Source: Candidatus Poseidoniaceae archaeon (GTDB lineage Archaea; Thermoplasmatota; Poseidoniia; Poseidoniales; Poseidoniaceae). From it: DNA of 59,646 nt. A model generated the notes under the pieces. That model was not told where the DNA came from. It searched no databases and worked only from the letters and a program-made list of their open reading frames with translations. Position numbers and translations under genes: made by a program. Shown in pieces: positions 1 to 59,646 of the stretch. How positions within the stretch are numbered: position 1 is the stretch's first letter; the number at the start of each line of letters is the position of its first letter. The DNA lies in NCBI GenBank assembly GCA_938084675.1, contig CALKGM010000035.1, positions 1 to 59,646 on the forward strand. The letters run 5' to 3'.

Positions 1-387
1 GTTGAAATCCCAAAGACTACCGCTAGAAGACGCAGTCAGTCGGCCGTCCGAAACAGACGTTCCATTGACCAGAGCGTCAGGGTGTGTCCAATCGGTTGCA
101 TCATCCCAAACGAAACCGGATTGCGTGGGCAGAACGTTCGGTTTGAAATTTAATTCTGCACCCGTTAAAGGTTCATCTGTGGGCAAATCCAATTTTAAGT
201 TGGAATTCATAGTCGAGGAAAGTGTCAAGTCGGTACTTTCACCAGCACCCACGTGACTTGGATTAACTTCGTCCAAGGTGGCAGCATCACCTCGTTGAGG
301 ACTCCAATCCAGCGTGAAAGCCCAGCTACTGAACAAAAGCAACGTGACAAGAATCAACGCTTGACCCCTCGTGGACCTATCCGCCAT
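1..387 (-). CDS. Secreted protein, N-terminal part only
   Basis: An open frame on the minus strand starts at ATG 387 and runs without a stop through the left edge, giving the first 129 residues of a longer protein. Residues about 8-25 form a hydrophobic signal segment (ALILVTLLLFSSWAFTL) after a short basic start (MADRSTR). The rest is Ser/Thr/Asp/Asn-rich with an NGT sequon, as expected of an exported archaeal surface protein. An in-frame ATG at 420 is an alternative start, but it would put ten extra residues before the basic n-region. The gene is divergent from ileS. No family is recognised; function is unknown. Confidence 0.7.
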   Translation of the reverse strand, partial: MADRSTRGQALILVTLLLFSSWAFTLDWSPQRGDAATLDEVNPSHVGAGESTDLTLSSTMNSNLKLDLPTDEPLTGAELNFKPNVLPTQSGFVWDDATDWTHPDALVNGTSVSDGRLTASSSGSLWDFN

Positions 388-551
388 GCCTTTCGGTATG
401 CATTCAAGGACTTGAAACATACGCCTCCAAAAATTTACTTTCAAAGCGAATTTACGAACAAAGCGCCCTCTTGTCTGGCTACTCTAGAGACTCACATCAA
501 ACGAGCCATTTTGGGAGTGAGGTTGAAAACAAGTTCGCGGGTGGAAGGAGC

Positions 552-3500
552 ATGGCTCAACCCTCCTCAGCAGGTGAACTGGATGCAGTTCGCTTGGAAA
601 CCGAACTGTTGGAGCAATGGAAATCGGAGAATGCGTTCGTTTCTTCCATACAGAATCGTAAGGAGGGAGCTCCGTTCATATTCCTAGAAGGACCCCCGAC
701 TGCAAACGGAAAACCAGGTATTCACCATGTTGTTGCAAGGACGTACAAAGATCTCGTTTGTCGTTGGAAAACTATGGAAGGATTCAGAGTTGAAAGGAAA
801 GGCGGATGGGATACACACGGCCTTCCTGTGGAAATCGAAGTTCAGAAACGCCTTGACCTGATGAGCAATGAATCCATTGAACAATTCGGAATGGACGCCT
901 TCAATCAAGCCTGCCGTGAATCGGTTTGGACCTACGAAGCTGCTTGGAGAGAAATGACTGAGCGAATGGCGTACTGGGTGGATTTAGATAACCCATATGT
1001 CACGCTTGACAACAATTATGTCGAGTCGTGTTGGTGGGCTCTCAAACAAATGTTCGACAAAGGCTACCTCTATCGTGGCCACAAGGTCCTCCCTTATTGC
1101 CCTCAAACCGGCACATCGTATTCCAGTCACGAAGTTGCTTTGGGATACAAAGAAGTCGAAGAACCGTCGGTTTATGTGAAATTCAAATTGACAGACGAAG
1201 ACGCGTCCATCTTGGCCTGGACCACCACTCCATGGACCCTACCCGGGAATGTTGGTTTGGCTGTTGGGCCTGAGGTGACCTATGTTCGCTGCCGAGTCAA
1301 GGAAGCGGCTGGTGACTCGTGGACCGGAGCAGGGGGTGCTGATGTTGGAGAAGAACTCATTCTTGCGAAGGACCTCATGAAAGAGGTGCTGCGACATCAC
1401 GTTGAAATCATTGAAGAATTCCCCGGCAGCAGTTTAGTCGGTCGTTCCTACGAACCCTTGTTCCCAGACGCCGTACCACGAATGGGTTCAACGACCGCTT
1501 GGACGGTTCTTGAAGCCGATTGGGTCACAACCACTGACGGAACCGGTGTCGTCCATACTGCAGTCATGTATGGTGAAGACGATTACAATCTCGGGATGGA
1601 AGCTGGACTTCCTGCCCATCACACCGTTGGAATGGATGGCAGTTTCATCGAAGGAACTCACCCTGAACTCGACGGAACCTATGTCAAGGACTGTGATGCA
1701 ACAATCATCGCACTTCTCAGTGCGTCTGGTGGTTCAAACGGAAAAGGCCCACAAAGCGGATTGCTTTACCGAGAAAAGGAATATGCTCACGATTACCCCC
1801 ACTGCTGGAGAACCGATCACCCCTTGCTCTACTACGCCATGGATTCATGGTTTGTGCGCATGACAGCAGTCAAAGAACGCCTGCTTGAGTTCAACGACGA
1901 AGTTGAGTGGGCTCCCGACTGGGTCGGAGAAGGCCGCTTTGGTGAATGGCTTCGCAACGTCAAAGATTGGGCGATTTCCCGTGAGCGTTACTGGGGAACT
2001 CCCCTACCCGTATGGCGAACCGAAGACGGTCAAATGAAATGCATCGGTTCGATTTCGGAACTTCAAGAAGAAGTCGCCAAAGCAGTAGCGGCAGGTATTG
2101 AAAATCCCGAATGTCCCGATGATGTGGACCTCCACCGACCGATTGTCGATGGATTCACACTTCTCTCCGATGACGGCCAACCTATGCATAGAGAACCCTT
2201 TGTCATGGACTGCTGGTTTGACTCTGGATGTGCATCCTTTGCCCAATGGCATCATCCATTTGACGGAGGAGAACAATTTGATGCATCCTTCCCAGTGGAC
2301 TACATTTGTGAAGGTGTTGACCAAACACGGGGATGGTTTTACACCCTCCTTGCCGTTTCAACAACTGTGTTTGACAGCAAGGCGTACAAACGATGCCTAT
2401 CACTCGGATTGATCCTCGACGCAGAGGGAAAGAAAATGTCAAAGTCCAGAGGGAATATTGTTGACCCTTGGGACCATTTCAACCGTGAAGGAGCAGACGC
2501 TACTCGCTGGTACATGGTAACTGCAGGTGCCCCTTGGAATCCACTAAAGTTTGATTCAAATGGAGTTCGAGAAACCTATGCCAAGATGTTCCTCACTCTG
2601 TGGAACGTGTACAAATTCCACGCTGATTATGCTGCACTTGACGGCTTTGACCCCGAAGCATCCAGCAGCGATACTGCCCAGCGCCCAGAGTTGGACAGAT
2701 GGATTCTATCCCGCTTGAACACTGTCGCAACAGGATACCACGAGAGTTTTGTGAACTGGCAATTCCACAAAGCAGGTCGAGACTTGGAAGATTTCGTCGT
2801 TAACGACCTCTCAAACTGGTACGTTCGCAGAAGCCGTCGCCGGCTTTGGGACGAGGCAGATAGCGGAGACAAGTTGGCTTGCCAGCATACGCTTCATGAA
2901 GTGCTCACTACCCTCTGCCGACTGATCGCTCCAATCTCACCCTTCATGGTCGACACCATTCATCGGAACCTCACCGGTCTAGCCGTCCATCAATCCGACT
3001 GGCCGCTAGGAATTCCAGGGGCAATTGAAGGCGCTACCGCTGATGAGTGGGACGAAGTAGCCGCCAAAGCCACAGCAACTCTACCTCCACACGACTCTGC
3101 TCTTGAGGCCTCAATGGATTTGGTCCGGGAACTCGCAGAGGCTGGCAGAAGGGTCAGAATTGATAACAACCGTCGACAACGCTTGCCTTGCTCAAAAGGA
3201 TTCATTGTCGCTGGTCCTGACCTCTCTGCATTCCATGACCTCCTTGCCGAAGAACTGAATGTTGAAATCATTCAGGTTGAGAACGACCTTGACCGATTCC
3301 AACGTATTGAGCTCGCTCCCAATTTCAGAGCACTTGCACCAAAAGCTCGTGCAAACGTAAACGATGTCGCTAACGCCATCAAATCAACAGAGGACCCTGT
3401 CGGGCTTCTTGCACAAATCGATGCAGGAACTGCGACGATTATGGGCATCCTCATAGAACGTTCAGATATTGAAGTGAAGCGAGTGGAACGAGAAGGATTT

Positions 3501-3842
3501 GCTGCTCAGACTGTGGAAGTAACACACGGAGAAACAACGTCACATGTGAGTCTTGTATTGGACATGAACGATACGCCTGAACTCCTGTCCAAGGGTATGG
3601 CTCGTGATATTACTCGTCGCGTACAGGCTCGTCGTAAGACCCTTGACCTCGACATTGAAGCAACAATTGAACTGGAGGTGTGGATGGAAAACGCCCCCAG
3701 CATGATGGCTGCAGATGAAGAGTGGGTAGCAACCGAGACACGTACATCTGCGTGCATATTCCACGAAAAAGGGGCGACTCCTCCGGCAGGAGCTGAACAC
3801 TTCGAAGTGGATGGTACTGTTGTTCACTTTACCGTTGTTTGA
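552..3842 (+). CDS. ileS: Isoleucine--tRNA ligase
   Basis: Class I aminoacyl-tRNA synthetase that charges tRNA-Ile with isoleucine in the cytoplasm. The ATG at 552 is chosen because a purine-rich GGAAGGAG stretch lies just upstream; the frame stays open to 471 but those residues do not look conserved. The protein is 1096 aa, normal for archaeal/eukaryal-type IleRS. It shows the HIGH-equivalent GIHH in the GPPTANGKPG context (residues about 56-59), an editing-domain region, the IleRS signatures WAISRERYWGTPLPVW and GVDQTRGWFYTLL, and KMSKS at about 628-632, followed by an anticodon-binding domain. It is followed immediately by a metal-receptor-like gene, probably co-transcribed. Confidence 0.96.
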   Translation: MAQPSSAGELDAVRLETELLEQWKSENAFVSSIQNRKEGAPFIFLEGPPTANGKPGIHHVVARTYKDLVCRWKTMEGFRVERKGGWDTHGLPVEIEVQKRLDLMSNESIEQFGMDAFNQACRESVWTYEAAWREMTERMAYWVDLDNPYVTLDNNYVESCWWALKQMFDKGYLYRGHKVLPYCPQTGTSYSSHEVALGYKEVEEPSVYVKFKLTDEDASILAWTTTPWTLPGNVGLAVGPEVTYVRCRVKEAAGDSWTGAGGADVGEELILAKDLMKEVLRHHVEIIEEFPGSSLVGRSYEPLFPDAVPRMGSTTAWTVLEADWVTTTDGTGVVHTAVMYGEDDYNLGMEAGLPAHHTVGMDGSFIEGTHPELDGTYVKDCDATIIALLSASGGSNGKGPQSGLLYREKEYAHDYPHCWRTDHPLLYYAMDSWFVRMTAVKERLLEFNDEVEWAPDWVGEGRFGEWLRNVKDWAISRERYWGTPLPVWRTEDGQMKCIGSISELQEEVAKAVAAGIENPECPDDVDLHRPIVDGFTLLSDDGQPMHREPFVMDCWFDSGCASFAQWHHPFDGGEQFDASFPVDYICEGVDQTRGWFYTLLAVSTTVFDSKAYKRCLSLGLILDAEGKKMSKSRGNIVDPWDHFNREGADATRWYMVTAGAPWNPLKFDSNGVRETYAKMFLTLWNVYKFHADYAALDGFDPEASSSDTAQRPELDRWILSRLNTVATGYHESFVNWQFHKAGRDLEDFVVNDLSNWYVRRSRRRLWDEADSGDKLACQHTLHEVLTTLCRLIAPISPFMVDTIHRNLTGLAVHQSDWPLGIPGAIEGATADEWDEVAAKATATLPPHDSALEASMDLVRELAEAGRRVRIDNNRRQRLPCSKGFIVAGPDLSAFHDLLAEELNVEIIQVENDLDRFQRIELAPNFRALAPKARANVNDVANAIKSTEDPVGLLAQIDAGTATIMGILIERSDIEVKRVEREGFAAQTVEVTHGETTSHVSLVLDMNDTPELLSKGMARDITRRVQARRKTLDLDIEATIELEVWMENAPSMMAADEEWVATETRTSACIFHEKGATPPAGAEHFEVDGTVVHFTVV

Positions 3843-3851
3843 GTGATGTCC

Positions 3852-4607
3852 ATGCGAGTCGTTTCGCTCGTTCCAAGTCTAACTCTTACTTTGTTTGACC
3901 TCGGTCTTGATTCTTCATCCATTGTTGGGAGAACGCCATGGTGCATTCACCCCTCTCCGATGGTCAACGACATCACGATTGTTGGAGGAACGAAAACCCC
4001 TACACTTTCCAAAATCAAGGCCGCAAGACCTACGCTGGTCGTAATGGACCGGGATGAAAACCCTAAATCAGTTTATGATTGGTGCTTGGAGCAAGGAATT
4101 CCAACCTTTGTCTGTGATGTGAAACGCCCGAGTGACGTACCCGCAATGTTGCGAGAACTCGCATCATGCATTGACTGTGATGCACGAGGAGAAGAACTTG
4201 CCCAACGTATAGAGGCCTCACTTCGTGAAGTCAGCCAAGCTGAATCAAGAGGTATCGTCGCACCTATGATTTGGCATGAGCCACTCATGGCTGCACAAAC
4301 TGGAACGTATGCTGCCGGCATGATAGAGGCCCTAGGATTCAATGTCCCGGAATTTGAAGCATCTGGTACCGGCTATCCTGTCGTGAATGCAGAAATCCTC
4401 ATCGCACACGGGGTGGAAGGAATCCTTCTCTCAAGCGAACCGCATGAGTTTGCAATGGAAGAAGGTGAAGAAATTGCACAATCCATGGAATCAATGGGCG
4501 CAAAACGACCCTGGGTTTTGTGCATCGACGGTGAAGCATTGACTTGGATGGGTTCGTTTACTGCTGAAGGGTTGGTCCGGCTGGAAAAGGAATTGTCGTC
4601 ATTTTGA
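3852..4607 (+). CDS. BtuF/TroA-like helical-backbone metal receptor protein
   Basis: The N-terminus MRVVSLVPS is typical of the cobalamin/iron-siderophore substrate-binding fold (BtuF, TroA-like superfamily), with two alpha/beta lobes joined by a helix. The ATG at 3852 is chosen because it begins exactly at this motif; GTG 3843 and ATG 3846 are in-frame alternatives. About 251 aa. There is no signal peptide or lipobox, so it is probably cytoplasmic rather than a classical ABC receptor. Such solitary leaderless-type homologues are common and their ligand is unknown. It abuts ileS with no gap; no transporter permease or ATPase is nearby. Confidence 0.75.
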   Translation: MRVVSLVPSLTLTLFDLGLDSSSIVGRTPWCIHPSPMVNDITIVGGTKTPTLSKIKAARPTLVVMDRDENPKSVYDWCLEQGIPTFVCDVKRPSDVPAMLRELASCIDCDARGEELAQRIEASLREVSQAESRGIVAPMIWHEPLMAAQTGTYAAGMIEALGFNVPEFEASGTGYPVVNAEILIAHGVEGILLSSEPHEFAMEEGEEIAQSMESMGAKRPWVLCIDGEALTWMGSFTAEGLVRLEKELSSF

Positions 4608-4658
4608 ACGCTATCTGTAAAGCGACGCCTTCAAATCACGCCGCATGGACGGACAATC

Positions 4659-6053
4659 ATGCAACGGGTGTTGTTGAGTTTGGCATTGGTATGTTCCATG
4701 CTGCTTGCGGGTTGTTTTGGTGATGGCGCAGGAACGGTTGAGGAAGAAGAAATTATCTCAATTTGGGAGTCTTATGAGCGAACTGATTCCCAATCACATG
4801 ATTTGGAAGCAAACTTCGTCACCGTAGACCTTCGAACCAATCAAACCACCAACACGACCTGGGCTGTATTTGATGCGACCTATGGCGGCAACTGCTGTGA
4901 ACATTATCTCGCCACATCCATTGAAGGACAAATCCTGAATATCGGCGGAGAATATCCTGTATACTCAGATGATCGTGGTCATGTGTGGGACACCTACATT
5001 CCTGGCGCATTACCCGATACGCAGTGCAGAACATTTGTACCGACAAACCCCGGAACTGAGGGATTAGGGGAAGGCAGTATCGTTCAAGCAACAAATGGAG
5101 ACATCATTTCCATGTCATGGTTCCCATATGTTGGTGGTGATTTGAAACTTGACAAATTTTACGCATTGCTTTACGATGAATCCGAAGGCGAATGGACATG
5201 GTGTTACAACCGAATCACAGAACCCTTCTACGACCGTTCGTGGCAGGTTGAGGTAGTTGGACCGATCAGTTCGTCTCTTGGAAGCGGCGAATGGGCCAGC
5301 ATCGTGGTCTCGAACTTCTGGCATCAAACACAAAATGCTGGCGGCCAAATCAGTGTAGACGGATTGAACTACTATCCATTCCAATTCCCCGACCGAAGTG
5401 GGGGTGACCCCCCAATTGACCTTGATCTCGACTTTACTGATGACGACCTTCCTGCGTATTGGGATGTAAACAAGCCGCACAAAGAAATGCGAGCATTCCC
5501 CGTCCCTAGTGGCGGACTCCTTTTCCCATCATACTACAGCAACGGCAACGCTGCTTACATGGACACGACCCTATCATGGAATGAACTTGAAGTCCAGTTC
5601 CCATCAGAATACTGTCAAATTGACCGAGCAGGTACGTTGCACTGTGTTTCAAACTCGGGAACCACGTTTACGCATTACATGTCTACAGACGGTGCAATCT
5701 CCTGGAGTAACTACACCTACACGCTCGGAGAAACCGCATCGCAGATTGAAGAATGGGAATTCCAAGCAAACGGCGAATTGGATCTGTTCATCCTCAATGT
5801 TCGTTACCAATCTACCGATGGACCAGACGTTGACACAGTCTACCATGTCAGAGGATACAGCGAGGATATGAGCCCGGATACGCTCACATACGTAGGCCTT
5901 GGGGACCTGGATTCCACCTCCGGTGCAGGTAACGACATACGTTTTGACTTTGCATCACTTGGAATCCTCAACGATGGTGGAGTCGTCGTGGCTTACCACG
6001 ATTCTACTGACCCGGACCCACTCTTTGCTGTGGAGTTAGAGTTGCCGAATTGA
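4659..6053 (+). CDS. Secreted lipoprotein of unknown function
   Basis: 464 aa. The N-terminus is a lipoprotein signal: a hydrophobic stretch ending in the lipobox LAGC, then FGDGAG, so the mature protein is probably lipid-anchored through Cys18. The rest is Asp/Asn/aromatic-rich with several N-x-T/S sequons (NQT, NTT, NYT) and internal Trp/Gly-containing segments (for example AISWSNYTYT) that resemble blades of a BNR/sialidase-like beta-propeller. That fold assignment is tentative. The gene follows the metal-receptor gene after about 50 bp and converges with the membrane protein at 6060. No catalytic motif is recognised. Confidence 0.72.
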   Translation: MQRVLLSLALVCSMLLAGCFGDGAGTVEEEEIISIWESYERTDSQSHDLEANFVTVDLRTNQTTNTTWAVFDATYGGNCCEHYLATSIEGQILNIGGEYPVYSDDRGHVWDTYIPGALPDTQCRTFVPTNPGTEGLGEGSIVQATNGDIISMSWFPYVGGDLKLDKFYALLYDESEGEWTWCYNRITEPFYDRSWQVEVVGPISSSLGSGEWASIVVSNFWHQTQNAGGQISVDGLNYYPFQFPDRSGGDPPIDLDLDFTDDDLPAYWDVNKPHKEMRAFPVPSGGLLFPSYYSNGNAAYMDTTLSWNELEVQFPSEYCQIDRAGTLHCVSNSGTTFTHYMSTDGAISWSNYTYTLGETASQIEEWEFQANGELDLFILNVRYQSTDGPDVDTVYHVRGYSEDMSPDTLTYVGLGDLDSTSGAGNDIRFDFASLGILNDGGVVVAYHDSTDPDPLFAVELELPN

Positions 6054-6059
6054 ACAGAA

Positions 6060-6785
6060 TCAGTTCATGATTTCTGCAGCCTTACGCACCATGTAGGGCA
6101 CATAGCCAATCATGAATATAAAGAATGCAAAACCACCAATCCCCATCAACTCAGGACTTTCGAGATATGCTCCGACGCCAATAATGAAAGCCATTCCTGC
6201 GGTAACTCCAGCAGATTCAATAAATCCTGCAATCGATGTTTTCCATGAATCTACATAACCAAAGGAAACGGAATCGCTGCGCCCATCTTTCAGAGCCACA
6301 CCCACCGGATAGATGATCATTTGACCGTAGCCAATGACCGTGATGAGAATAGCTCCAAAAATACTGATGAGTGCAACAGCACCACCACCATCTCCCGAAG
6401 CTGAAAAGGCAACCGCTCCTGCCCATACGATTCCAAGAACAATCACTGAAAGAAACATACCAAGGATCGTCAACACACCGTATTTGAACACTGAAAGTGC
6501 TGCTGCCATATTGATGGCTGAGACGCCGGTTGGAGCATCTTGAACAGAGCCGACCACCATTGCACCAGGCATTGTCGTCATTGGTTCCATTGCCAATGGA
6601 GATTGAGCCATTACAGCAGGTGTTTGAGCCGCCACAGGTTCGGGTGTTACAACTTCAGGTACTGACGCCTCAGCCATTGGGACTTCATCCACTGCCTTGT
6701 GTTCCGGAGTAACATTAGCTGCATCTGGATTCGGTATCCATTCTGTCCCGTTCCACATAAAATTACCATCGTCGCTTAATTGCAT
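6060..6785 (-). CDS. Small multi-pass membrane protein with N-terminal WNG..W motif
   Basis: 241 aa. It begins with a short cytosolic module reading DGNFMWNGTEWIPNPDA, then a Pro/Ala/Val-rich linker (about residues 25-85), then about four hydrophobic segments, for example TILGMFLSVIVLGIVWAGAV and FAFFIFMIGYVPYMV. A similar small Trp-containing module is seen in other archaeal and actinobacterial membrane proteins (DUF2510-like), but that link is only suggestive. A perfect inverted repeat lies just upstream of the start. No function can be assigned. Confidence 0.65.
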   Translation of the reverse strand: MQLSDDGNFMWNGTEWIPNPDAANVTPEHKAVDEVPMAEASVPEVVTPEPVAAQTPAVMAQSPLAMEPMTTMPGAMVVGSVQDAPTGVSAINMAAALSVFKYGVLTILGMFLSVIVLGIVWAGAVAFSASGDGGGAVALISIFGAILITVIGYGQMIIYPVGVALKDGRSDSVSFGYVDSWKTSIAGFIESAGVTAGMAFIIGVGAYLESPELMGIGGFAFFIFMIGYVPYMVRKAAEIMN

Positions 6786-6789
6786 GAAA

Positions 6790-6806
6790 GAAGTTACGAA
6801 AACTTC
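6790..6806. promoter_or_regulatory. Short inverted repeat before the membrane-protein start codon
   Basis: Perfect 6-bp arms (GAAGTT / AACTTC) around a 5-nt centre, ending 4 bp upstream of the ATG at 6785 (minus strand). It could be an operator half-site pair or an mRNA hairpin limiting access to the start codon, or a weak structure at the end of the mutS-like transcript. The position is seen; the function is inferred. Confidence 0.3.
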
Positions 6807-6851
6807 TCCCTTTTGAACATAGGGGTGCTAAAACGGGTTACAGTTGCTGTT

Positions 6852-8843
6852 TTAAGCACTTTCAAAGTTAGCAAGAATTGACACAAATAAATTTTGTATG
6901 GCTCCTGTTGTTTTCCTCTCAAGCCTGCGAAGAATCAATTCGGGAGTAGAACGGGCCAAATAATTTCTTCGCGGAGTTCTGTCAACAACCAATTCCAAAT
7001 CCTCACCAAGACCTCGTGCTTCAATACCGTCAACTCGCAAATCTTTCCTTCCTGTAGCTTCTAGAATGGCAGGAGCAAGGTGAGTAACGAGCATCATTGT
7101 CGTGTCTGGTTGTGATGCCGCTGCAAGAAGCATGCCTCCGATGATCCGAGCACCTGCACCGGGCTCTGTGATGGCTTCAAGTTCATCCGCTAGGATGAGT
7201 TTTGGCATTTCGTTACTTACAACCGAAGCAAGTTCAATCAATGTCTGCTCCAGTGCTCCAGCGCTCTGTGTGCCACCTGCTTTAGCTAGAATGTGAAGTG
7301 CATCGACCTTTCCAATCCGTGCTTTCTTTGCCGGAACTGGCAGGCCCATATGGGCTAAAATTGATGCATAGGCAAGACACTCAAGCAAGGTAGTTTTCCC
7401 TCCAGAATTAGCCCCCGTTAGCAATGCTAACGTCTGTTGGTCACCCTTTTTCGCTGCGTTTCCGAGTCCATAGGTGACTGGATCGGGTGTGACGCCGAGA
7501 AGAATATGACGACCTTCTTCAAGCCAAATTCCGTGGTCCACAAGTTCCGGCATTACGCAGGCGTCTTGATGTGCCCATCTTGCTACCGAGAGCCATTGGT
7601 CACATTCAATCATTCGTTGCACTGCTTGTTCACAGCGAGTCTTCATTGGACCAAGCAATCGTGCTAATGTGACGAGGTGCTCGGATTGTTCCGCCTTGAG
7701 TTTGGATTCAAGTGTCTCGTCAATACCATCGATGGTTTGTCTGTCAACTTTTGCAGGCCAAGTTTTCGTGAAGAGTTCGTAGGGGCATCGAATTCCAGCA
7801 GGCTCTAGGAACACTGCAAGGTGGTCGCGAGCTCGTTGCATGGCTTCCTGAATAACGTGGCCCGTAGCCTCTTTGAGTTTCCTTTGAAAGCCTGCACCAT
7901 CCGCCAACGCTTCCAGTAGTTCTGCACCCGAAAGGGCCATTTTTGCATCGTTCATGGCTTGCTCGACTTCATTATTCACTTCAGTCTCAAGTCGCTTTGC
8001 TTCAGTCCACAACTCATCCTTGATTCGTTCAACTTCTTCAATTTTAGAACCATCTCCCAAAGCGTCAAGCGCTTGGGGCAATTCACTGAGTTCACCCAAA
8101 CTCTCTGCCAAATCTGAAAGCGCAAGGTTTTGAGCAAAATTGCCTTGATTAAATTCTTCCATCAATGCGCATAGTATGTTCAGAGTTTTACGATTGGTGT
8201 TGAACCAATCAATGGTTCGTTCAGGAACCAATAGAGAGGATTCTAGAGCGTTACTGAGGACAAGCCATCCATCGGGCGCATCCATAGGCGCTCCCTTCCC
8301 AACCCATGTCACGGTCTTGAATACCGTGTAATCGTTCCATGTTTCGTTTTCACCTGGTTTGAGAACACGGCAATATTTCTTCAATTCATCCATTGGCTCA
8401 TGGCTTACCACAACACGTTCATAGCGCTCACTAACATCTCGGAGGCGCGTCAATGAGGACCATGCCTGTTGTTGGTTAAGCAGCCATTCATTCGGGAGCT
8501 TCATTGCTGCACTGACGTATTCCCTTCGTTGCTCAGGTTGGGCGATAGGTGTAAGAAGGCTCATGCGTTCACGAGATGCAGCACATGAGGCAAAAGATTG
8601 GAGATGGCCCATAAGTTGTTGATGAAGACGGACTGCTTCCTTGGTGGCCAGGAATTGGCCTGCATCGCCAGCATAACTCCTAGCGAGTGAAAGTGCTCGT
8701 TTAACAGACAGACCTTCAACCTCTGCCAATCTCCCTAGGTCACCCGACTCAAGAGTTGATACTACGGCTTCCTCAGAGCCAAAATGCTCTGTCATTTTCT
8801 TAGCCATTCGTTCGCTTACACCGGGAAGAGCACTCAAAACCAT
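6852..8843 (-). CDS. MutS-family ATPase with N-terminal helix-hairpin-helix
   Basis: 663 aa. The N-terminal about 70 residues contain two HhH-like segments (LSALPGVSERMAKKM and LAEVEGLSVKRALSLA), suggesting DNA binding. The middle is helical, like the MutS core/lever. The C-terminal ATPase has a MutS-type Walker A GANSGGKTT, the signature region GGTQSAGALEQTL and Walker B LILADELEAI. It lacks the mismatch-recognition domain of MutS1 and the Smr domain typical of MutS2, and belongs with archaeal MutS-like proteins of uncertain role in repair or recombination. It follows the CocE-type hydrolase on the same strand after 83 bp that contain a hairpin. Confidence 0.85.
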   Translation of the reverse strand: MVLSALPGVSERMAKKMTEHFGSEEAVVSTLESGDLGRLAEVEGLSVKRALSLARSYAGDAGQFLATKEAVRLHQQLMGHLQSFASCAASRERMSLLTPIAQPEQRREYVSAAMKLPNEWLLNQQQAWSSLTRLRDVSERYERVVVSHEPMDELKKYCRVLKPGENETWNDYTVFKTVTWVGKGAPMDAPDGWLVLSNALESSLLVPERTIDWFNTNRKTLNILCALMEEFNQGNFAQNLALSDLAESLGELSELPQALDALGDGSKIEEVERIKDELWTEAKRLETEVNNEVEQAMNDAKMALSGAELLEALADGAGFQRKLKEATGHVIQEAMQRARDHLAVFLEPAGIRCPYELFTKTWPAKVDRQTIDGIDETLESKLKAEQSEHLVTLARLLGPMKTRCEQAVQRMIECDQWLSVARWAHQDACVMPELVDHGIWLEEGRHILLGVTPDPVTYGLGNAAKKGDQQTLALLTGANSGGKTTLLECLAYASILAHMGLPVPAKKARIGKVDALHILAKAGGTQSAGALEQTLIELASVVSNEMPKLILADELEAITEPGAGARIIGGMLLAAASQPDTTMMLVTHLAPAILEATGRKDLRVDGIEARGLGEDLELVVDRTPRRNYLARSTPELILRRLERKTTGAIQNLFVSILANFESA

Positions 8844-8860
8844 AGTGCAAATCGTTTGTC

Positions 8861-8906
8861 AAGGGCTTAAGAGGATGACGCAGGGAGTTGTCCTCCGTAG
8901 GCCCTT
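8861..8906 (-). terminator. Imperfect stem-loop between hydrolase and MutS-like gene
   Basis: Arms AAGGGC (8861-8866) and GCCCTT (8901-8906) enclose a second pair GAGGA (8871-8875) and TCCTC (8891-8895), with a small internal loop and a 15-nt apical loop. It lies 3' of the hydrolase stop on the minus strand. No T-run follows on that strand, so it may be an RNA stability element rather than a true archaeal terminator. Confidence 0.4.
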
Positions 8907-8926
8907 CTTGGGGTTAAAGTGAAGGT

Positions 8927-10795
8927 TCAACAAACTCGTGAACTGTCTTCACCATAGACGTGAATCGGTGCTTGGAACAAATCCTCACACGTGCGGTTAA
9001 CGATAGGGAGCGTCATGCTGGCACCTGCCCAGTTGACTGAGTATCCGCCAACGGCGGCAGGTGAAGGAACGTAATCTTCTCCGGTTTGTGTCATCGTGAT
9101 CGTAATGGAGTCACCGGCTTCAATGAAGACGTCCATGGGCATGAATTCCATCTTTCCGAGAACTGTTGAAAAGGCAACGAGGGCAACGTTTCCGTCACGC
9201 CCTCCGTCCGCAAACCGGAAGTCCATAACAGCGTGACCTAGCCGTAATCCAGAACTGTCTGTCATTACGAGGAATGCGTGAGCACCGTTGGCGGTATGAG
9301 GCGTTATTGGGATATGGAATGTTGGCATACCGGCGATGTAAACATCCGAGTCAAAGGGACCGTATGTGAGCGTGATGGTTTCTGTTCCAGTCACCATAGA
9401 AGCTCCCGATGGACTCATGTCAGCAGCACCAACTTCGAGATAGAACGTATCCTCTGCGGGGTAGGTGGCTTCAAAGCGCCATCCACCACGGTTGTCTTGC
9501 ATTTCAACTCCAAGCGCTGGTGCTCGTCCTTCTCCCTTGAGATACCAGTCAAACCAATACAGCATCTCATCAGCCCAATCCCATCGCAGCGTGTAGGGGT
9601 ATGCTTCAAGGCCCTTCCCAGACGGAAGAGTACTGTGGCCTGTGCTTCGGTCGGGATAGTCATGAGCCCACTGGCCTGCTAGTGTTTTGACTTCAATACC
9701 TGCATCTTCAACAATTTGATGCGTGGGGAATGCCATGTGTGGATCGACGTTCCAATCCTGCATTCCTTGGATAATGTATACTGAACCGTTGTAATTTTCA
9801 ACGACTCGGTCCAAGAAGGAACGCTCTGTCCAATAGGTGTTGCCTGCGTAGTCTACCATTCCACCTGATAGATAAGCGGCTGGGCCGTTAGCGTATCCCT
9901 CAAGGTATCCTTCACAGAGATTTTCTGGGTCTTCAGCGTCGCCGTCGACTCCGAATGAACCGTATACCCCATTGTGCATGATCATACCTCTTGCTTCCAT
10001 GCTTCCGTTTCTCCACATCAGTTCGTGAACACCGATAAGGCCCGACATTGGGACGATGGTCGCCAAGTGAGGATTTCCAAAGGTTGCAGCCTGCCAGGGT
10101 GTTGAGCCGTCATAGGATTTACCGATGAGGCCGACCTTACCGTTTGACCACGATTGGGTTCCAAGCCAGGTTACTGCAGCGTCAATGCCTCGTTGTTCGT
10201 CAGTGCCCATGAGGTCCATACAATGGTTGGACTCGCCTGTACCGAAGACAGAAACTTGGGCAACGCCATATCCATGAGGGACGTAATTCTCAATGAGCAT
10301 CTTGCCGAGTCGGTCTGCTGGCGTCAATGCATCAACATCTCCGTCATCGTAATACGGGCCAACTTCTGCGATGACGGGAACACGACAGGATTCATCTATG
10401 TTTTCGCTTTCATAATCGCACCCCTCGATGACCGGGAGCCATAGTCCGAGATGGACTTCTGCTCCACCGGTGAGTCCTGAACCTCCATCGGCAGCAGTGA
10501 TGGTTGGAACCTCAACATAGACAGAACGAACGGTATCAATTCCGTTTGAACCGTTGATGCTTACTCGAGAATAGATGTCGCTGTCATCATAAGAATTGGA
10601 GGCTCTCTCCCACGGGTCTGGATAGATGTCATATGGAGCTTCCAAGCCGCCATCATCTATTTTTTGGTCCCCAAAACAACCTGCAAGCATGCTCGTTGTA
10701 AAGAGCAATATCACGAGCCATGGCTTAACGTCCATGTTACTACCGGTGAGGCGAACTTTCTTGAACCAATCGGATGCTTGGGTCTTAGGACTCAT
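8927..10795 (-). CDS. CocE/NonD-type alpha/beta-hydrolase lipoprotein (X-Pro peptidase-like)
   Basis: Probable secreted serine hydrolase of the CocE/NonD, PepX S15-like class, cleaving peptide or ester substrates outside the membrane. It has a lipobox (TSMLAGCFGDQ), the nucleophile motif GKSYDG, an acid region around GMQDWNVDPHMAF, a candidate catalytic His in the WAHDYP region, and a C-terminal beta-jelly-roll as in PepX. ATG 10795 is chosen because it overlaps the thioredoxin 3' end by only 11 bp. ATG 10735 would give a more classical short lipoprotein signal and is a serious alternative. It is probably in one operon with thioredoxin upstream. Confidence 0.85.
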   Translation of the reverse strand: MSPKTQASDWFKKVRLTGSNMDVKPWLVILLFTTSMLAGCFGDQKIDDGGLEAPYDIYPDPWERASNSYDDSDIYSRVSINGSNGIDTVRSVYVEVPTITAADGGSGLTGGAEVHLGLWLPVIEGCDYESENIDESCRVPVIAEVGPYYDDGDVDALTPADRLGKMLIENYVPHGYGVAQVSVFGTGESNHCMDLMGTDEQRGIDAAVTWLGTQSWSNGKVGLIGKSYDGSTPWQAATFGNPHLATIVPMSGLIGVHELMWRNGSMEARGMIMHNGVYGSFGVDGDAEDPENLCEGYLEGYANGPAAYLSGGMVDYAGNTYWTERSFLDRVVENYNGSVYIIQGMQDWNVDPHMAFPTHQIVEDAGIEVKTLAGQWAHDYPDRSTGHSTLPSGKGLEAYPYTLRWDWADEMLYWFDWYLKGEGRAPALGVEMQDNRGGWRFEATYPAEDTFYLEVGAADMSPSGASMVTGTETITLTYGPFDSDVYIAGMPTFHIPITPHTANGAHAFLVMTDSSGLRLGHAVMDFRFADGGRDGNVALVAFSTVLGKMEFMPMDVFIEAGDSITITMTQTGEDYVPSPAAVGGYSVNWAGASMTLPIVNRTCEDLFQAPIHVYGEDSSRVC

Positions 10796-11171
10796 TGCCT
10801 TCTTTTTCAGCCATTTCGGCTCGTACTTCGTCCATGTCAATTTCCTTAATTTTGAGGACAAGATCTCTCAGGGCGTCTTCGGGGAGGGCTCCAGGCTGCA
10901 TGAAAACACCAATTCCTTCCTTGAATACTATCGTGGTTGGAATTGACCGAATTCCAAACATTCCAGCAAGTTGTTGCTGGTCTTCTGTGTCAATTTTTCC
11001 AAAAACTACATCGGGAAAATCTTCGGAAACACGCTCGTAAACGGGACCGTATGCCTTACATGGGCCACACCATTCGGCCCAAAAGTCCAAAATAACGATG
11101 TCGTTGTTTTCAATGGTTTCAGCAAATATAGGTTCGGTAAGGTCTTGGGTGGCCATAGCGTTCGCGAGCAT
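10785..11171 (-). CDS. trxA: Thioredoxin
   Basis: Dithiol redox protein with the canonical active site WCGPC (residues 34-38) inside the segment VILDFWAEWCGPCKA, and the cis-proline loop SIPT. 128 aa, with a charged C-terminal extension (about 15-20 residues) beyond the usual fold. ATG 11171 is preceded by AAAAGG, which supports it. ATG 11156 (MATQDL) resembles bacterial thioredoxin N-termini and is also possible. It lacks a signal peptide, so it is cytosolic. It overlaps the downstream hydrolase gene. Confidence 0.93.
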   Translation of the reverse strand: MLANAMATQDLTEPIFAETIENNDIVILDFWAEWCGPCKAYGPVYERVSEDFPDVVFGKIDTEDQQQLAGMFGIRSIPTTIVFKEGIGVFMQPGALPEDALRDLVLKIKEIDMDEVRAEMAEKEGNES

Positions 11172-11250
11172 TGGGGCCTTTTGAACTCATGTCCTACAAT
11201 CAAAGACAACAAGGGATTGCTTGATGTGCTGAATCGTTCTCCGACCATAC

Positions 11251-13827
11251 ATGCGAAACGGCACAACACTCGCCATCCTTCTATCCGCCTTGTTCCTAAT
11301 GTCCACCCTTGGGACTGCAATCACAATGGAAGAGGACACTGAAATCATGCCCGCCGCAGGGCGAGACTCCAGTGACATCCGAATCAGCGAAATCCTTGTT
11401 TCTGCGTCCTCCGAAGATTACAACGGAACCGATTGGAATAACGATGGATACATCGGTTCATCCTCTGACCAATTTATTGAACTCTGGAACAGTGGTTCAG
11501 AGCCGGTTGATGTCTCAAACTGGCTCCTTGATGATTCGCCAGAAGAAGGTTCAGCCCCATGCCGCCTTGCTTGGAACACAACCATTGAGGCTGATGGCCA
11601 CATTGTGATTTTCAGAGACAGTTCCCGAATTGAGTTGGATTATTTTGACCCTGACTCAGCCAGCATATCCGATGCTAACGGGAACCTCATTGACTCGCTC
11701 TCATACCCTGCTGAAGACTCATGGTGGGACACATCCTACGTCAAGGACCTTTCAGGAACCATCACCAAGGTTTCACCCCCGACTCCAGGATGGGAAGGTT
11801 CAGCAACCTACATCGTCGCACAAAACATGGTCCGTTGCTACGGACTTAGTGACAATTCACATGATGGCGCATACGTGCTGAAGGGAAGAGTGGTCCCCAT
11901 GACTGGGGAGGCGCACGTCATCAATGAAGGCCATATTCTGGTCCAAGATGGAATGATTGAGGCAGTATGGGGAGACAACATTCCCTCAAACATCCAACTC
12001 TCCAACGTTCCTGTGATTGAAACTGACGGAACAATTTATCCTGGGCTAATCGACCTTCACAATCACCTTCACTACAACCAAGCACCGTTATGGGACATGG
12101 ACACGCATCTTTCTCAGAACAGCCAAAACGAATGGGGCGGCTACAATAACCGCTATGAATGGAAAAATCACCCAGATTATAGCGAACAAGTAACCAAGCC
12201 GAAAATGCTGGTCCACTCTGGACCTTATTGGAACATGGAATCAGAAGCAATGAAGTACATCGAAATGAAGTCAATCGTTGGTGGTACAACCGCTGCACAG
12301 GGAAGCCCCATGAACCCGAATGACAGCTATGGGACCATCCTTTCACGTAACATTGAAGACTACAATTTTGGAAGGGATGAAATCCATACCAAGGTCACTG
12401 AACTTACCTCCGATTACGTCGGGAACCACATAAAGACAGGAAATGCGAGTGGAGAACTGGATGCTTGGTTCGTCCACATAGCGGAAGGCGTTGACGAACG
12501 CAGTCGGGCGGAATTTGACATCCTCGTACAAAACAATTTGTTGGTTGGAGAGCTTGTTCTTATTCACGGTGTAGCACTTGGAGAAAATGAATTCACGCAG
12601 ATGGCAGCAGCAGGCTCAACCTTAGTTTGGTCTCCTTTGTCCAACCTCCTGTTGTATGGAAACACTGCTGATGTCGCTGCAGCAAAGGCTGCTGGAGTTC
12701 ACATCACACTCGCACCAGATTGGGCACCATCAGGCTCAAAATCACCTCTGCATGAACTCAAAGTCGCTGATTTGTGGGATGATGAAATGCTCGGGGATAT
12801 CTTCACCGATTATGAAATGGTTGAGATGGTCACATCCGGTGCAGCACTTGCCACAAACTGGCAGAATGAAGTCGGCACGATCACAGCCGGAACTGCTGCT
12901 GACCTCGTGGTTGTAGACAACATTCACACCAACCCATATCGCAATCTCATCAACGCAGTCGACCCTGACATCCGACTATCAATCGTCGGCGGCCTTGCAA
13001 TATACGGCGATACCGACCTCATGACCTCGCTCAAGGGAACCGACCACGAACCTGCTGGAGCCTTTGGAAAATCCTTGGACATCACATACCTTGCTGCACC
13101 AGAGGGTGCTCAAACATGGGCGAGCATCACTGAGAATCTCACCATGGCTATGCGATTTGACCCTGACGAAATGTCCGCAGCCTTTGGCGATGCATCTGAC
13201 TTTAGCAGCGTCACATCCGGCATGACAAATGTTGGACTAGACCCTTGGTATACCTACGGTGATGAGCGCTATTTCAACGTCATAAACGGCTCTGGAAACG
13301 CTAACGCCCAAATCAGCATGTCCCTCTTGTATGATCGCTATTATGACCGTGCAGAGAACCTGCCAGTCGTAACAGACTTCGAAGTTATTGACGGACCAAC
13401 CGTGGTGCCTTGTGATGACGGAACAAATCCACCATGCAATACCGGAGGAACCGATAACGGAGGAACTGACAATGGAGGAACCGATAACGGAGGAACTGAC
13501 AATGGAGGAACCGATAACGGAGGAACCGACACTGGTGGAACCGATAACGGAGGAACCGACACTGGTGGAACCGACATCCCAGATAATCCACTTGATGACC
13601 AACAATCCAGCGAGGACGAAGCCAAGGACAAAGCCTTGTTGTTGTTCCTAGGTTTGGTTGTTGTCATGCTGGTTGCTTTGTTCTTCGTATCACGAGGAGG
13701 AGAAGACGCCCTAGCAGCAGAGGTTCGCATTGAGAAGATGTGGGAGGAAGGAAATGCAGAAGTCTTGGAGGACGTTGCTTTTGTCCCGTCCATGCCTCCG
13801 ATGGAGCCTCCAAAGGAAGAAGAATGA
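11251..13827 (+). CDS. Membrane-anchored extracellular amidohydrolase with lamin-tail domain
   Basis: 858 aa mosaic. Residues 1-25 are a signal peptide. Residues about 45-180 match a lamin-tail domain (IRISEIL, FIELWNSG, WLLDD, DGHIVIF). Residues about 200-620 are an amidohydrolase with the metal motif DLHNHLH and a late Asp (LAPDWAPSG), like imidazolonepropionase- or adenosine-deaminase-type hydrolases. Residues about 732-775 are a GGTDN repeat linker. A transmembrane helix (ALLLFLGLVVVMLVALFF) and an acidic, Pro-rich cytosolic tail follow. The predicted topology puts the enzyme outside the cell; the substrate is unknown. The stop codon directly abuts that of cysS. Confidence 0.85.
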   Translation: MRNGTTLAILLSALFLMSTLGTAITMEEDTEIMPAAGRDSSDIRISEILVSASSEDYNGTDWNNDGYIGSSSDQFIELWNSGSEPVDVSNWLLDDSPEEGSAPCRLAWNTTIEADGHIVIFRDSSRIELDYFDPDSASISDANGNLIDSLSYPAEDSWWDTSYVKDLSGTITKVSPPTPGWEGSATYIVAQNMVRCYGLSDNSHDGAYVLKGRVVPMTGEAHVINEGHILVQDGMIEAVWGDNIPSNIQLSNVPVIETDGTIYPGLIDLHNHLHYNQAPLWDMDTHLSQNSQNEWGGYNNRYEWKNHPDYSEQVTKPKMLVHSGPYWNMESEAMKYIEMKSIVGGTTAAQGSPMNPNDSYGTILSRNIEDYNFGRDEIHTKVTELTSDYVGNHIKTGNASGELDAWFVHIAEGVDERSRAEFDILVQNNLLVGELVLIHGVALGENEFTQMAAAGSTLVWSPLSNLLLYGNTADVAAAKAAGVHITLAPDWAPSGSKSPLHELKVADLWDDEMLGDIFTDYEMVEMVTSGAALATNWQNEVGTITAGTAADLVVVDNIHTNPYRNLINAVDPDIRLSIVGGLAIYGDTDLMTSLKGTDHEPAGAFGKSLDITYLAAPEGAQTWASITENLTMAMRFDPDEMSAAFGDASDFSSVTSGMTNVGLDPWYTYGDERYFNVINGSGNANAQISMSLLYDRYYDRAENLPVVTDFEVIDGPTVVPCDDGTNPPCNTGGTDNGGTDNGGTDNGGTDNGGTDNGGTDTGGTDNGGTDTGGTDIPDNPLDDQQSSEDEAKDKALLLFLGLVVVMLVALFFVSRGGEDALAAEVRIEKMWEEGNAEVLEDVAFVPSMPPMEPPKEEE
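13444..13575 (+). repeat. GGTDN pentapeptide-coding repeat (15-bp units)
   Basis: Nearly nine consecutive 15-bp units encoding GGTDN or GGTDT, between the amidohydrolase domain and the transmembrane helix. Units alternate between synonymous codons, which shows higher-order 30-bp duplication. It likely serves as a flexible stalk. Unlike GGNNT it carries no N-x-S/T sequon. Confidence 0.9.
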
Positions 13828-15324
13828 TCAGGCGAGGTCCCAAGTTGGGCCTTCTGAACTATCTACTACGATAACGCCAAGTTCATTGAGTTCGTCCCGA
13901 ATAGCATCTGCACGTGGCCAGTCTTTGTTGGCTCTTGCTTCACTTCGTTGTAAGAGCAATGCTTCCACTTCGTCAGCAATCTCTGCTCGTCGCGGATCAT
14001 CTTCGGGTTCTGCAAGCGCCATCTCACGGCTCGGTAGAACACCAAGCACTTTTCCTGCAGTCTCTTCAAGAAGTTGAACTGCATAATTACCAAACGCATT
14101 CTTATCGGCATCATCAAGTCCAGATTGAAGCATTTTCCCAATTTCGCGAGCCATGCCGAGAACTTTGGCAACGGCTTCTCTTGAATTGAAATCATCATCC
14201 ATAGCTCGGGCGAAACCTTCAGCCATCTTTTCGAGTAAGCCAAGTGTTTTGACGAGGGGTTGCTCAGATGTCAAATCTGGCTTTGGAAGGCTTACAGGTG
14301 AATCATCAGAGCATGCCTTCAAAGCAGAAACATAGGATTCTAAAACCCGATTATAATTGCGGTCTGCATCTTTCAGAAGCGTCTCATTCATGTCAATTGG
14401 TGAACGATAATGAGCATTGATGAGGGCGAACCGTAGAACCATTGCGTCAACATGCTGAAGAATGTCTCGGATGGCCCAAAAATTCCCGAGGGATTTACTC
14501 ATCTTTTCTCCGTCAATGTTCACAAACCCGTTGTGAAGCCAATGATGAACAACAGGCGAATGGCCGGTATGGCACTCTCCTTGGAAAATTTCTGCTTCAT
14601 GGTGTGGGAAGCGTAGGTCGTGGCCTCCTCCATGAATATCGAATTCTTTGTCAAAGTGGTCTAGAGACATAGCAGTACACTCAATGTGCCATCCCGGTCG
14701 ACCCGGGCCCCAGGGAGATTCCCATGTGGGTTCGTTTGGTTTTGCTGCTTTCCATAAAGCGAAATCCTTGTGGTCTCGCTTGGTAGAAGCAGTTCCATCA
14801 ACTCGACCACCTGCTCCTGAACGAACCGCATCAATGGACTGACCGGTGAGTATTCCATACTTATCCGGGGCTGAATCGACATGAAAGTAAACGCCGTCAT
14901 CCGTCACATAGGCATGTTTCTTGTTGATGAGGTCCTCTGTGATTGAGATCATTTGGTCCACGTAATCTGTACATCGGGGGTAGGAATCTGCTCTGAGAAT
15001 ATTGAGTGCATCCATGTCTTCGTAGTAAGCCTCAATATTTTGGTCAACCAATGCTTTCCAGTCCCCGTCCAATTCATTGGCTCTCGTAATGATTTTATCA
15101 TCAATATCTGTGAAATTCTGCACATAATCAACGTCAAATCCACTTGCTTCAAGCCATCGGTGAATCAAATCAAACGCAAGGTAACATCTTGCATGGCCAA
15201 GGTGACAACGGTCGTAAACTGTCACCCCACACACATACATCGATACTTTACCCGGTTCGAGAGTCGTAAAGTCCACTTTTTCTCGTCGTTTCGTGTCGTG
15301 AACGCGAATGGGCATGGGTCTCAT
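13828..15324 (-). CDS. cysS: Cysteine--tRNA ligase
   Basis: Class I synthetase charging tRNA-Cys. 498 aa. It contains the N-terminal zinc ligand Cys32 (YVCGVTVYD), the HIGH motif HLGH (41-44), the tRNA/zinc segment GWHIECTAMS with Cys216, the HHEAE metal site (241-245) and KMSKS (274-278), then a DALR-type helical C-terminal domain. The alternative start MPIRV lies three residues downstream. Its stop (TCA at 13828) directly touches the amidohydrolase stop, leaving no room for a conventional terminator. Confidence 0.96.
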   Translation of the reverse strand: MRPMPIRVHDTKRREKVDFTTLEPGKVSMYVCGVTVYDRCHLGHARCYLAFDLIHRWLEASGFDVDYVQNFTDIDDKIITRANELDGDWKALVDQNIEAYYEDMDALNILRADSYPRCTDYVDQMISITEDLINKKHAYVTDDGVYFHVDSAPDKYGILTGQSIDAVRSGAGGRVDGTASTKRDHKDFALWKAAKPNEPTWESPWGPGRPGWHIECTAMSLDHFDKEFDIHGGGHDLRFPHHEAEIFQGECHTGHSPVVHHWLHNGFVNIDGEKMSKSLGNFWAIRDILQHVDAMVLRFALINAHYRSPIDMNETLLKDADRNYNRVLESYVSALKACSDDSPVSLPKPDLTSEQPLVKTLGLLEKMAEGFARAMDDDFNSREAVAKVLGMAREIGKMLQSGLDDADKNAFGNYAVQLLEETAGKVLGVLPSREMALAEPEDDPRRAEIADEVEALLLQRSEARANKDWPRADAIRDELNELGVIVVDSSEGPTWDLA

Positions 15325-15383
15325 GCGGCGGTGTATGCAGACACACTTGAAGGTTCATACGAGACCCGTGGCTAGGCGGGTGT

Positions 15384-16403
15384 ATGGAGGAGCCTTCTTC
15401 ACCGCGTATTTTCGTGACTGGAGTAAACGGACACATTGGAAATCATATTGTTCGGGACCTGCTTGAACATGGCTACAGCGTGAAGGGTTCGGTTCGTTCA
15501 CTCTCTGACCCATCAAAAGTTGACCATGTTTTACAGCATGCCAAGGACTTGGGGATGGAAGACCGATTGGAACTTGTTGAAGGAGATGTTTTGGATGCTG
15601 ATGGTTGGGCTGAACACCTGACTGGCTGTGATGGACTGTTTCATACTGCAACTATTTACAGCACTCAAGGCGATACACAAGCCATCCTTGACACCGCAAA
15701 CAAAGGCACCATGCATCTGTTTCATGCTGCTGCAAACGCCCAAATTCCGAGAGTCGTCTACACTTCAAGCACAGCAGCAGTTGGAACCGAACCCAAAGGT
15801 CAACTGAAAGATGAATCAAACTGGCAGACCGACACAAATTTACCTTATACCACTGCAAAAACCCAAGCAGAGCACTTGGCGTGGGAACTTGCGACACAAC
15901 TTGAGCTGGACGTCCGCATCATCAATCCAACCGCAGTACTTGGAGGCGGTTTCGTTCGCCCCACACCAAGCGTTGATTTTTTCCAAGATGCACTGAAAGG
16001 AGCATTTCCAGTAGCACCAAAGTTTCCAATGGCGGTCGTCCACGTTCGTGATGTAGCACGTGCTCACAGACGTGCGTTTGAGGTTGACAACGCTGAGGGA
16101 AGGTTCATTCTGGCCCCGCACACGAATCTTACCCTGTCAACCATCTGCCGAAAGATACGGGAATTGTATCCTGAATCAAAATCCCCCAAACTTGCTTTGC
16201 CCAACATACTGCTACCCCTAGCAGTGTTCCAGGATTGGCTGGGGGGATTGTTCGGCAAACAACGCTATTTAACCCGTGCAGTTGTTAAATCTCTAGGAAA
16301 GGGAGATACGAATTATTCAAGTGAAAAGGCTGAACGAGTTCTAGGCATGACATGGGAGGGTTTTGACACGTGCATCAGAGATACGGTCGACGCTTACCGT
16401 TGA
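15384..16403 (+). CDS. Extended-SDR NAD(P)-dependent epimerase/reductase
   Basis: 339 aa. The Rossmann glycine motif reads VTGVNGHIG near the N-terminus and the catalytic YxxxK is YTTAK, preceded by the Ser region SSTAAVG. The layout is that of dihydroflavonol-4-reductase/3-beta-HSD-like extended SDRs, which reduce or epimerise aldehydes, ketones or sugar nucleotides. The exact substrate cannot be read from sequence. It is divergent from cysS across about 60 bp and is followed by a membrane protein gene about 30 bp downstream. Confidence 0.87.
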   Translation: MEEPSSPRIFVTGVNGHIGNHIVRDLLEHGYSVKGSVRSLSDPSKVDHVLQHAKDLGMEDRLELVEGDVLDADGWAEHLTGCDGLFHTATIYSTQGDTQAILDTANKGTMHLFHAAANAQIPRVVYTSSTAAVGTEPKGQLKDESNWQTDTNLPYTTAKTQAEHLAWELATQLELDVRIINPTAVLGGGFVRPTPSVDFFQDALKGAFPVAPKFPMAVVHVRDVARAHRRAFEVDNAEGRFILAPHTNLTLSTICRKIRELYPESKSPKLALPNILLPLAVFQDWLGGLFGKQRYLTRAVVKSLGKGDTNYSSEKAERVLGMTWEGFDTCIRDTVDAYR

Positions 16404-16432
16404 CCCTCAGGCAAGGAAACCTCCTTGCGATC

Positions 16433-17107
16433 ATGAGTTGGTTGGTTCCTACAATGACTGTGATTGCAGCGATGACCATTCATTTTGCAAGCGGAGCCCG
16501 AGCCTTTCCAATCTTCATATCTGAAGCGGACTATCCAGGGCTCCAACGAACTGTTTTCACGTATGGACTTATTCTCACCGGCTTCTTGCAGATGATGTTT
16601 GCCTGGCATCTGTACCACGGATTAACTCCAAAGAATCACCGTCTGTGGAATGCATCTTGTCTTGCGGGCATCATCGTTGGGTTCCATGTCATCTTGGTGG
16701 CGTATTATGACATGTACGACCACATTGACCCGCACATCTATGCCTCAATGGTAGCCTTTGGAGGTGGCATTATTTGGGCGATATTGGGGCACTTCGCACT
16801 GGATCCGTCAACAAGTCCAGGTTCAAAAATGAGGAAAACAGGTATTACAGCCTCCCTCCTGTCACTCGTAGTCATGATTGTGTCGTTCCAGTACGCCGTG
16901 AGCACCTTTGACACCGAGGGGTTAACCACTGAAGAATTCCTTAACAAGGCTCAATTTGGAATTAATTTTGCTGGGCCTGCAGAATACTTGGTCGTTGGAG
17001 GACTCATGATGGCGTTAGCGTCCTTCGGAATCGATTTGAATCAAGCACAAGAACAACTGCCAGCCAGTGAAACCAATACCCAAGGAATCAACCAAAATGA
17101 TATCTGA
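16433..17107 (+). CDS. Six-helix membrane protein, Frag1/DRAM/Sfk1-like
   Basis: 224 aa with about six hydrophobic segments, starting at ATG 16433 (MSWLVPTM). The first loop reads FPIFISEADYPGLQRTVFTYG, resembling the conserved FP-ISE loop of the Frag1/DRAM/Sfk1 family; this link is moderate. A frame extension to 16370 would overlap the SDR gene and has no hydrophobic content. The end overlaps the convergent LysE-like gene by 20 bp. Role unknown, perhaps lipid or membrane homeostasis by analogy. Confidence 0.65.
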   Translation: MSWLVPTMTVIAAMTIHFASGARAFPIFISEADYPGLQRTVFTYGLILTGFLQMMFAWHLYHGLTPKNHRLWNASCLAGIIVGFHVILVAYYDMYDHIDPHIYASMVAFGGGIIWAILGHFALDPSTSPGSKMRKTGITASLLSLVVMIVSFQYAVSTFDTEGLTTEEFLNKAQFGINFAGPAEYLVVGGLMMALASFGIDLNQAQEQLPASETNTQGINQNDI

Positions 17108-17724
17108 GCAACATCAACGCGCTCAACATCAACAAAAGAACTCCCAAAGCCAAAATTACAATCCGTGCAAATTTCGGATTTGATATTCGTTGCTGAACAC
17201 GATCACCGACATTCGTCCAAACTCCCATTGATAGAACCCCGAAGGAAGTATTGACGGTCGCTATGAAGAATGTGCCGAGGACTCCGCCGGGAATTCCTCC
17301 TGGTTCGGATTCAAAAGATGTTAACATCACCGTGAGCAATGAAAAAATAACCATCCATTGCTTTGTGTTGACAATTTGCATGGCGATGCCTGTCTTCAAT
17401 CCCAATTTGGGAATTGAAGTTGCAACATTAACTGTACGCTTTGAAGTTCCAATAAAGATGAGCCCAAGCCCAAGAAGTATCATCAAGATGGAGCCAAGGT
17501 AATGGAGAATTTTTCCTAAAAAACTGTCTGCATCAAACGCATTTACTGCTAGTCCACAGATAACGTTCACACCAAAAACCAATTCCAAGACCGATAATCA
17601 ACGGAATATTTGAGCGACGCCCGTGAATTGATGCATGGGCAGCACAGGTAGAATTGTTCGGCCCCGGGACGGCCATCCCGAGAGCCAGAAGAGAGAGCAA
17701 CGCTGCAAGAGTAGTCCATTCCAT
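17088..17724 (-). pseudogene. LysE/RhtB-family amino-acid exporter, frameshifted
   Basis: Two overlapping minus-strand frames together make a complete LysE-family exporter. The first part starts at ATG 17724 (MEWTTLAALL) and holds the family motif GMAVPGPNN and a glycine-rich helix ending GLGIGF. The second part continues GVNVICGLAVNAF and carries the remaining helices to the stop at 17088. The switch lies at a five-base A run (T run on the coding strand) at 17574-17578: four bases instead of five would fuse the halves into about 211 aa, the normal family length. This is either a recent inactivating insertion or a sequencing/assembly error. The gene follows mutY by 25 bp. Confidence 0.8.
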
Positions 17725-17749
17725 GACATCAACAACGAAAGAGGTGGTA

Positions 17750-18766
17750 TCAACTCTTCGTATCAGGAGTGTATCCTTTACCTGATTCTCTAACGAGTCC
17801 GAGGATTTTTTGATCCAATACAGAAAGGGCGAGGTCTGATGGATTGCGTCCTGTTTTCTGACTCTGTTCTGTTGATACAAACACGTGGACATTCATTGCT
17901 CTATGGCTCAATTTGTGCGAAACGATACCAACAAAATCGTCTTCTCCATGGTTACCAGGTTTTTGACCTTCAACGAGTTGAGGTCCCCACAATCCCCCAA
18001 ATAGACCCTCCTGTTTTCGCTGATGTATGACAGGGTTACCATCAGCGTCAAATTCAACGCATGTCCAAAGTGTGATTTCTTTGACTTTGGTCTTCTTTGG
18101 CTTTGGATAGTTCGTAGCCGTTTCTCTTCCAAGACATGAGGAGTTGACTGGGCATAAATGACATTGAGGTTTTTTGGGCGTACATATCGTTGCTCCGAGT
18201 TCCATTAAGGCCTGATTCCAATCACCGGGACGTTGTCGAACGAGTTGTTCGTCAGCCCATGATTGAACCTCTTTATTCGAAGGTTCGGTCATCTGATGTT
18301 GCCTTGCCATCACGCGCCTGATGTTGCCGTCAACACAGGCAAATGGTTGACCAAAGGCGATGCTCGAGACCGCTGCGGCCGTGTAAGGGCCGATTCCGGG
18401 GAGTGACAAAAGAGCATCATGAGATGATGGAAGTGAGCCGTCAAAGCCTTCTTTCGACGACGGCAGCATGACGAATTGACTCAAGGCGTGAAGACGACGC
18501 GCTCTGCTGTAATACCCGGCACCCTCCCACGCTTTGAGCACCTTGTCAACAGAGGATTCCGCCATGGATTGAACCGTTGGAAATGTTTCCATCATTCGCT
18601 GCCAATAGACCAGTCCCCGGCTTACTTGGGTCTGTTGTAACAGAATCTCACTCAGCAAAATAGCCCAAGGGTCGTCGGTTTTACGCCAAGGTAAATCCCG
18701 TTGATGCTCGTCGTACCACTCAAGCAATTTTTCTTGTGAGAGGCCACTCAAGGCAACCACACTCAC
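17750..18766 (-). CDS. mutY: A/G-specific adenine DNA glycosylase
   Basis: Base-excision repair glycosylase that removes adenine mispaired with 8-oxoguanine. 338 aa. It shows the catalytic Glu40 in SEILLQQTQV, the HhH motif LPGIGPYTAAAV, the catalytic Asp146 in CVDGNIRRVMAR, and a [4Fe-4S] cluster Cys195-x6-Cys202-x2-Cys205-x5-Cys211. The C-terminal Nudix-like domain for 8-oxoG recognition is present (about 225-330). It starts at GTG 18766, which overlaps the stop of the upstream Fe-S oxidoreductase (GTGA), indicating translational coupling. Confidence 0.95.
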   Translation of the reverse strand: MSVVALSGLSQEKLLEWYDEHQRDLPWRKTDDPWAILLSEILLQQTQVSRGLVYWQRMMETFPTVQSMAESSVDKVLKAWEGAGYYSRARRLHALSQFVMLPSSKEGFDGSLPSSHDALLSLPGIGPYTAAAVSSIAFGQPFACVDGNIRRVMARQHQMTEPSNKEVQSWADEQLVRQRPGDWNQALMELGATICTPKKPQCHLCPVNSSCLGRETATNYPKPKKTKVKEITLWTCVEFDADGNPVIHQRKQEGLFGGLWGPQLVEGQKPGNHGEDDFVGIVSHKLSHRAMNVHVFVSTEQSQKTGRNPSDLALSVLDQKILGLVRESGKGYTPDTKS

Positions 18767-20802
18767 GCTTCAGCGGTTTCAGCCTTCTTTGCTTCGATTT
18801 TAGCATCGTTTGCTTTGATTTGCTCCCAGACCAATTCAGCAACGTCCTTGACTTCCATATCCGAACCAATGGCATTGAGCCCGTCGGTAACCATGGTTGA
18901 GCAGAACGGACACCCTACAGCTACGGTTTCAGCTCCTGTGGCGGCGAGTTCCTTTGAGCGGATGACGTTAACACGGTCGTAACCGTCATCAACATGCTCT
19001 TCCATCCACATTTGAGCGCCACCTGCGCCACAGCAGAACGAATCTCGTCCATGGCGTTCAGCCTCTACATCAACTCCGCCAATGGCATCCCGAGGAGCAT
19101 CTAATTCGCCACCAATGCGGCCAAGATAGCACGGGTCGTGATAGGTCACGGTTCCATCATGCTTCGGTTCTGGAAGCTTTCCTTCCTTTTGGAGATGGTT
19201 GATAAGTTGGGAGTGGTGCATGACTTCAATATCTTCCCCTCCATAGTCCTTGTATTCTTTTCCGAGAGTGTGGAAACAATGTGGGCATGAGGCTACGACC
19301 TTTTTCACACCGATTTCCTCAAAGGTTGCGAGATTGGTTTCCGCCAGCATTTGGAAGAGGTATTCGTTTCCAGCACGGCGTGCAGCATCTCCGCTACATC
19401 CTTCTTGCATACCGAGAATTCCGACATCTAGGCCTGCTTCCTTCATGATGCTGATCGTATCACGAGCGACCTTCTTGTTGCGTTCGTCAAAGGATGCCGC
19501 ACATCCTGCGAAGTAAATGTATTCGGCTGGTTCTGCGACTTTGACATCCAACCCTTCAGCCCAGTCTCCTCGTTCGTGAGATGGAAGTCCGTATGGGTTT
19601 GAGTCCGATTCCAAGTTTTCAATGGTCGCCATCAAAGGCATGACGGTGTCTTCGACCTTTTCGTCAAACTCCATTCGCTCCATCATCAAGTGACGACGAG
19701 CATCGGTGAGCTTTGGCACGTGGTCAATGTAAATGGGACATGCTTCAACACATGCGTGACAGGTTGTACAAGCCCAAATGGCGTCTTCACCGAAGCGAGC
19801 GATGATGTCTTCTTCTGGAGTCTCACCAGCAAGAAGCGTTCCAGAATGGTCGTTAGCATAGTGGCGGACATCATGAATGATTTCCATTGGATTGAGAGCC
19901 TTTCCGCTCGCATATGCAGGACATACATCTTGACACCTAGCACATGAGGTACACGCCCATCCATCAATGAGGTCGCGCCATGTAAAATCGGTATAGTTCA
20001 CAGCGCCAAAAGATTCCAAATCAAGGTCATCGAGCAGAACGGCCTTGCCGTCTTCACCACGGGCCAGAGGTTCCATCGTAGCCATAGGGCGCAAGTCATG
20101 GAAGAACACGTTTGGGAAGGCCATGACTAAATGCATGTGCTTTGAGAGTGGAATCAAAAACAGGAACACACAGATAGCGACCATGTGAGCCCAATAGGCT
20201 GCAATCACCAAGCTGGTACTCGGTACTATGGTTGTAGCGACCCACCATCCGATGGGTTCCCATGTTTTGGAGATGGTAGATTCGCCGGCTTCCACCACAA
20301 AGGATGTGGTTGTGATGGTCATGATGAGCAGCAGGATTGCGTTGCCTTCAAGCTGAGACTTCCCCTTGAGTTTCTCAGGAGTAAAGGCAACCCTACGAAT
20401 CAAAGCAGCCACGCAGCCAATGAAGGCGATGGTATAGCCGGTTTCAACCACGATATTCCAAGGGCCTCGAAGCAGTTCAGGAAGTACCTTTTGAGAGAAT
20501 TGATTGCCCGTAGCGAGATCGAACATATCGGTTGAGAGCATCAAGAAACCCCAAAACATGAGGACGTGAATGCCACCAGCAACTCGGTCTTTCAAAACTT
20601 TCTTTTGTCCAAGCCAACCTGTGGCAACCTCTTTGATTCGGGTTCCCCAATTATCAAACCGGTTTTCTGGCTTCCCTTTGAGAACCAATCGTGAGGCTTT
20701 CTGAACCTGATAGAGAAAAAATCCTCCAGATACTCCAAAGAGCATCAACAAAATTACCCATCCAGGAATGGGTCCATAGTCCAAAAACAGGGGATGTTCC
20801 AT
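18763..20802 (-). CDS. Membrane-bound HdrD-like Fe-S oxidoreductase
   Basis: About 679 aa from ATG 20802 (MEHPLFLDYG); ATG 20823 and GTG/ATG 20871 are longer options. The N-terminal third has about five to six membrane segments, as in the NarI/HdrE cytochrome-b-like unit. Then come two [4Fe-4S] motifs (CTSCARCQDVCP and CTTCHACVEACP), and a C-terminal pair of CCG modules (FAGCAASF, CCGAGGA) as in HdrD, GlpC and LldE. It is probably a quinone- or menaquinone-linked electron-transfer protein. Marine aerobic archaea without methanogenesis use such fusions with unidentified donors. No dehydrogenase partner lies next to it here. Confidence 0.85.
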   Translation of the reverse strand: MEHPLFLDYGPIPGWVILLMLFGVSGGFFLYQVQKASRLVLKGKPENRFDNWGTRIKEVATGWLGQKKVLKDRVAGGIHVLMFWGFLMLSTDMFDLATGNQFSQKVLPELLRGPWNIVVETGYTIAFIGCVAALIRRVAFTPEKLKGKSQLEGNAILLLIMTITTTSFVVEAGESTISKTWEPIGWWVATTIVPSTSLVIAAYWAHMVAICVFLFLIPLSKHMHLVMAFPNVFFHDLRPMATMEPLARGEDGKAVLLDDLDLESFGAVNYTDFTWRDLIDGWACTSCARCQDVCPAYASGKALNPMEIIHDVRHYANDHSGTLLAGETPEEDIIARFGEDAIWACTTCHACVEACPIYIDHVPKLTDARRHLMMERMEFDEKVEDTVMPLMATIENLESDSNPYGLPSHERGDWAEGLDVKVAEPAEYIYFAGCAASFDERNKKVARDTISIMKEAGLDVGILGMQEGCSGDAARRAGNEYLFQMLAETNLATFEEIGVKKVVASCPHCFHTLGKEYKDYGGEDIEVMHHSQLINHLQKEGKLPEPKHDGTVTYHDPCYLGRIGGELDAPRDAIGGVDVEAERHGRDSFCCGAGGAQMWMEEHVDDGYDRVNVIRSKELAATGAETVAVGCPFCSTMVTDGLNAIGSDMEVKDVAELVWEQIKANDAKIEAKKAETAEA

Positions 20803-20933
20803 GCTGCTCACCGCCAAAGACATGCTCGGGCAGGTCTCCGAGAGGGAGACGCACTTTGAAACCACCGTCAAAAATCAACGAGATGACTCGTGGTTGTGAG
20901 AAGGAATATGAAGGCCGACCGCTTCTAGTGACC
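20803..20933. promoter_or_regulatory. Divergent intergenic region, Fe-S oxidoreductase / mevalonate kinase
   Basis: 131 bp between divergent start codons, so it should hold both promoters. I see no clear AT-rich TATA box or long inverted repeat. The only A-rich stretch is GTCAAAAATCAACG near 20868-20881. Confidence 0.35.
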
Positions 20934-21956
20934 ATGGGCCTTGACGGAGACGCTACGACGGCGAGCGCTCCGGCAAAATGTATCCTCTTCGGAGAACATG
21001 CAGTTGTTTACGGCGAACCAGCGGTTGCAGTGGCCCTTGAACAGCGCCTAAATGTACGCATCTCTCCTGCTAAATCATGGAGCATTGACGGCAGTTCCCT
21101 CACCGCAAAACGCCACCCTCACATCCATCATCTCGTCCATGCTCTATGGACCAATACAAGCGAACCAAAACCACTCTCGGTCCATGTAACCGGCGACATT
21201 CCACGTGCCTCTGGACTTGGCTCAAGTGCCGCGCTCAGTGTAGCGCTGTGCGCTGCTTTAGATACGAGCCGCGAGAATTCAGGAGACCGCCTAGATCACG
21301 ATGAAATGAGCCATCTCGCCCACATGGCGGAAGCAACTGCCCAATCCGGACGAGCATCTCCAATGGATACATCAACAAGCACTCTCGGAGGAGTTGTTGT
21401 CCTATCCGATAGGAAAGAAGATGGATGTGAATGGGCGTTTACCCGACAACTCGAGACACCTGAGGGGATGCGAACTTGGGAGATTCATACAATGACTCCA
21501 CCACAAGATGATGTTTATCTCGTCTTGGGGAACACAGGTGTTCACGCTCCGACTTCTCACCAAGTCGCTCTCGTCGCTGCTGCTCTTGAGGCCAATCCAG
21601 AGCGGATCAACGAAATACGAGCCATCGGAAGTATATCTCGGCGTGGATTAAAAGCCCTCCAAGAAGGGAATTACGATGTTGTTGGCCATGCAATGAGCGA
21701 AAATCACCTCATTTTACGAAATCTTGGTGTTTCATCGGAAGAGCTTGAAACCCTCATTTCTGCAGCCCTGCCAACCGCACTCGGAGCGAAACTGACCGGT
21801 GCGGGTGGCGGTGGATGTATGGTTGCGTTAACACGACAGCCCAAGGCAACAAGCGAAGCGATTGAACTTGCCGGTGGTCGGACGCTCATCTCGCGGCTTG
21901 GAAACCCCGGTGCAACCCTCATTGAAGGGCCTAAAGAGACTTTTTGGCGTGACTGA
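20934..21956 (+). CDS. mvk: Mevalonate kinase
   Basis: GHMP-family kinase phosphorylating mevalonate on the route to isopentenyl diphosphate and archaeal isoprenoid lipids. 340 aa. It shows the N-terminal motif LFGEHAVVYGEPAVAVAL, the ATP-binding loop ASGLGSSAALSVAL and the C-terminal GHMP motif TGAGGGGCMVAL. ATG 20934 (MGLDGDATTASAPAK) is chosen because the motifs follow at normal distances; the frame is open back to 20691 but that would cover the divergent neighbour. It is followed by TBP in the same direction after 76 bp with its own promoter. Confidence 0.93.
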   Translation: MGLDGDATTASAPAKCILFGEHAVVYGEPAVAVALEQRLNVRISPAKSWSIDGSSLTAKRHPHIHHLVHALWTNTSEPKPLSVHVTGDIPRASGLGSSAALSVALCAALDTSRENSGDRLDHDEMSHLAHMAEATAQSGRASPMDTSTSTLGGVVVLSDRKEDGCEWAFTRQLETPEGMRTWEIHTMTPPQDDVYLVLGNTGVHAPTSHQVALVAAALEANPERINEIRAIGSISRRGLKALQEGNYDVVGHAMSENHLILRNLGVSSEELETLISAALPTALGAKLTGAGGGGCMVALTRQPKATSEAIELAGGRTLISRLGNPGATLIEGPKETFWRD

Positions 21957-21992
21957 GCACCTTGTTGTCCCCCTTGCAGAATCGTGGAGTTC

Positions 21993-22010
21993 CGAAATTC
22001 CTTTTATATA
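21993..22010 (+). promoter_or_regulatory. BRE/TATA promoter of the TBP gene
   Basis: The TATA element TTTTATATA (22002-22010) is preceded by a purine-rich CGAAA near 21993-21997 that fits a TFB-recognition element. The TATA centre lies about 27 bp before the ATG at 22033, so initiation would fall at or within a few bases of the start codon: a leaderless transcript, as is common in archaea. Confidence 0.65.
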
Positions 22011-22025
22011 CTAAAGGTCATTCGG

Positions 22026-22035
22026 GTTATATATG
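22026..22035 (+). promoter_or_regulatory. Second TATA-like element overlapping the TBP start codon
   Basis: GTTATATATG runs directly into the initiator ATG of the TBP gene, at the expected transcription start of the upstream TATA promoter. Its own product could bind here and block initiation. The motif is seen; the regulatory reading is inference. Confidence 0.35.
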
Positions 22036-22647
22036 ACCACCGATGAAGAACGCCTAACTGTCGTAAACGTAGTTGCAAGCACCCGTGTTGCTGAAGAACT
22101 TGACCTTCCTGACATCGCCATTCAACTCAACTGCGAGTATGAACCCGAACAATTTCCTGGTGTCGTTTACCGAGTTACCGAACCAAAACTTGCAATCCTC
22201 ATGTTCCGCTCCGGACGCGCTGTCTGCACCGGTGGAAAGGACGAAGACAACATCCACACAGGTATTGACCGAATGATCAAGGACTTGCGGGCTGCTGGAA
22301 TCGAAACCTGGGACCTCAAGGACGTCACCATCGAAGTCCAAAACATGGTTGCTACATATGCCCTCCATTACCCCGAAGATTACGACGGTGTTGACAAGTT
22401 CACAGGCGAGCCTCAAGCAGGAGTCCCTCGCAAACTCAATCTCAACCACTTGACCTTCCACTTGCCCTTTGACAAGGTGGAGTATGAACCAGAGCAATTC
22501 CCTGGACTCATCTACCGACTTGACGACCCTAAGGTCGTTTGTCTCATCTTCGGATCAGGTAAGATGGTCATCACCGGTGCCCGTCACAAAGACGAAATTC
22601 TTGAAGCCGTTGAAATCATCAAGGACGAACTAGCTGACCTTCTCTGA
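22033..22647 (+). CDS. tbp: TATA-box binding protein
   Basis: General transcription factor that binds TATA boxes and recruits TFB and RNA polymerase. 204 aa, a little long for archaeal TBP. The two pseudo-symmetric repeats are clear: the first has NVVAST and EYEPEQFPGVVYR, the second NMVATY and EYEPEQFPGLIYR, each followed by a SGR/SGK..TG(A/G) stirrup region. The second repeat carries about 18 extra residues between NMVATYAL and LNLNHLTF (EDYDGVDKFTGEPQAGVPRK region) not present in repeat one. The gene is probably leaderless and followed by a perfect hairpin. Confidence 0.96.
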   Translation: MTTDEERLTVVNVVASTRVAEELDLPDIAIQLNCEYEPEQFPGVVYRVTEPKLAILMFRSGRAVCTGGKDEDNIHTGIDRMIKDLRAAGIETWDLKDVTIEVQNMVATYALHYPEDYDGVDKFTGEPQAGVPRKLNLNHLTFHLPFDKVEYEPEQFPGLIYRLDDPKVVCLIFGSGKMVITGARHKDEILEAVEIIKDELADLL

Positions 22648-22665
22648 GAGGAGTAAGCAGGTCGG

Positions 22666-22683
22666 CGCTTCTGAAGAGAAGCG
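22666..22683 (+). terminator. Perfect hairpin after TBP
   Basis: A 7-bp perfect stem (CGCTTCT / AGAAGCG) with a GAAG tetraloop lies 18 bp after the TBP stop and directly against the start of the next gene. It lacks a T-run. It may end or stabilise the TBP transcript, or shape the leader of the surface protein mRNA. Confidence 0.45.
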
Positions 22684-22686
22684 TTG

Positions 22687-25600
22687 ATGGTCTCTTTCTC
22701 ACCTGCGTCCAGCATGGGAAGCAGTAGACGGTCCGTCTTCGTGCCCGGCTTGCTGGCCGCATTGCTCCTTGTCACGATGATTCCATTGGAACATCCAGTG
22801 CTTGAAGAATCGGCCACAGTACTACATTCAGGGGGATACGACCCCGGCGTGTCTGATGTCCCAACATGGAGAATCGGTGACCGCTGGATATACTCTGGGA
22901 CCTTTGATCCAACAATTCTTGTTACCGACACGGGAGTTGACGCCACTGTTGGTGAAATCCAAGGGGACACAACTGCTGAAGTGACTGCAATTTCAATGCA
23001 AAATGTCGACAACATGTCTGTTCTGGCCTATACCCTACGCTCAAGCGCAAACTTCGATAAATCGGGTGTTTCCCTAGAAGGATTCTCCGGAAACGTATAC
23101 ATTGAGTACACCCAAACTGAATACCTTCGCGTCAGTGATTTGTCTTCAATCCGAAGTGACCTTGACATGTACATACGGTTCGTTCCAAGCGGAATTTCGT
23201 TCTTGGAACAAATTCTTGGAGACATTACGATTTCCACAACCTATTCTCCAGTAAACGAGAATTATGATTTTCCATTACGAGCCAATGAACGTTGGACTAC
23301 GATGACAACGTCCTATGTCCAATGGTCGGGTCAAAGCGATTATATTACGCCCTTCCCGCCTCCAGTAACTGAAACCAATACCACAACCTGGGTTGTGTCG
23401 GATGTGGGGAGACCTACCAATTCCTTCGGTCAATCAACCGACTATGGAGGTTGCAATGGTTCGTATGAGATGGTGTCGTACAACAGCGAAGGTGATTCAG
23501 AAGGGTACAGGTGGTATTGTCCTGAAGTTGGAAACTACGCCTGGTTACACACCGAAGATGATATTGGGCTCACCATCGACTTCCGGCTCAAGCGGTACGA
23601 CCCTGTAGGGTCAACAGGAGTTGACCCGTATTCAAACCCAGGCTCAAGAGACTCGTGCCTAGAAGTCAATCCAGAACGAAGCATCACTGCCCTCAACACT
23701 CCAATGCAGGTTTGGGTCAATGCATCCTCAAGTTGCTTTACGAATCCTTCCGGAGTAAATCTTGAACTTCATCATGAACACGAAGGGATTGTCAAATCCC
23801 TAACAACCGCTGCAAATGGGAGCGCATGGACAACCATTGACATCGGGGATGCACGTGATTCATCCGACAGCCAAACAGACTATGCAAGCCACGGTTTAGT
23901 CGCCAAATCGGGTTCCTTTGTGGGAGCGAGCACCGTCACACTGGACCAATATTTGGTAGGGCTGGATGTATTCGCTGACGCTGAAGCTGCACAGATTCTT
24001 AGAAATCGAAGCGGTGTAATCACTCCGCTTAATGCCCTATCGGGTTACAATGTCCTACCTGGCGATGACTTGGAAATTGAAGTCTCGTTTAACAATCGGG
24101 GTATTACCGCATCCACCGCAACTGAAGCAGTCATCACCTTACCGGGTGGACTCACCAACAAAGTGCCGCTGCCAGCCCTTGAAACCTATCAGGTGCACAA
24201 GGTGGCTCTCAATTGGACCGTACCGATTACCGCAGAAATCGGCACGCAGAGTTTGATGTGGGAAGCAGACCCTGACGGAATCAATTCTGCAGATGCTAAC
24301 CCTTCCAACAATCTTGCCATCATCGACCTCTTTGTTGGACGGGTTCCAACTCCCGTTGTCAACGGCTCATCAGGGCTAACCAACGAATACATCCTCCTTG
24401 ACGCCTCGGAAAGTTTCGATGAAGATGGAGGCAATGTCTCCTGCAAATTCAACGTGCCATTTGACGATGGAACCCGCACTTGGTCCACTCAGAAAGTGCT
24501 ATCACCAGATTGCATACTCAACTATTCGTGGATTGATGACGGTTCTTATCCTGTAGAAATCACCGTTATCGACGAAGAACGGGATGAAGTCAATCTCACC
24601 GTTATGGTCGACGTCTTGAACCGTGCACCGTTATTAGAAGTTAGGAGTGCACGAACTGAGGCAATGGTAGAGTATCCAATTACGCTCTACGCCTATGCGA
24701 ACGATTCGGATTCAGAAGACGTATGGCCTGGGGTGGTTGATATCTATTGGCCTGGTGCAAACTGTAAGGAAGGATACTACACACGAATCTGTACGACCAC
24801 ATCAAACAAAGAAGGTTGGACTACGTTTACTGCCGTGGGCCTGGATGACGATAGCACCATGGCAACGGCAACGATTGACATTCGGTTTACCAATATCAAA
24901 CCGCACAGCGTGAACATACAACTGGTTGACCAAAATGGACCGATTCTCATGGATGCCCAAAATACATGGCACGTTACCGAAGACCAACTGGTATTGGTGA
25001 AAGGGCAAGCACAAGACTCCATTGACGATATTGATGAACTCACTCACACCTGGTGGCCCGATGATGCCCAACCCTCACTCATACGCACATTTGACGGACG
25101 CACATCCGAATTTGATATGATCTGGTATGAAGCGGGTTTGCACAAAATGAGGCTTGAAATTACGGACTCCGAAGGTGAATCAAGTGGTGTTGAGGAACGG
25201 TGGATTAGTGTAGCAAACATTGCGCCAACCATAGAACCGCTGGCCCAAATTTTACCTATTGCCGAAGGGCAAAGCATCAGCGTGTCAGGAACTTCTTCCG
25301 ATTCAAGTTCCGACCAAGATACACTGATTCGTTGTTGGGACATTGACCCGAGCATGGACTCCAATGATATCGGCAGCGCAGATGACGATTGTGACGTCAT
25401 TGGCGACAATCTTACGATTTCTTGGAACCGAAGTGGAACCCATAAGTTGGTGTACCACGTGACCGATAACGACGGAGCGCACACGAGTGAAGTTCTTACG
25501 GTTGAAGTACTGAACACACCACCTCTCATTCGTACTGCGACCGTAGCATGTGTAGCCTATGAGCCGTGTACGCTTGATGCGCAATCAACGATTGATGCAC

Positions 25601-26223
25601 TCAATGATTTGGAGGGATTAACCATCGTCTGGGACATTGATATTGAATTCGATAGCAATGAAGATGGGATTCTGGACAACGACGCTGATATCATCGGCAA
25701 GACCGTTACCTACACGTTCCGTGATGCAGGAACTCAATCCATCAAAGTGATGGCTTGGGATGAGGACCCACAGCGACCCGGAACCAAAGTCATCACGTTC
25801 GCTGTAGCTCCCGCCGACCGAACCGCATTGGAAAATATCGGGGCTTCGTTGGCTGGCGAAGATGCGAATCCAATGATGCAAGGAGGCTTGCTTGTATTAC
25901 TCCTTGGACTTTTGTTGATGTTCTCACGACGAAAATCCAAATCCGGAGAAGTAGAGATGTGGGGTGATGTATCCCAGAGTTTGATGGTTGAAAATAATGA
26001 ATCCCGCGAGGATGCACTTGCTGAGAAGCGTCCGAATTCTCCACCGCCAGAATATCTATTCCAAGTAGCCCTAGAAAATGCGCCGAAGCCCATTGGGCTA
26101 CACGCTTCACCCCATGATGAAGGAAACGGCCCTCCGTTACCAGATACTGGACTCCCAGAAGGGTGGACTGCCGAACAATGGTCTTACTACGGCCAACAGT
26201 GGCTGGAATCGCAGAATCCGTGA
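22687..26223 (+). CDS. Giant PKD-type surface protein A, single-pass anchored
   Basis: About 1178 aa from ATG 22687; ATG 22714 (MGSSRRS) gives a tighter signal peptide and is a good alternative. Order: signal peptide; an N-terminal region (DVPTWRIGDRWIYSG) shared with the next gene; a CARDB-like region (about 420-555, NRGITAST, NPSNNLA); several PKD/Ig-like repeats with Asp-rich loops (DASESFDEDGG, DDDGAHTSE-like); a transmembrane helix near 1085-1100 (LLVLLLGLLLMF); and a basic then acidic cytosolic tail ending in GLPEGWTAEQWSYYGQQWL. Probably an adhesin or structural surface protein; no catalytic site is seen. Confidence 0.82.
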   Translation: MVSFSPASSMGSSRRSVFVPGLLAALLLVTMIPLEHPVLEESATVLHSGGYDPGVSDVPTWRIGDRWIYSGTFDPTILVTDTGVDATVGEIQGDTTAEVTAISMQNVDNMSVLAYTLRSSANFDKSGVSLEGFSGNVYIEYTQTEYLRVSDLSSIRSDLDMYIRFVPSGISFLEQILGDITISTTYSPVNENYDFPLRANERWTTMTTSYVQWSGQSDYITPFPPPVTETNTTTWVVSDVGRPTNSFGQSTDYGGCNGSYEMVSYNSEGDSEGYRWYCPEVGNYAWLHTEDDIGLTIDFRLKRYDPVGSTGVDPYSNPGSRDSCLEVNPERSITALNTPMQVWVNASSSCFTNPSGVNLELHHEHEGIVKSLTTAANGSAWTTIDIGDARDSSDSQTDYASHGLVAKSGSFVGASTVTLDQYLVGLDVFADAEAAQILRNRSGVITPLNALSGYNVLPGDDLEIEVSFNNRGITASTATEAVITLPGGLTNKVPLPALETYQVHKVALNWTVPITAEIGTQSLMWEADPDGINSADANPSNNLAIIDLFVGRVPTPVVNGSSGLTNEYILLDASESFDEDGGNVSCKFNVPFDDGTRTWSTQKVLSPDCILNYSWIDDGSYPVEITVIDEERDEVNLTVMVDVLNRAPLLEVRSARTEAMVEYPITLYAYANDSDSEDVWPGVVDIYWPGANCKEGYYTRICTTTSNKEGWTTFTAVGLDDDSTMATATIDIRFTNIKPHSVNIQLVDQNGPILMDAQNTWHVTEDQLVLVKGQAQDSIDDIDELTHTWWPDDAQPSLIRTFDGRTSEFDMIWYEAGLHKMRLEITDSEGESSGVEERWISVANIAPTIEPLAQILPIAEGQSISVSGTSSDSSSDQDTLIRCWDIDPSMDSNDIGSADDDCDVIGDNLTISWNRSGTHKLVYHVTDNDGAHTSEVLTVEVLNTPPLIRTATVACVAYEPCTLDAQSTIDALNDLEGLTIVWDIDIEFDSNEDGILDNDADIIGKTVTYTFRDAGTQSIKVMAWDEDPQRPGTKVITFAVAPADRTALENIGASLAGEDANPMMQGGLLVLLLGLLLMFSRRKSKSGEVEMWGDVSQSLMVENNESREDALAEKRPNSPPPEYLFQVALENAPKPIGLHASPHDEGNGPPLPDTGLPEGWTAEQWSYYGQQWLESQNP

Positions 26224-26270
26224 AGCGGTAGGGGACACTTCCTAAAGTATGAGAACACCCACGACGATGC

Positions 26271-29200
26271 ATGAACCGAGATATGTGGAAGACTGCCTTC
26301 GTCGCCGTTTTGTTTCTTCTCACTCCAATGCTAAACCAGGTCGGCCCAACTCCTGTCCTCGGCGAAGAGGACACGTACAAGAACAGTTCAACGGGAAATC
26401 TTTCAATTGTGGACGTCCCGAACTACCGCATTGGAGACAAATGGGTCTATGAAACCAAATTCGACGTCGCTCAGCTAATCGCGCAGGCAAATGTATCCGC
26501 ATCCCTCAACACGCTCACTGGAGATACTGCAAATACCGTCACGGACATCATCTATGAAACTGATGAGAACGGTGATACGGTTTTGGCCTACGAGATCACC
26601 ATTTCTGGTTCGTTCAGTTCTGGAAATAGCGGAGCCACTCTTGAGGGGACCAGCGGTCGTTTGGAAATTGATTATGAAGGCGTTGATATTTTGAGAGCGC
26701 GAGACCTTGCAACTATGGAATCAAATTTCAATCTTGATGTCACCTTTGCTCCATTCAATCTCGGCTTCCTGAGCTTCACATTGGGTGATATCAACTTTGA
26801 TAACAGTTACACTCCTGCGAAGGAAAAGCATGATTTTCCTCTTAGAAACGGTGACCAGTGGTACATGCCCTTTGAAGCAGAAACCGTTGTAACAGGAAGT
26901 TCAGATTACTTCGACCCATCGGAATTCGACTCCGTGGAAGATGAAAACAACTCGTGGCAGGTCATCAAAAACGAACCCCCCAGCGAGGACAGCATCACAC
27001 CTCAATACACAGGTTGCGATGATTCTTACAAGATCGCAGAATGGAATGAAACAGGTGTCAATACTGGATTTAACTGGTATTGCCCTGATGTAAGAGGTAG
27101 CGTTTGGAACCGAATCATCAATCCTGCTGGATTTACCATTGATTGGCTGTTGAAAACGTACAACCCAAGCGACTCAAACAGCGTCATCCCCGGCTCGTCG
27201 CCTGGTGGCCGTAATACGAATCTCAATGTTGCTACAGCATACTCAGCAACCCTCCCGGATTCAATTGAAACAATCAGCGTGGACTACAACGTTGCAGGCT
27301 CACCACCAAATCCGATAGCGAATACAAACCTGCAATTGCGATATGAAATCGCTGGAACAATCCTTAACCCAACAACGGACCAGAATGGAATAGCCCAGAT
27401 TTCTCTCAATGTATCCAATATGAAGGATATGACGCCAAGTAGTGACGACCATACCAGCAACGGAGTCGTCGTTTACGACCCCGCCACAAAAATCGTTGGT
27501 GCTGCAACTGTAGTTCAAGACCTCAGCGTTGTTGGGATTGACCTCATTGCTCAGTCGTCATCGGTCATCGTAGAACGTACGCGAAACGGTGTTACCTCAA
27601 CGCTCGGAGCATCGATTGGTTACAATGCTCTCCCCGGAGACATGATGATGTTTTCACTACCTGCTCAAAATCGTGGCGTACTCACCTCTCCAGCAACATA
27701 CATGGAAATTGAGACACCTGATGGAGTCACATACCGAGAACCGTTAACAGCCATTGGGCCGTATTCAGAAGAGCGAGTCATCGTCAACTGGGCAGTCCCT
27801 GAGGAACTAGCAGTGGGAGTTAAGAATCTCAAATTCACAGTGGACCCAGACATGAACGTGACGGCCGACACCAACAAGACGAACAATGATGCAACCATTG
27901 GAATTTTCATTGGTCGCGCCCCAACCGCTCTTCTTGAGGCAAGTGAAGGAAAATACACCTTTGAAAACGTCACCCTCAACGCAACAGGTAGTTATGACGA
28001 AGATGGCGGAGAAGTCGATTGTGTCTTTGAGATTGAGTCTCGTGTTGGACTCATTGATGTTATTGAGGCACCGGATTGCTCCACTCATTGGAACTGGTCA
28101 AACAGTGGCACATGGTCTGTTAAGGTCATCGTCATCGACGGAGAATTGGACATTGATGAACTTCAAATCGATGTTGTCGTTTTGAACCGTGCACCTAAAT
28201 TCAACCTTTCTCATGATGCGACTGTCCCCGTGGAACAATCCATTACCATTAGTGCAATTGACATTCAAGATATTGACACATCATCTCCAACTGGGCAGCA
28301 GGTAACCATCTCATGGCCGGGATTGGAATGTGCGGAAGGGTTGACACAGCCCACATGTACCTTCATTCCCACAAGCGAAGGGCCCATGAATATCACAGCC
28401 ATTGCAACCGATGACGATGGCGCCACAACAACGGTAACCAGCCCATTGGACGTGTTGAACATCCCACCAACAATTGGCTTCCCTGAATTATGGACCGGTG
28501 GAGAACAACTGTTGCAGGACGCAAACGGCACCTGGCATCTTGACGAAGACGAAATAGCATTGCTCCGAATCGTAGCCGACGATACGAGCAATGACCAAGG
28601 CACGCTCATTGTAGAGTGGCTCCCCTCTCTTGCCGATGAAAACTGGACCGTCACCAGCATTGGAATCTCCTCATCTGAAGCCGTTGCATGGACAACATCC
28701 GGAATTCATACGTTAAACGTCCGAGCAATTGACAGCGACGGTGCAACATCGGCAACTCAAACTGGCGAAGTCTTGATTCACAACGTCGCACCTGCCGTCA
28801 CAGGATTGCCTGGAAACACTCCGGTGTTTGAAGAGGACAACCTCTCTTTAGAAGTCGTTGCAAGCGATACGGCCTCTGATATTGACACCTTGGAGATTTG
28901 CTGGGACTTTGACGCCATGGCTGACTTGGATAATGACGGAACTAAGGATAACGATTGTGAACTTACGGGAGCATCAATTTCCAAGTCATGGTCAACAACG
29001 GGTGTCCGTTGGATCACCGTCACTGTCACGGATGACGATGGAGCAACTGCAACTCAATCGATGAATGTCAGCGTACTCAATCTGCCACCAACTGCAGTCA
29101 TCACCCTCGGCACCCTTGCAGATAATCTCATGGAGGGAGATAACCTGACCCTGGACGGAACTCAATCTGTTGAGACAGCGGGTGACAAAACGACTCTTAT

Positions 29201-29861
29201 CTACCAGTGGGATGCTTCGTTCTTGGACACTGATTTGGATGGCAACAAGGTTGGAGATGTTGACCACCTCGGCGGAACATGGACCATTGAAGACCTTCCT
29301 GCAGGAACATGGAACATCATACTGACCGTTACCGACGATGATGGTGAATTCCAAACAACAGAACTCTCATTCGTGGTATCTGAAGCGCCTTCTGAAGGAT
29401 TGTTTGAGAGTATATCGGACACGGTAGGGACGACCATGACATATGTCATCTTCATCTTGGGAATCGTGATTGTTGGGCTTGTTGCCTTCTTGCTGTTTAC
29501 AAGAAAGCGTCCCAGTGACGAACTCAAGGGATTCTCTGCCTTTGAACAGCCATTCGAAGCACCGCCCGTCGCTGCAGCCCCGGTAGAAGCCGCACCACAA
29601 CCAACATCGTACGCACCGCAACCCGCTGCCGCTGTTGCTGAGCCAATCTATCAAGCCCCTGAACCGGTCAACACCGGCCCCCCGATTCCAGCAACCGGAC
29701 TTCCAGAAGGATGGAACATGGAACAGTGGAGTTACTACGGAGAACAATGGCTAGCAGCAAATACTGCACCAGCACCCGTCCAACAACCCATAGTTTCTAA
29801 CCCTGCACCAGCACCTGCCTCAACGGAGCTCCAATCGTTGTTGGACGATCTCGACTTTTGA
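26271..29861 (+). CDS. Giant PKD-type surface protein B, paralogue of A
   Basis: 1196 aa, same domain order as the preceding protein: signal peptide, a region beginning DVPNYRIGDKWVYE, a CARDB-like segment, PKD-like repeats (for example ATGSYDEDGGEVDC, TDDDGATTT, TDDDGATAT), a transmembrane helix (YVIFILGIVIVGLVAFLLF) and a long Pro/Ala-rich cytosolic tail containing GLPEGWNMEQWSYYGEQWL. Both share matching cysteines and the HDFPLR/YDFPLR segment, so they arose by tandem duplication. The tail differs: about 60 residues of Pro/Ala linker lie on either side of the motif. It is 47 bp after gene A, likely co-transcribed, with a SepF-like gene 9 bp behind. Confidence 0.82.
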   Translation: MNRDMWKTAFVAVLFLLTPMLNQVGPTPVLGEEDTYKNSSTGNLSIVDVPNYRIGDKWVYETKFDVAQLIAQANVSASLNTLTGDTANTVTDIIYETDENGDTVLAYEITISGSFSSGNSGATLEGTSGRLEIDYEGVDILRARDLATMESNFNLDVTFAPFNLGFLSFTLGDINFDNSYTPAKEKHDFPLRNGDQWYMPFEAETVVTGSSDYFDPSEFDSVEDENNSWQVIKNEPPSEDSITPQYTGCDDSYKIAEWNETGVNTGFNWYCPDVRGSVWNRIINPAGFTIDWLLKTYNPSDSNSVIPGSSPGGRNTNLNVATAYSATLPDSIETISVDYNVAGSPPNPIANTNLQLRYEIAGTILNPTTDQNGIAQISLNVSNMKDMTPSSDDHTSNGVVVYDPATKIVGAATVVQDLSVVGIDLIAQSSSVIVERTRNGVTSTLGASIGYNALPGDMMMFSLPAQNRGVLTSPATYMEIETPDGVTYREPLTAIGPYSEERVIVNWAVPEELAVGVKNLKFTVDPDMNVTADTNKTNNDATIGIFIGRAPTALLEASEGKYTFENVTLNATGSYDEDGGEVDCVFEIESRVGLIDVIEAPDCSTHWNWSNSGTWSVKVIVIDGELDIDELQIDVVVLNRAPKFNLSHDATVPVEQSITISAIDIQDIDTSSPTGQQVTISWPGLECAEGLTQPTCTFIPTSEGPMNITAIATDDDGATTTVTSPLDVLNIPPTIGFPELWTGGEQLLQDANGTWHLDEDEIALLRIVADDTSNDQGTLIVEWLPSLADENWTVTSIGISSSEAVAWTTSGIHTLNVRAIDSDGATSATQTGEVLIHNVAPAVTGLPGNTPVFEEDNLSLEVVASDTASDIDTLEICWDFDAMADLDNDGTKDNDCELTGASISKSWSTTGVRWITVTVTDDDGATATQSMNVSVLNLPPTAVITLGTLADNLMEGDNLTLDGTQSVETAGDKTTLIYQWDASFLDTDLDGNKVGDVDHLGGTWTIEDLPAGTWNIILTVTDDDGEFQTTELSFVVSEAPSEGLFESISDTVGTTMTYVIFILGIVIVGLVAFLLFTRKRPSDELKGFSAFEQPFEAPPVAAAPVEAAPQPTSYAPQPAAAVAEPIYQAPEPVNTGPPIPATGLPEGWNMEQWSYYGEQWLAANTAPAPVQQPIVSNPAPAPASTELQSLLDDLDF

Positions 29862-29870
29862 GGACATAGT

Positions 29871-30443
29871 ATGGCGAATCTGTGGCAGTTCTTTGGATTA
29901 CCTGACCCCGAAGGGAGTACAAGCCGAGAGGCAGCTCCGGCAACGGCGCTTACACCGGCTCCAACACCCGTTCATGTTGAACAAACCACGCTTGAATCAA
30001 TTGAGCCTGCGCCTGTGTTGGCCAGCACCGCCCCGACTTCATCACAGCCAACTCGAGAACGCCTCCAGCCTCCATTGAATTGGACTGGCCCTGTAACGCC
30101 CGATGGAGAACCGTTCCACGACCTCGGACTTCAAACCGGACGCCCACAAGCACTTCCATCCAAGGCCCTGAGATATGTGGCTCCTGATGCCATGAAACGC
30201 ATTCATTCCCAAGCAATACTCCAACGAGTCCTTCAAGGAGATACCGTCATCGTTGATTTGCGGCCATTGGTCCATATGGAAAGCCATCAGATGGCCTGCA
30301 GAAGAGAACTGAAGCACATGGGTGATGAGGCAGGAGTCAACATCTTCTCCCTTGACCAAGAAGATAAATTACTCATGATACCTGGAATCAATGTTGTTGT
30401 TGACATGGAAAAACATGAACTCGGGCTTACGCCGCTGATGTGA
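29871..30443 (+). CDS. SepF-like cell-division protein (FtsZ anchor)
   Basis: 190 aa. It starts with a short amphipathic segment (MANLWQFFGLP) like the membrane-targeting helix of SepF, then a Pro/Ala/Thr-rich linker (about 15-100), then a compact C-terminal domain with VLQGDTVIVDLRPL, a helix (SHQMACRRELKHMGDEAG), and a strand pair (NIFSLDQEDKLLMIPG). This order fits the SepF fold (DUF552), which in archaea tethers FtsZ to the membrane. The assignment rests on layout and motif resemblance, not an alignment. It follows the surface-protein pair by 9 bp and abuts the convergent maf-like gene. Confidence 0.6.
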   Translation: MANLWQFFGLPDPEGSTSREAAPATALTPAPTPVHVEQTTLESIEPAPVLASTAPTSSQPTRERLQPPLNWTGPVTPDGEPFHDLGLQTGRPQALPSKALRYVAPDAMKRIHSQAILQRVLQGDTVIVDLRPLVHMESHQMACRRELKHMGDEAGVNIFSLDQEDKLLMIPGINVVVDMEKHELGLTPLM

Positions 30444-30445
30444 AA

Positions 30446-31057
30446 TCAACCGATGTTGGACAGTTGTTCGAGCAGATCCATTGCCGATTGAGCAAGCCCC
30501 AAAACCACCGATTCGCTACCGTCTACTAAACGAGCATGCTCACCCATCGCCCCGTGAAGATCGTATCCTCCTGCCTTGCCTTTCCAAGAGTTGGACCGGA
30601 TTAAGTCCATCAGGACCTCATCACTGAAGTTTGGAAATTCAACCAGAGCAAACTCACAGAAAAACGTCCACTTTCCCATGAAATGAATCCCAGTAGCGCT
30701 CCAAACCTGATGTCGCCGTCCGGAGAGTCGGTGAAGCATCACAGCGGCTTCCGCTGCGTCACCTGGTTTCCCCATACTGAGCGAATGGTCGTCAGGGTCA
30801 CTGATCATGGTATCTGAGACAATGGTCACCTGAGCGCCAGTGAAGTCTGATATCCCTTCGGCTTTTCGTTTGCATATCGTCAACACCTGATGGTCAACAC
30901 TCCCAATTGGTGGAGTTTCATCGACACCAGGCACCCCCGATTGATGGATTTCAGGGAATAACGGCTCCAACATCACCTTCCGGCGTTCTGAATTCGATGC
31001 CAGCCAAACCTTCACGCTTCGTCCAAGAAGAGGTACAATTTGGTAGTTGCGATTCAT
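30446..31057 (-). CDS. maf: Maf-family nucleoside triphosphate pyrophosphatase
   Basis: Predicted to hydrolyse non-canonical or modified nucleoside triphosphates to monophosphates (Maf/YhdE/YceF). 203 aa from ATG 31057; the longer frame to 31306 overlaps the divergent ATPase gene and is not used. Motifs: LASNSERRKVML near the N-terminus, VSDTMI for the catalytic acid region, GKPGDAAEAAVMLHRLSGR and GKAGGYDLHG. Maf was first linked to septum formation in Bacillus, and here it is convergent with the SepF-like gene, separated by 2 bp. Confidence 0.82.
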   Translation of the reverse strand: MNRNYQIVPLLGRSVKVWLASNSERRKVMLEPLFPEIHQSGVPGVDETPPIGSVDHQVLTICKRKAEGISDFTGAQVTIVSDTMISDPDDHSLSMGKPGDAAEAAVMLHRLSGRRHQVWSATGIHFMGKWTFFCEFALVEFPNFSDEVLMDLIRSNSWKGKAGGYDLHGAMGEHARLVDGSESVVLGLAQSAMDLLEQLSNIG

Positions 31058-31114
31058 GAATCCTAAGGGAGAGGTTGAAGAATTGGAGGGTGCACCGTAG
31101 CGTGAGTGAGCCGT

Positions 31115-31834
31115 ATGAGTGCAATGGAACGAATCCCCACACATATCGAAGGTCTGGATGAAAAAATGCAAGGTGGTATCCCGCAGGGGCACATTTGCAT
31201 CGTCGCAGGGGCATCGGGTGCAATGAAATCCAGCCTTACCTTTTCGATGCTCTACAACGCTGTTCTCTACGGGGAAACAAGTGGAATCTATGTTACCCTT
31301 GAACAAGGGAAAGAATCGCTACGTTCTCACATGGCAAACATGGGAATGAACGTGGATGACCCTCGTGTACGAAATCGAATCGCCATTATTGACCTCGCTG
31401 ACCTTCGCGTCAAACTTGACGAACAGGGCATGAGCAACCGTGTTGATTGGATGGGGCAGCTCATCAAGCAACTGACCTCATACCGAGAGTCAATTGGATT
31501 TGAACTCCTTGTTTTCGACTCACTTGGAGCCTTTTTCACCCTTACCAAAATGGAAAACCCTCGTGATGAAATCTTCCGCCTCTTTGAAGCAACTCGCCGT
31601 TTAGGACTGACCTCATTCTTCATCTGTGAAATGACTGGAGATGACCACAAACAATTTGGTGAATATGGAGTGGAAGATTATCTCTCAGATGGAGTAGTCC
31701 ATCTGGTCATGGAACGTCATGGAGACGATGTCATGCGAAAAATCGGGGTAGTCAAAATGCGTCACACCAACCACTTGTTAGGTTACAAACCGTTCAACTG
31801 GAAAGAAGAAGAGCAGCGATTCACAATTTTGTGA
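31115..31834 (+). CDS. KaiC/GvpD-like RecA-superfamily ATPase
   Basis: 239 aa single RecA-fold domain. It begins like KaiC-family proteins (RIPTHIEGLDEKMQGGIPQG), with a P-loop GASGAMKSSL (residues 32-41) in which Met replaces the usual final glycine before Lys; similar forms occur in archaeal KaiC-like ATPases. Walker B is LLVFDSLGAF. Starts at GTG 31106, ATG 31115 and ATG 31124 are all in frame; 31115 is a compromise. Role is probably regulatory (signalling or motility-type KaiC homologues). It is convergent with glmS, 3 bp apart. Confidence 0.8.
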   Translation: MSAMERIPTHIEGLDEKMQGGIPQGHICIVAGASGAMKSSLTFSMLYNAVLYGETSGIYVTLEQGKESLRSHMANMGMNVDDPRVRNRIAIIDLADLRVKLDEQGMSNRVDWMGQLIKQLTSYRESIGFELLVFDSLGAFFTLTKMENPRDEIFRLFEATRRLGLTSFFICEMTGDDHKQFGEYGVEDYLSDGVVHLVMERHGDDVMRKIGVVKMRHTNHLLGYKPFNWKEEEQRFTIL

Positions 31835-31837
31835 AGT

Positions 31838-33661
31838 TCATTCAACAGTGACCGACTTGGCCAGATTCCTAGGCCTATCGACATCCTTGCCAAGACGTAC
31901 GGCTGTCCTGTACGCCATCAATTGAAGAGGAAGTACCGTAAGCAATGGAGTCAACCAAGGATGAATTTTGGGGATTGCAATTGAAATATCGCCTTCCTCG
32001 GCAATGGCGTCTCCTTTTTCATGGATCAGGATAATTTTCGCACCTCGGGCCTTGCACTCATGTATTGCGAGGAGGGTTTTTTCCTTCAAATGGTCACTAG
32101 GTGCAATAACCACTACCGGGCTTCCATCTTCAAGAAGAGCCATCGGTCCATGTTTCATTTCGCCCGCAGGATATGCAAGGCAGGGAATGTAGGCCAGTTC
32201 CATCAGTTTCAATGCGCCTTCCTTGGCTACGGGGGCTGAAAGACCCCGACCCAAATACAGCACTGACTTAGCTTGAGCGAGAAGGTCTACGGCCTCATCA
32301 ATCGGGCCGACATCTTCGAAATAGGCCTCCATAAGATGTGGGGCCTGTTGGAGTTGTTGAATCAATTCACGGCCTTGTTCTTTTGACATATTGCGGCTAC
32401 GCCCAAGTTGCATAGAAAACACGGTTAATGCGCCAACCATGTTTGTGAAGGCTTTCGTTGAGGCTACCGATTGTTCAGGCCCCGAGTGAATGTAAACGCC
32501 TTGACCGCACAGGCGAGCAATTGTTGAACCGACAACATTGACCACTCCAAAGACTTGGCCTCCCTTCAATTTTATTTCTTTGATTGCAGAAATCGTATCG
32601 GCCGTTTCTCCTGATTGAGAAACAGCGAGATAAATCGCTTTTGGATTGATAATGGGATCGTTATTCCTGTATTCGCTCGCGATGTGGGTCACCGCTGGTA
32701 TGCGAGCCATTTTTTCAATGAGCATTTGACCGATCTCTGCAGCAAATGCAGCGGTTCCACATCCAAGCAATCGGACGTGAGGTGCTTGGACAAGAGTAGA
32801 GTGAGCCAAGCGCATACCACCCAGCCTCCCACTGCCCATTTCACGATCGACCCTGCCGGTAATGCAATGCCTGAGCGCATCGGGTTGTTCATAAATTTCC
32901 TTGTACATGTAGTGGGGAGCATCACCAAGCTCGGATTCAGCCCATGAATCTTCAAGTGTCTGAACATTCGTTTGGATGGAGCGGCCCTGTTTTGAAGCAA
33001 CTTTGATGGAATCTCTTGTGATTGTCGCCATGTCTCCATCCTCAAGGTAAACCACATGTTGGGTGTGCGAGGTCAATGGATGAGGGTCACTGGAAACAAA
33101 CATCTCACCTTTTCCTTGTCCTATGATGAGAGGAGACCCGTTACGCGCACAGACCAAGAGGTCATGGTCATGGAACATAACACAGATGCCCCAAGTACCT
33201 CGGACACGTTTAAGCATTCTACGGACTGAATCCTGAGGGGTTGCGCCAGCCTCCAATTCAAGCCCGATCATATGGGCAAGAACCTCTGAATCTGTTTCAC
33301 TCTTGAGTTCTATTCCCTTGGCGATAAGTTTCGCCCGAAGTAAACGAAAATTTTCAATGATGCCATTGTGTACGAGGAGGACCTTGCCATCGAACGAAGC
33401 ATGTGGATGTGTGTTCTCCTGTGTTACTCCTCCGTGAGTAGCCCAGCGTGTGTGAGCAATACCCATCGTTGAATTTGCTTCAGCGGGCAATACCTGCTTC
33501 AAATCATTGACCTTTCCAACAGTCTTGTGAACGCTAATGGATTTTCCATCGTGGAGTCCGACTCCAGTAGAATCGTACCCTCGGTACTCCAAGCGCCTTA
33601 ATCCCTCAACCAATATGGGTAGCGAACGTTGATGACCAATATAACCAAAAATGCCGCACAT
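31838..33661 (-). CDS. glmS: Glutamine--fructose-6-phosphate aminotransferase (isomerizing)
   Basis: Makes glucosamine-6-phosphate from fructose-6-phosphate and glutamine, the first step to UDP-N-acetyl sugars used for surface glycans. 607 aa, full length. It begins CGIFGYIG after the initiator Met, so Cys2 is the N-terminal glutaminase nucleophile, with RWATHGG and HNGIIENF downstream. Two SIS domains follow (SQSGETADT, GRGLSAPVAKEGALKLMEL). The C-terminus ends in the canonical DRPRNLAKSVTVE. It lies 9 bp behind the subtilase gene on the same strand. Confidence 0.97.
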   Translation of the reverse strand: MCGIFGYIGHQRSLPILVEGLRRLEYRGYDSTGVGLHDGKSISVHKTVGKVNDLKQVLPAEANSTMGIAHTRWATHGGVTQENTHPHASFDGKVLLVHNGIIENFRLLRAKLIAKGIELKSETDSEVLAHMIGLELEAGATPQDSVRRMLKRVRGTWGICVMFHDHDLLVCARNGSPLIIGQGKGEMFVSSDPHPLTSHTQHVVYLEDGDMATITRDSIKVASKQGRSIQTNVQTLEDSWAESELGDAPHYMYKEIYEQPDALRHCITGRVDREMGSGRLGGMRLAHSTLVQAPHVRLLGCGTAAFAAEIGQMLIEKMARIPAVTHIASEYRNNDPIINPKAIYLAVSQSGETADTISAIKEIKLKGGQVFGVVNVVGSTIARLCGQGVYIHSGPEQSVASTKAFTNMVGALTVFSMQLGRSRNMSKEQGRELIQQLQQAPHLMEAYFEDVGPIDEAVDLLAQAKSVLYLGRGLSAPVAKEGALKLMELAYIPCLAYPAGEMKHGPMALLEDGSPVVVIAPSDHLKEKTLLAIHECKARGAKIILIHEKGDAIAEEGDISIAIPKIHPWLTPLLTVLPLQLMAYRTAVRLGKDVDRPRNLAKSVTVE

Positions 33662-33670
33662 TGAAATTCC

Positions 33671-36600
33671 TCATAGGTCAAATGCAGACGAGCAGATTGG
33701 ACACTTGATTCGTTTTAACATCAAATCTTTGACGGTAAACGCCGCATTACATTCTGGACATTGAGCATCCCGCTTTAGTTCAGGTAGAGGCATACCACCT
33801 GGAAGCGGGAGTTCACCGGGTAACGGGAGTGGGGGGAGTTGGCCTGGAAGCGGGAGTTCGTTGGGCAATGGCAGCGGTGGAAGTTGGCCGGGGAGCGGCA
33901 TGGTTGCTACCATCTCTTGCACTTCTCGCCGTTGTTTCCTCTCCATGCGGCGTTGAAGACGAGCATTTCCTTCACCGTCTTGCACTTTACGTTCCAACTC
34001 TTGAGAAAGAGTTGGGTCTTCAATGACAAGTTCATCCTCCATGACCGCATTCATTGAATCCCCTACAACAAGGACTGAATCTTCACTGTCTACCGAGAGG
34101 AGGGGGCCGTCATCGTGTTCGGGCTGAATCATGATCTCAATAGCGTCTTGGTGGCCTTCCGATACAAGTAGAGCATCTTCTTCTTTGGAATGAGACCGTC
34201 TTACGGCAATGATAACACCAACCAGGAAGAGGCTGATGGTGAGGATTGCCCCTGCAAGAATGAGACGTTTTGTTGCATCCGTTCCAGGTAGCGGCCCAAG
34301 AAGTAAATCAAGTATAGTGCTTGATTCAATCGAGTCTTGGTTTCCGGCAAGAGACGCTTGCTTGTAGAGCGAGAACACTCCGTTTGTGGAACTTGAACAA
34401 AGTAATGTGTCCTCTTCCATTGAGCCTATACCGAACAGAATACCGTCAACGAGTAGATTCGATAGGCCCTTTACGGCTTGTCCATCCTCGTCAGCCACGA
34501 GACCCCAGCGTACAACTGGGCCGTAATAATTGGTTTCGTCATGGTAAAGGTAAACTCCTTCAGAACGCACTTGAAGAAGAACCGATGTCGCACCCGGAGA
34601 GAGGAGGTGGTTCGGTTCATTGATCGACCATACCGAATCGGTGACCGCAGAGACTACCCTGGCCGTCCTTCCCATGCCCTCAATCCAAGCCCCAACCAAT
34701 CGGTCTTCTCCATCAACAACAATGACTTCTAACGCAGCTTCACCTACATGATCTCCGACAGATGATTGGAACGTCCACGAAGATTCTGTAAATTCGCCAT
34801 GCGTATACATCAATCCAGCTCGTTTTATGCCGGTAACATCTTCTCTGTATTCGTGGTAGAAGATGTGAAGGTATTCGTTACCTAAAGCCACGCTAAGCGC
34901 GCTTGAATCGGCGTTGCTGATGTCCACATTTGCAAGGACCGTGACGGCATTACCCCATGAAGTACCTCGGTCCGGAGTTGATGATGATAGAACAAAAATC
35001 GATGTAATGTCCTGCCATGAGCCACCTGTTGAAAGGTCACGATGATATCCAGCCAGAACCATCGTCCCATCGTATTCATCAAACGCAAAGCCATGATAGG
35101 TGCCTTCTGTGAGTTTCAAAGGTTGCATGTGATAGTGCTTAGCGGTTGTTTTTCCAGCGGCAGAGATTGACGTCATGGCGATATCTGTCAGCGTGTAACC
35201 TTCTGCATTGATACTTCGTCGACTCCATGCCGCTTGGACCAAACCATCTTCCCGTTGGTAAACGGCTAACTCTCCACCCCAATCGTTTTCGAGCAGAATA
35301 TCCCCTGGCATTGCAAGGGATGAAGAGATTGTACGGACATGAAGTTCTCCGTCCCGAGTTGTAAAGAGCAATCCTCCGTCAGGGAGTCCCACGAATTCAA
35401 GTGGTGTTTCTTTTGTAGCCAATGAAAGTGGGGATTTTGACCCCCCTAGATCGAAGTACCCAACTGTGGCATTGAAATACAGTTTACTATGCTCAAATTC
35501 AACACCTGAACCCGTGAGGGTTGCTCGGTATGAAACCACTCCTGGCTCGGAGACCATATCGGCAAACCGGGCGATGCTATGCCCGGAACCTGTTTCCGAA
35601 CCCGGTACAAGGGTTAGGGTTACATCACTAGGAGAATCCATACCAATATAGAGTCCGGTTTCATAATCTTGCTTCGCAAGACTTACTTTGAGGTTGGTTG
35701 CTTGTGTTTCACCAAGGTTATCCACTCGGATGTTGATATCAAAAGGAACATCAGGGGTTGGGATCACAGGCTTTAATCGGGCTGAGCCAGGTAAAAAGCG
35801 GAGCATAGGTTCAACCGGACGTTCGTCAACTTGGAAGGGAAACGTGTAGGTGTTATCTTCAGGTTTGGGATCGTTTTGTGCATCGGAGGGGTCAATTAGG
35901 ACACTGACTTCATGGGAGCCCGCTTCAGTAGCCCACCAATACAGGGTGGTCTGAACCGATTCCCCTTTGGCAAGGCTGGTGATGTAATCATCAGATGGGT
36001 ATGTGGCCGAGTCCTCTCCTGGCCCATCTAATCGGACATAAATGTCGCTAGCATCCAAATCTCCGCTGTTGCGGATTTCGAAACGAATTTCAAGGATTGA
36101 ACCTTGTAAAGCAGAACTCACCTCAAGGCCATCGTCAAAAACCACCGGTGCTCCCGTGAAGGAGAAATCTGGGGATGGAGGGATATTGTCTACAATATAC
36201 GACCGCATGGAGATGTTGCTTTTGATACCAGAGGCATTGATTGCCCGGATCTTGATGTCTACTTGTCCATCATCAGAGGCGGTTGAGTCCCAATTGAAGT
36301 ACCAGTTTACGCTTTTTCCATCTTCATTGGAAACATCAGTTCCAAAGGTCCAATCTCCACGATCAATTTTGAACTCAATGCGCTCTGCCTCAGTTCCTTC
36401 AACCATGCCTGTAAATTCAACAAGTCCGGATAATTTTGTCCCTAATGAGGGGCCTGTGAAATTGATGCCCATGTCTACAATAAGATTCTCATCTGTCGCT
36501 TCCCCTCCACATTCATCGGCCCCTAAAACAAAGTCAAGGGCGCAAGCAGCATCAACAAGTCCAAAGCCCCACTTGTCATTCCAACGGTCTGAAACCGATG

Positions 36601-38275
36601 GTTCAGACGCAATTGGTTCACTGGGCTCACTCCTTGATTCAGAAGAATTCCGTAGAATGTCTTTTATTTCCTCGGGAGTGAGTTCATTATCTGCTTGAAG
36701 CATTGCAGCAACGATTCCGGAAACCACTGGCGTAGCCATACTGGTTCCGCTCTTTGAGTCGTATTCGTTAGCTGCAAGTGGCCGGTCAGGCTGACCGGGA
36801 ATACTTGTACCAATTGCTGCTGTGGCCGAAATAATGTTGCTACCAAAGGCCGTGATGTCGGGTTTTAATTCATCCCAATCATCATCGTCTCCATCATCCA
36901 AACGAGGACCATAATTGCTGTAATCTGCGAGTACATCATCCGTTCTGTTGACTGAATTTCGGTCATTTACTGAACCAATTGAAATGGCCCCGTCAGCGCT
37001 TGCTGGAGAGGGCACACGACGATTTCCATCATTCCCCATGGCTACGATGCATGCGATTCCGTTCTGAGTTGCAGTATTAACGAGACGAGCCTCAGCCCCT
37101 GAGCCATTATCACCGTCGTCATCAGGATTCAAAGGAGACGATACGGAGCCAAAGGACATTGATGCGACATCGATTCCTCGGGTTGATTCATTGATGCCCC
37201 AGTCTGTGTCTTTGTTATTGATCATCCACTGCATTCCGCTAATGGATGCTTGTGAGTTTGTGCCGCCGGAATCAGTAAGGACCTTGATATCAACAAGATA
37301 GGCACCCATTCCGGTTCCGGTGTGCTCGCGATTAGAACTCCCTGTCCCAATCGCTGTTGCTGCGACGTGGGTGCCGTGTCCTTGCCCGTCATCTGGGTCA
37401 TCCGTCCCATCGGTGTTTGAACCTGCAGATGTCGCATCGAATCCAGCGACCCATTTTTGATCATCATAGCTGGAGGCATCAACATCGGGTTCATCGCTCA
37501 AATCATCAAAATCGTTGAGAGCACGGTGTTCGTTATCTACGCCGGTATCCAAGACCGCCACAACAACTCCCTCGCCGTTGTAGCCACGCTCATATGTCGA
37601 GTTGGTGTAGGTGTTCGAAGGCATCGACTTTGCTGCCTTGGATGCTACTCCATTGAAGGGGACCATCACGTTTTGCATTTCAATGACGACAACTCCTTCG
37701 AGGTGATAGATATCCATGAGTGCACTCACAGGAACCTTGTCCAGAACCACAGCGTCGAGGGAATCCAAAACCTGATACCAAGCACCTCGGTCTTCTCCAA
37801 TCCAGCCATGATCCTCAAGAACTCGTTCTAAATCCTCAAGTTCCTCGGCTTGTGGCCTCCATGCGTAATCAACGACAATGGCCACAGTCTTTCTTCCATC
37901 ATCACCGATGATGGACGTTGGAGAGATGGACTCTTGACCGCTCATGACTCGCTGTAGACGGTCGTCCATTCCGTTCCAATCCAAATCGGGACCGTAAGCA
38001 AGCCACCACATTGGGTCTTCTGATGAACTACGGTCACCTCGGTCAATCATGCGTGTTGGACGCAAGCAAAGTTCTTCGTCGCACATCAATGGAGGAAGGG
38101 AATCAATCAGGATTGGGTCTGTAAAACCGACCTCTTCATCCGCCGTAGGTTCTTGAGCAAGGGCCATCCCGCTAACATCAGCAATTAAGACGATGAGAGC
38201 AAACAAATATGCGGCTCTGCGGTGCGAATTTGTTGCAGAAGATGTTCTCTCCATTCGCCTCACTGTTTCTTGCAT
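33671..38275 (-). CDS. Membrane-anchored S8 subtilase with cytosolic zinc ribbon
   Basis: 1534 aa from ATG 38275, which follows a G-rich purine stretch; GTG 38302 adds nine residues. Order: signal peptide (AYLFALIVLIADVSGMALA), a propeptide-like region, a subtilisin domain with catalytic Asp243 (VLDTGVD), His300 (GHGTH), oxyanion Asn415 and Ser512 (SGTSMATP), then CARDB-like repeats and a beta-rich segment, a transmembrane helix (LILAGAILTISLFLVGVIIAV), and a cytosolic tail ending in PLPG-type repeats and a CPEC...CPIC zinc ribbon. The protease acts outside; the tail may sense or bind inside. It is preceded on the same strand by a rhomboid protease. Confidence 0.9.
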   Translation of the reverse strand: MQETVRRMERTSSATNSHRRAAYLFALIVLIADVSGMALAQEPTADEEVGFTDPILIDSLPPLMCDEELCLRPTRMIDRGDRSSSEDPMWWLAYGPDLDWNGMDDRLQRVMSGQESISPTSIIGDDGRKTVAIVVDYAWRPQAEELEDLERVLEDHGWIGEDRGAWYQVLDSLDAVVLDKVPVSALMDIYHLEGVVVIEMQNVMVPFNGVASKAAKSMPSNTYTNSTYERGYNGEGVVVAVLDTGVDNEHRALNDFDDLSDEPDVDASSYDDQKWVAGFDATSAGSNTDGTDDPDDGQGHGTHVAATAIGTGSSNREHTGTGMGAYLVDIKVLTDSGGTNSQASISGMQWMINNKDTDWGINESTRGIDVASMSFGSVSSPLNPDDDGDNGSGAEARLVNTATQNGIACIVAMGNDGNRRVPSPASADGAISIGSVNDRNSVNRTDDVLADYSNYGPRLDDGDDDDWDELKPDITAFGSNIISATAAIGTSIPGQPDRPLAANEYDSKSGTSMATPVVSGIVAAMLQADNELTPEEIKDILRNSSESRSEPSEPIASEPSVSDRWNDKWGFGLVDAACALDFVLGADECGGEATDENLIVDMGINFTGPSLGTKLSGLVEFTGMVEGTEAERIEFKIDRGDWTFGTDVSNEDGKSVNWYFNWDSTASDDGQVDIKIRAINASGIKSNISMRSYIVDNIPPSPDFSFTGAPVVFDDGLEVSSALQGSILEIRFEIRNSGDLDASDIYVRLDGPGEDSATYPSDDYITSLAKGESVQTTLYWWATEAGSHEVSVLIDPSDAQNDPKPEDNTYTFPFQVDERPVEPMLRFLPGSARLKPVIPTPDVPFDINIRVDNLGETQATNLKVSLAKQDYETGLYIGMDSPSDVTLTLVPGSETGSGHSIARFADMVSEPGVVSYRATLTGSGVEFEHSKLYFNATVGYFDLGGSKSPLSLATKETPLEFVGLPDGGLLFTTRDGELHVRTISSSLAMPGDILLENDWGGELAVYQREDGLVQAAWSRRSINAEGYTLTDIAMTSISAAGKTTAKHYHMQPLKLTEGTYHGFAFDEYDGTMVLAGYHRDLSTGGSWQDITSIFVLSSSTPDRGTSWGNAVTVLANVDISNADSSALSVALGNEYLHIFYHEYREDVTGIKRAGLMYTHGEFTESSWTFQSSVGDHVGEAALEVIVVDGEDRLVGAWIEGMGRTARVVSAVTDSVWSINEPNHLLSPGATSVLLQVRSEGVYLYHDETNYYGPVVRWGLVADEDGQAVKGLSNLLVDGILFGIGSMEEDTLLCSSSTNGVFSLYKQASLAGNQDSIESSTILDLLLGPLPGTDATKRLILAGAILTISLFLVGVIIAVRRSHSKEEDALLVSEGHQDAIEIMIQPEHDDGPLLSVDSEDSVLVVGDSMNAVMEDELVIEDPTLSQELERKVQDGEGNARLQRRMERKQRREVQEMVATMPLPGQLPPLPLPNELPLPGQLPPLPLPGELPLPGGMPLPELKRDAQCPECNAAFTVKDLMLKRIKCPICSSAFDL

Positions 38276-38371
38276 CACAACCCCCCCTTTGAGCCTATCC
38301 ACTTTTGGGGCTTTGATGATATGGTATCAAGTCACCGGATAAGCCATCCAAAAAGCAGCGGAATTCCATCC

Positions 38372-39460
38372 TCAAGAGGGAGGCCATTCAAAATGTGAAC
38401 TTGATACAGAACACTGCAACCGAGGACCTGACTGTCGCTCTACTAATCCCAAGGCGCCGTTGCAGGTTGGACATGAACCAGCATCAGCAATGTGCTCCAT
38501 CCAAGCCATTCGTGTTTCGGGTTCGTCCCCAGCTTGTAGTAAATTCTTGAAAGGCTCCCGCAGGTGTTTCGGAATGGCGATTCCACGTTCAGTCCACGGG
38601 TCTGTGAGTTCGTCAAGAGAGATCATAGTTGCTTTCATTTTGCGAAGCCTTGCAGAAACTGCATCTTGGCCACTCGGACCTCCATCAATCACTCCGAGTT
38701 CAACGGGACCACCGCGGGCAATGAACGGCAAACAGGCATAAGCAGCAACAAAGCCACCGATATGCGCCATGTGTGCGATGCCGCTGGATTGCCCTGAATC
38801 CATTGTTGAAAGTGCGCGGATAAGTTCCATTCCAAAGTACAGTAACGCGATAAAAACAACGGGCCAAGGCCGAATCAAAAGAAGAGGGAATGGAATTTCA
38901 TCCTTTGGCCAACCAGAAAGATAAGCCCCTAGGAGGCCAAATGCGGCCCCTGATGCACCGAGTGCCATGGTGGTTGAACCTGCATTAAACACCGTCCAGC
39001 ACAACGAGCCGCCGAGGAGGCCAACAAGGTAAACACAGGCAAATCGGCCCCTCCCCAAACGTTGCTCCAGTGGAACTCCAACCAAGGCAAGAATAATGAC
39101 ATTGCCAAGAACGTGCGTAAGGTCACCTTGGCTGTGAAGAAATCCTGCTGAAATTAAGGTATGCCAGAAGGTTGGAGTTCCTGTCGTTCGTGCAGGAACG
39201 AGGACAAAATCTGACCAGACCCAATAATAAACCATATCCCATGAAGCGAGAAGAGCCCATAGTACCTGAACTACCGAGCCAAGGAGAACGCTGACCGTGA
39301 TTCCCATCGCCAACGAAGTATCGGTCCTGAATGCATATACAATCGGAATCGTAATGGCCATCATCCACAGAACCAAAACGGACAATTCCGCTGGACTGAA
39401 GACGCTCACGGCAAAGGCCATGGCTACCGCTTGAGGTGGTCCTCTTTGGAGTTGATGCAT
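38372..39460 (-). CDS. Rhomboid intramembrane serine protease
   Basis: Seven-helix-type membrane protease cutting transmembrane segments of other proteins. It has catalytic Ser in GASGAAFGLLGAYL (Ser170 from ATG 39460) and catalytic His in HMAHIGGFVAAY (His233), with the family features HTLISAGFLH and DLTHVLGN. The C-terminal tail holds CPTCNGALG and one later Cys (LQCSVSS), a partial zinc-ribbon-like module. TTG 39505 and ATG 39421 are alternative starts. Its gene precedes the membrane subtilase on the same strand, and divergent transcription of the Ccm cluster starts 50 bp away. Confidence 0.9.
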   Translation of the reverse strand: MHQLQRGPPQAVAMAFAVSVFSPAELSVLVLWMMAITIPIVYAFRTDTSLAMGITVSVLLGSVVQVLWALLASWDMVYYWVWSDFVLVPARTTGTPTFWHTLISAGFLHSQGDLTHVLGNVIILALVGVPLEQRLGRGRFACVYLVGLLGGSLCWTVFNAGSTTMALGASGAAFGLLGAYLSGWPKDEIPFPLLLIRPWPVVFIALLYFGMELIRALSTMDSGQSSGIAHMAHIGGFVAAYACLPFIARGGPVELGVIDGGPSGQDAVSARLRKMKATMISLDELTDPWTERGIAIPKHLREPFKNLLQAGDEPETRMAWMEHIADAGSCPTCNGALGLVERQSGPRLQCSVSSSHFEWPPS

Positions 39461-39510
39461 GATTCCAAGCGAATAGGAGGGTTCATCCTTGAGCCCCAAG
39501 TGCAAGAGCC

Positions 39511-40734
39511 ATGGCGAAGACCCTTGTTGAAGCGGTCGGTATCGAAGTTCGTCGCGGCATGGGTGTTGTGTTATCCAATCATCACCTTGAATTGAATCAG
39601 GGCGACATCATGGTCTTAGAAGGGGCAAACGGTTCAGGAAAATCTACCCTCATCGAGGCCGTAGCAAGACTTCTCCCTCTAGAAAAAGGGCATATATCTC
39701 ACGGTGATCGTCTGGTTGTCGACCACGAAGGGCGCCGAAAACCCTCGCCGTTAAATGTCTCACTTGTCCTTCAAAAAAACGGATTCCTCGGCTGTGAGCG
39801 AGTTCAAGAACATCTCGATATCGCCATGAGAATGACCGGCTCGACGATTGATTCCACACACTTCCTTGAGGCCTTTTCCCTCACCCATCGTGCAAGTGAC
39901 AACATCTCGAACCTATCCCAGGGTCAGGCAAGAAAGGTCGCTGTACTTTCAGCACTCCTTCCTGCGTTTGCAAGTTCTGAACCCTGTATTGTGCTCATGG
40001 ATGAACCCGATGCCGGTTTAGATGACCGCTCTATGGACGCATTATGTGGCTGGATTGCCGAGTTGAATCATCTCGGACATGGCCTCATCATCAGTACGCA
40101 TGATGAGCGAATAAAGTCACTAGCAACGGCCCGCCATCATCTCCCGGATGGAACCACTACCTCCGTTCAAAATGAGAACCATGAAACCAAGTTGTCTCCT
40201 CAACGACCGAATTCCCAACAAGCACAAATTACACCGGGTCAATTCGGCTGGAACATGCAGTGGCGAACTTTAGCATGGTTGAACCAAAATGCAATGGCAG
40301 CCCTGCTGACATTGGGAATTCTTCTTTCCTTAGGAGAACTCAGCGATAACCTCAGCGAAATGCAGCAACTTGGCTTCATTTTGGCCCCAGCCTTAGCCGC
40401 TGGATTATGTGGTGATGCCATGGTGGCCATGTGTCGCGAGGAACGAACTGCATCTTGGTGGTACTGCGTAGGTACTGGAACTCCTCACTCGGGAATGTTG
40501 CCTTTCATCCTAGGTGGAGGCATTACGCTCTTGTCAAGTATCGCTCACACTGGTAGCATTGAATTGAACACAGTGGTGATTGGAGCCATATTGACCGGAT
40601 GTGTCGCTCACCTGCTTAGATTTGCACAACAAAGTACAGAACGCCTTGCCCGCCCGCAGGCTGTTTTCATTGGCCTGCTCACCCCTGTCCTGATTTTGCC
40701 ATATGCATTGTTATTGGACCTGTTGACCCGTTAA
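39511..40734 (+). CDS. ABC transporter ATPase fused to membrane domain (CcmA-CcmB-like)
   Basis: 407 aa. The N-terminal ATPase (about 1-215) has Walker A GANGSGKST, the signature LSQGQARKVAVL, Walker B CIVLMDEPDAGLDD and a switch His (ISTHDE). After a Gln/Asn-rich linker, the C-terminal about 165 residues contain about five hydrophobic helices, in the place of the separate CcmB permease. Immediate neighbours CcmC and a CcmD-like gene support a role in cytochrome c maturation (heme delivery) rather than general transport. The fused order is unusual; CcmA and CcmB are normally separate. Confidence 0.8.
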   Translation: MAKTLVEAVGIEVRRGMGVVLSNHHLELNQGDIMVLEGANGSGKSTLIEAVARLLPLEKGHISHGDRLVVDHEGRRKPSPLNVSLVLQKNGFLGCERVQEHLDIAMRMTGSTIDSTHFLEAFSLTHRASDNISNLSQGQARKVAVLSALLPAFASSEPCIVLMDEPDAGLDDRSMDALCGWIAELNHLGHGLIISTHDERIKSLATARHHLPDGTTTSVQNENHETKLSPQRPNSQQAQITPGQFGWNMQWRTLAWLNQNAMAALLTLGILLSLGELSDNLSEMQQLGFILAPALAAGLCGDAMVAMCREERTASWWYCVGTGTPHSGMLPFILGGGITLLSSIAHTGSIELNTVVIGAILTGCVAHLLRFAQQSTERLARPQAVFIGLLTPVLILPYALLLDLLTR

Positions 40735-40774
40735 CACAACCACCTTCAAGAAGGGCGGCCATCCCCATTATATC

Positions 40775-41476
40775 ATGAAGATGAAGGTCGGAGAGGTTCT
40801 CCTACTCTTCGGATTCATCGGCATTGCCACAACGATGTTGCTTGCATTTTTGTGGGCTCCTAGCGTATCCATCAACGCCTTTGAGTCACCTGCCGCACAG
40901 CGAATTTTTTACTGGCACGTCCCATCAGCATGGGCTGCGTTTATCGCATTTGGTGCCCTTTTTGTTGGTTCTGTAGGATGGATGTTCAAGCGTTCAGAAC
41001 TGATGTGGAGAATTCACATCGCGGGAAGCGAAGCTGGCTTAGCCACCGGCCTGATGACCGTCTGGTCGGGTTGCGTCTGGGGGGCGGCAGAATGGGGGAC
41101 TCCTTGGGATTGGAGTGATGTAAGATTGAACACGTTTGGCCTCCTTACCCTTCTTGCCATCTATCTCGTATTGGGGCGAAACAGCCAACCGGATGGGGTT
41201 GAAACTCGAGACACATTTGCTGCATTCGGACTCTATGGATTCATCTTGGTTCCGTTCACTTATGTCGCCACTCGGATATGGTCCATCCGGCACCCGGGAC
41301 CGGTCATCGGTACTGATGATGGGGGTTCACTCAATGCCGACATGGGGCTCATCTTGCTGTTTGGGACCCTTTCATTCACTCTGCTCATCTTCGGGCATAT
41401 GCTCACATCAATGCGAATAACTTCGTTTGAACAACGCATTGAAGCACTTCAAATTCAATTAGATGGAGGAAAATAA
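40775..41476 (+). CDS. ccmC: Heme exporter/handling protein CcmC
   Basis: 233 aa, about six membrane helices. It shows the features of the CcmC heme-handling family: YWHVPSAWAAF with a heme-ligand His, the tryptophan-rich periplasmic motif WGTPWDWSDVR and a second His in IRHPGPV. CcmC collects heme and passes it to CcmE during System I cytochrome c maturation. It lies 40 bp after the ABC fusion gene and 1 bp before the CcmD-like gene, so the three form an operon. CcmE, CcmF and CcmH genes are not in this window. Confidence 0.93.
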   Translation: MKMKVGEVLLLFGFIGIATTMLLAFLWAPSVSINAFESPAAQRIFYWHVPSAWAAFIAFGALFVGSVGWMFKRSELMWRIHIAGSEAGLATGLMTVWSGCVWGAAEWGTPWDWSDVRLNTFGLLTLLAIYLVLGRNSQPDGVETRDTFAAFGLYGFILVPFTYVATRIWSIRHPGPVIGTDDGGSLNADMGLILLFGTLSFTLLIFGHMLTSMRITSFEQRIEALQIQLDGGK

Positions 41477-41477
41477 G

Positions 41478-41639
41478 ATGGAAGGAATGACCTATCTCGC
41501 AGTCGCATATTTTGGAATGATCATCGCCGTAGGTTTGTGGACTTATACCGTAGTTCAACGAAGCCGTCATCTCTCGGAACGTATGGATGCCCTTGAAGCA
41601 GCAGTCAAAGCGGCATCCTCCGAAGTTGTTGAGGACTGA
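41478..41639 (+). CDS. CcmD-like small membrane protein
   Basis: 53 aa, short. It starts at ATG 41478 after a good GGAGG (41466-41470). One transmembrane helix (YLAVAYFGMIIAVGLWTYTVV) is followed by a basic stretch (RSRH) and a helical, Ala/Glu-rich tail. This is the size, topology and position of CcmD, which holds CcmC and the ABC part together; sequence similarity cannot be claimed by eye. It begins 1 bp after the ccmC stop, so translation is probably coupled. Confidence 0.7.
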   Translation: MEGMTYLAVAYFGMIIAVGLWTYTVVQRSRHLSERMDALEAAVKAASSEVVED

Positions 41640-41713
41640 AATCCAATGCTCGGGCCGATAATTGGGCCACCATTTGAAAGGGCAAAGGGCAAGCCGAGGA
41701 ACGAGGGAGAGAG

Positions 41714-42811
41714 ATGACCAGTCGGCTCGGGGGTGAATTTTGTTTGGTTTGTGGGGCCGAACCGCCACTCTATGGAGATCGAATGTGCGAGCCCTGTCTA
41801 CGGGCACGCACCCAACTTGCAAAAGTTCCACAGAACATACCTTGGGTCCGATGTGCACGATGTGGAATTGTTGAGATTCAAGGTAAATGGGAGAACATTA
41901 CCGACGATGAAGTCTGGGATGAACTCCTTCATCGTCATTTGAAAATTCACCCCAAGGCAGAGGACATCAACCTTGGAATGGAAACGGTAACGGTTTCAGA
42001 CCGGCATACGCTCTTGCACGTTCAAGTTGAAGGGTCTATTGATGAGTTAATTTTCAAAGAAGAACACACCATGCGGGCTCGCATGGCGAACGGTGTTTGC
42101 CTTACCTGTACCCGTAGGGCTGGGAATTATTTCGAAGCAACGGTACAACTTCGGTCGAGTGGGCGACGACTTACGGACCAAGAACTTACAAGTTTGCGAG
42201 GAACGTTGGATGACGTTTTGGAAAAACTTTCAGATGACCCGATGTTCTTCATTACAAGCGAAGGGCCAGTTACAGGTGGATTTGATGTTGTTCTGGGTAG
42301 CAAAGGCTTGGCAAGGACTTGGGGCAGGCACATGGTAACTGAATACGGAGGAATGATTGTTGAAACCAATTCTACCGTGGGTCGAAAGGATGGAATAGAT
42401 GTTACGAGGTTAACACTACTCTACCGAAAGCCCGGATACGAAATCGGAGATGTCGTTATTTGGCGAGACAAAATGTGGAGGCCTTCGTCGTGGACAAAAG
42501 AGGGAGCTCTCATGGAACGGGTAGACCGACAAGAACGCACGGGAGCATCTTGGAGGGATCTTGAAAGTGCTCGTGTAATCGCTCAACATCACGAATTCAT
42601 CACCGTTGATTTCATCAATGAAGATGCCTCAGTTGGAGAATTCTTAGACCCCAACGTTTGGACCATGCAATCCGTTCGGCTTCCATTTGACCATACGCCA
42701 GGAAGAAAAGGCATTCTCATTCGACTTGATGGAGAGTGGGTTGCACTGCATCACATGGGACGAGACGCTGTATCCCTTGAAGCAGATAACGGAGGTAAAG
42801 CAAATGGATGA
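41714..42811 (+). CDS. nmd3: NMD3-family 60S/50S export-type ribosome assembly protein
   Basis: 365 aa. The N-terminal part holds paired zinc sites: CLVCGAEPP...CEPCL, CARCGIVEI, and CLTCTRRAGNYFEATVQLR, the last a hallmark of archaeal NMD3. A central mixed domain (about 150-230, GSKGLARTWGRH) and a C-terminal beta-rich region follow. In eukaryotes NMD3 adapts pre-60S export; in archaea it is likely a large-subunit maturation factor. ATG 41714 follows AGGGAGAG. The end overlaps the isomerase start by 8 bp. Confidence 0.93.
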   Translation: MTSRLGGEFCLVCGAEPPLYGDRMCEPCLRARTQLAKVPQNIPWVRCARCGIVEIQGKWENITDDEVWDELLHRHLKIHPKAEDINLGMETVTVSDRHTLLHVQVEGSIDELIFKEEHTMRARMANGVCLTCTRRAGNYFEATVQLRSSGRRLTDQELTSLRGTLDDVLEKLSDDPMFFITSEGPVTGGFDVVLGSKGLARTWGRHMVTEYGGMIVETNSTVGRKDGIDVTRLTLLYRKPGYEIGDVVIWRDKMWRPSSWTKEGALMERVDRQERTGASWRDLESARVIAQHHEFITVDFINEDASVGEFLDPNVWTMQSVRLPFDHTPGRKGILIRLDGEWVALHHMGRDAVSLEADNGGKANG

Positions 42812-43904
42812 ACCATCTTCGCAAGAGAAAAACCTCGTTGACCTTGCTGAGCAACTTGACCTCGGGAACATGTACGGCTATGTGCAATCCTTCGTGAACG
42901 ACCTTCGCGGTGGATTCACTGCGGTAAACAGCACACAATTTGACTGGCTGGATAAACTCCGCTCCCATCCGTGGACCGGCGTTTTATGCCTCGGCATGGG
43001 TGGAAGCGCTGCTGGAGGGGAATTCCTCTCAACACTGGCCTCCCACCACGGAAATCGGCCGATCATTGTTCAACGCGACTACACACTCCCGTCTTGGTTT
43101 GATGCCTCATGGCTCGTTTTAGCAACCAGCCACAGTGGAAACACTGAAGAAACTGTCCAGGCGGCTGAAGCAGCCTTGAAAAAAGAGGCAACAGTCATCG
43201 TTATCGCCACTGGGGGAATACTTGCTGGTCTTGCTGAAACTTCTCCAAACTGCTACTTAATTCCGAGTATCGGAGGCCAACCCCCAAGAACTGCATTTGG
43301 CCATATTTTCAGCCGCCAACTCGCATGCATGGAAGCTCTTGACATACTCCCCAAACAAAGCAATGAACAACGGCAAGCCATGCTTCAACGGCTGACTCAA
43401 ATCAACGAGCAGTTTGATGTATTGGGAGACCCGGAAGGAGACATTGCTTTGCTCGCATCGACCATGATGGACCATCCGCTCTCTGTTGTTGGGCCGACTG
43501 AATTGACGCCTGCTCTCAACCGCTTCAAAAATCAGATCAATGAAAATGCTGCGAGATTCATTCGAGTAGGAATTCTCCCCGAGATGAACCACAACGAAAG
43601 CGTTGCATGGGGCGGCGTGGGAGAACACGGTGATTTTACAAATGCTGAACATGTGCTTTTGTTCCTCACATGGGAGGAGATGCACCCCCGAGTCCAGCAA
43701 CGATTGAACTGGATGGTCGCACACTCACCAACAGAACTTGCTTGGAACTTGGTTGGTGAGGGTGAATCGTTGTTGGAGGCTTTGCTTTACCATTGCATCA
43801 TCATGGATTGGTTATCGGTTACGCTGGCTTTGCTTCATGGAAAGGACCCTGAGGCGATTGCCCCGATTGTATCTCTCAAAAATCACCTGCAATCCATTCA
43901 GTAA
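42804..43904 (+). CDS. Bifunctional phosphoglucose/phosphomannose isomerase
   Basis: 366 aa SIS-domain enzyme interconverting glucose-6-phosphate or mannose-6-phosphate with fructose-6-phosphate, as in the archaeal PGI/PMI family. Motifs: GMGGSAAGGEFL, LATSHSGNTEETV and the C-terminal MNHNESVAWGG with the catalytic His/Glu region (NHNE). ATG 42804 is chosen because a GGAGGT Shine-Dalgarno sits 8 bp before it; the frame is open to 42687 but that lies inside NMD3. It feeds the same hexosamine/mannose pool as glmS and the glycosyltransferase. It converges on the M23 gene with a 7-bp overlap. Confidence 0.92.
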   Translation: MDEPSSQEKNLVDLAEQLDLGNMYGYVQSFVNDLRGGFTAVNSTQFDWLDKLRSHPWTGVLCLGMGGSAAGGEFLSTLASHHGNRPIIVQRDYTLPSWFDASWLVLATSHSGNTEETVQAAEAALKKEATVIVIATGGILAGLAETSPNCYLIPSIGGQPPRTAFGHIFSRQLACMEALDILPKQSNEQRQAMLQRLTQINEQFDVLGDPEGDIALLASTMMDHPLSVVGPTELTPALNRFKNQINENAARFIRVGILPEMNHNESVAWGGVGEHGDFTNAEHVLLFLTWEEMHPRVQQRLNWMVAHSPTELAWNLVGEGESLLEALLYHCIIMDWLSVTLALLHGKDPEAIAPIVSLKNHLQSIQ

Positions 43905-44518
43905 AGTGGACCACAAATGAGGCGTGGGTCTGGGTACAATTCCAGGGCTGTTTTCTGTTGGCTTCGTTCAACAACACCCGGCAAGTCACATTCTTTTGGC
44001 GCCTCAAGGCTCATCTGAACATGGACATGAGGTGGCCAGCCACCGTTTTCTTCTTCCACACCAAGCGTAGCAAGTTGTTCGCCGCGGACAAAGGTTTGTC
44101 CTTTTGCGAGGTGTTCAATACTTTCCAAACTCAAGTGACCATAAAGAACCCAAAAGGTCACAGGAGCCCCGGTTATCGGACCACCAGGGTACACTGGAAG
44201 GGAAAGGTGATGTTCGGTGATCAAGGTCGGGCCGTATGAGCCGTCCTCATCATTTACGCCGAGGTCATAGACCACACCGTCAGCGAAGGCGTGGACAGGA
44301 GTGCCGGCTGGACCACCAAGGTCAAGTCCAACATGTATGTCTCTAACACCCTCAAATAATTCTGTCGTGTACATCTGCGGGCGGTGCTCATTGTAACGGC
44401 CCACCGAGTAAACATAGGGTTGGTCCCATCCATTTTTGTTCACGCGGGTAAAGTCGTGAACCCAGTAGGCTTCATCGAACAAAACAGTTGGGTGAAACGC
44501 ATGCTCGGCTGCGACCAT
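43898..44518 (-). CDS. M23-type (LytM-fold) metallopeptidase, cytosolic form
   Basis: 206 aa. It carries the three M23 metal motifs in order: HVGLDLG (H-x3-D), YGHLS and HVHVQ. The surrounding beta-rich core (AFADGVVYDLG, TFVRGEQLATLG) fits LytM. There is no signal peptide or transmembrane segment, and archaea lack murein, so its target is not cell-wall peptide. The closest reasonable reading is a cytosolic hydrolase of unknown substrate. The long N-terminal part (Trp/Tyr-rich, residues 1-55) is not recognised. Confidence 0.82.
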   Translation of the reverse strand: MVAAEHAFHPTVLFDEAYWVHDFTRVNKNGWDQPYVYSVGRYNEHRPQMYTTELFEGVRDIHVGLDLGGPAGTPVHAFADGVVYDLGVNDEDGSYGPTLITEHHLSLPVYPGGPITGAPVTFWVLYGHLSLESIEHLAKGQTFVRGEQLATLGVEEENGGWPPHVHVQMSLEAPKECDLPGVVERSQQKTALELYPDPRLICGPLY

Positions 44519-44569
44519 GTTGCTTGAGAAACGGCGATTCTACTTGAGCCTTCGGCGAACCATCAAAGC

Positions 44570-46906
44570 ATGAGTTCACAGTGGAGGGGCATGCTTGGAA
44601 GCATTGTTGTGGTTCTCGCACCATCTCTTCTTCCGGGATGGGCGCTTTCTACGGTCCTGGATGGAAGCAGTGACCGCTTTCGAAAGGCTCTCCTTTCTCC
44701 TGCCTTAGGCCTCCTTCTCGTATTCGGCATCTCGGGTTTGCTCTTGTTGGCCAAAGTATGGTCACCTCTCGCCATGTTGTTGGCTCTAATCGGAGCAAAT
44801 CTAGTGGCTTGGAGCATATTGACAAACCGCAATGAGGTTTTTGCAAAACGAACACGATGGCAGATGTTGGAAGCAGCGATGCATGGGGAAATCAGCCAGG
44901 TGAACGACCCCTTGCTCAGCAAAGAGGCGGAGATTCAGCTGGAATTCCGAAGAGGGCGGAAACTGCCTCTCTACATCATTTCACTCGCCATAGCGAGTAC
45001 AGCTTTGCTTCCTCCGTTGATTCAACGTCTGCCTTTCGGCGTGGACTGGATTGGATTCGCCATGCTCACCCAACAGGTAGCTTTGGAGGGGAATCTCAGC
45101 CTACCTGGAACCAACGAAGGATTCTGGACTTATCCGCCTGCATTTCCTTCTCTTGCAGCCTGGATTTCTGTGACAACATCAACCGACGCAGCCACAGCAG
45201 TATTCCATCTCGGGCATTACAGTCTATTTGTCCTCCTCATCGGTTTGATGGGAGCATTCGACCGCCATGGTGCTGGTGCGTATGGAATGTTTGGAGTCGG
45301 TCTTGGCCTTGGGCTCTTCGCCAAAACATTTGACTCGGGATATCCAAGCGTTGCGAGTCAACTCGGATTGATCGTAGGCGTCCTTGTTTTGCTTCGTCCA
45401 ACGCAGCAACGACAGCGTCATCACACGTTGGGATTGATGATAGCACTCATTTGTGTTGGATTGATTCACCCCACAGGAGCGATTTATTTGGCCGCCCTCA
45501 TGCTCTGCCACGTATTGCATGGAATACAACTTGATGATGAGGACCACCAAGAACTGATGAGGAAGTTTGCCATCCTAGCATCGGGTTTTATCACGATAGG
45601 ATTCGCAATTGCCCTTCTCGTAATCGCGCCCCGATTGTTTGATGAAGCCGTATTTTCAGAATACGGATGGCAAGGCGGTAAGCCGATGCTGGTGTACAAT
45701 GGATTCTTGTTAATAGTGGCATTATTTGCAGGGTGGTCACTACGAAACACGCTCGAAGGAAGAATCGCCATCACATGGTTTGCTAGCCTCTGGCTGTTGA
45801 GCATGGTTCATTTGGTAGAAGGGTTGCAGCATATCCCAATTCTTTCGTTGTTATCGTATACCTTGTATTCAATGGCACTTCATGCGTTTCACGTTCCCTT
45901 GGCAGTCGTAGTCGTGTTGTGGTGGTCACCAACGACTCAACTGGTTGAACTACCCGAACGACCAAGACCAGTGTTCAAATCCATGCCAGCGCCACTTTCG
46001 GCATCCCTGATGGGCATACTCCTACTTGGGACAATTTTTGCACAAAGCGTCGCATTTGAACTGTCGGAACACGATGAATTGATTTCAGTAACACCGGGTG
46101 ACATCATGATTCGGGACGAGTTAAAAGGCCTTGAAAAAGGAGCAATATATACTGAAAATGTGCATTGGGGATACATTTGGAATGCGCCTGCCCAACTTGA
46201 ACCCACCAGCATTCCAACCCTTGGACTGGTTCATCTCGTGAGTAGCGAGCAAAGCAATGCAACTCGAGCCATCTTCATGGATAATGCCTCATATTTCCTC
46301 AAACATAACATGAGATATGCAATCACATCTCCGTTAGGAACGATGCAATGGACCTTGGCGGTATCCTCGCTTTGGTCGCCGTTAATACAACACAAGGGTG
46401 CTGTTGTTTGGTCATTCAACCCTGAAGGCGATAGTGAGGTGACTGAACTTAGGGCCGTTGGATTAGACGACTGCCAGAACTGCATCTCCCGTCTTGACCC
46501 GTGGCGAGAACACCGTTTCCGTGACCCATTGGACCTAGGTGACACCAGGCCATTCCTTGTGGAAGGAACGTCAAGTTCGATTTCAATCTCTCCACCAGCC
46601 GGGGATTTTGCTGAACTTTGTATCGTTTACGAATCCATCGGGAGGCCTGACAAAATGATCATAAGAACCGATGCTGGACAGCGACATAGTTTGCCGTTAT
46701 ACAGAGAAGCGGGATACAACCGCTATTGCATGGACCTTGAGGAGAACCAGTCCGTTCAAGAACTCAACATTGAATGGGGAAGTGATGGCCCCTCGACCTG
46801 GATCAATCCCCTTGGCCTTTCAGGGCGGGATAATGTCATGATTGACTCCACAGGAGTCCGCTTCCACTGGCTTGAATGGCATAGTGGCAAAGAGGAAATA
46901 CAATGA
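44570..46906 (+). CDS. Large multi-pass membrane protein with C-terminal exterior domain (GT-C-like)
   Basis: 778 aa. The first about 500 residues form roughly 12 hydrophobic helices with short loops; the last about 270 are a soluble, Asp/Ser-rich domain. That layout (multi-helix core plus extracellular lobe) is that of GT-C glycosyltransferases or oligosaccharyltransferases such as ArnT/AglB, but no DXD or WWDXG motif is apparent, so the label is tentative. The stop overlaps the start of a GT2 gene (ATGA), which supports a role in glycan assembly or polyprenyl-sugar use. Confidence 0.65.
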   Translation: MSSQWRGMLGSIVVVLAPSLLPGWALSTVLDGSSDRFRKALLSPALGLLLVFGISGLLLLAKVWSPLAMLLALIGANLVAWSILTNRNEVFAKRTRWQMLEAAMHGEISQVNDPLLSKEAEIQLEFRRGRKLPLYIISLAIASTALLPPLIQRLPFGVDWIGFAMLTQQVALEGNLSLPGTNEGFWTYPPAFPSLAAWISVTTSTDAATAVFHLGHYSLFVLLIGLMGAFDRHGAGAYGMFGVGLGLGLFAKTFDSGYPSVASQLGLIVGVLVLLRPTQQRQRHHTLGLMIALICVGLIHPTGAIYLAALMLCHVLHGIQLDDEDHQELMRKFAILASGFITIGFAIALLVIAPRLFDEAVFSEYGWQGGKPMLVYNGFLLIVALFAGWSLRNTLEGRIAITWFASLWLLSMVHLVEGLQHIPILSLLSYTLYSMALHAFHVPLAVVVVLWWSPTTQLVELPERPRPVFKSMPAPLSASLMGILLLGTIFAQSVAFELSEHDELISVTPGDIMIRDELKGLEKGAIYTENVHWGYIWNAPAQLEPTSIPTLGLVHLVSSEQSNATRAIFMDNASYFLKHNMRYAITSPLGTMQWTLAVSSLWSPLIQHKGAVVWSFNPEGDSEVTELRAVGLDDCQNCISRLDPWREHRFRDPLDLGDTRPFLVEGTSSSISISPPAGDFAELCIVYESIGRPDKMIIRTDAGQRHSLPLYREAGYNRYCMDLEENQSVQELNIEWGSDGPSTWINPLGLSGRDNVMIDSTGVRFHWLEWHSGKEEIQ

Positions 46907-47631
46907 GTGTGAACCAACCAGCACCCTCCATGAAACGCCTCGTTGTGCTCCTGCCGGTGCTCAATGAAGTGTTGGGCCTTGAATGGGTACTTGAGCGACT
47001 CCCCATACGGGAATTATACGAACAAGGGTTCGAAACTGCAGTGTTGGTTATGGACGGCCACAGCACCGATGGTACAAGCAATGTGGCGGAACAATTCGAT
47101 GTTCTTTTTATGGAGCAGGATGAAACAGGGAAGGGCATGGCAATCCGTCATGGATTTCGAGAAACACTAGCCATGGGGGCTGACGTCGTGGTCATGTTGG
47201 ACGCTGATGGCACCTACCGGCCTTCGGAAATGTTGAATCTGCTCAAAGGCCTTGACCATGCTGATGTCGTCATCGGAGACCGACTCAACGGTACAATATC
47301 TCCCGACGCCATGACACGATTTAATTTCGTAGGGAATCATCTCTTGACTTGGTTTGCTACCGCCCTTTATGGAGTTACGACCAACGATGTTTGTTCAGGA
47401 TATTGGGCAATTTCCAGAGAGGCATTAAAACGCTTGGTGCTCAATAGCGTCTCATTTGAGATTGAGGCAGAAATGTTTGCATCCATGATTCATCAAGGAC
47501 TTTCATTTCGCTATAAGCCGATCTCATATTCTGCTCGGATTGGAGAAGCAAAACTTGGCTCAACCGCAGATGGTTGGAAAATTCTCAGAAAATTAATCAC
47601 GCGTCGCATCTTCCCTAACCCACTTATGTGA
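46903..47631 (+). CDS. GT2 glycosyltransferase, dolichol-phosphate sugar synthase-like
   Basis: 242 aa, family 2 GT-A fold. It shows the N-terminal VLLPVLNEVLG, the substrate motif MDGHSTDGT, the metal motif MLDADGTYRP and the acceptor region DRLNGTISPDAM. It resembles the catalytic domain of dolichol-phosphate mannose/glucose synthases (DPM1) without a membrane tail. It shares a 4-bp ATGA overlap with the preceding membrane protein, so the two are coupled. It could load polyprenyl-phosphate with a hexose for surface glycosylation. Confidence 0.85.
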   Translation: MSVNQPAPSMKRLVVLLPVLNEVLGLEWVLERLPIRELYEQGFETAVLVMDGHSTDGTSNVAEQFDVLFMEQDETGKGMAIRHGFRETLAMGADVVVMLDADGTYRPSEMLNLLKGLDHADVVIGDRLNGTISPDAMTRFNFVGNHLLTWFATALYGVTTNDVCSGYWAISREALKRLVLNSVSFEIEAEMFASMIHQGLSFRYKPISYSARIGEAKLGSTADGWKILRKLITRRIFPNPLM

Positions 47632-47673
47632 ACCAAGCCAAGTCCTCAAAGACCAACACCATCTCGGCACTTC

Positions 47674-48732
47674 ATGGACCGTCTCAAAACCATTGTTTTG
47701 GGTGCTAGCGGCTTGGTCGCTCAAAGGTTACAGCAACGCCTTTTTCAACACCCCTGGTTTGAGTTGAGCGCGATTGCTGGAAGAAGTGAACGAAAAGGAG
47801 AACTTCTAGACAGCATCCAATGGAACTTGGATGAAAAAAGGCCGCCTTTTGACTCGATGATAATTGAAGACGTCTATGACGCAAATTTGCCTGAAAAGCT
47901 CTATGACGCAGGCATCCGAGTGGCTTTTTCCGCCCTCCCATCCGAACATGCCGTACATGTTGAGCCAATGTGGGCGGAATCAGGGATTACGGTATTTTCC
48001 AACGCATCATCTTACCGGCAAACCGAAGGTGTCCCTCTCGTCATTCCAGAGATTAACCGAGATATGCTGGCTCAACTCGGAGCGGTTGGACACCCCCTAG
48101 CATGTGCAACAAATTGCACGCTCTTACCCATCATCATGCCCCTTACGCCTCTTCACCGTGCATTTGGACTGAGTTCTTTTTCGGTACGAACCGAACAGGC
48201 CCTTTCCGGTGGAGGATACCGACTGCTGGACCACAGAGATGGAAATTCAGAACCCTTGAACCATGAAATTCCAGGAGAGGCTGAGAAAACAGAAGCAGAA
48301 TTCCGAAGAATACTCGGTTGGACCGGACCGGCTGACATTGTTTGCAAACGTGTGGACCGAAAAGATGGGCATTTCGTTGCAGTTACGGCTCAATTTGAGA
48401 CCGACATCACAACGAAAGACGTCCGACAATGCCTTGATGATTGGAACACGTTGAATGCCAACAAGCCACTACCAAGCGCACCATTATTGCCGATGATGAT
48501 TCAATCAAACCTTGATGTCAACGCCCATCTTTTTGGAGACGGCGTTACATTTGAAGATACGCCAGACCCTACCGTGAATCTCAAGACCGGAATGGCCATA
48601 ATTGTGGCCTCAATTGAGTGTTTGGATCCCCGTACTGTGTCGTTTGAAGCCTATTCGCACAACACCATCCGTGGGGCTGCAGGTGGCGTCGTCTACCTTG
48701 CAGAACTCGCCTACTCCATGCATATGTTGTGA
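47674..48732 (+). CDS. asd: Aspartate-semialdehyde dehydrogenase (archaeal type)
   Basis: 352 aa. NADP-dependent reduction of aspartyl phosphate to aspartate semialdehyde on the route to lysine, threonine and methionine. It has the N-terminal nucleotide motif LGASGLVAQ, the catalytic Cys148 in ATNCTLLP and the RTEQALSGGGY region followed by the conserved KTEAEF helix. The length and order match the archaeal/fungal Asd branch. It lies 42 bp after the GT2 gene. Confidence 0.92.
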   Translation: MDRLKTIVLGASGLVAQRLQQRLFQHPWFELSAIAGRSERKGELLDSIQWNLDEKRPPFDSMIIEDVYDANLPEKLYDAGIRVAFSALPSEHAVHVEPMWAESGITVFSNASSYRQTEGVPLVIPEINRDMLAQLGAVGHPLACATNCTLLPIIMPLTPLHRAFGLSSFSVRTEQALSGGGYRLLDHRDGNSEPLNHEIPGEAEKTEAEFRRILGWTGPADIVCKRVDRKDGHFVAVTAQFETDITTKDVRQCLDDWNTLNANKPLPSAPLLPMMIQSNLDVNAHLFGDGVTFEDTPDPTVNLKTGMAIIVASIECLDPRTVSFEAYSHNTIRGAAGGVVYLAELAYSMHML

Positions 48733-48752
48733 ACTGACACCAGTTAACCCGC

Positions 48753-49832
48753 ATGGCTAAAGGGTGGAACCGCTCCCTTTCACTCGGTGCGAGCATGGGT
48801 ATTACCGCAATGATTCCTGACACGACCATCGGCCAACTTACTCAGGAAGCGGGTAAGCGATGGGGCGAAATCTGGGATGTCAACGCTGCTCGCATGTGCA
48901 TCATGCTCCTCTGCCCCCGTAAGGAACGTAAAATGATGGAACTCCACGGGGATATGGTTGAGCATGGGCAACCGGTCATGGCTTCATTTCACCGACCACG
49001 AGCCGAAGCACCACTGCTTGAAGACCAAGGTTTTGACACCCGTGCAGCATCCTTCCAGTTTGTTGACCTTGCCACTGCAGACCTAGGATTATGGATGCAA
49101 CACTTGGTCACCAATGAAGGATGGCTACGAGGTTCAATCGAGATATCATCCGTTCCATTTTCGGTAGGATTGCCGACTCAACGACCTTTTGAGACCATCA
49201 AAACGTTGTACTTCAGACACCCCTCACTCCCACCTCTCGAACGCTACTTTCTTCCATTCCCACCGGACTCTCTCCCCGGCAAATGTTTTGTGAGTTTGCC
49301 CCGACGTGCTGCTGCAGAAATGGCAAGGCAGCAAGCAGAAGTGCTCGGCGTCGGAAGGCTCGAAAAACCAAAACCTGAGCCGAAACCTGAGCCTGTTCAA
49401 GAGCCAACGCCTTCTCCTGAGGCGGAAGTTGAGCCTCCGGCCCAACCAAAATCAGAAGATCTGTCCACAGAGGCTCCAGAAAAAATTGAACTCCCGAAGG
49501 CGGAACTCGCACCTTCAGTACCCCTGCCTCCGCCGGTTGCGCCAAGTCCTGCAATGGAACGTGCATCAACCGATGCTCCCACTCCCGTAGAGGGATCACC
49601 CGAGGAACTTGCACCGGTCAAACACGTTGAACTTCCAGAACCTGAACCGGAAGTAACCACCCAATCCGAATTGGAGATTGAACTGCGTGGATTCTTCCAA
49701 GAACTGATTGAAGCAGGTGTTGAACCGTCATCCTTCATGGACGACCACCGATGGGAAGATTTGAGCGAGCGTGCTCTTGCAGAAGGACTCGAGACATGGC
49801 CCATCTTGCTGGAAATGACCGCCATGGGCTGA
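48753..49832 (+). CDS. Conserved-looking protein with Pro/Glu-rich linker, function unknown
   Basis: 359 aa. Residues 1-190 are a compact globular region (ITAMIPDTTIGQL, ARMCIMLLCPRKERK, HRPRAEAPLLEDQGF), residues about 200-310 a Pro/Glu/Ala linker (PEPKPEPVQEP-type), and residues about 315-359 a small helical module (ELRGFFQELIEAGVEPSSF...WPILLEM). No signal peptide or membrane segment is seen. No family is recognised. It follows asd by 20 bp on the same strand. Confidence 0.72.
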   Translation: MAKGWNRSLSLGASMGITAMIPDTTIGQLTQEAGKRWGEIWDVNAARMCIMLLCPRKERKMMELHGDMVEHGQPVMASFHRPRAEAPLLEDQGFDTRAASFQFVDLATADLGLWMQHLVTNEGWLRGSIEISSVPFSVGLPTQRPFETIKTLYFRHPSLPPLERYFLPFPPDSLPGKCFVSLPRRAAAEMARQQAEVLGVGRLEKPKPEPKPEPVQEPTPSPEAEVEPPAQPKSEDLSTEAPEKIELPKAELAPSVPLPPPVAPSPAMERASTDAPTPVEGSPEELAPVKHVELPEPEPEVTTQSELEIELRGFFQELIEAGVEPSSFMDDHRWEDLSERALAEGLETWPILLEMTAMG

Positions 49833-49876
49833 TAAGGTTAAAATCTAAGAGACAAGAGGAAAGGTCGGGTTACGAC

Positions 49877-50068
49877 ATGGGATTCTGTATTAATTGCGGC
49901 CAACAACATGCTGATGGAACCCGTTTCTGCCGATTTTGTGGGAACCAACAACCCGGAGAGCCTCTGCTCCAGCGACTTCGTATCGAAGCACAACAAATTC
50001 ATGCTATGCGTTTGCAAATGCAAGCACAGCAGCAAAATAACCAGTATCAGCAGCAACCTCGCTGGTGA
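49877..50068 (+). CDS. Small double-Cys zinc-ribbon protein
   Basis: 63 aa. The N-terminal half is a zinc ribbon (FCINCGQQHADGTRFCRFCG), two CxxC pairs spaced by 11 residues; the C-terminal half is a Gln-rich helix (LQMQAQQQNNQYQQQ). ATG 49877 begins the ribbon directly. Such short zinc ribbons are common in archaea and often bind RNA polymerase or protein partners. It overlaps the METTL5-like gene's possible GTG start by 4 bp. Confidence 0.8.
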   Translation: MGFCINCGQQHADGTRFCRFCGNQQPGEPLLQRLRIEAQQIHAMRLQMQAQQQNNQYQQQPRW

Positions 50069-50073
50069 GGCGG

Positions 50074-50721
50074 ATGCGCCCCAAACACTTGGCCATCAAG
50101 TTGTCAAAACTTCAGCCACATCCCTGTTTGGATGTACAACTCGAACAGTACGCTACAGAAGGGGACCTTGCCTCCTATTGGATGTTAGCGGTTGACCAAC
50201 TCGACGAACTCGATGGGAAAACTGTCCTTGACCTTGGAGCAGGCAACGGAGTGTTGGGGATTGCGTGTCTTCTCCTTGGCGCAAAACACGTTCACTTTGT
50301 TGAGTGCGACGAAGATGCGCTTGAAGTGTTGCGAACGAATCTAGAATCATCGTCCAACGAAGAATCTTGGACGATACACCCCACACGAATAGGCACTGAT
50401 GATTGGACGGTTCCTGAAACTGACCTTATTGTCATGAATCCACCTTGGGGCGTCCAAATGGCGAGAGCTGACCGTCCGTTTATTGAGGCTGCCTTGAGTA
50501 CTCAATGTGCAGCAATTCATCTTCTTCATAGCCGTGGCTCCAAGCATATTGGCGGGATGGTTCGAGACGCTGGATGGAAGTATGAACACGTGATTGCAAC
50601 TACGTTCAGATTGCCTGCTCTCTACGGACATCATTCAAAGCGCTCAAGTGACACTGAGGTCCTCTGTTGGCGAATCCATCGACGAGGAGATGCCCGTTTG
50701 CCCACTGAAGAAGACCAGTAG
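50074..50721 (+). CDS. METTL5-like N6-adenine rRNA methyltransferase
   Basis: Rossmann-fold SAM methyltransferase, 215 aa. It opens LAIKLSKLQPHPCLDVQLEQY, as METTL5 proteins do, then LDLGAGNGVLGI (SAM binding), the acidic VECDEDALE motif and a catalytic motif NPPWGVQ. METTL5 family members use NPPF to methylate adenine in small-subunit rRNA; here Trp replaces Phe. GTG 50065 is the in-frame alternative start overlapping the zinc-ribbon stop. It is followed by the Csl4-RRM fusion, which adds an RNA context. Confidence 0.82.
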   Translation: MRPKHLAIKLSKLQPHPCLDVQLEQYATEGDLASYWMLAVDQLDELDGKTVLDLGAGNGVLGIACLLLGAKHVHFVECDEDALEVLRTNLESSSNEESWTIHPTRIGTDDWTVPETDLIVMNPPWGVQMARADRPFIEAALSTQCAAIHLLHSRGSKHIGGMVRDAGWKYEHVIATTFRLPALYGHHSKRSSDTEVLCWRIHRRGDARLPTEEDQ

Positions 50722-50795
50722 GACCGTAAGGGGGGTTGAAAAGGAGGGAGTCCCCGCCTTCAATTAGCGAAACGGCGTGCGACCCAACTCGGGCC

Positions 50796-52244
50796 ATGTC
50801 TGCTAAAGGAATGATAGACATGACGGCGAGCCTCGTCACCCCAGGAAGCATCATTGGCCAAGAAGGTCAACATACCACCGGTGAAGGTACAACACTTCAC
50901 GAAGGAAACATCATCGCAACCGTGATCGGTTCCGTCCGTATTGATGACGGCATGATTTCTGTTGGGGCTAGCAAAGCGATTATTGCGCCGAAAATTGGCG
51001 ATACTGTTCTTTGTGAAGTCACCAAACTTAACGAAAAGAACGGGGAAGCAATGATTCATGTCATCGAGGGCCAACAAGGCTCCATTCAACCTCAACACCT
51101 CTACGGGCAGTTCTACGTAACTGGGCTCGTGGACCGATTCATGCATCAAACATCAGATGCTTTGCGACGGAGAGATATTTGCCGCGCACTTGTCAAGGAA
51201 GTGACTCCTGTTGTCCGTTTGGATTTCCGTGAACGAAATGACTGCGGTGTTCTTCACGCAATTTGTCCTCCGTGTGGCGACACGTTAACCCTCCATCAAG
51301 ACGGAGACTGGAACATGCTTTGCCCTACCTGTGGCGCACAATCTTACAGAGCACTCGCCGATAATTACGGTGCTGGATGGGCAGAACTTGAACAAGGAGC
51401 AAGTTCCATGAACAACTCCGGAAAGCGCTGGGGCCCAGAAGCGGAAGCCATGTTTGCACGTGGACCTGCTGGCCGAGCGACCTTCATTGCAGCCGATGTC
51501 CGTGAAGATGGACGTGAGCGTACATACTTCCGTTTCGAAGGCATGGGTGGAGGCCGTGGAGGCCGACAAAAAGCAGCACCTGGGACTCGTCTGTTTGTGG
51601 GTGGACTTCCTCGTGAAGTTGGAACCGAACAACTGCGGGAACTCTTCGCAAAGCACGGCGAGATGACAGATTGTATCGTACTGGTTGATGATGCTGGTGC
51701 AAACCGTGGATTCGGATTCGTCACCTACGGCAGCAAGGCCATGGCCGATGCAGCCGCAGCAGCACTCGACGGACATCGAATCAACGGCCGACGCATTGGT
51801 GTTCGTGACGCGGACAGCGATGACAAAAAGAAGAAGAAAGGCGGACGAAGAGACCCTGAAGGGCTCAAACTCTACATTGGAAACCTTCCGTTTTCAGCAA
51901 CTCAAGAGCAACTTACCACGATGGTTGCTGCTCATGCGACGGTCAATGAAATCGTCATGGCCACCGACCCAGCCGGCAAATCCAAAGGATTTGGTTTTGC
52001 GTTCATCAAGGAAATGGATAAGGGAGAATCCGTAGTCAAGGCATTGAACGGAATGGAACTTGAAGGTCGGAAGATCAAAGTCGACATCGCCAAAGCCAAA
52101 GGCAGCGCTGGTGGAAAAGGTGGACGAGGCGCAAAATCAAGCGGTAACGAAGGTGGCAAGTCATCTCGTGAACTCCAAGCCATGCGTGAAGAGGGAGAAG
52201 GCGGAAAGAAGCGAAAGCGACGCTCTCGACCTAAGAAGGATTGA
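50796..52244 (+). CDS. Csl4-type exosome subunit fused to two RRM domains
   Basis: 482 aa from ATG 50796. Residues about 9-120 resemble Csl4: an N-terminal LVTPGSIIGQEGQHTTGEGT followed by an S1-like barrel. A zinc ribbon follows at Cys157, 160, 176 and 179. Then come two eukaryote-like RNA recognition motifs: RRM1 with RNP2 LFVGGL (266-271) and RNP1 RGFGFVTY (304-311), and RRM2 with RNP2 LYIGNL (359-364) and RNP1 KGFGFAFI (397-404). A lysine/glycine-rich basic tail closes it. Csl4 caps the archaeal RNA exosome; the RRMs would add sequence- or structure-selective RNA capture. Alternative ATGs at 50811 and 50820. Confidence 0.88.
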   Translation: MSAKGMIDMTASLVTPGSIIGQEGQHTTGEGTTLHEGNIIATVIGSVRIDDGMISVGASKAIIAPKIGDTVLCEVTKLNEKNGEAMIHVIEGQQGSIQPQHLYGQFYVTGLVDRFMHQTSDALRRRDICRALVKEVTPVVRLDFRERNDCGVLHAICPPCGDTLTLHQDGDWNMLCPTCGAQSYRALADNYGAGWAELEQGASSMNNSGKRWGPEAEAMFARGPAGRATFIAADVREDGRERTYFRFEGMGGGRGGRQKAAPGTRLFVGGLPREVGTEQLRELFAKHGEMTDCIVLVDDAGANRGFGFVTYGSKAMADAAAAALDGHRINGRRIGVRDADSDDKKKKKGGRRDPEGLKLYIGNLPFSATQEQLTTMVAAHATVNEIVMATDPAGKSKGFGFAFIKEMDKGESVVKALNGMELEGRKIKVDIAKAKGSAGGKGGRGAKSSGNEGGKSSRELQAMREEGEGGKKRKRRSRPKKD

Positions 52245-52270
52245 AGGTCAGTCTTCTGCCCACCTCAATC

Positions 52271-54043
52271 ATGGATAGCCACGATTCACCGGGATGGCTT
52301 GTCCTTGACGGCTACGAAGATGAGCCAGCAGCATTCGGAGTCCCGCCTTATGTTGGATTCCACATTCGCTACCTGTGCGGCGTCTTAGAACAGCGCGGAG
52401 TCCCTTACACTTACATGACTGTGGATCAGTGGCGACAGTGGCTCAAAAAAGACGGTGATGCTGCACAACAGTGGATGAAAGCCGTAGATGGTGTCGCATG
52501 TATCGCCGGTGCTGTCGTACCAGGACGATACTTGAGAGGAACCCCAATTTCCCTTAATGAAACACAACAACTCATTCGAATGATCCCGGGAGGTATTCCC
52601 GGATTGTTTGGAGGGTGGGCCATCCGCGGCTGGCGCCAACAGGGCTGGAATCCCCTACGCCCCAACCTTTTCCTGGCTGTCCAAGACACCGATGCCACAC
52701 TGGATGGATTTCTCAAGACTGGTGAGTGGAACCATGCCCGAAGAACAGGGGAGCAATGGACTGCGTGGGCGCAAGCCGGAGCGAGTAGCAAAGCGGTCCT
52801 TCATCATCCTGATTTAGGAACTGAAGAGCGCCCTGGCCCCCTCACCTATGAAGTCGAAGTTTACCAAGGCTGTGTTCGCTACAAACGTGGCTGCAAATTC
52901 TGTATTGAGCCAAAGAAAGGCGTCCCGATATGGCGTACTCCTGATGATATTATTGAAGAAGTTCGTCGTGCTCATGATGCTGGAGTCCACCATGTCCGCC
53001 TCGGAGGAATGACAGACACTTACACCTACATGGCGGAAGGTGTTCAGGAACTTGAATATCCAATCCCAAACCCTGAACCCATTGCAACATTGCTCCATGG
53101 CCTTAGGGAAGATGAGCGGTTAGGAATCCTTCACACCGATAACGGAAATCCTTCCATTATTGCTGAAAACATTGAGGAATCCGAAGCCATTACCAAAACC
53201 TTGGTAGAAACACTTTCAGATGGAGCAGTCCTCTCGTTCGGCCTGGAATCAGCAGACCCAAGCGTTCATGAAGCAAATTGGCTCAACTGTGACCCGAATC
53301 AGTTGAAATCAGCAATACGCCTCATCAATAAATATGGGCGGGAGCGTGGAGCGCGTGGGCTGCCCAAATTACTTCCTGGATTGAATTTTATCGCAGGCCT
53401 CAATGGCGAAACTGAGCAAACCTACGACATGAACCTAGCCCTACTTCAAGAAATCCGGGAAGAAGGGCTTATGCTGCGACGAATTAATATTCGGCAAGTT
53501 GAGGGAGAAGGTTTTCAAGAAATTCCACATCAAGCGTTCAATCGTTTCAAAGAAACATGTAGAGATACAATTGACAAACCCCTGCTGCAAGAACTGTTTC
53601 CCTTGGGAAGCATCCTTCGGGACGTACATTGGGAAACACATGATGGCCGAACACGATTGCCCGTTCACGAAACGGAAACCCACACCTCTACCACCGTTCA
53701 CGGCAAACCCGGAATCACATTTGGGAGGCAAATTGGAGCGTACCCCATTCTTATTGGAGCAGAGTACAAAATCCCACTGGAAACCCAATCAGATGTTGTC
53801 ATAACTGGTCATGGGGCGAGATCAATTACTGGAGTTGAACTCAGCCTTGACCCTGCTGTAATAACGGAAAAGCAATTGTGTTCTATTCCGGGAATAGGTG
53901 CTAAAACAGCTTGGAATTTGATCTCAAAGCGGGCTCGTGCTATGAGGAAAGGGAAGTCGACATCACCTTACCCCAGCCCTCAGGCATGGTTTACTGATTC
54001 TGGAGTTCAATGGAACGAATCGTATGGCGTGTTTTTCAGGTAA
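52271..54043 (+). CDS. Radical SAM protein with C-terminal HhH
   Basis: 590 aa. The Fe-S cluster motif is Cys201-x6-Cys208-x2-Cys211 (GCVRYKRGCKFC), wider than the usual CX3CX2C, but the downstream barrel features (VRLGGMTDTYTY, LSFGLESADPSVHE, NFIAGLNGETEQT) fit a radical SAM enzyme of the archaeal MJ-type group with this wider spacing. A helix-hairpin-helix at about 547-570 (SIPGIGAKTAWNL) suggests nucleic-acid or tRNA contact. The longer frame to 52241 overlaps the previous gene by 4 bp; ATG 52271 (MDSHDSPGW) is preferred. The substrate is unknown. Confidence 0.85.
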   Translation: MDSHDSPGWLVLDGYEDEPAAFGVPPYVGFHIRYLCGVLEQRGVPYTYMTVDQWRQWLKKDGDAAQQWMKAVDGVACIAGAVVPGRYLRGTPISLNETQQLIRMIPGGIPGLFGGWAIRGWRQQGWNPLRPNLFLAVQDTDATLDGFLKTGEWNHARRTGEQWTAWAQAGASSKAVLHHPDLGTEERPGPLTYEVEVYQGCVRYKRGCKFCIEPKKGVPIWRTPDDIIEEVRRAHDAGVHHVRLGGMTDTYTYMAEGVQELEYPIPNPEPIATLLHGLREDERLGILHTDNGNPSIIAENIEESEAITKTLVETLSDGAVLSFGLESADPSVHEANWLNCDPNQLKSAIRLINKYGRERGARGLPKLLPGLNFIAGLNGETEQTYDMNLALLQEIREEGLMLRRINIRQVEGEGFQEIPHQAFNRFKETCRDTIDKPLLQELFPLGSILRDVHWETHDGRTRLPVHETETHTSTTVHGKPGITFGRQIGAYPILIGAEYKIPLETQSDVVITGHGARSITGVELSLDPAVITEKQLCSIPGIGAKTAWNLISKRARAMRKGKSTSPYPSPQAWFTDSGVQWNESYGVFFR

Positions 54044-54151
54044 TTACCTATTTTGAATAATTGTCAACCCGAATCGCATATTGTAATTCATTTGAAAAGA
54101 AGTATTACTTTTTCCGCAACAAACAAAAGTCTCGGGCGTGTGGGAAGAGTT
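54044..54151 (+). promoter_or_regulatory. AT-rich promoter region of the GGNNT surface protein
   Basis: 108 bp of unusually AT-rich sequence for this window, with a candidate purine-rich/TATA pair (TTGAAAAGAAGTATTACTT) at about 54092-54110, roughly 45 bp before ATG 54152. That leaves a short leader. The placement is tentative. Confidence 0.35.
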
Positions 54152-56938
54152 ATGCAGAAAAAATCAGTGATTGCATTTGTGTTCATTTTTATGATCCAAG
54201 CGATGTCCGCAGGTCTTGCAACAATACCGTCTCAATACGAGGAGGATTCCTGGCAGGGACCTGTTCTTGAATCAGGGGCACGCTCAGTAGGCGTCCTTAC
54301 AGATTCTCAACAACAATCCATGTTGTACAACCAAAGCTACAACGGTAATAACGACAACGATGGCGATGGAGTCGTAGACAGTCTTGATTCCGATGACGAT
54401 AACGATTGCATTCCGGATTCAAACGACACTTCGCCGATGGACTTTGATGGCGATGGCATTAACGATGAATCTGACATTGACGATGATGGTGATGGATTGA
54501 ATGATTCGTTGGAAGTGAGTGATTCAAATGCATCAACCAACATCTATGACGCTGATAACGATGGAAACCACGACTGTGCCTTCTTCTCAAGTGGAAGTTC
54601 AAGTGGCGGCAACAATACTGGTGGTAACAACACTGGCGGTAACAACACTGGCGGTAACAACACTGGCGGTAACAACACTGGCGGCAACAATACTGGTGGT
54701 AACAATACCGGTGGTAACAACACTGGAGGCAACAACACTGGCGGTAACAACACAGGCGGCAACAACACTTGTCATCCCTCAAATGGTCCAGAATACAACT
54801 TGAGCCTGGACAACTCAATCTACCATCCAACCGATACCGTCAATGCAGTTTTCGATTTCTTTTGCATGGATAACAAAGCAGGAATTTATACTGGGGTTTC
54901 GTATTGGGTATACGGACCATCAGGCCAGATTAGCAGTACCTTTTACGTTCACGATACGAGCACCAATTACTACTTCTGGGACCTTGACAATCGAAGTAAC
55001 AATTTCTCTGAAACCGGATGGTTGATTCCGACTGGTAGCGGCAACATGTCCGTGGGTAATTACTACGTGTATTCCGAATTATGGGACAACAACACACATG
55101 TTGATACCGCAAATGTCAGTTTCTCAGTATCAAACTCTTCTTCAAATGGCGGTGGCGGCAACAACAGCGGTGGTAACCAAACCTCGCCATGTGGAAGCAA
55201 CGTCGGTTATACCACTGTATATGCATATGCTCCTTCCATGTTGATGGAGAATCAGTCCTTTACGACAGGGATGTACGTGAATTGTCAAATTTTGAATTCA
55301 AACATGATGCTCGTCTACTGGATCTACGATGCAAACAACTACACTGTTTACGCTGGAAACCAGTCATGGACCGGCACAACGAGCAACAACTCAAACTTCA
55401 ACTGGTCTGTGGGAGGTCTTAGCGCAGGAAACTACACGTTCCATGCTGAACTCTACGTCAATGGAACCTTCGTTGACAGCGATTCTGGTGGAATTATGGT
55501 CTACGCCAACAACAGCGGTGGCGGCAACAACACCAATCAATTAACTTACTATGCTTATCTGCTGCAATATTGCTTTAGTACCGCAGAAGATATTGAAATT
55601 TTCATGACCATCAGCGGACTTAATGCGACAGAATTCTATCTCGAGTGGGAAATCACGAGCGGCTCAACTCTTGTTGCTTCAGGAAGTCCGTTAATCAGCG
55701 TAAATTCTTCCGGCATTGTATCTTATGCGTGGACTTTCAATACGTCTGCACTCAATTCAGGTATTTACACAGTAATGCTTAATCCAGCGGATTCAGGATT
55801 GAGCAATTTGTTTTCAAACAGCCCGTTCTACTACAACATTGAAGTTGATTGCAACAATACTGGTGGAAACAACACAGGTGGTAACAATACTGGTGGCAAC
55901 AACACCGGTGGTAACAATACTGGCGGTAACAACACCGGCGGCAACAACACTGGCGGTAACAACACAGGTAACACTACGAATGATTGCATAGACAATAATG
56001 CACCAACTGGTTACCTCACAGAACTATCCATTTGGACTGACAAAACTGAGTATGTGTTGGGTGAAACAACATACGGTACGTTCTATGTGAATTGTACTGT
56101 GGTTGGAGAAGATTATCAATTGCGCTATTGGATTGATGCCGGAGCAAGCTACGATTATGGGTGGTGGAATTGGACCGCAACTCAAGACACATCGGTTATC
56201 ACGATGAATTGGGTTCTACCCGACGCAGTTTCAGGCTACCATTTGCATGGTGAACTCGAACAAGATGGCCTCTGGCTAGCGAATGTCATATCGGATAGTT
56301 TCGATATTGTCGCCAACAACAGTGGAGGTGGCAACACCGGCGGAAACAACACTGGTGGTAACAACACCGGCGGAAACAACACTGGTGGCAACAACACTGG
56401 CGGTAACAACACTGGCGGCAACAATACTGGTGGTAACAACACTGGCGGTAACAATACTGGTGGTAACAACACTGGCGGTAACAACACTGGCGGTAACAAC
56501 ACTGGCGGTAACAACACTGGCGGTAACAACACTGGCGGCAACAACACTGTGATACCAAATACTGCACCAAGTGTTTCGGGCGTATCCATATCACCGGTTT
56601 TGACGACAGCTGACGACACTCTGACGTGCGCATACACCGTCATTGACTTGGATGGTGACACCACAACGGCAACCGTAACTTGGTCTGTCAATGGTAACAT
56701 CATTCTTACCGGATCGGATTCATTGACCGGAGGGTTTGCAGTCGGTGATGATGTCGTATGCTCCGTCACAGCAACGGATGGACAACAACCGAGCACTGCC
56801 GCATCTGCATCAACTGTAATCTTACCCGTTCCAAGTGTGGACTCAGATGATGGGGAAGGTCTTCCAGCGCTTGGAACCATTGGTACTATGGCTGCAATTG
56901 CTGCAGGTGTATTCGCATCTCGTCGTAAAGACGAATGA
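54152..56938 (+). CDS. Surface protein with calcium-binding and sequon-rich GGNNT stalks
   Basis: About 928 aa from ATG 54152 (MQKKSVIAFVFIF), which begins the signal peptide. Order: Asp-rich thrombospondin-type-3-like calcium loops (DGDGVVDSLDSDDDND, DIDDDGDGLND), GGNNT tract 1, three beta-sandwich-like modules interleaved with two further GGNNT tracts, a PKD/Ig-like module (TAPSVSGVSISP), and a C-terminal anchor DDGEGLPALGTIGTMAAIAAGVFASRRKDE-type: short motif, hydrophobic helix, basic end. Each NNT is an N-x-T sequon, so the stalks could be heavily N-glycosylated. The gene has its own AT-rich upstream region. Confidence 0.85.
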   Translation: MQKKSVIAFVFIFMIQAMSAGLATIPSQYEEDSWQGPVLESGARSVGVLTDSQQQSMLYNQSYNGNNDNDGDGVVDSLDSDDDNDCIPDSNDTSPMDFDGDGINDESDIDDDGDGLNDSLEVSDSNASTNIYDADNDGNHDCAFFSSGSSSGGNNTGGNNTGGNNTGGNNTGGNNTGGNNTGGNNTGGNNTGGNNTGGNNTGGNNTCHPSNGPEYNLSLDNSIYHPTDTVNAVFDFFCMDNKAGIYTGVSYWVYGPSGQISSTFYVHDTSTNYYFWDLDNRSNNFSETGWLIPTGSGNMSVGNYYVYSELWDNNTHVDTANVSFSVSNSSSNGGGGNNSGGNQTSPCGSNVGYTTVYAYAPSMLMENQSFTTGMYVNCQILNSNMMLVYWIYDANNYTVYAGNQSWTGTTSNNSNFNWSVGGLSAGNYTFHAELYVNGTFVDSDSGGIMVYANNSGGGNNTNQLTYYAYLLQYCFSTAEDIEIFMTISGLNATEFYLEWEITSGSTLVASGSPLISVNSSGIVSYAWTFNTSALNSGIYTVMLNPADSGLSNLFSNSPFYYNIEVDCNNTGGNNTGGNNTGGNNTGGNNTGGNNTGGNNTGGNNTGNTTNDCIDNNAPTGYLTELSIWTDKTEYVLGETTYGTFYVNCTVVGEDYQLRYWIDAGASYDYGWWNWTATQDTSVITMNWVLPDAVSGYHLHGELEQDGLWLANVISDSFDIVANNSGGGNTGGNNTGGNNTGGNNTGGNNTGGNNTGGNNTGGNNTGGNNTGGNNTGGNNTGGNNTGGNNTGGNNTGGNNTVIPNTAPSVSGVSISPVLTTADDTLTCAYTVIDLDGDTTTATVTWSVNGNIILTGSDSLTGGFAVGDDVVCSVTATDGQQPSTAASASTVILPVPSVDSDDGEGLPALGTIGTMAAIAAGVFASRRKDE
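54605..54769 (+). repeat. GGNNT repeat tract 1
   Basis: Eleven 15-bp units in frame, each encoding GGNNT, with synonymous codon drift (ggt/ggc/gga, aat/aac, act/aca/acc). The drift shows that selection is on the peptide, not the DNA. It contains eleven N-x-T sequons. Confidence 0.95.
55853..55966 (+). repeat. GGNNT repeat tract 2
   Basis: One NNT plus seven full GGNNT units in frame (eight sequons), between two beta-sandwich-like modules of the same surface protein. It is followed by a degenerate GNTTN end. Confidence 0.95.
56327..56548 (+). repeat. GGNNT repeat tract 3
   Basis: One degenerate GGGNT (no sequon) and fourteen exact GGNNT units in frame (14 N-x-T sequons). It is the longest of the three stalks and sits nearest the membrane anchor. 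Confidence 0.95.
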
Positions 56939-56968
56939 TGGCTCCAATCATCTTGTTGGGGGTTGACC

Positions 56969-57745
56969 ATGACAACAGTTGACCTGTTGAAAAAGGCTGC
57001 ACTAAGCCTATCCAAGCATTGTGATGAAGCGATTGCAAAGATCGAAGCGACTGAAAAGGTAGCCCATGCAACAAACCCGTTGAATTATGCTTGGCCCCAC
57101 CACGAGCAATACTTGTCCATGTGGGGAGGATTGGGAGCTACAACGCTACTGCTTGGTATGAACCCCGGCCCTTGGGGAATGGCTCAAACTGGCGTTCCGT
57201 TTGGAGCAACGGGTGTTGCGGTGGATTTCTTGAACATTGAAGCACGTTCACTGGAAACACCAGATAATGCTCACCCAAAACGACCGATTGTTGGAATGAA
57301 ACTTGAGCGGCAAGAAGTATCAGGCACTCGGCTTTGGAACTTAATGCAAGAGCATTATGGGTCTGCTGAGCGAACATTTGCCAATATCTTCGTGGTCAAT
57401 CACTGCCCTTTACTCCTTCTTGGCGAGCGTGGGCAGAATATTACTCCAGATAACATTCCAGCAACTGTGATTGAGCCCGTATTGAAAGCCTGTGACGAAC
57501 ACCTTCGAGAAGTGGTTGAAGCCATGGGGATAACCCGAATCATAGGAGTTGGAAAATATGCTGAAAAGCGAGCTAGAAAGGCATTTGATGCAGGGAATTC
57601 GGGTCCAGGAGTTACCTCTTCGGGACGGGAAATCACCATTACAACATGCTGGCATCCGAGTCCTGCAAGTCCGCTGGCAAACCGTAACAATGGAGCCGAT
57701 TGGAAAAACAACGTCATCGGCGTTCTTGATAAAATGCAGGCGTAG
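56969..57745 (+). CDS. SMUG1-like uracil-DNA glycosylase
   Basis: 258 aa. It has the uracil-pocket motif GMNPGPWGMAQTGVPFG and the late motif CWHPSPASPLAN, the two signatures of the SMUG1 branch of the UDG superfamily (first motif GMNPGP, second HPSP). It removes uracil and oxidised pyrimidines from DNA in base-excision repair. The FVVNHCPLLLLGERGQNITPD segment in the middle fits the SMUG1 core. ATG 56969 is used; TTG 56963 adds two residues. It follows the GGNNT protein by 30 bp. Confidence 0.88.
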   Translation: MTTVDLLKKAALSLSKHCDEAIAKIEATEKVAHATNPLNYAWPHHEQYLSMWGGLGATTLLLGMNPGPWGMAQTGVPFGATGVAVDFLNIEARSLETPDNAHPKRPIVGMKLERQEVSGTRLWNLMQEHYGSAERTFANIFVVNHCPLLLLGERGQNITPDNIPATVIEPVLKACDEHLREVVEAMGITRIIGVGKYAEKRARKAFDAGNSGPGVTSSGREITITTCWHPSPASPLANRNNGADWKNNVIGVLDKMQA

Positions 57746-57777
57746 TCTTCAAATGCTTCATTGTTTAGTGGGGTCTC

Positions 57778-59646
57778 ATGGAACCTTCTCAACTCGCATG
57801 GGACCGACAGCCGAACGACCGACAATGGAAGGTACCAGAAGGGGACGACCCTCGTACACTTTACCAAATGCTGATGACCAGTGTTGAACGATTTGGAGAC
57901 CTTCCTTGCTTTGGATACATCCCCGGAAAAGACATGCCTCGTGTCCACCTTGACTACAACACCTTTGGTAGCCTTTCGACTGCCGTAGGAAAGCAACTTG
58001 CATCCGTTGGCGTACAGGCGGGAGACCGTGTTGCACTGATCCTAAACAATTCCGTTGAATGGGCTGCTTTAGCCTACGGAGCAAATGGAATCGGCGCTGC
58101 ATATACTGCAATGTACACCCATCAACACGGCCAAGAATGGGCTTTCATCCTCAACGATTCAACCCCTTCGCTCCTCGCTGTTGCCGATACGACTGTGCTG
58201 GACAAACTGGTTGCAAACATGCCTGCTGATGCGACAAAATGGCCATCTTGCGGAATCCTACTTATGGGCGATGAAGAAGCAAATGAACTACCTCCTGAAG
58301 GGGTTAAGGTCCACATGTGGAACGAGTTTGTTGCAGCAGGCCGAGAAGCAGAAGACTTCGAAGTTGCTGACGATCCGTTTGCCCTCAACACCCTGATTTA
58401 CACATCAGGTACAACTGGAAACCCAAAGGGTGTTATGCTCTCAAACTGGAACACGCTTTCCAATATCTTGTGTGTCCAATCTGCATTTACCATCTACGTA
58501 GGGGACAAAAACGCTGCGTTCTTGCCCTGGGCTCACTCCTTTGGTTCAACCTTTGATTTGCACTGGATGATTCGCTGTGGCGTTCACATCAACTTGATTT
58601 CGGACTTGACACGAATTGCTGACGAGTGTATTGAGATCAAGCCTGCCGTTCTGTTGGCTGTTCCTCGTGTATGGAACAAGTTCTACGACCGAGTTAACGC
58701 TCAATTTGCAAGTGCGACTGGACTCAAGAAGGTCTTCGTTAACAAAGCTCAGAAAGCCTCTGCAAAGCGAATCGCCAAGGCTGGTGTCCAATGTGACGCT
58801 GTCGCTCCAACCAAGTTCTTTGACAAACTTTGGGACAAACTTGTTTGGTCCAAGGTCCGAGCCCGATTTGGTGGAAATATCCGATTCTGTATGTCAGGTG
58901 CTGCTGCACTCTCGCCCGATGTTGCCGCCTTTATCCAACAGGTTGGATTCAGCTGCTACGAAGGATACGGACTTACCGAAACCTCACCTCTTGTATCAGC
59001 AAACGGCTGGTCAGGCCCAGGAACGAGCAAACTCAACACCGTTGGCCGAGTTGCTAACGGGGTAACCGTGACCATTGATACCGACGCATGGGACGACCCA
59101 GCCCGGCCTGACGAAGGCGAGATTATCGTCACCGGACCGAACGTCATGATGGGATACTGGAACAATGAAGAGGCTACAAAAGAAGTCATCATTGAACCTG
59201 GAACCTTCCGCACAGGAGACCTCGGTAAACTCACTGACGGCTACCTCAGCATTACTGGCCGAGTCAAGTCCCAATTCAAGTTGGAAAATGGAAAGTATGT
59301 ATCTCCCTCTTCCCTTGAAGAAACGGTCAAGCTCAACCCGCTCATCGAACAATGTGTTCTTGACGGACGTAACATGCTCAACACCTACCTCGTTGCTCAC
59401 CCTAACATGAGCGCCCTTCGTGCGGCTCTCGGAAAGGCAGGCATCGCAGCCTCCGGTGATGATGCAGCAGTTTGTGCAGACCCGAAGGTCCGTGAATTCC
59501 TCTTGAATGACCTCAAGAAAAACAACATGGTCGCTCCAGATTGGAAGGGATACGAAGTTGCTCGTACGCTCATTCTTGATCCTGAAGAGTGGACGACCGA
59601 TAACGAGATGCTCACTCCATCAATGAAGGTCAAACTGCGAAACCTG
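57778..59646 (+). CDS. Long-chain acyl-CoA synthetase (AMP-forming), 3' end outside window
   Basis: An open frame from ATG 57778 to the right edge, 623 codons, no stop reached. It is an ANL-family adenylating enzyme: P-loop YTSGTTGNPKGVML, adenine motif YEGYGLTETSPL, ribose-binding RTGDLGKL with a later hinge Lys in the KSQFKLENGKYVSPSSLEE region (FadD15/bubblegum-like long-chain type). It probably activates fatty acids taken up or salvaged by the cell. Archaeal membranes use isoprenoids, so degradation or protein acylation are likelier fates than lipid synthesis. It lies 32 bp after the SMUG1-like gene. Confidence 0.92.
   Translation, partial: MEPSQLAWDRQPNDRQWKVPEGDDPRTLYQMLMTSVERFGDLPCFGYIPGKDMPRVHLDYNTFGSLSTAVGKQLASVGVQAGDRVALILNNSVEWAALAYGANGIGAAYTAMYTHQHGQEWAFILNDSTPSLLAVADTTVLDKLVANMPADATKWPSCGILLMGDEEANELPPEGVKVHMWNEFVAAGREAEDFEVADDPFALNTLIYTSGTTGNPKGVMLSNWNTLSNILCVQSAFTIYVGDKNAAFLPWAHSFGSTFDLHWMIRCGVHINLISDLTRIADECIEIKPAVLLAVPRVWNKFYDRVNAQFASATGLKKVFVNKAQKASAKRIAKAGVQCDAVAPTKFFDKLWDKLVWSKVRARFGGNIRFCMSGAAALSPDVAAFIQQVGFSCYEGYGLTETSPLVSANGWSGPGTSKLNTVGRVANGVTVTIDTDAWDDPARPDEGEIIVTGPNVMMGYWNNEEATKEVIIEPGTFRTGDLGKLTDGYLSITGRVKSQFKLENGKYVSPSSLEETVKLNPLIEQCVLDGRNMLNTYLVAHPNMSALRAALGKAGIAASGDDAAVCADPKVREFLLNDLKKNNMVAPDWKGYEVARTLILDPEEWTTDNEMLTPSMKVKLRNL

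Follow-up and report, generated by a model that had tools for sequence, protein, structure and literature searches.

Background

Archaeal Csl4, as represented by the A. fulgidus protein of known structure (2BA1) and by the model NF034126, comprises an N-terminal domain, an S1 fold and a zinc ribbon with four cysteines. According to PMC4227792, the N-terminal domain is the ring anchor in known archaeal Csl4, and DnaG and Rrp4 confer a preference for poly(A) on the Sulfolobus exosome. The same paper describes an engineered C-terminal fusion of the DnaG N-terminal domain (NTD) to S. solfataricus Csl4, which shifted poly(A), while Csl4 alone did not, and reports that the exosome with the Csl4-DnaG-NTD fusion was the most efficient on an A-rich transcript. 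RNA recognition motifs (RRMs) are found in small prokaryotic proteins, such as those of the Rbp model NF058537 and the free RRM proteins of archaea; these have a canonical RRM_1 domain with RNP1 and RNP2 motifs, but are stand-alone, with frames mostly of ~80-160 aa. In the eukaryotic exosome, separate and exchangeable RNA-binding adaptor proteins help to direct RNA. How archaea choose the target RNAs of their exosome is, to our knowledge, largely open, and no transcript-specific adaptor of the archaeal exosome was found in the literature searched.

The window studied here, i.e. the whole stretch of 59,646 nt that was analysed, encodes an archaeal Csl4 with a linker, two RRMs and a basic tail in one chain. 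Its layout is that of the engineered S. solfataricus chimera (PMC4227792), with an RNA-binding domain on the C-terminus of Csl4, but the chimera is a laboratory construct with the DnaG NTD, whereas the present fusion is natural, carries RRMs, occurs in two families and is accompanied by a separately encoded DnaG. With the eukaryotic adaptor systems it has in common that RNA-binding modules would help to direct RNA to an exosome; there, however, the adaptors are separate, while the RRMs described here are covalently attached, and to an archaeal exosome subunit. Csl4 and RRM domains are both known; what is new, as far as we have seen, is that they are combined, that the fusion occurs in two families and that it comes with two types of head.

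Results and discussion

Domain organization of the fusion protein

The gene and its parts, all on the forward strand of the window, which contains zero N, are as follows.

50796..52244, +, whole Csl4-RRM-RRM fusion gene, 482 aa, a frame without interruption
50832..50945, +, ECR1_N / Csl4 N-terminal domain (PF14382, 35 bits, cut-off 27)
50985..51233, +, Csl4 S1-like domain, approximate limits, within the NF034126 match (residues 13-192), modelled fold similar to 2ba1
51264..51332, +, Csl4 zinc ribbon CPPCG...CPTCG, with Cys columns common to named archaeal Csl4 in the alignment
51396..51581, +, conserved linker, residues 201-262 between the zinc ribbon and RRM1, with the core GKRWGPEAEAMFARGPAGRATFIAADVREDGR (alignment)
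51591..51797, +, RRM1 (PF00076, RRM_1, 67.1 bits, cut-off 20.7)
51870..52079, +, RRM2 (PF00076, RRM_1, 47.8 bits, cut-off 20.7)
52104..52241, +, basic Gly/Lys/Arg tail with a conserved SSREL..REE-like core, under weaker constraint

The original prediction had read the protein as a Csl4 N-terminus, an S1-like region, a zinc ribbon, two RRMs and a basic tail, and profile matches, cysteines and RNP motifs bear out this reading. Its span of 50796-52244 holds as a single uninterrupted frame, but the true start is probably the Met at ~50820 (MTASLVTPG), because the aligned relatives have this Met in common. The Csl4 model NF034126 matches with 98.6 bits (cut-off 90) over model positions 2-179 of 180, and all four zinc-ribbon cysteines are present (C157, C160, C176 and C179). 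The conserved linker, to which the original prediction had not pointed, is without an NCBIfam match. Both RRMs exceed the RRM_1 cut-off and each has the predicted pair of motifs: LFVGGL (RNP2) and RGFGFVTY (RNP1, 51705-51728) in RRM1, and LYIGNL and KGFGFAFI (51984-52007) in RRM2, so that in the latter the last aromatic residue of RNP1 is replaced by Ile in the window protein. They are the only RRM_1 matches in the assembly, which is 91.6% complete, and the fusion is its only Csl4, a second, weak match of the Csl4 model being Rrp4.

The closest Csl4 structure by sequence is PDB 2ba1, with an E-value of 2e-12 over residues 13-194. A structure of residues 1-200, predicted with 53 Csl4 rows from named archaea, has a mean pLDDT of 85.3, and its best match among solved structures is again 2ba1_A (E 3.2e-16, TM 0.58/0.65), followed by eukaryotic exosome chains, several of them named Csl4. 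The rmsd of 9.5 over 182 columns is high, which indicates that the domains agree with those of 2BA1 but that their mutual placement is not tightly superposed. A model of the full-length protein from the single sequence reached a pLDDT of only 34.7 and was useless.

Genomic neighbourhood and orthology

The fusion gene is flanked on the same strand by two further genes.

50065..50721, +, methyltransferase gene upstream of the fusion, a recurrent neighbour of archaeal csl4 by synteny (PF05175, 53 bits)
52241..54043, +, radical SAM gene downstream (PF04055, 44.9 bits; also a weak helix-hairpin-helix match), with a 4-nt overlap at the csl4 stop

A methyltransferase gene similar to that of the window adjoins csl4 on the same strand at many archaeal loci: this holds for 48 of 50 loci of the window's class (40 upstream and 8 scored downstream, the latter probably owing to overlap of stop-to-stop frames) and, among other archaea, for 28 of 76 named loci (22 upstream, 6 downstream), including Helarchaeota, Hydrothermarchaeota, Thermococci and Methanocella. 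Since this neighbour is shared with csl4 of other archaea, the fusion gene is the orthologous csl4 with added domains and not a second, moonlighting copy. A relative of the radical SAM gene lies downstream of csl4 on the same strand at 31 of the 50 class loci. Further downstream in the window, a frame of 961 aa (54053-56938, +) with long GGNNT repeats and a hydrophobic stretch followed by a basic C-terminus resembles a surface protein by eye.

Two fused families and an unfused one

An RRM was found in 260 of the 292 genomes of the window's class, whose assemblies are mostly incomplete, and 32 had no match in this search; a match to the Csl4 model, cross-matches to Rrp4 included, is present in 282 of the 292, and in 184 it exceeds the cut-off. 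Three arrangements can be distinguished. In the window's family (f1), Csl4 is followed by the linker and two RRMs. In a sister family (f2), a linker homologous to that of f1 leads from Csl4 to a treble-clef zinc finger, which is followed by a single RRM; an RG-rich tail is frequent. In L082:3350-4621 (-), for example, a CxxC-x17-CxxC treble-clef finger lies between the linker and the RRM, at the position of RRM1 in f1. The two f2 proteins that were scored match TIGR04272 (48.3 and 40.8 bits, cut-off 36) and PF23477 (47.3 and 39 bits, cut-off 27), and a cryptic first RRM at this position was rejected in favour of the finger on these scores and on 10 aligned f2 rows. Some f2 Csl4 matches lie under the NF034126 cut-off (e.g. 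L076, 80 bits against 90). In a third family (f3), Csl4 and RRM are encoded by separate genes: among the matches listed, 12 of 13 f3 Csl4 domains are unfused in frames of 185-235 aa, the remaining one, in an N-rich frame of 294 aa, having its extra length upstream of Csl4, and the free RRM proteins are in frames of 85-105 aa. The group carrying the fusion is widespread and is probably the marine Poseidoniales.

Individual members show further variation. In one f1 protein (L075:3112-4545, genome G080) the zinc ribbon is without two of its four cysteines (CSNSG...CHTSG), with both RRMs kept. Two genomes have two fused Csl4 genes each, namely G238 (on contigs C52 and C65) and G260 (C63 and C88); the pair in G238 consists of one f1-type and one f2-type gene and may reflect contamination of the bin.

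An assembly join is ruled out

The assembly consists of 49 contigs, one of which is the window, and this leaves room for an artefact in which a sequencing error merged two neighbouring genes, and the original prediction had named a join at the domain junction as a risk. The relatives reject it. Among the matches listed (135 genomes), 130 of 137 Csl4 matches of f1 and f2 have a frame of 404 aa or more, and 5 of the 7 shorter frames either run off their contigs (G278, G091, G229 and G223) or are broken at Ns (G121). For the RRM matches of the two families, the frame is 401 aa or longer in 128 of 133 cases among the matches listed, and of the 5 shorter ones, one runs off a contig (G234) and one is broken at Ns (again G121); also among the matches listed, 57 rows agree in both contig and frame length between Csl4 and RRM. 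The fusion is present in all 39 full-length proteins of 21 genera (21 of f1 and 18 of f2), although this figure is a description and not an independent count, because the proteins were picked from long-frame matches (with L087, the second copy in G238, left out). One fusion lies on a genome assembled as a single contig of 2.06 Mb (G002), and the linker is under purifying selection (see below). A join in assembly or annotation is thus ruled out, the chance of such a sequencing error being negligible, and the fusion is a genuine feature of both families.

Conservation of the linker and the RRMs

Comparison with two relatives indicates that the linker and the RRMs are under purifying selection comparable to that on Csl4. 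In the comparison with G006, dN/dS is 0.055 (Csl4), 0.051 (linker), 0.026 (RRM1), 0.042 (RRM2) and 0.29 (tail); with G004 the corresponding values are 0.097, 0.076, 0.032, 0.127 and 0.19, so that constraint on RRM2 is here a little weaker than on Csl4. In a third comparison, with G110 (L151), Csl4 and RRM1 show saturation at synonymous sites. All 60 fused RRMs analysed retain the RNP1 pattern and 57 of 60 retain that of RNP2, which favours binding of RNA over binding of protein.

These data bear on the possibility that the RRMs are protein-binding modules that tie the exosome to the ribosome, SBDS, a helicase or RNA polymerase without any selection of RNA. RRMs can bind proteins, the end of RNP1 in RRM2 is weakened, and the methyltransferase gene next to csl4 is a hint of work on rRNA or the ribosome. 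The retention of RNP1 with its aromatics in 60/60 fused RRMs is, however, unlike typical protein-only RRMs, and we consider this reading unlikely. Still less probable is that the protein has its main role away from the exosome, as a cold-shock RNA-binding protein or general RNA chaperone that has kept a Csl4 head. Small proteins with an RRM and a glycine/arginine tail are common in prokaryotes, and the f2 tail is RG-rich, but constraint on the Csl4 part is similar to that on the RRMs, its modelled structure matches Csl4, and no second Csl4 was found in the assembly, in which genes for the ring, Rrp4 and DnaG are all present.

Origin of the fusion

The linkers of f1 and f2 match each other over a core of 45 residues with a profile-profile probability of 96.4%, compared with at most 4.7% in 20 column-shuffled controls, and this homology favours a single fusion event before the two families split. 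Most likely, as judged from sequence comparison, the fusion arose once in the common ancestor of f1 and f2.

A tree of 89 RRM domains (86 columns, midpoint root), in which many forks are unresolved, agrees in part. The RRM1 domains of f1 form one group (99/94), and this group joins the f2 RRMs together with two f1 RRM2 rows of one genus, with values (95/78) under the threshold; a fused RRM was thus probably inherited from one event. RRM2 of f1 is fast-evolving and does not form one group, and a simple duplication relating RRM1 and RRM2 was not recovered in this tree. Canonical as they are, like those of the small prokaryotic proteins, the fused RRMs fall outside a separate group (99/91) formed by 29 free archaeal RRMs, f3 included. 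A free RRM of f3 as the direct source of the fused one is not supported, since it groups with the other free archaeal RRMs.

The original claim of a eukaryote-like division of labour in one chain is overstated in view of the RRM scores, which are about the same with the prokaryotic Rbp model as with eukaryotic RRM models (45.6 versus 46.2 bits for RRM1 and 55.5 versus 59.2 bits for RRM2). Neither these two domains alone nor the whole protein (97.1 bits) reach the cut-off of 100 of NF058537, while a free RRM protein of f3 (L013) exceeds it with 115.5 bits.

Proposed function on the exosome cap

In profile searches, the genome yielded Rrp41 (328 bits, cut-off 318.7), Rrp42 (239 bits, below the cut-off of 280), Rrp4 (154 bits, below the cut-off of 200) and DnaG (356.6 bits, cut-off 300), the latter covering positions 1-418 of 419 of the model, the C-terminal domain (CTD) included. 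SBDS, Rrp4, Rrp41 and Rrp42 form one gene cluster and DnaG is encoded elsewhere. With Rrp41, Rrp42, Rrp4 and a full-length DnaG encoded, the RRMs were added onto a complete exosome gene set. A third gene of the RNase PH type, for a bacterial-type ribonuclease PH, was also seen (G000:C18:40966-41355; L067:1435-2277; TIGR01966, 249.8 bits, cut-off 141.5).

The engineered Csl4-DnaG-NTD fusion of PMC4227792 indicates that a swap of adaptors can work, and the RRMs might have replaced a lost DnaG in the role of poly(A)/RNA adaptor on the cap. The presence of DnaG over essentially its whole model makes this highly improbable, and it is rejected for the genome of the window: the RRMs are an addition to DnaG, not a substitute. 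This, too, makes the claim of a eukaryote-like division of labour an overstatement, since DnaG, the archaeal cap adaptor, is still encoded at full length.

We favour the reading that the RRMs are tethered substrate-capture arms on the exosome cap, and give this explanation as a whole, the single origin included, a probability of roughly 0.7. The Csl4 part would belong to the trimeric cap and dock there on the Rrp41/Rrp42 ring; from this cap the conserved linker of ~60 residues would hold out the two RRMs and the basic tail. The RRMs would bind RNA where it is single-stranded and hand its 3' end over to the S1 pore, and such capture may raise the affinity of the exosome and bias its choice of substrates for decay or tailing. 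With at most three Csl4 subunits per cap, up to six RRMs could be present per complex, and they would add to DnaG without replacing it. Selective recruitment of RNA into the exosome, as originally proposed, thus appears to be the best account of the RRMs, which probably let the exosome choose which RNAs to degrade.

A bolder extension, which we put forward tentatively and do not expect to hold in full, is that the exosome of these archaea is a transcript-selective decay machine, in which no more than three covalent RRM arms per complex read elements in mRNAs or precursors of stable RNAs, and in which sister families use different reading heads. If true, this would be an archaeal and independently built counterpart of the element-directed decay of eukaryotes. 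The heads differ on one Csl4 scaffold, with two RRMs in f1 versus a treble-clef finger and an RRM in f2, and two families with RRMs hard-wired on the cap would amount to a natural version of the Sulfolobus experiment described in PMC4227792. Two heads on one scaffold, together with the unfused sister f3, allow a direct test of how the exosome selects its substrates, for which small recombinant complexes suffice.

Search outside the class

A search with the Csl4 alignment returned 80 named loci, comprising 76 Csl4, three Rrp4-like loci and one that was too partial; the three, of the Methanobrevibacter type (L230-L232), were set aside as Rrp4 on a KH-like segment judged by eye. None of the 76 named Csl4 loci has an RRM. 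Csl4 proteins sampled outside the class end soon after the zinc ribbon, in contrast to the fusion with its linker, two RRMs and basic tail, and the longest C-terminal tail among the 76 is RG-rich and has 73 aa. No RRM was found in eight genomes, from several phyla, that lie behind the named Csl4 loci.

The expectation that RRMs are rare in archaea agrees with the samples taken outside the class, where they are uncommon. In the same phylum, an RRM is present in 21 of 255 sampled genomes, in frames of 81-158 aa among the matches listed. The phylum of L212 (Helarchaeota) has an RRM in 2 of 195 genomes, with a 97-aa frame in the first and a large unrelated protein in the second, that of L220 (Thaumarchaeota) in 0 of 260, and that of L224 (Methanocella) in 35 of 256, of which 28 are strong and the three longest strong frames are single RRMs behind an upstream open frame. 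Scores of 20.6-23.8 bits kept the seven weak Halobacteriota-type RRM_1 matches out of the strong 28; one of the seven (L248) is a 337-aa frame without an RRM core, PurM-like by eye. A 577-residue, open-ended frame in the phylum of L212 (L235:1-1734), of AlbA/ATP-binding type by eye, has an RRM at its C-terminal end.

No relatives of the whole query were found on viral contigs, and a PHROGs search gave no match. In IMG/VR, 19 loci (L249-L267) encode RRM proteins that match only the RRM part of the fusion, with at most 46% identity in the best segment. The original prediction knew of no described Csl4-RRM fusion, and we likewise found no description of a natural one in the literature searched, whose reach takes in few subscription papers.

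Long Csl4 frames elsewhere in the phylum were considered as candidate fusions and rejected: in the ten longest of the matches listed (G498, G427, G311, G447, G363, G371, G501, G319, G307 and G449) most of the additional length comes from open frame upstream of Csl4, and none contains an RRM match. The Csl4 of G307 has an RG-rich tail. Two unfused Csl4 proteins outside the class (L164:2267-3274 and L142:1138-2217) have Arg/Gly-rich C-terminal tails of ~50-73 residues, perhaps a simpler way of adding RNA binding at this position.
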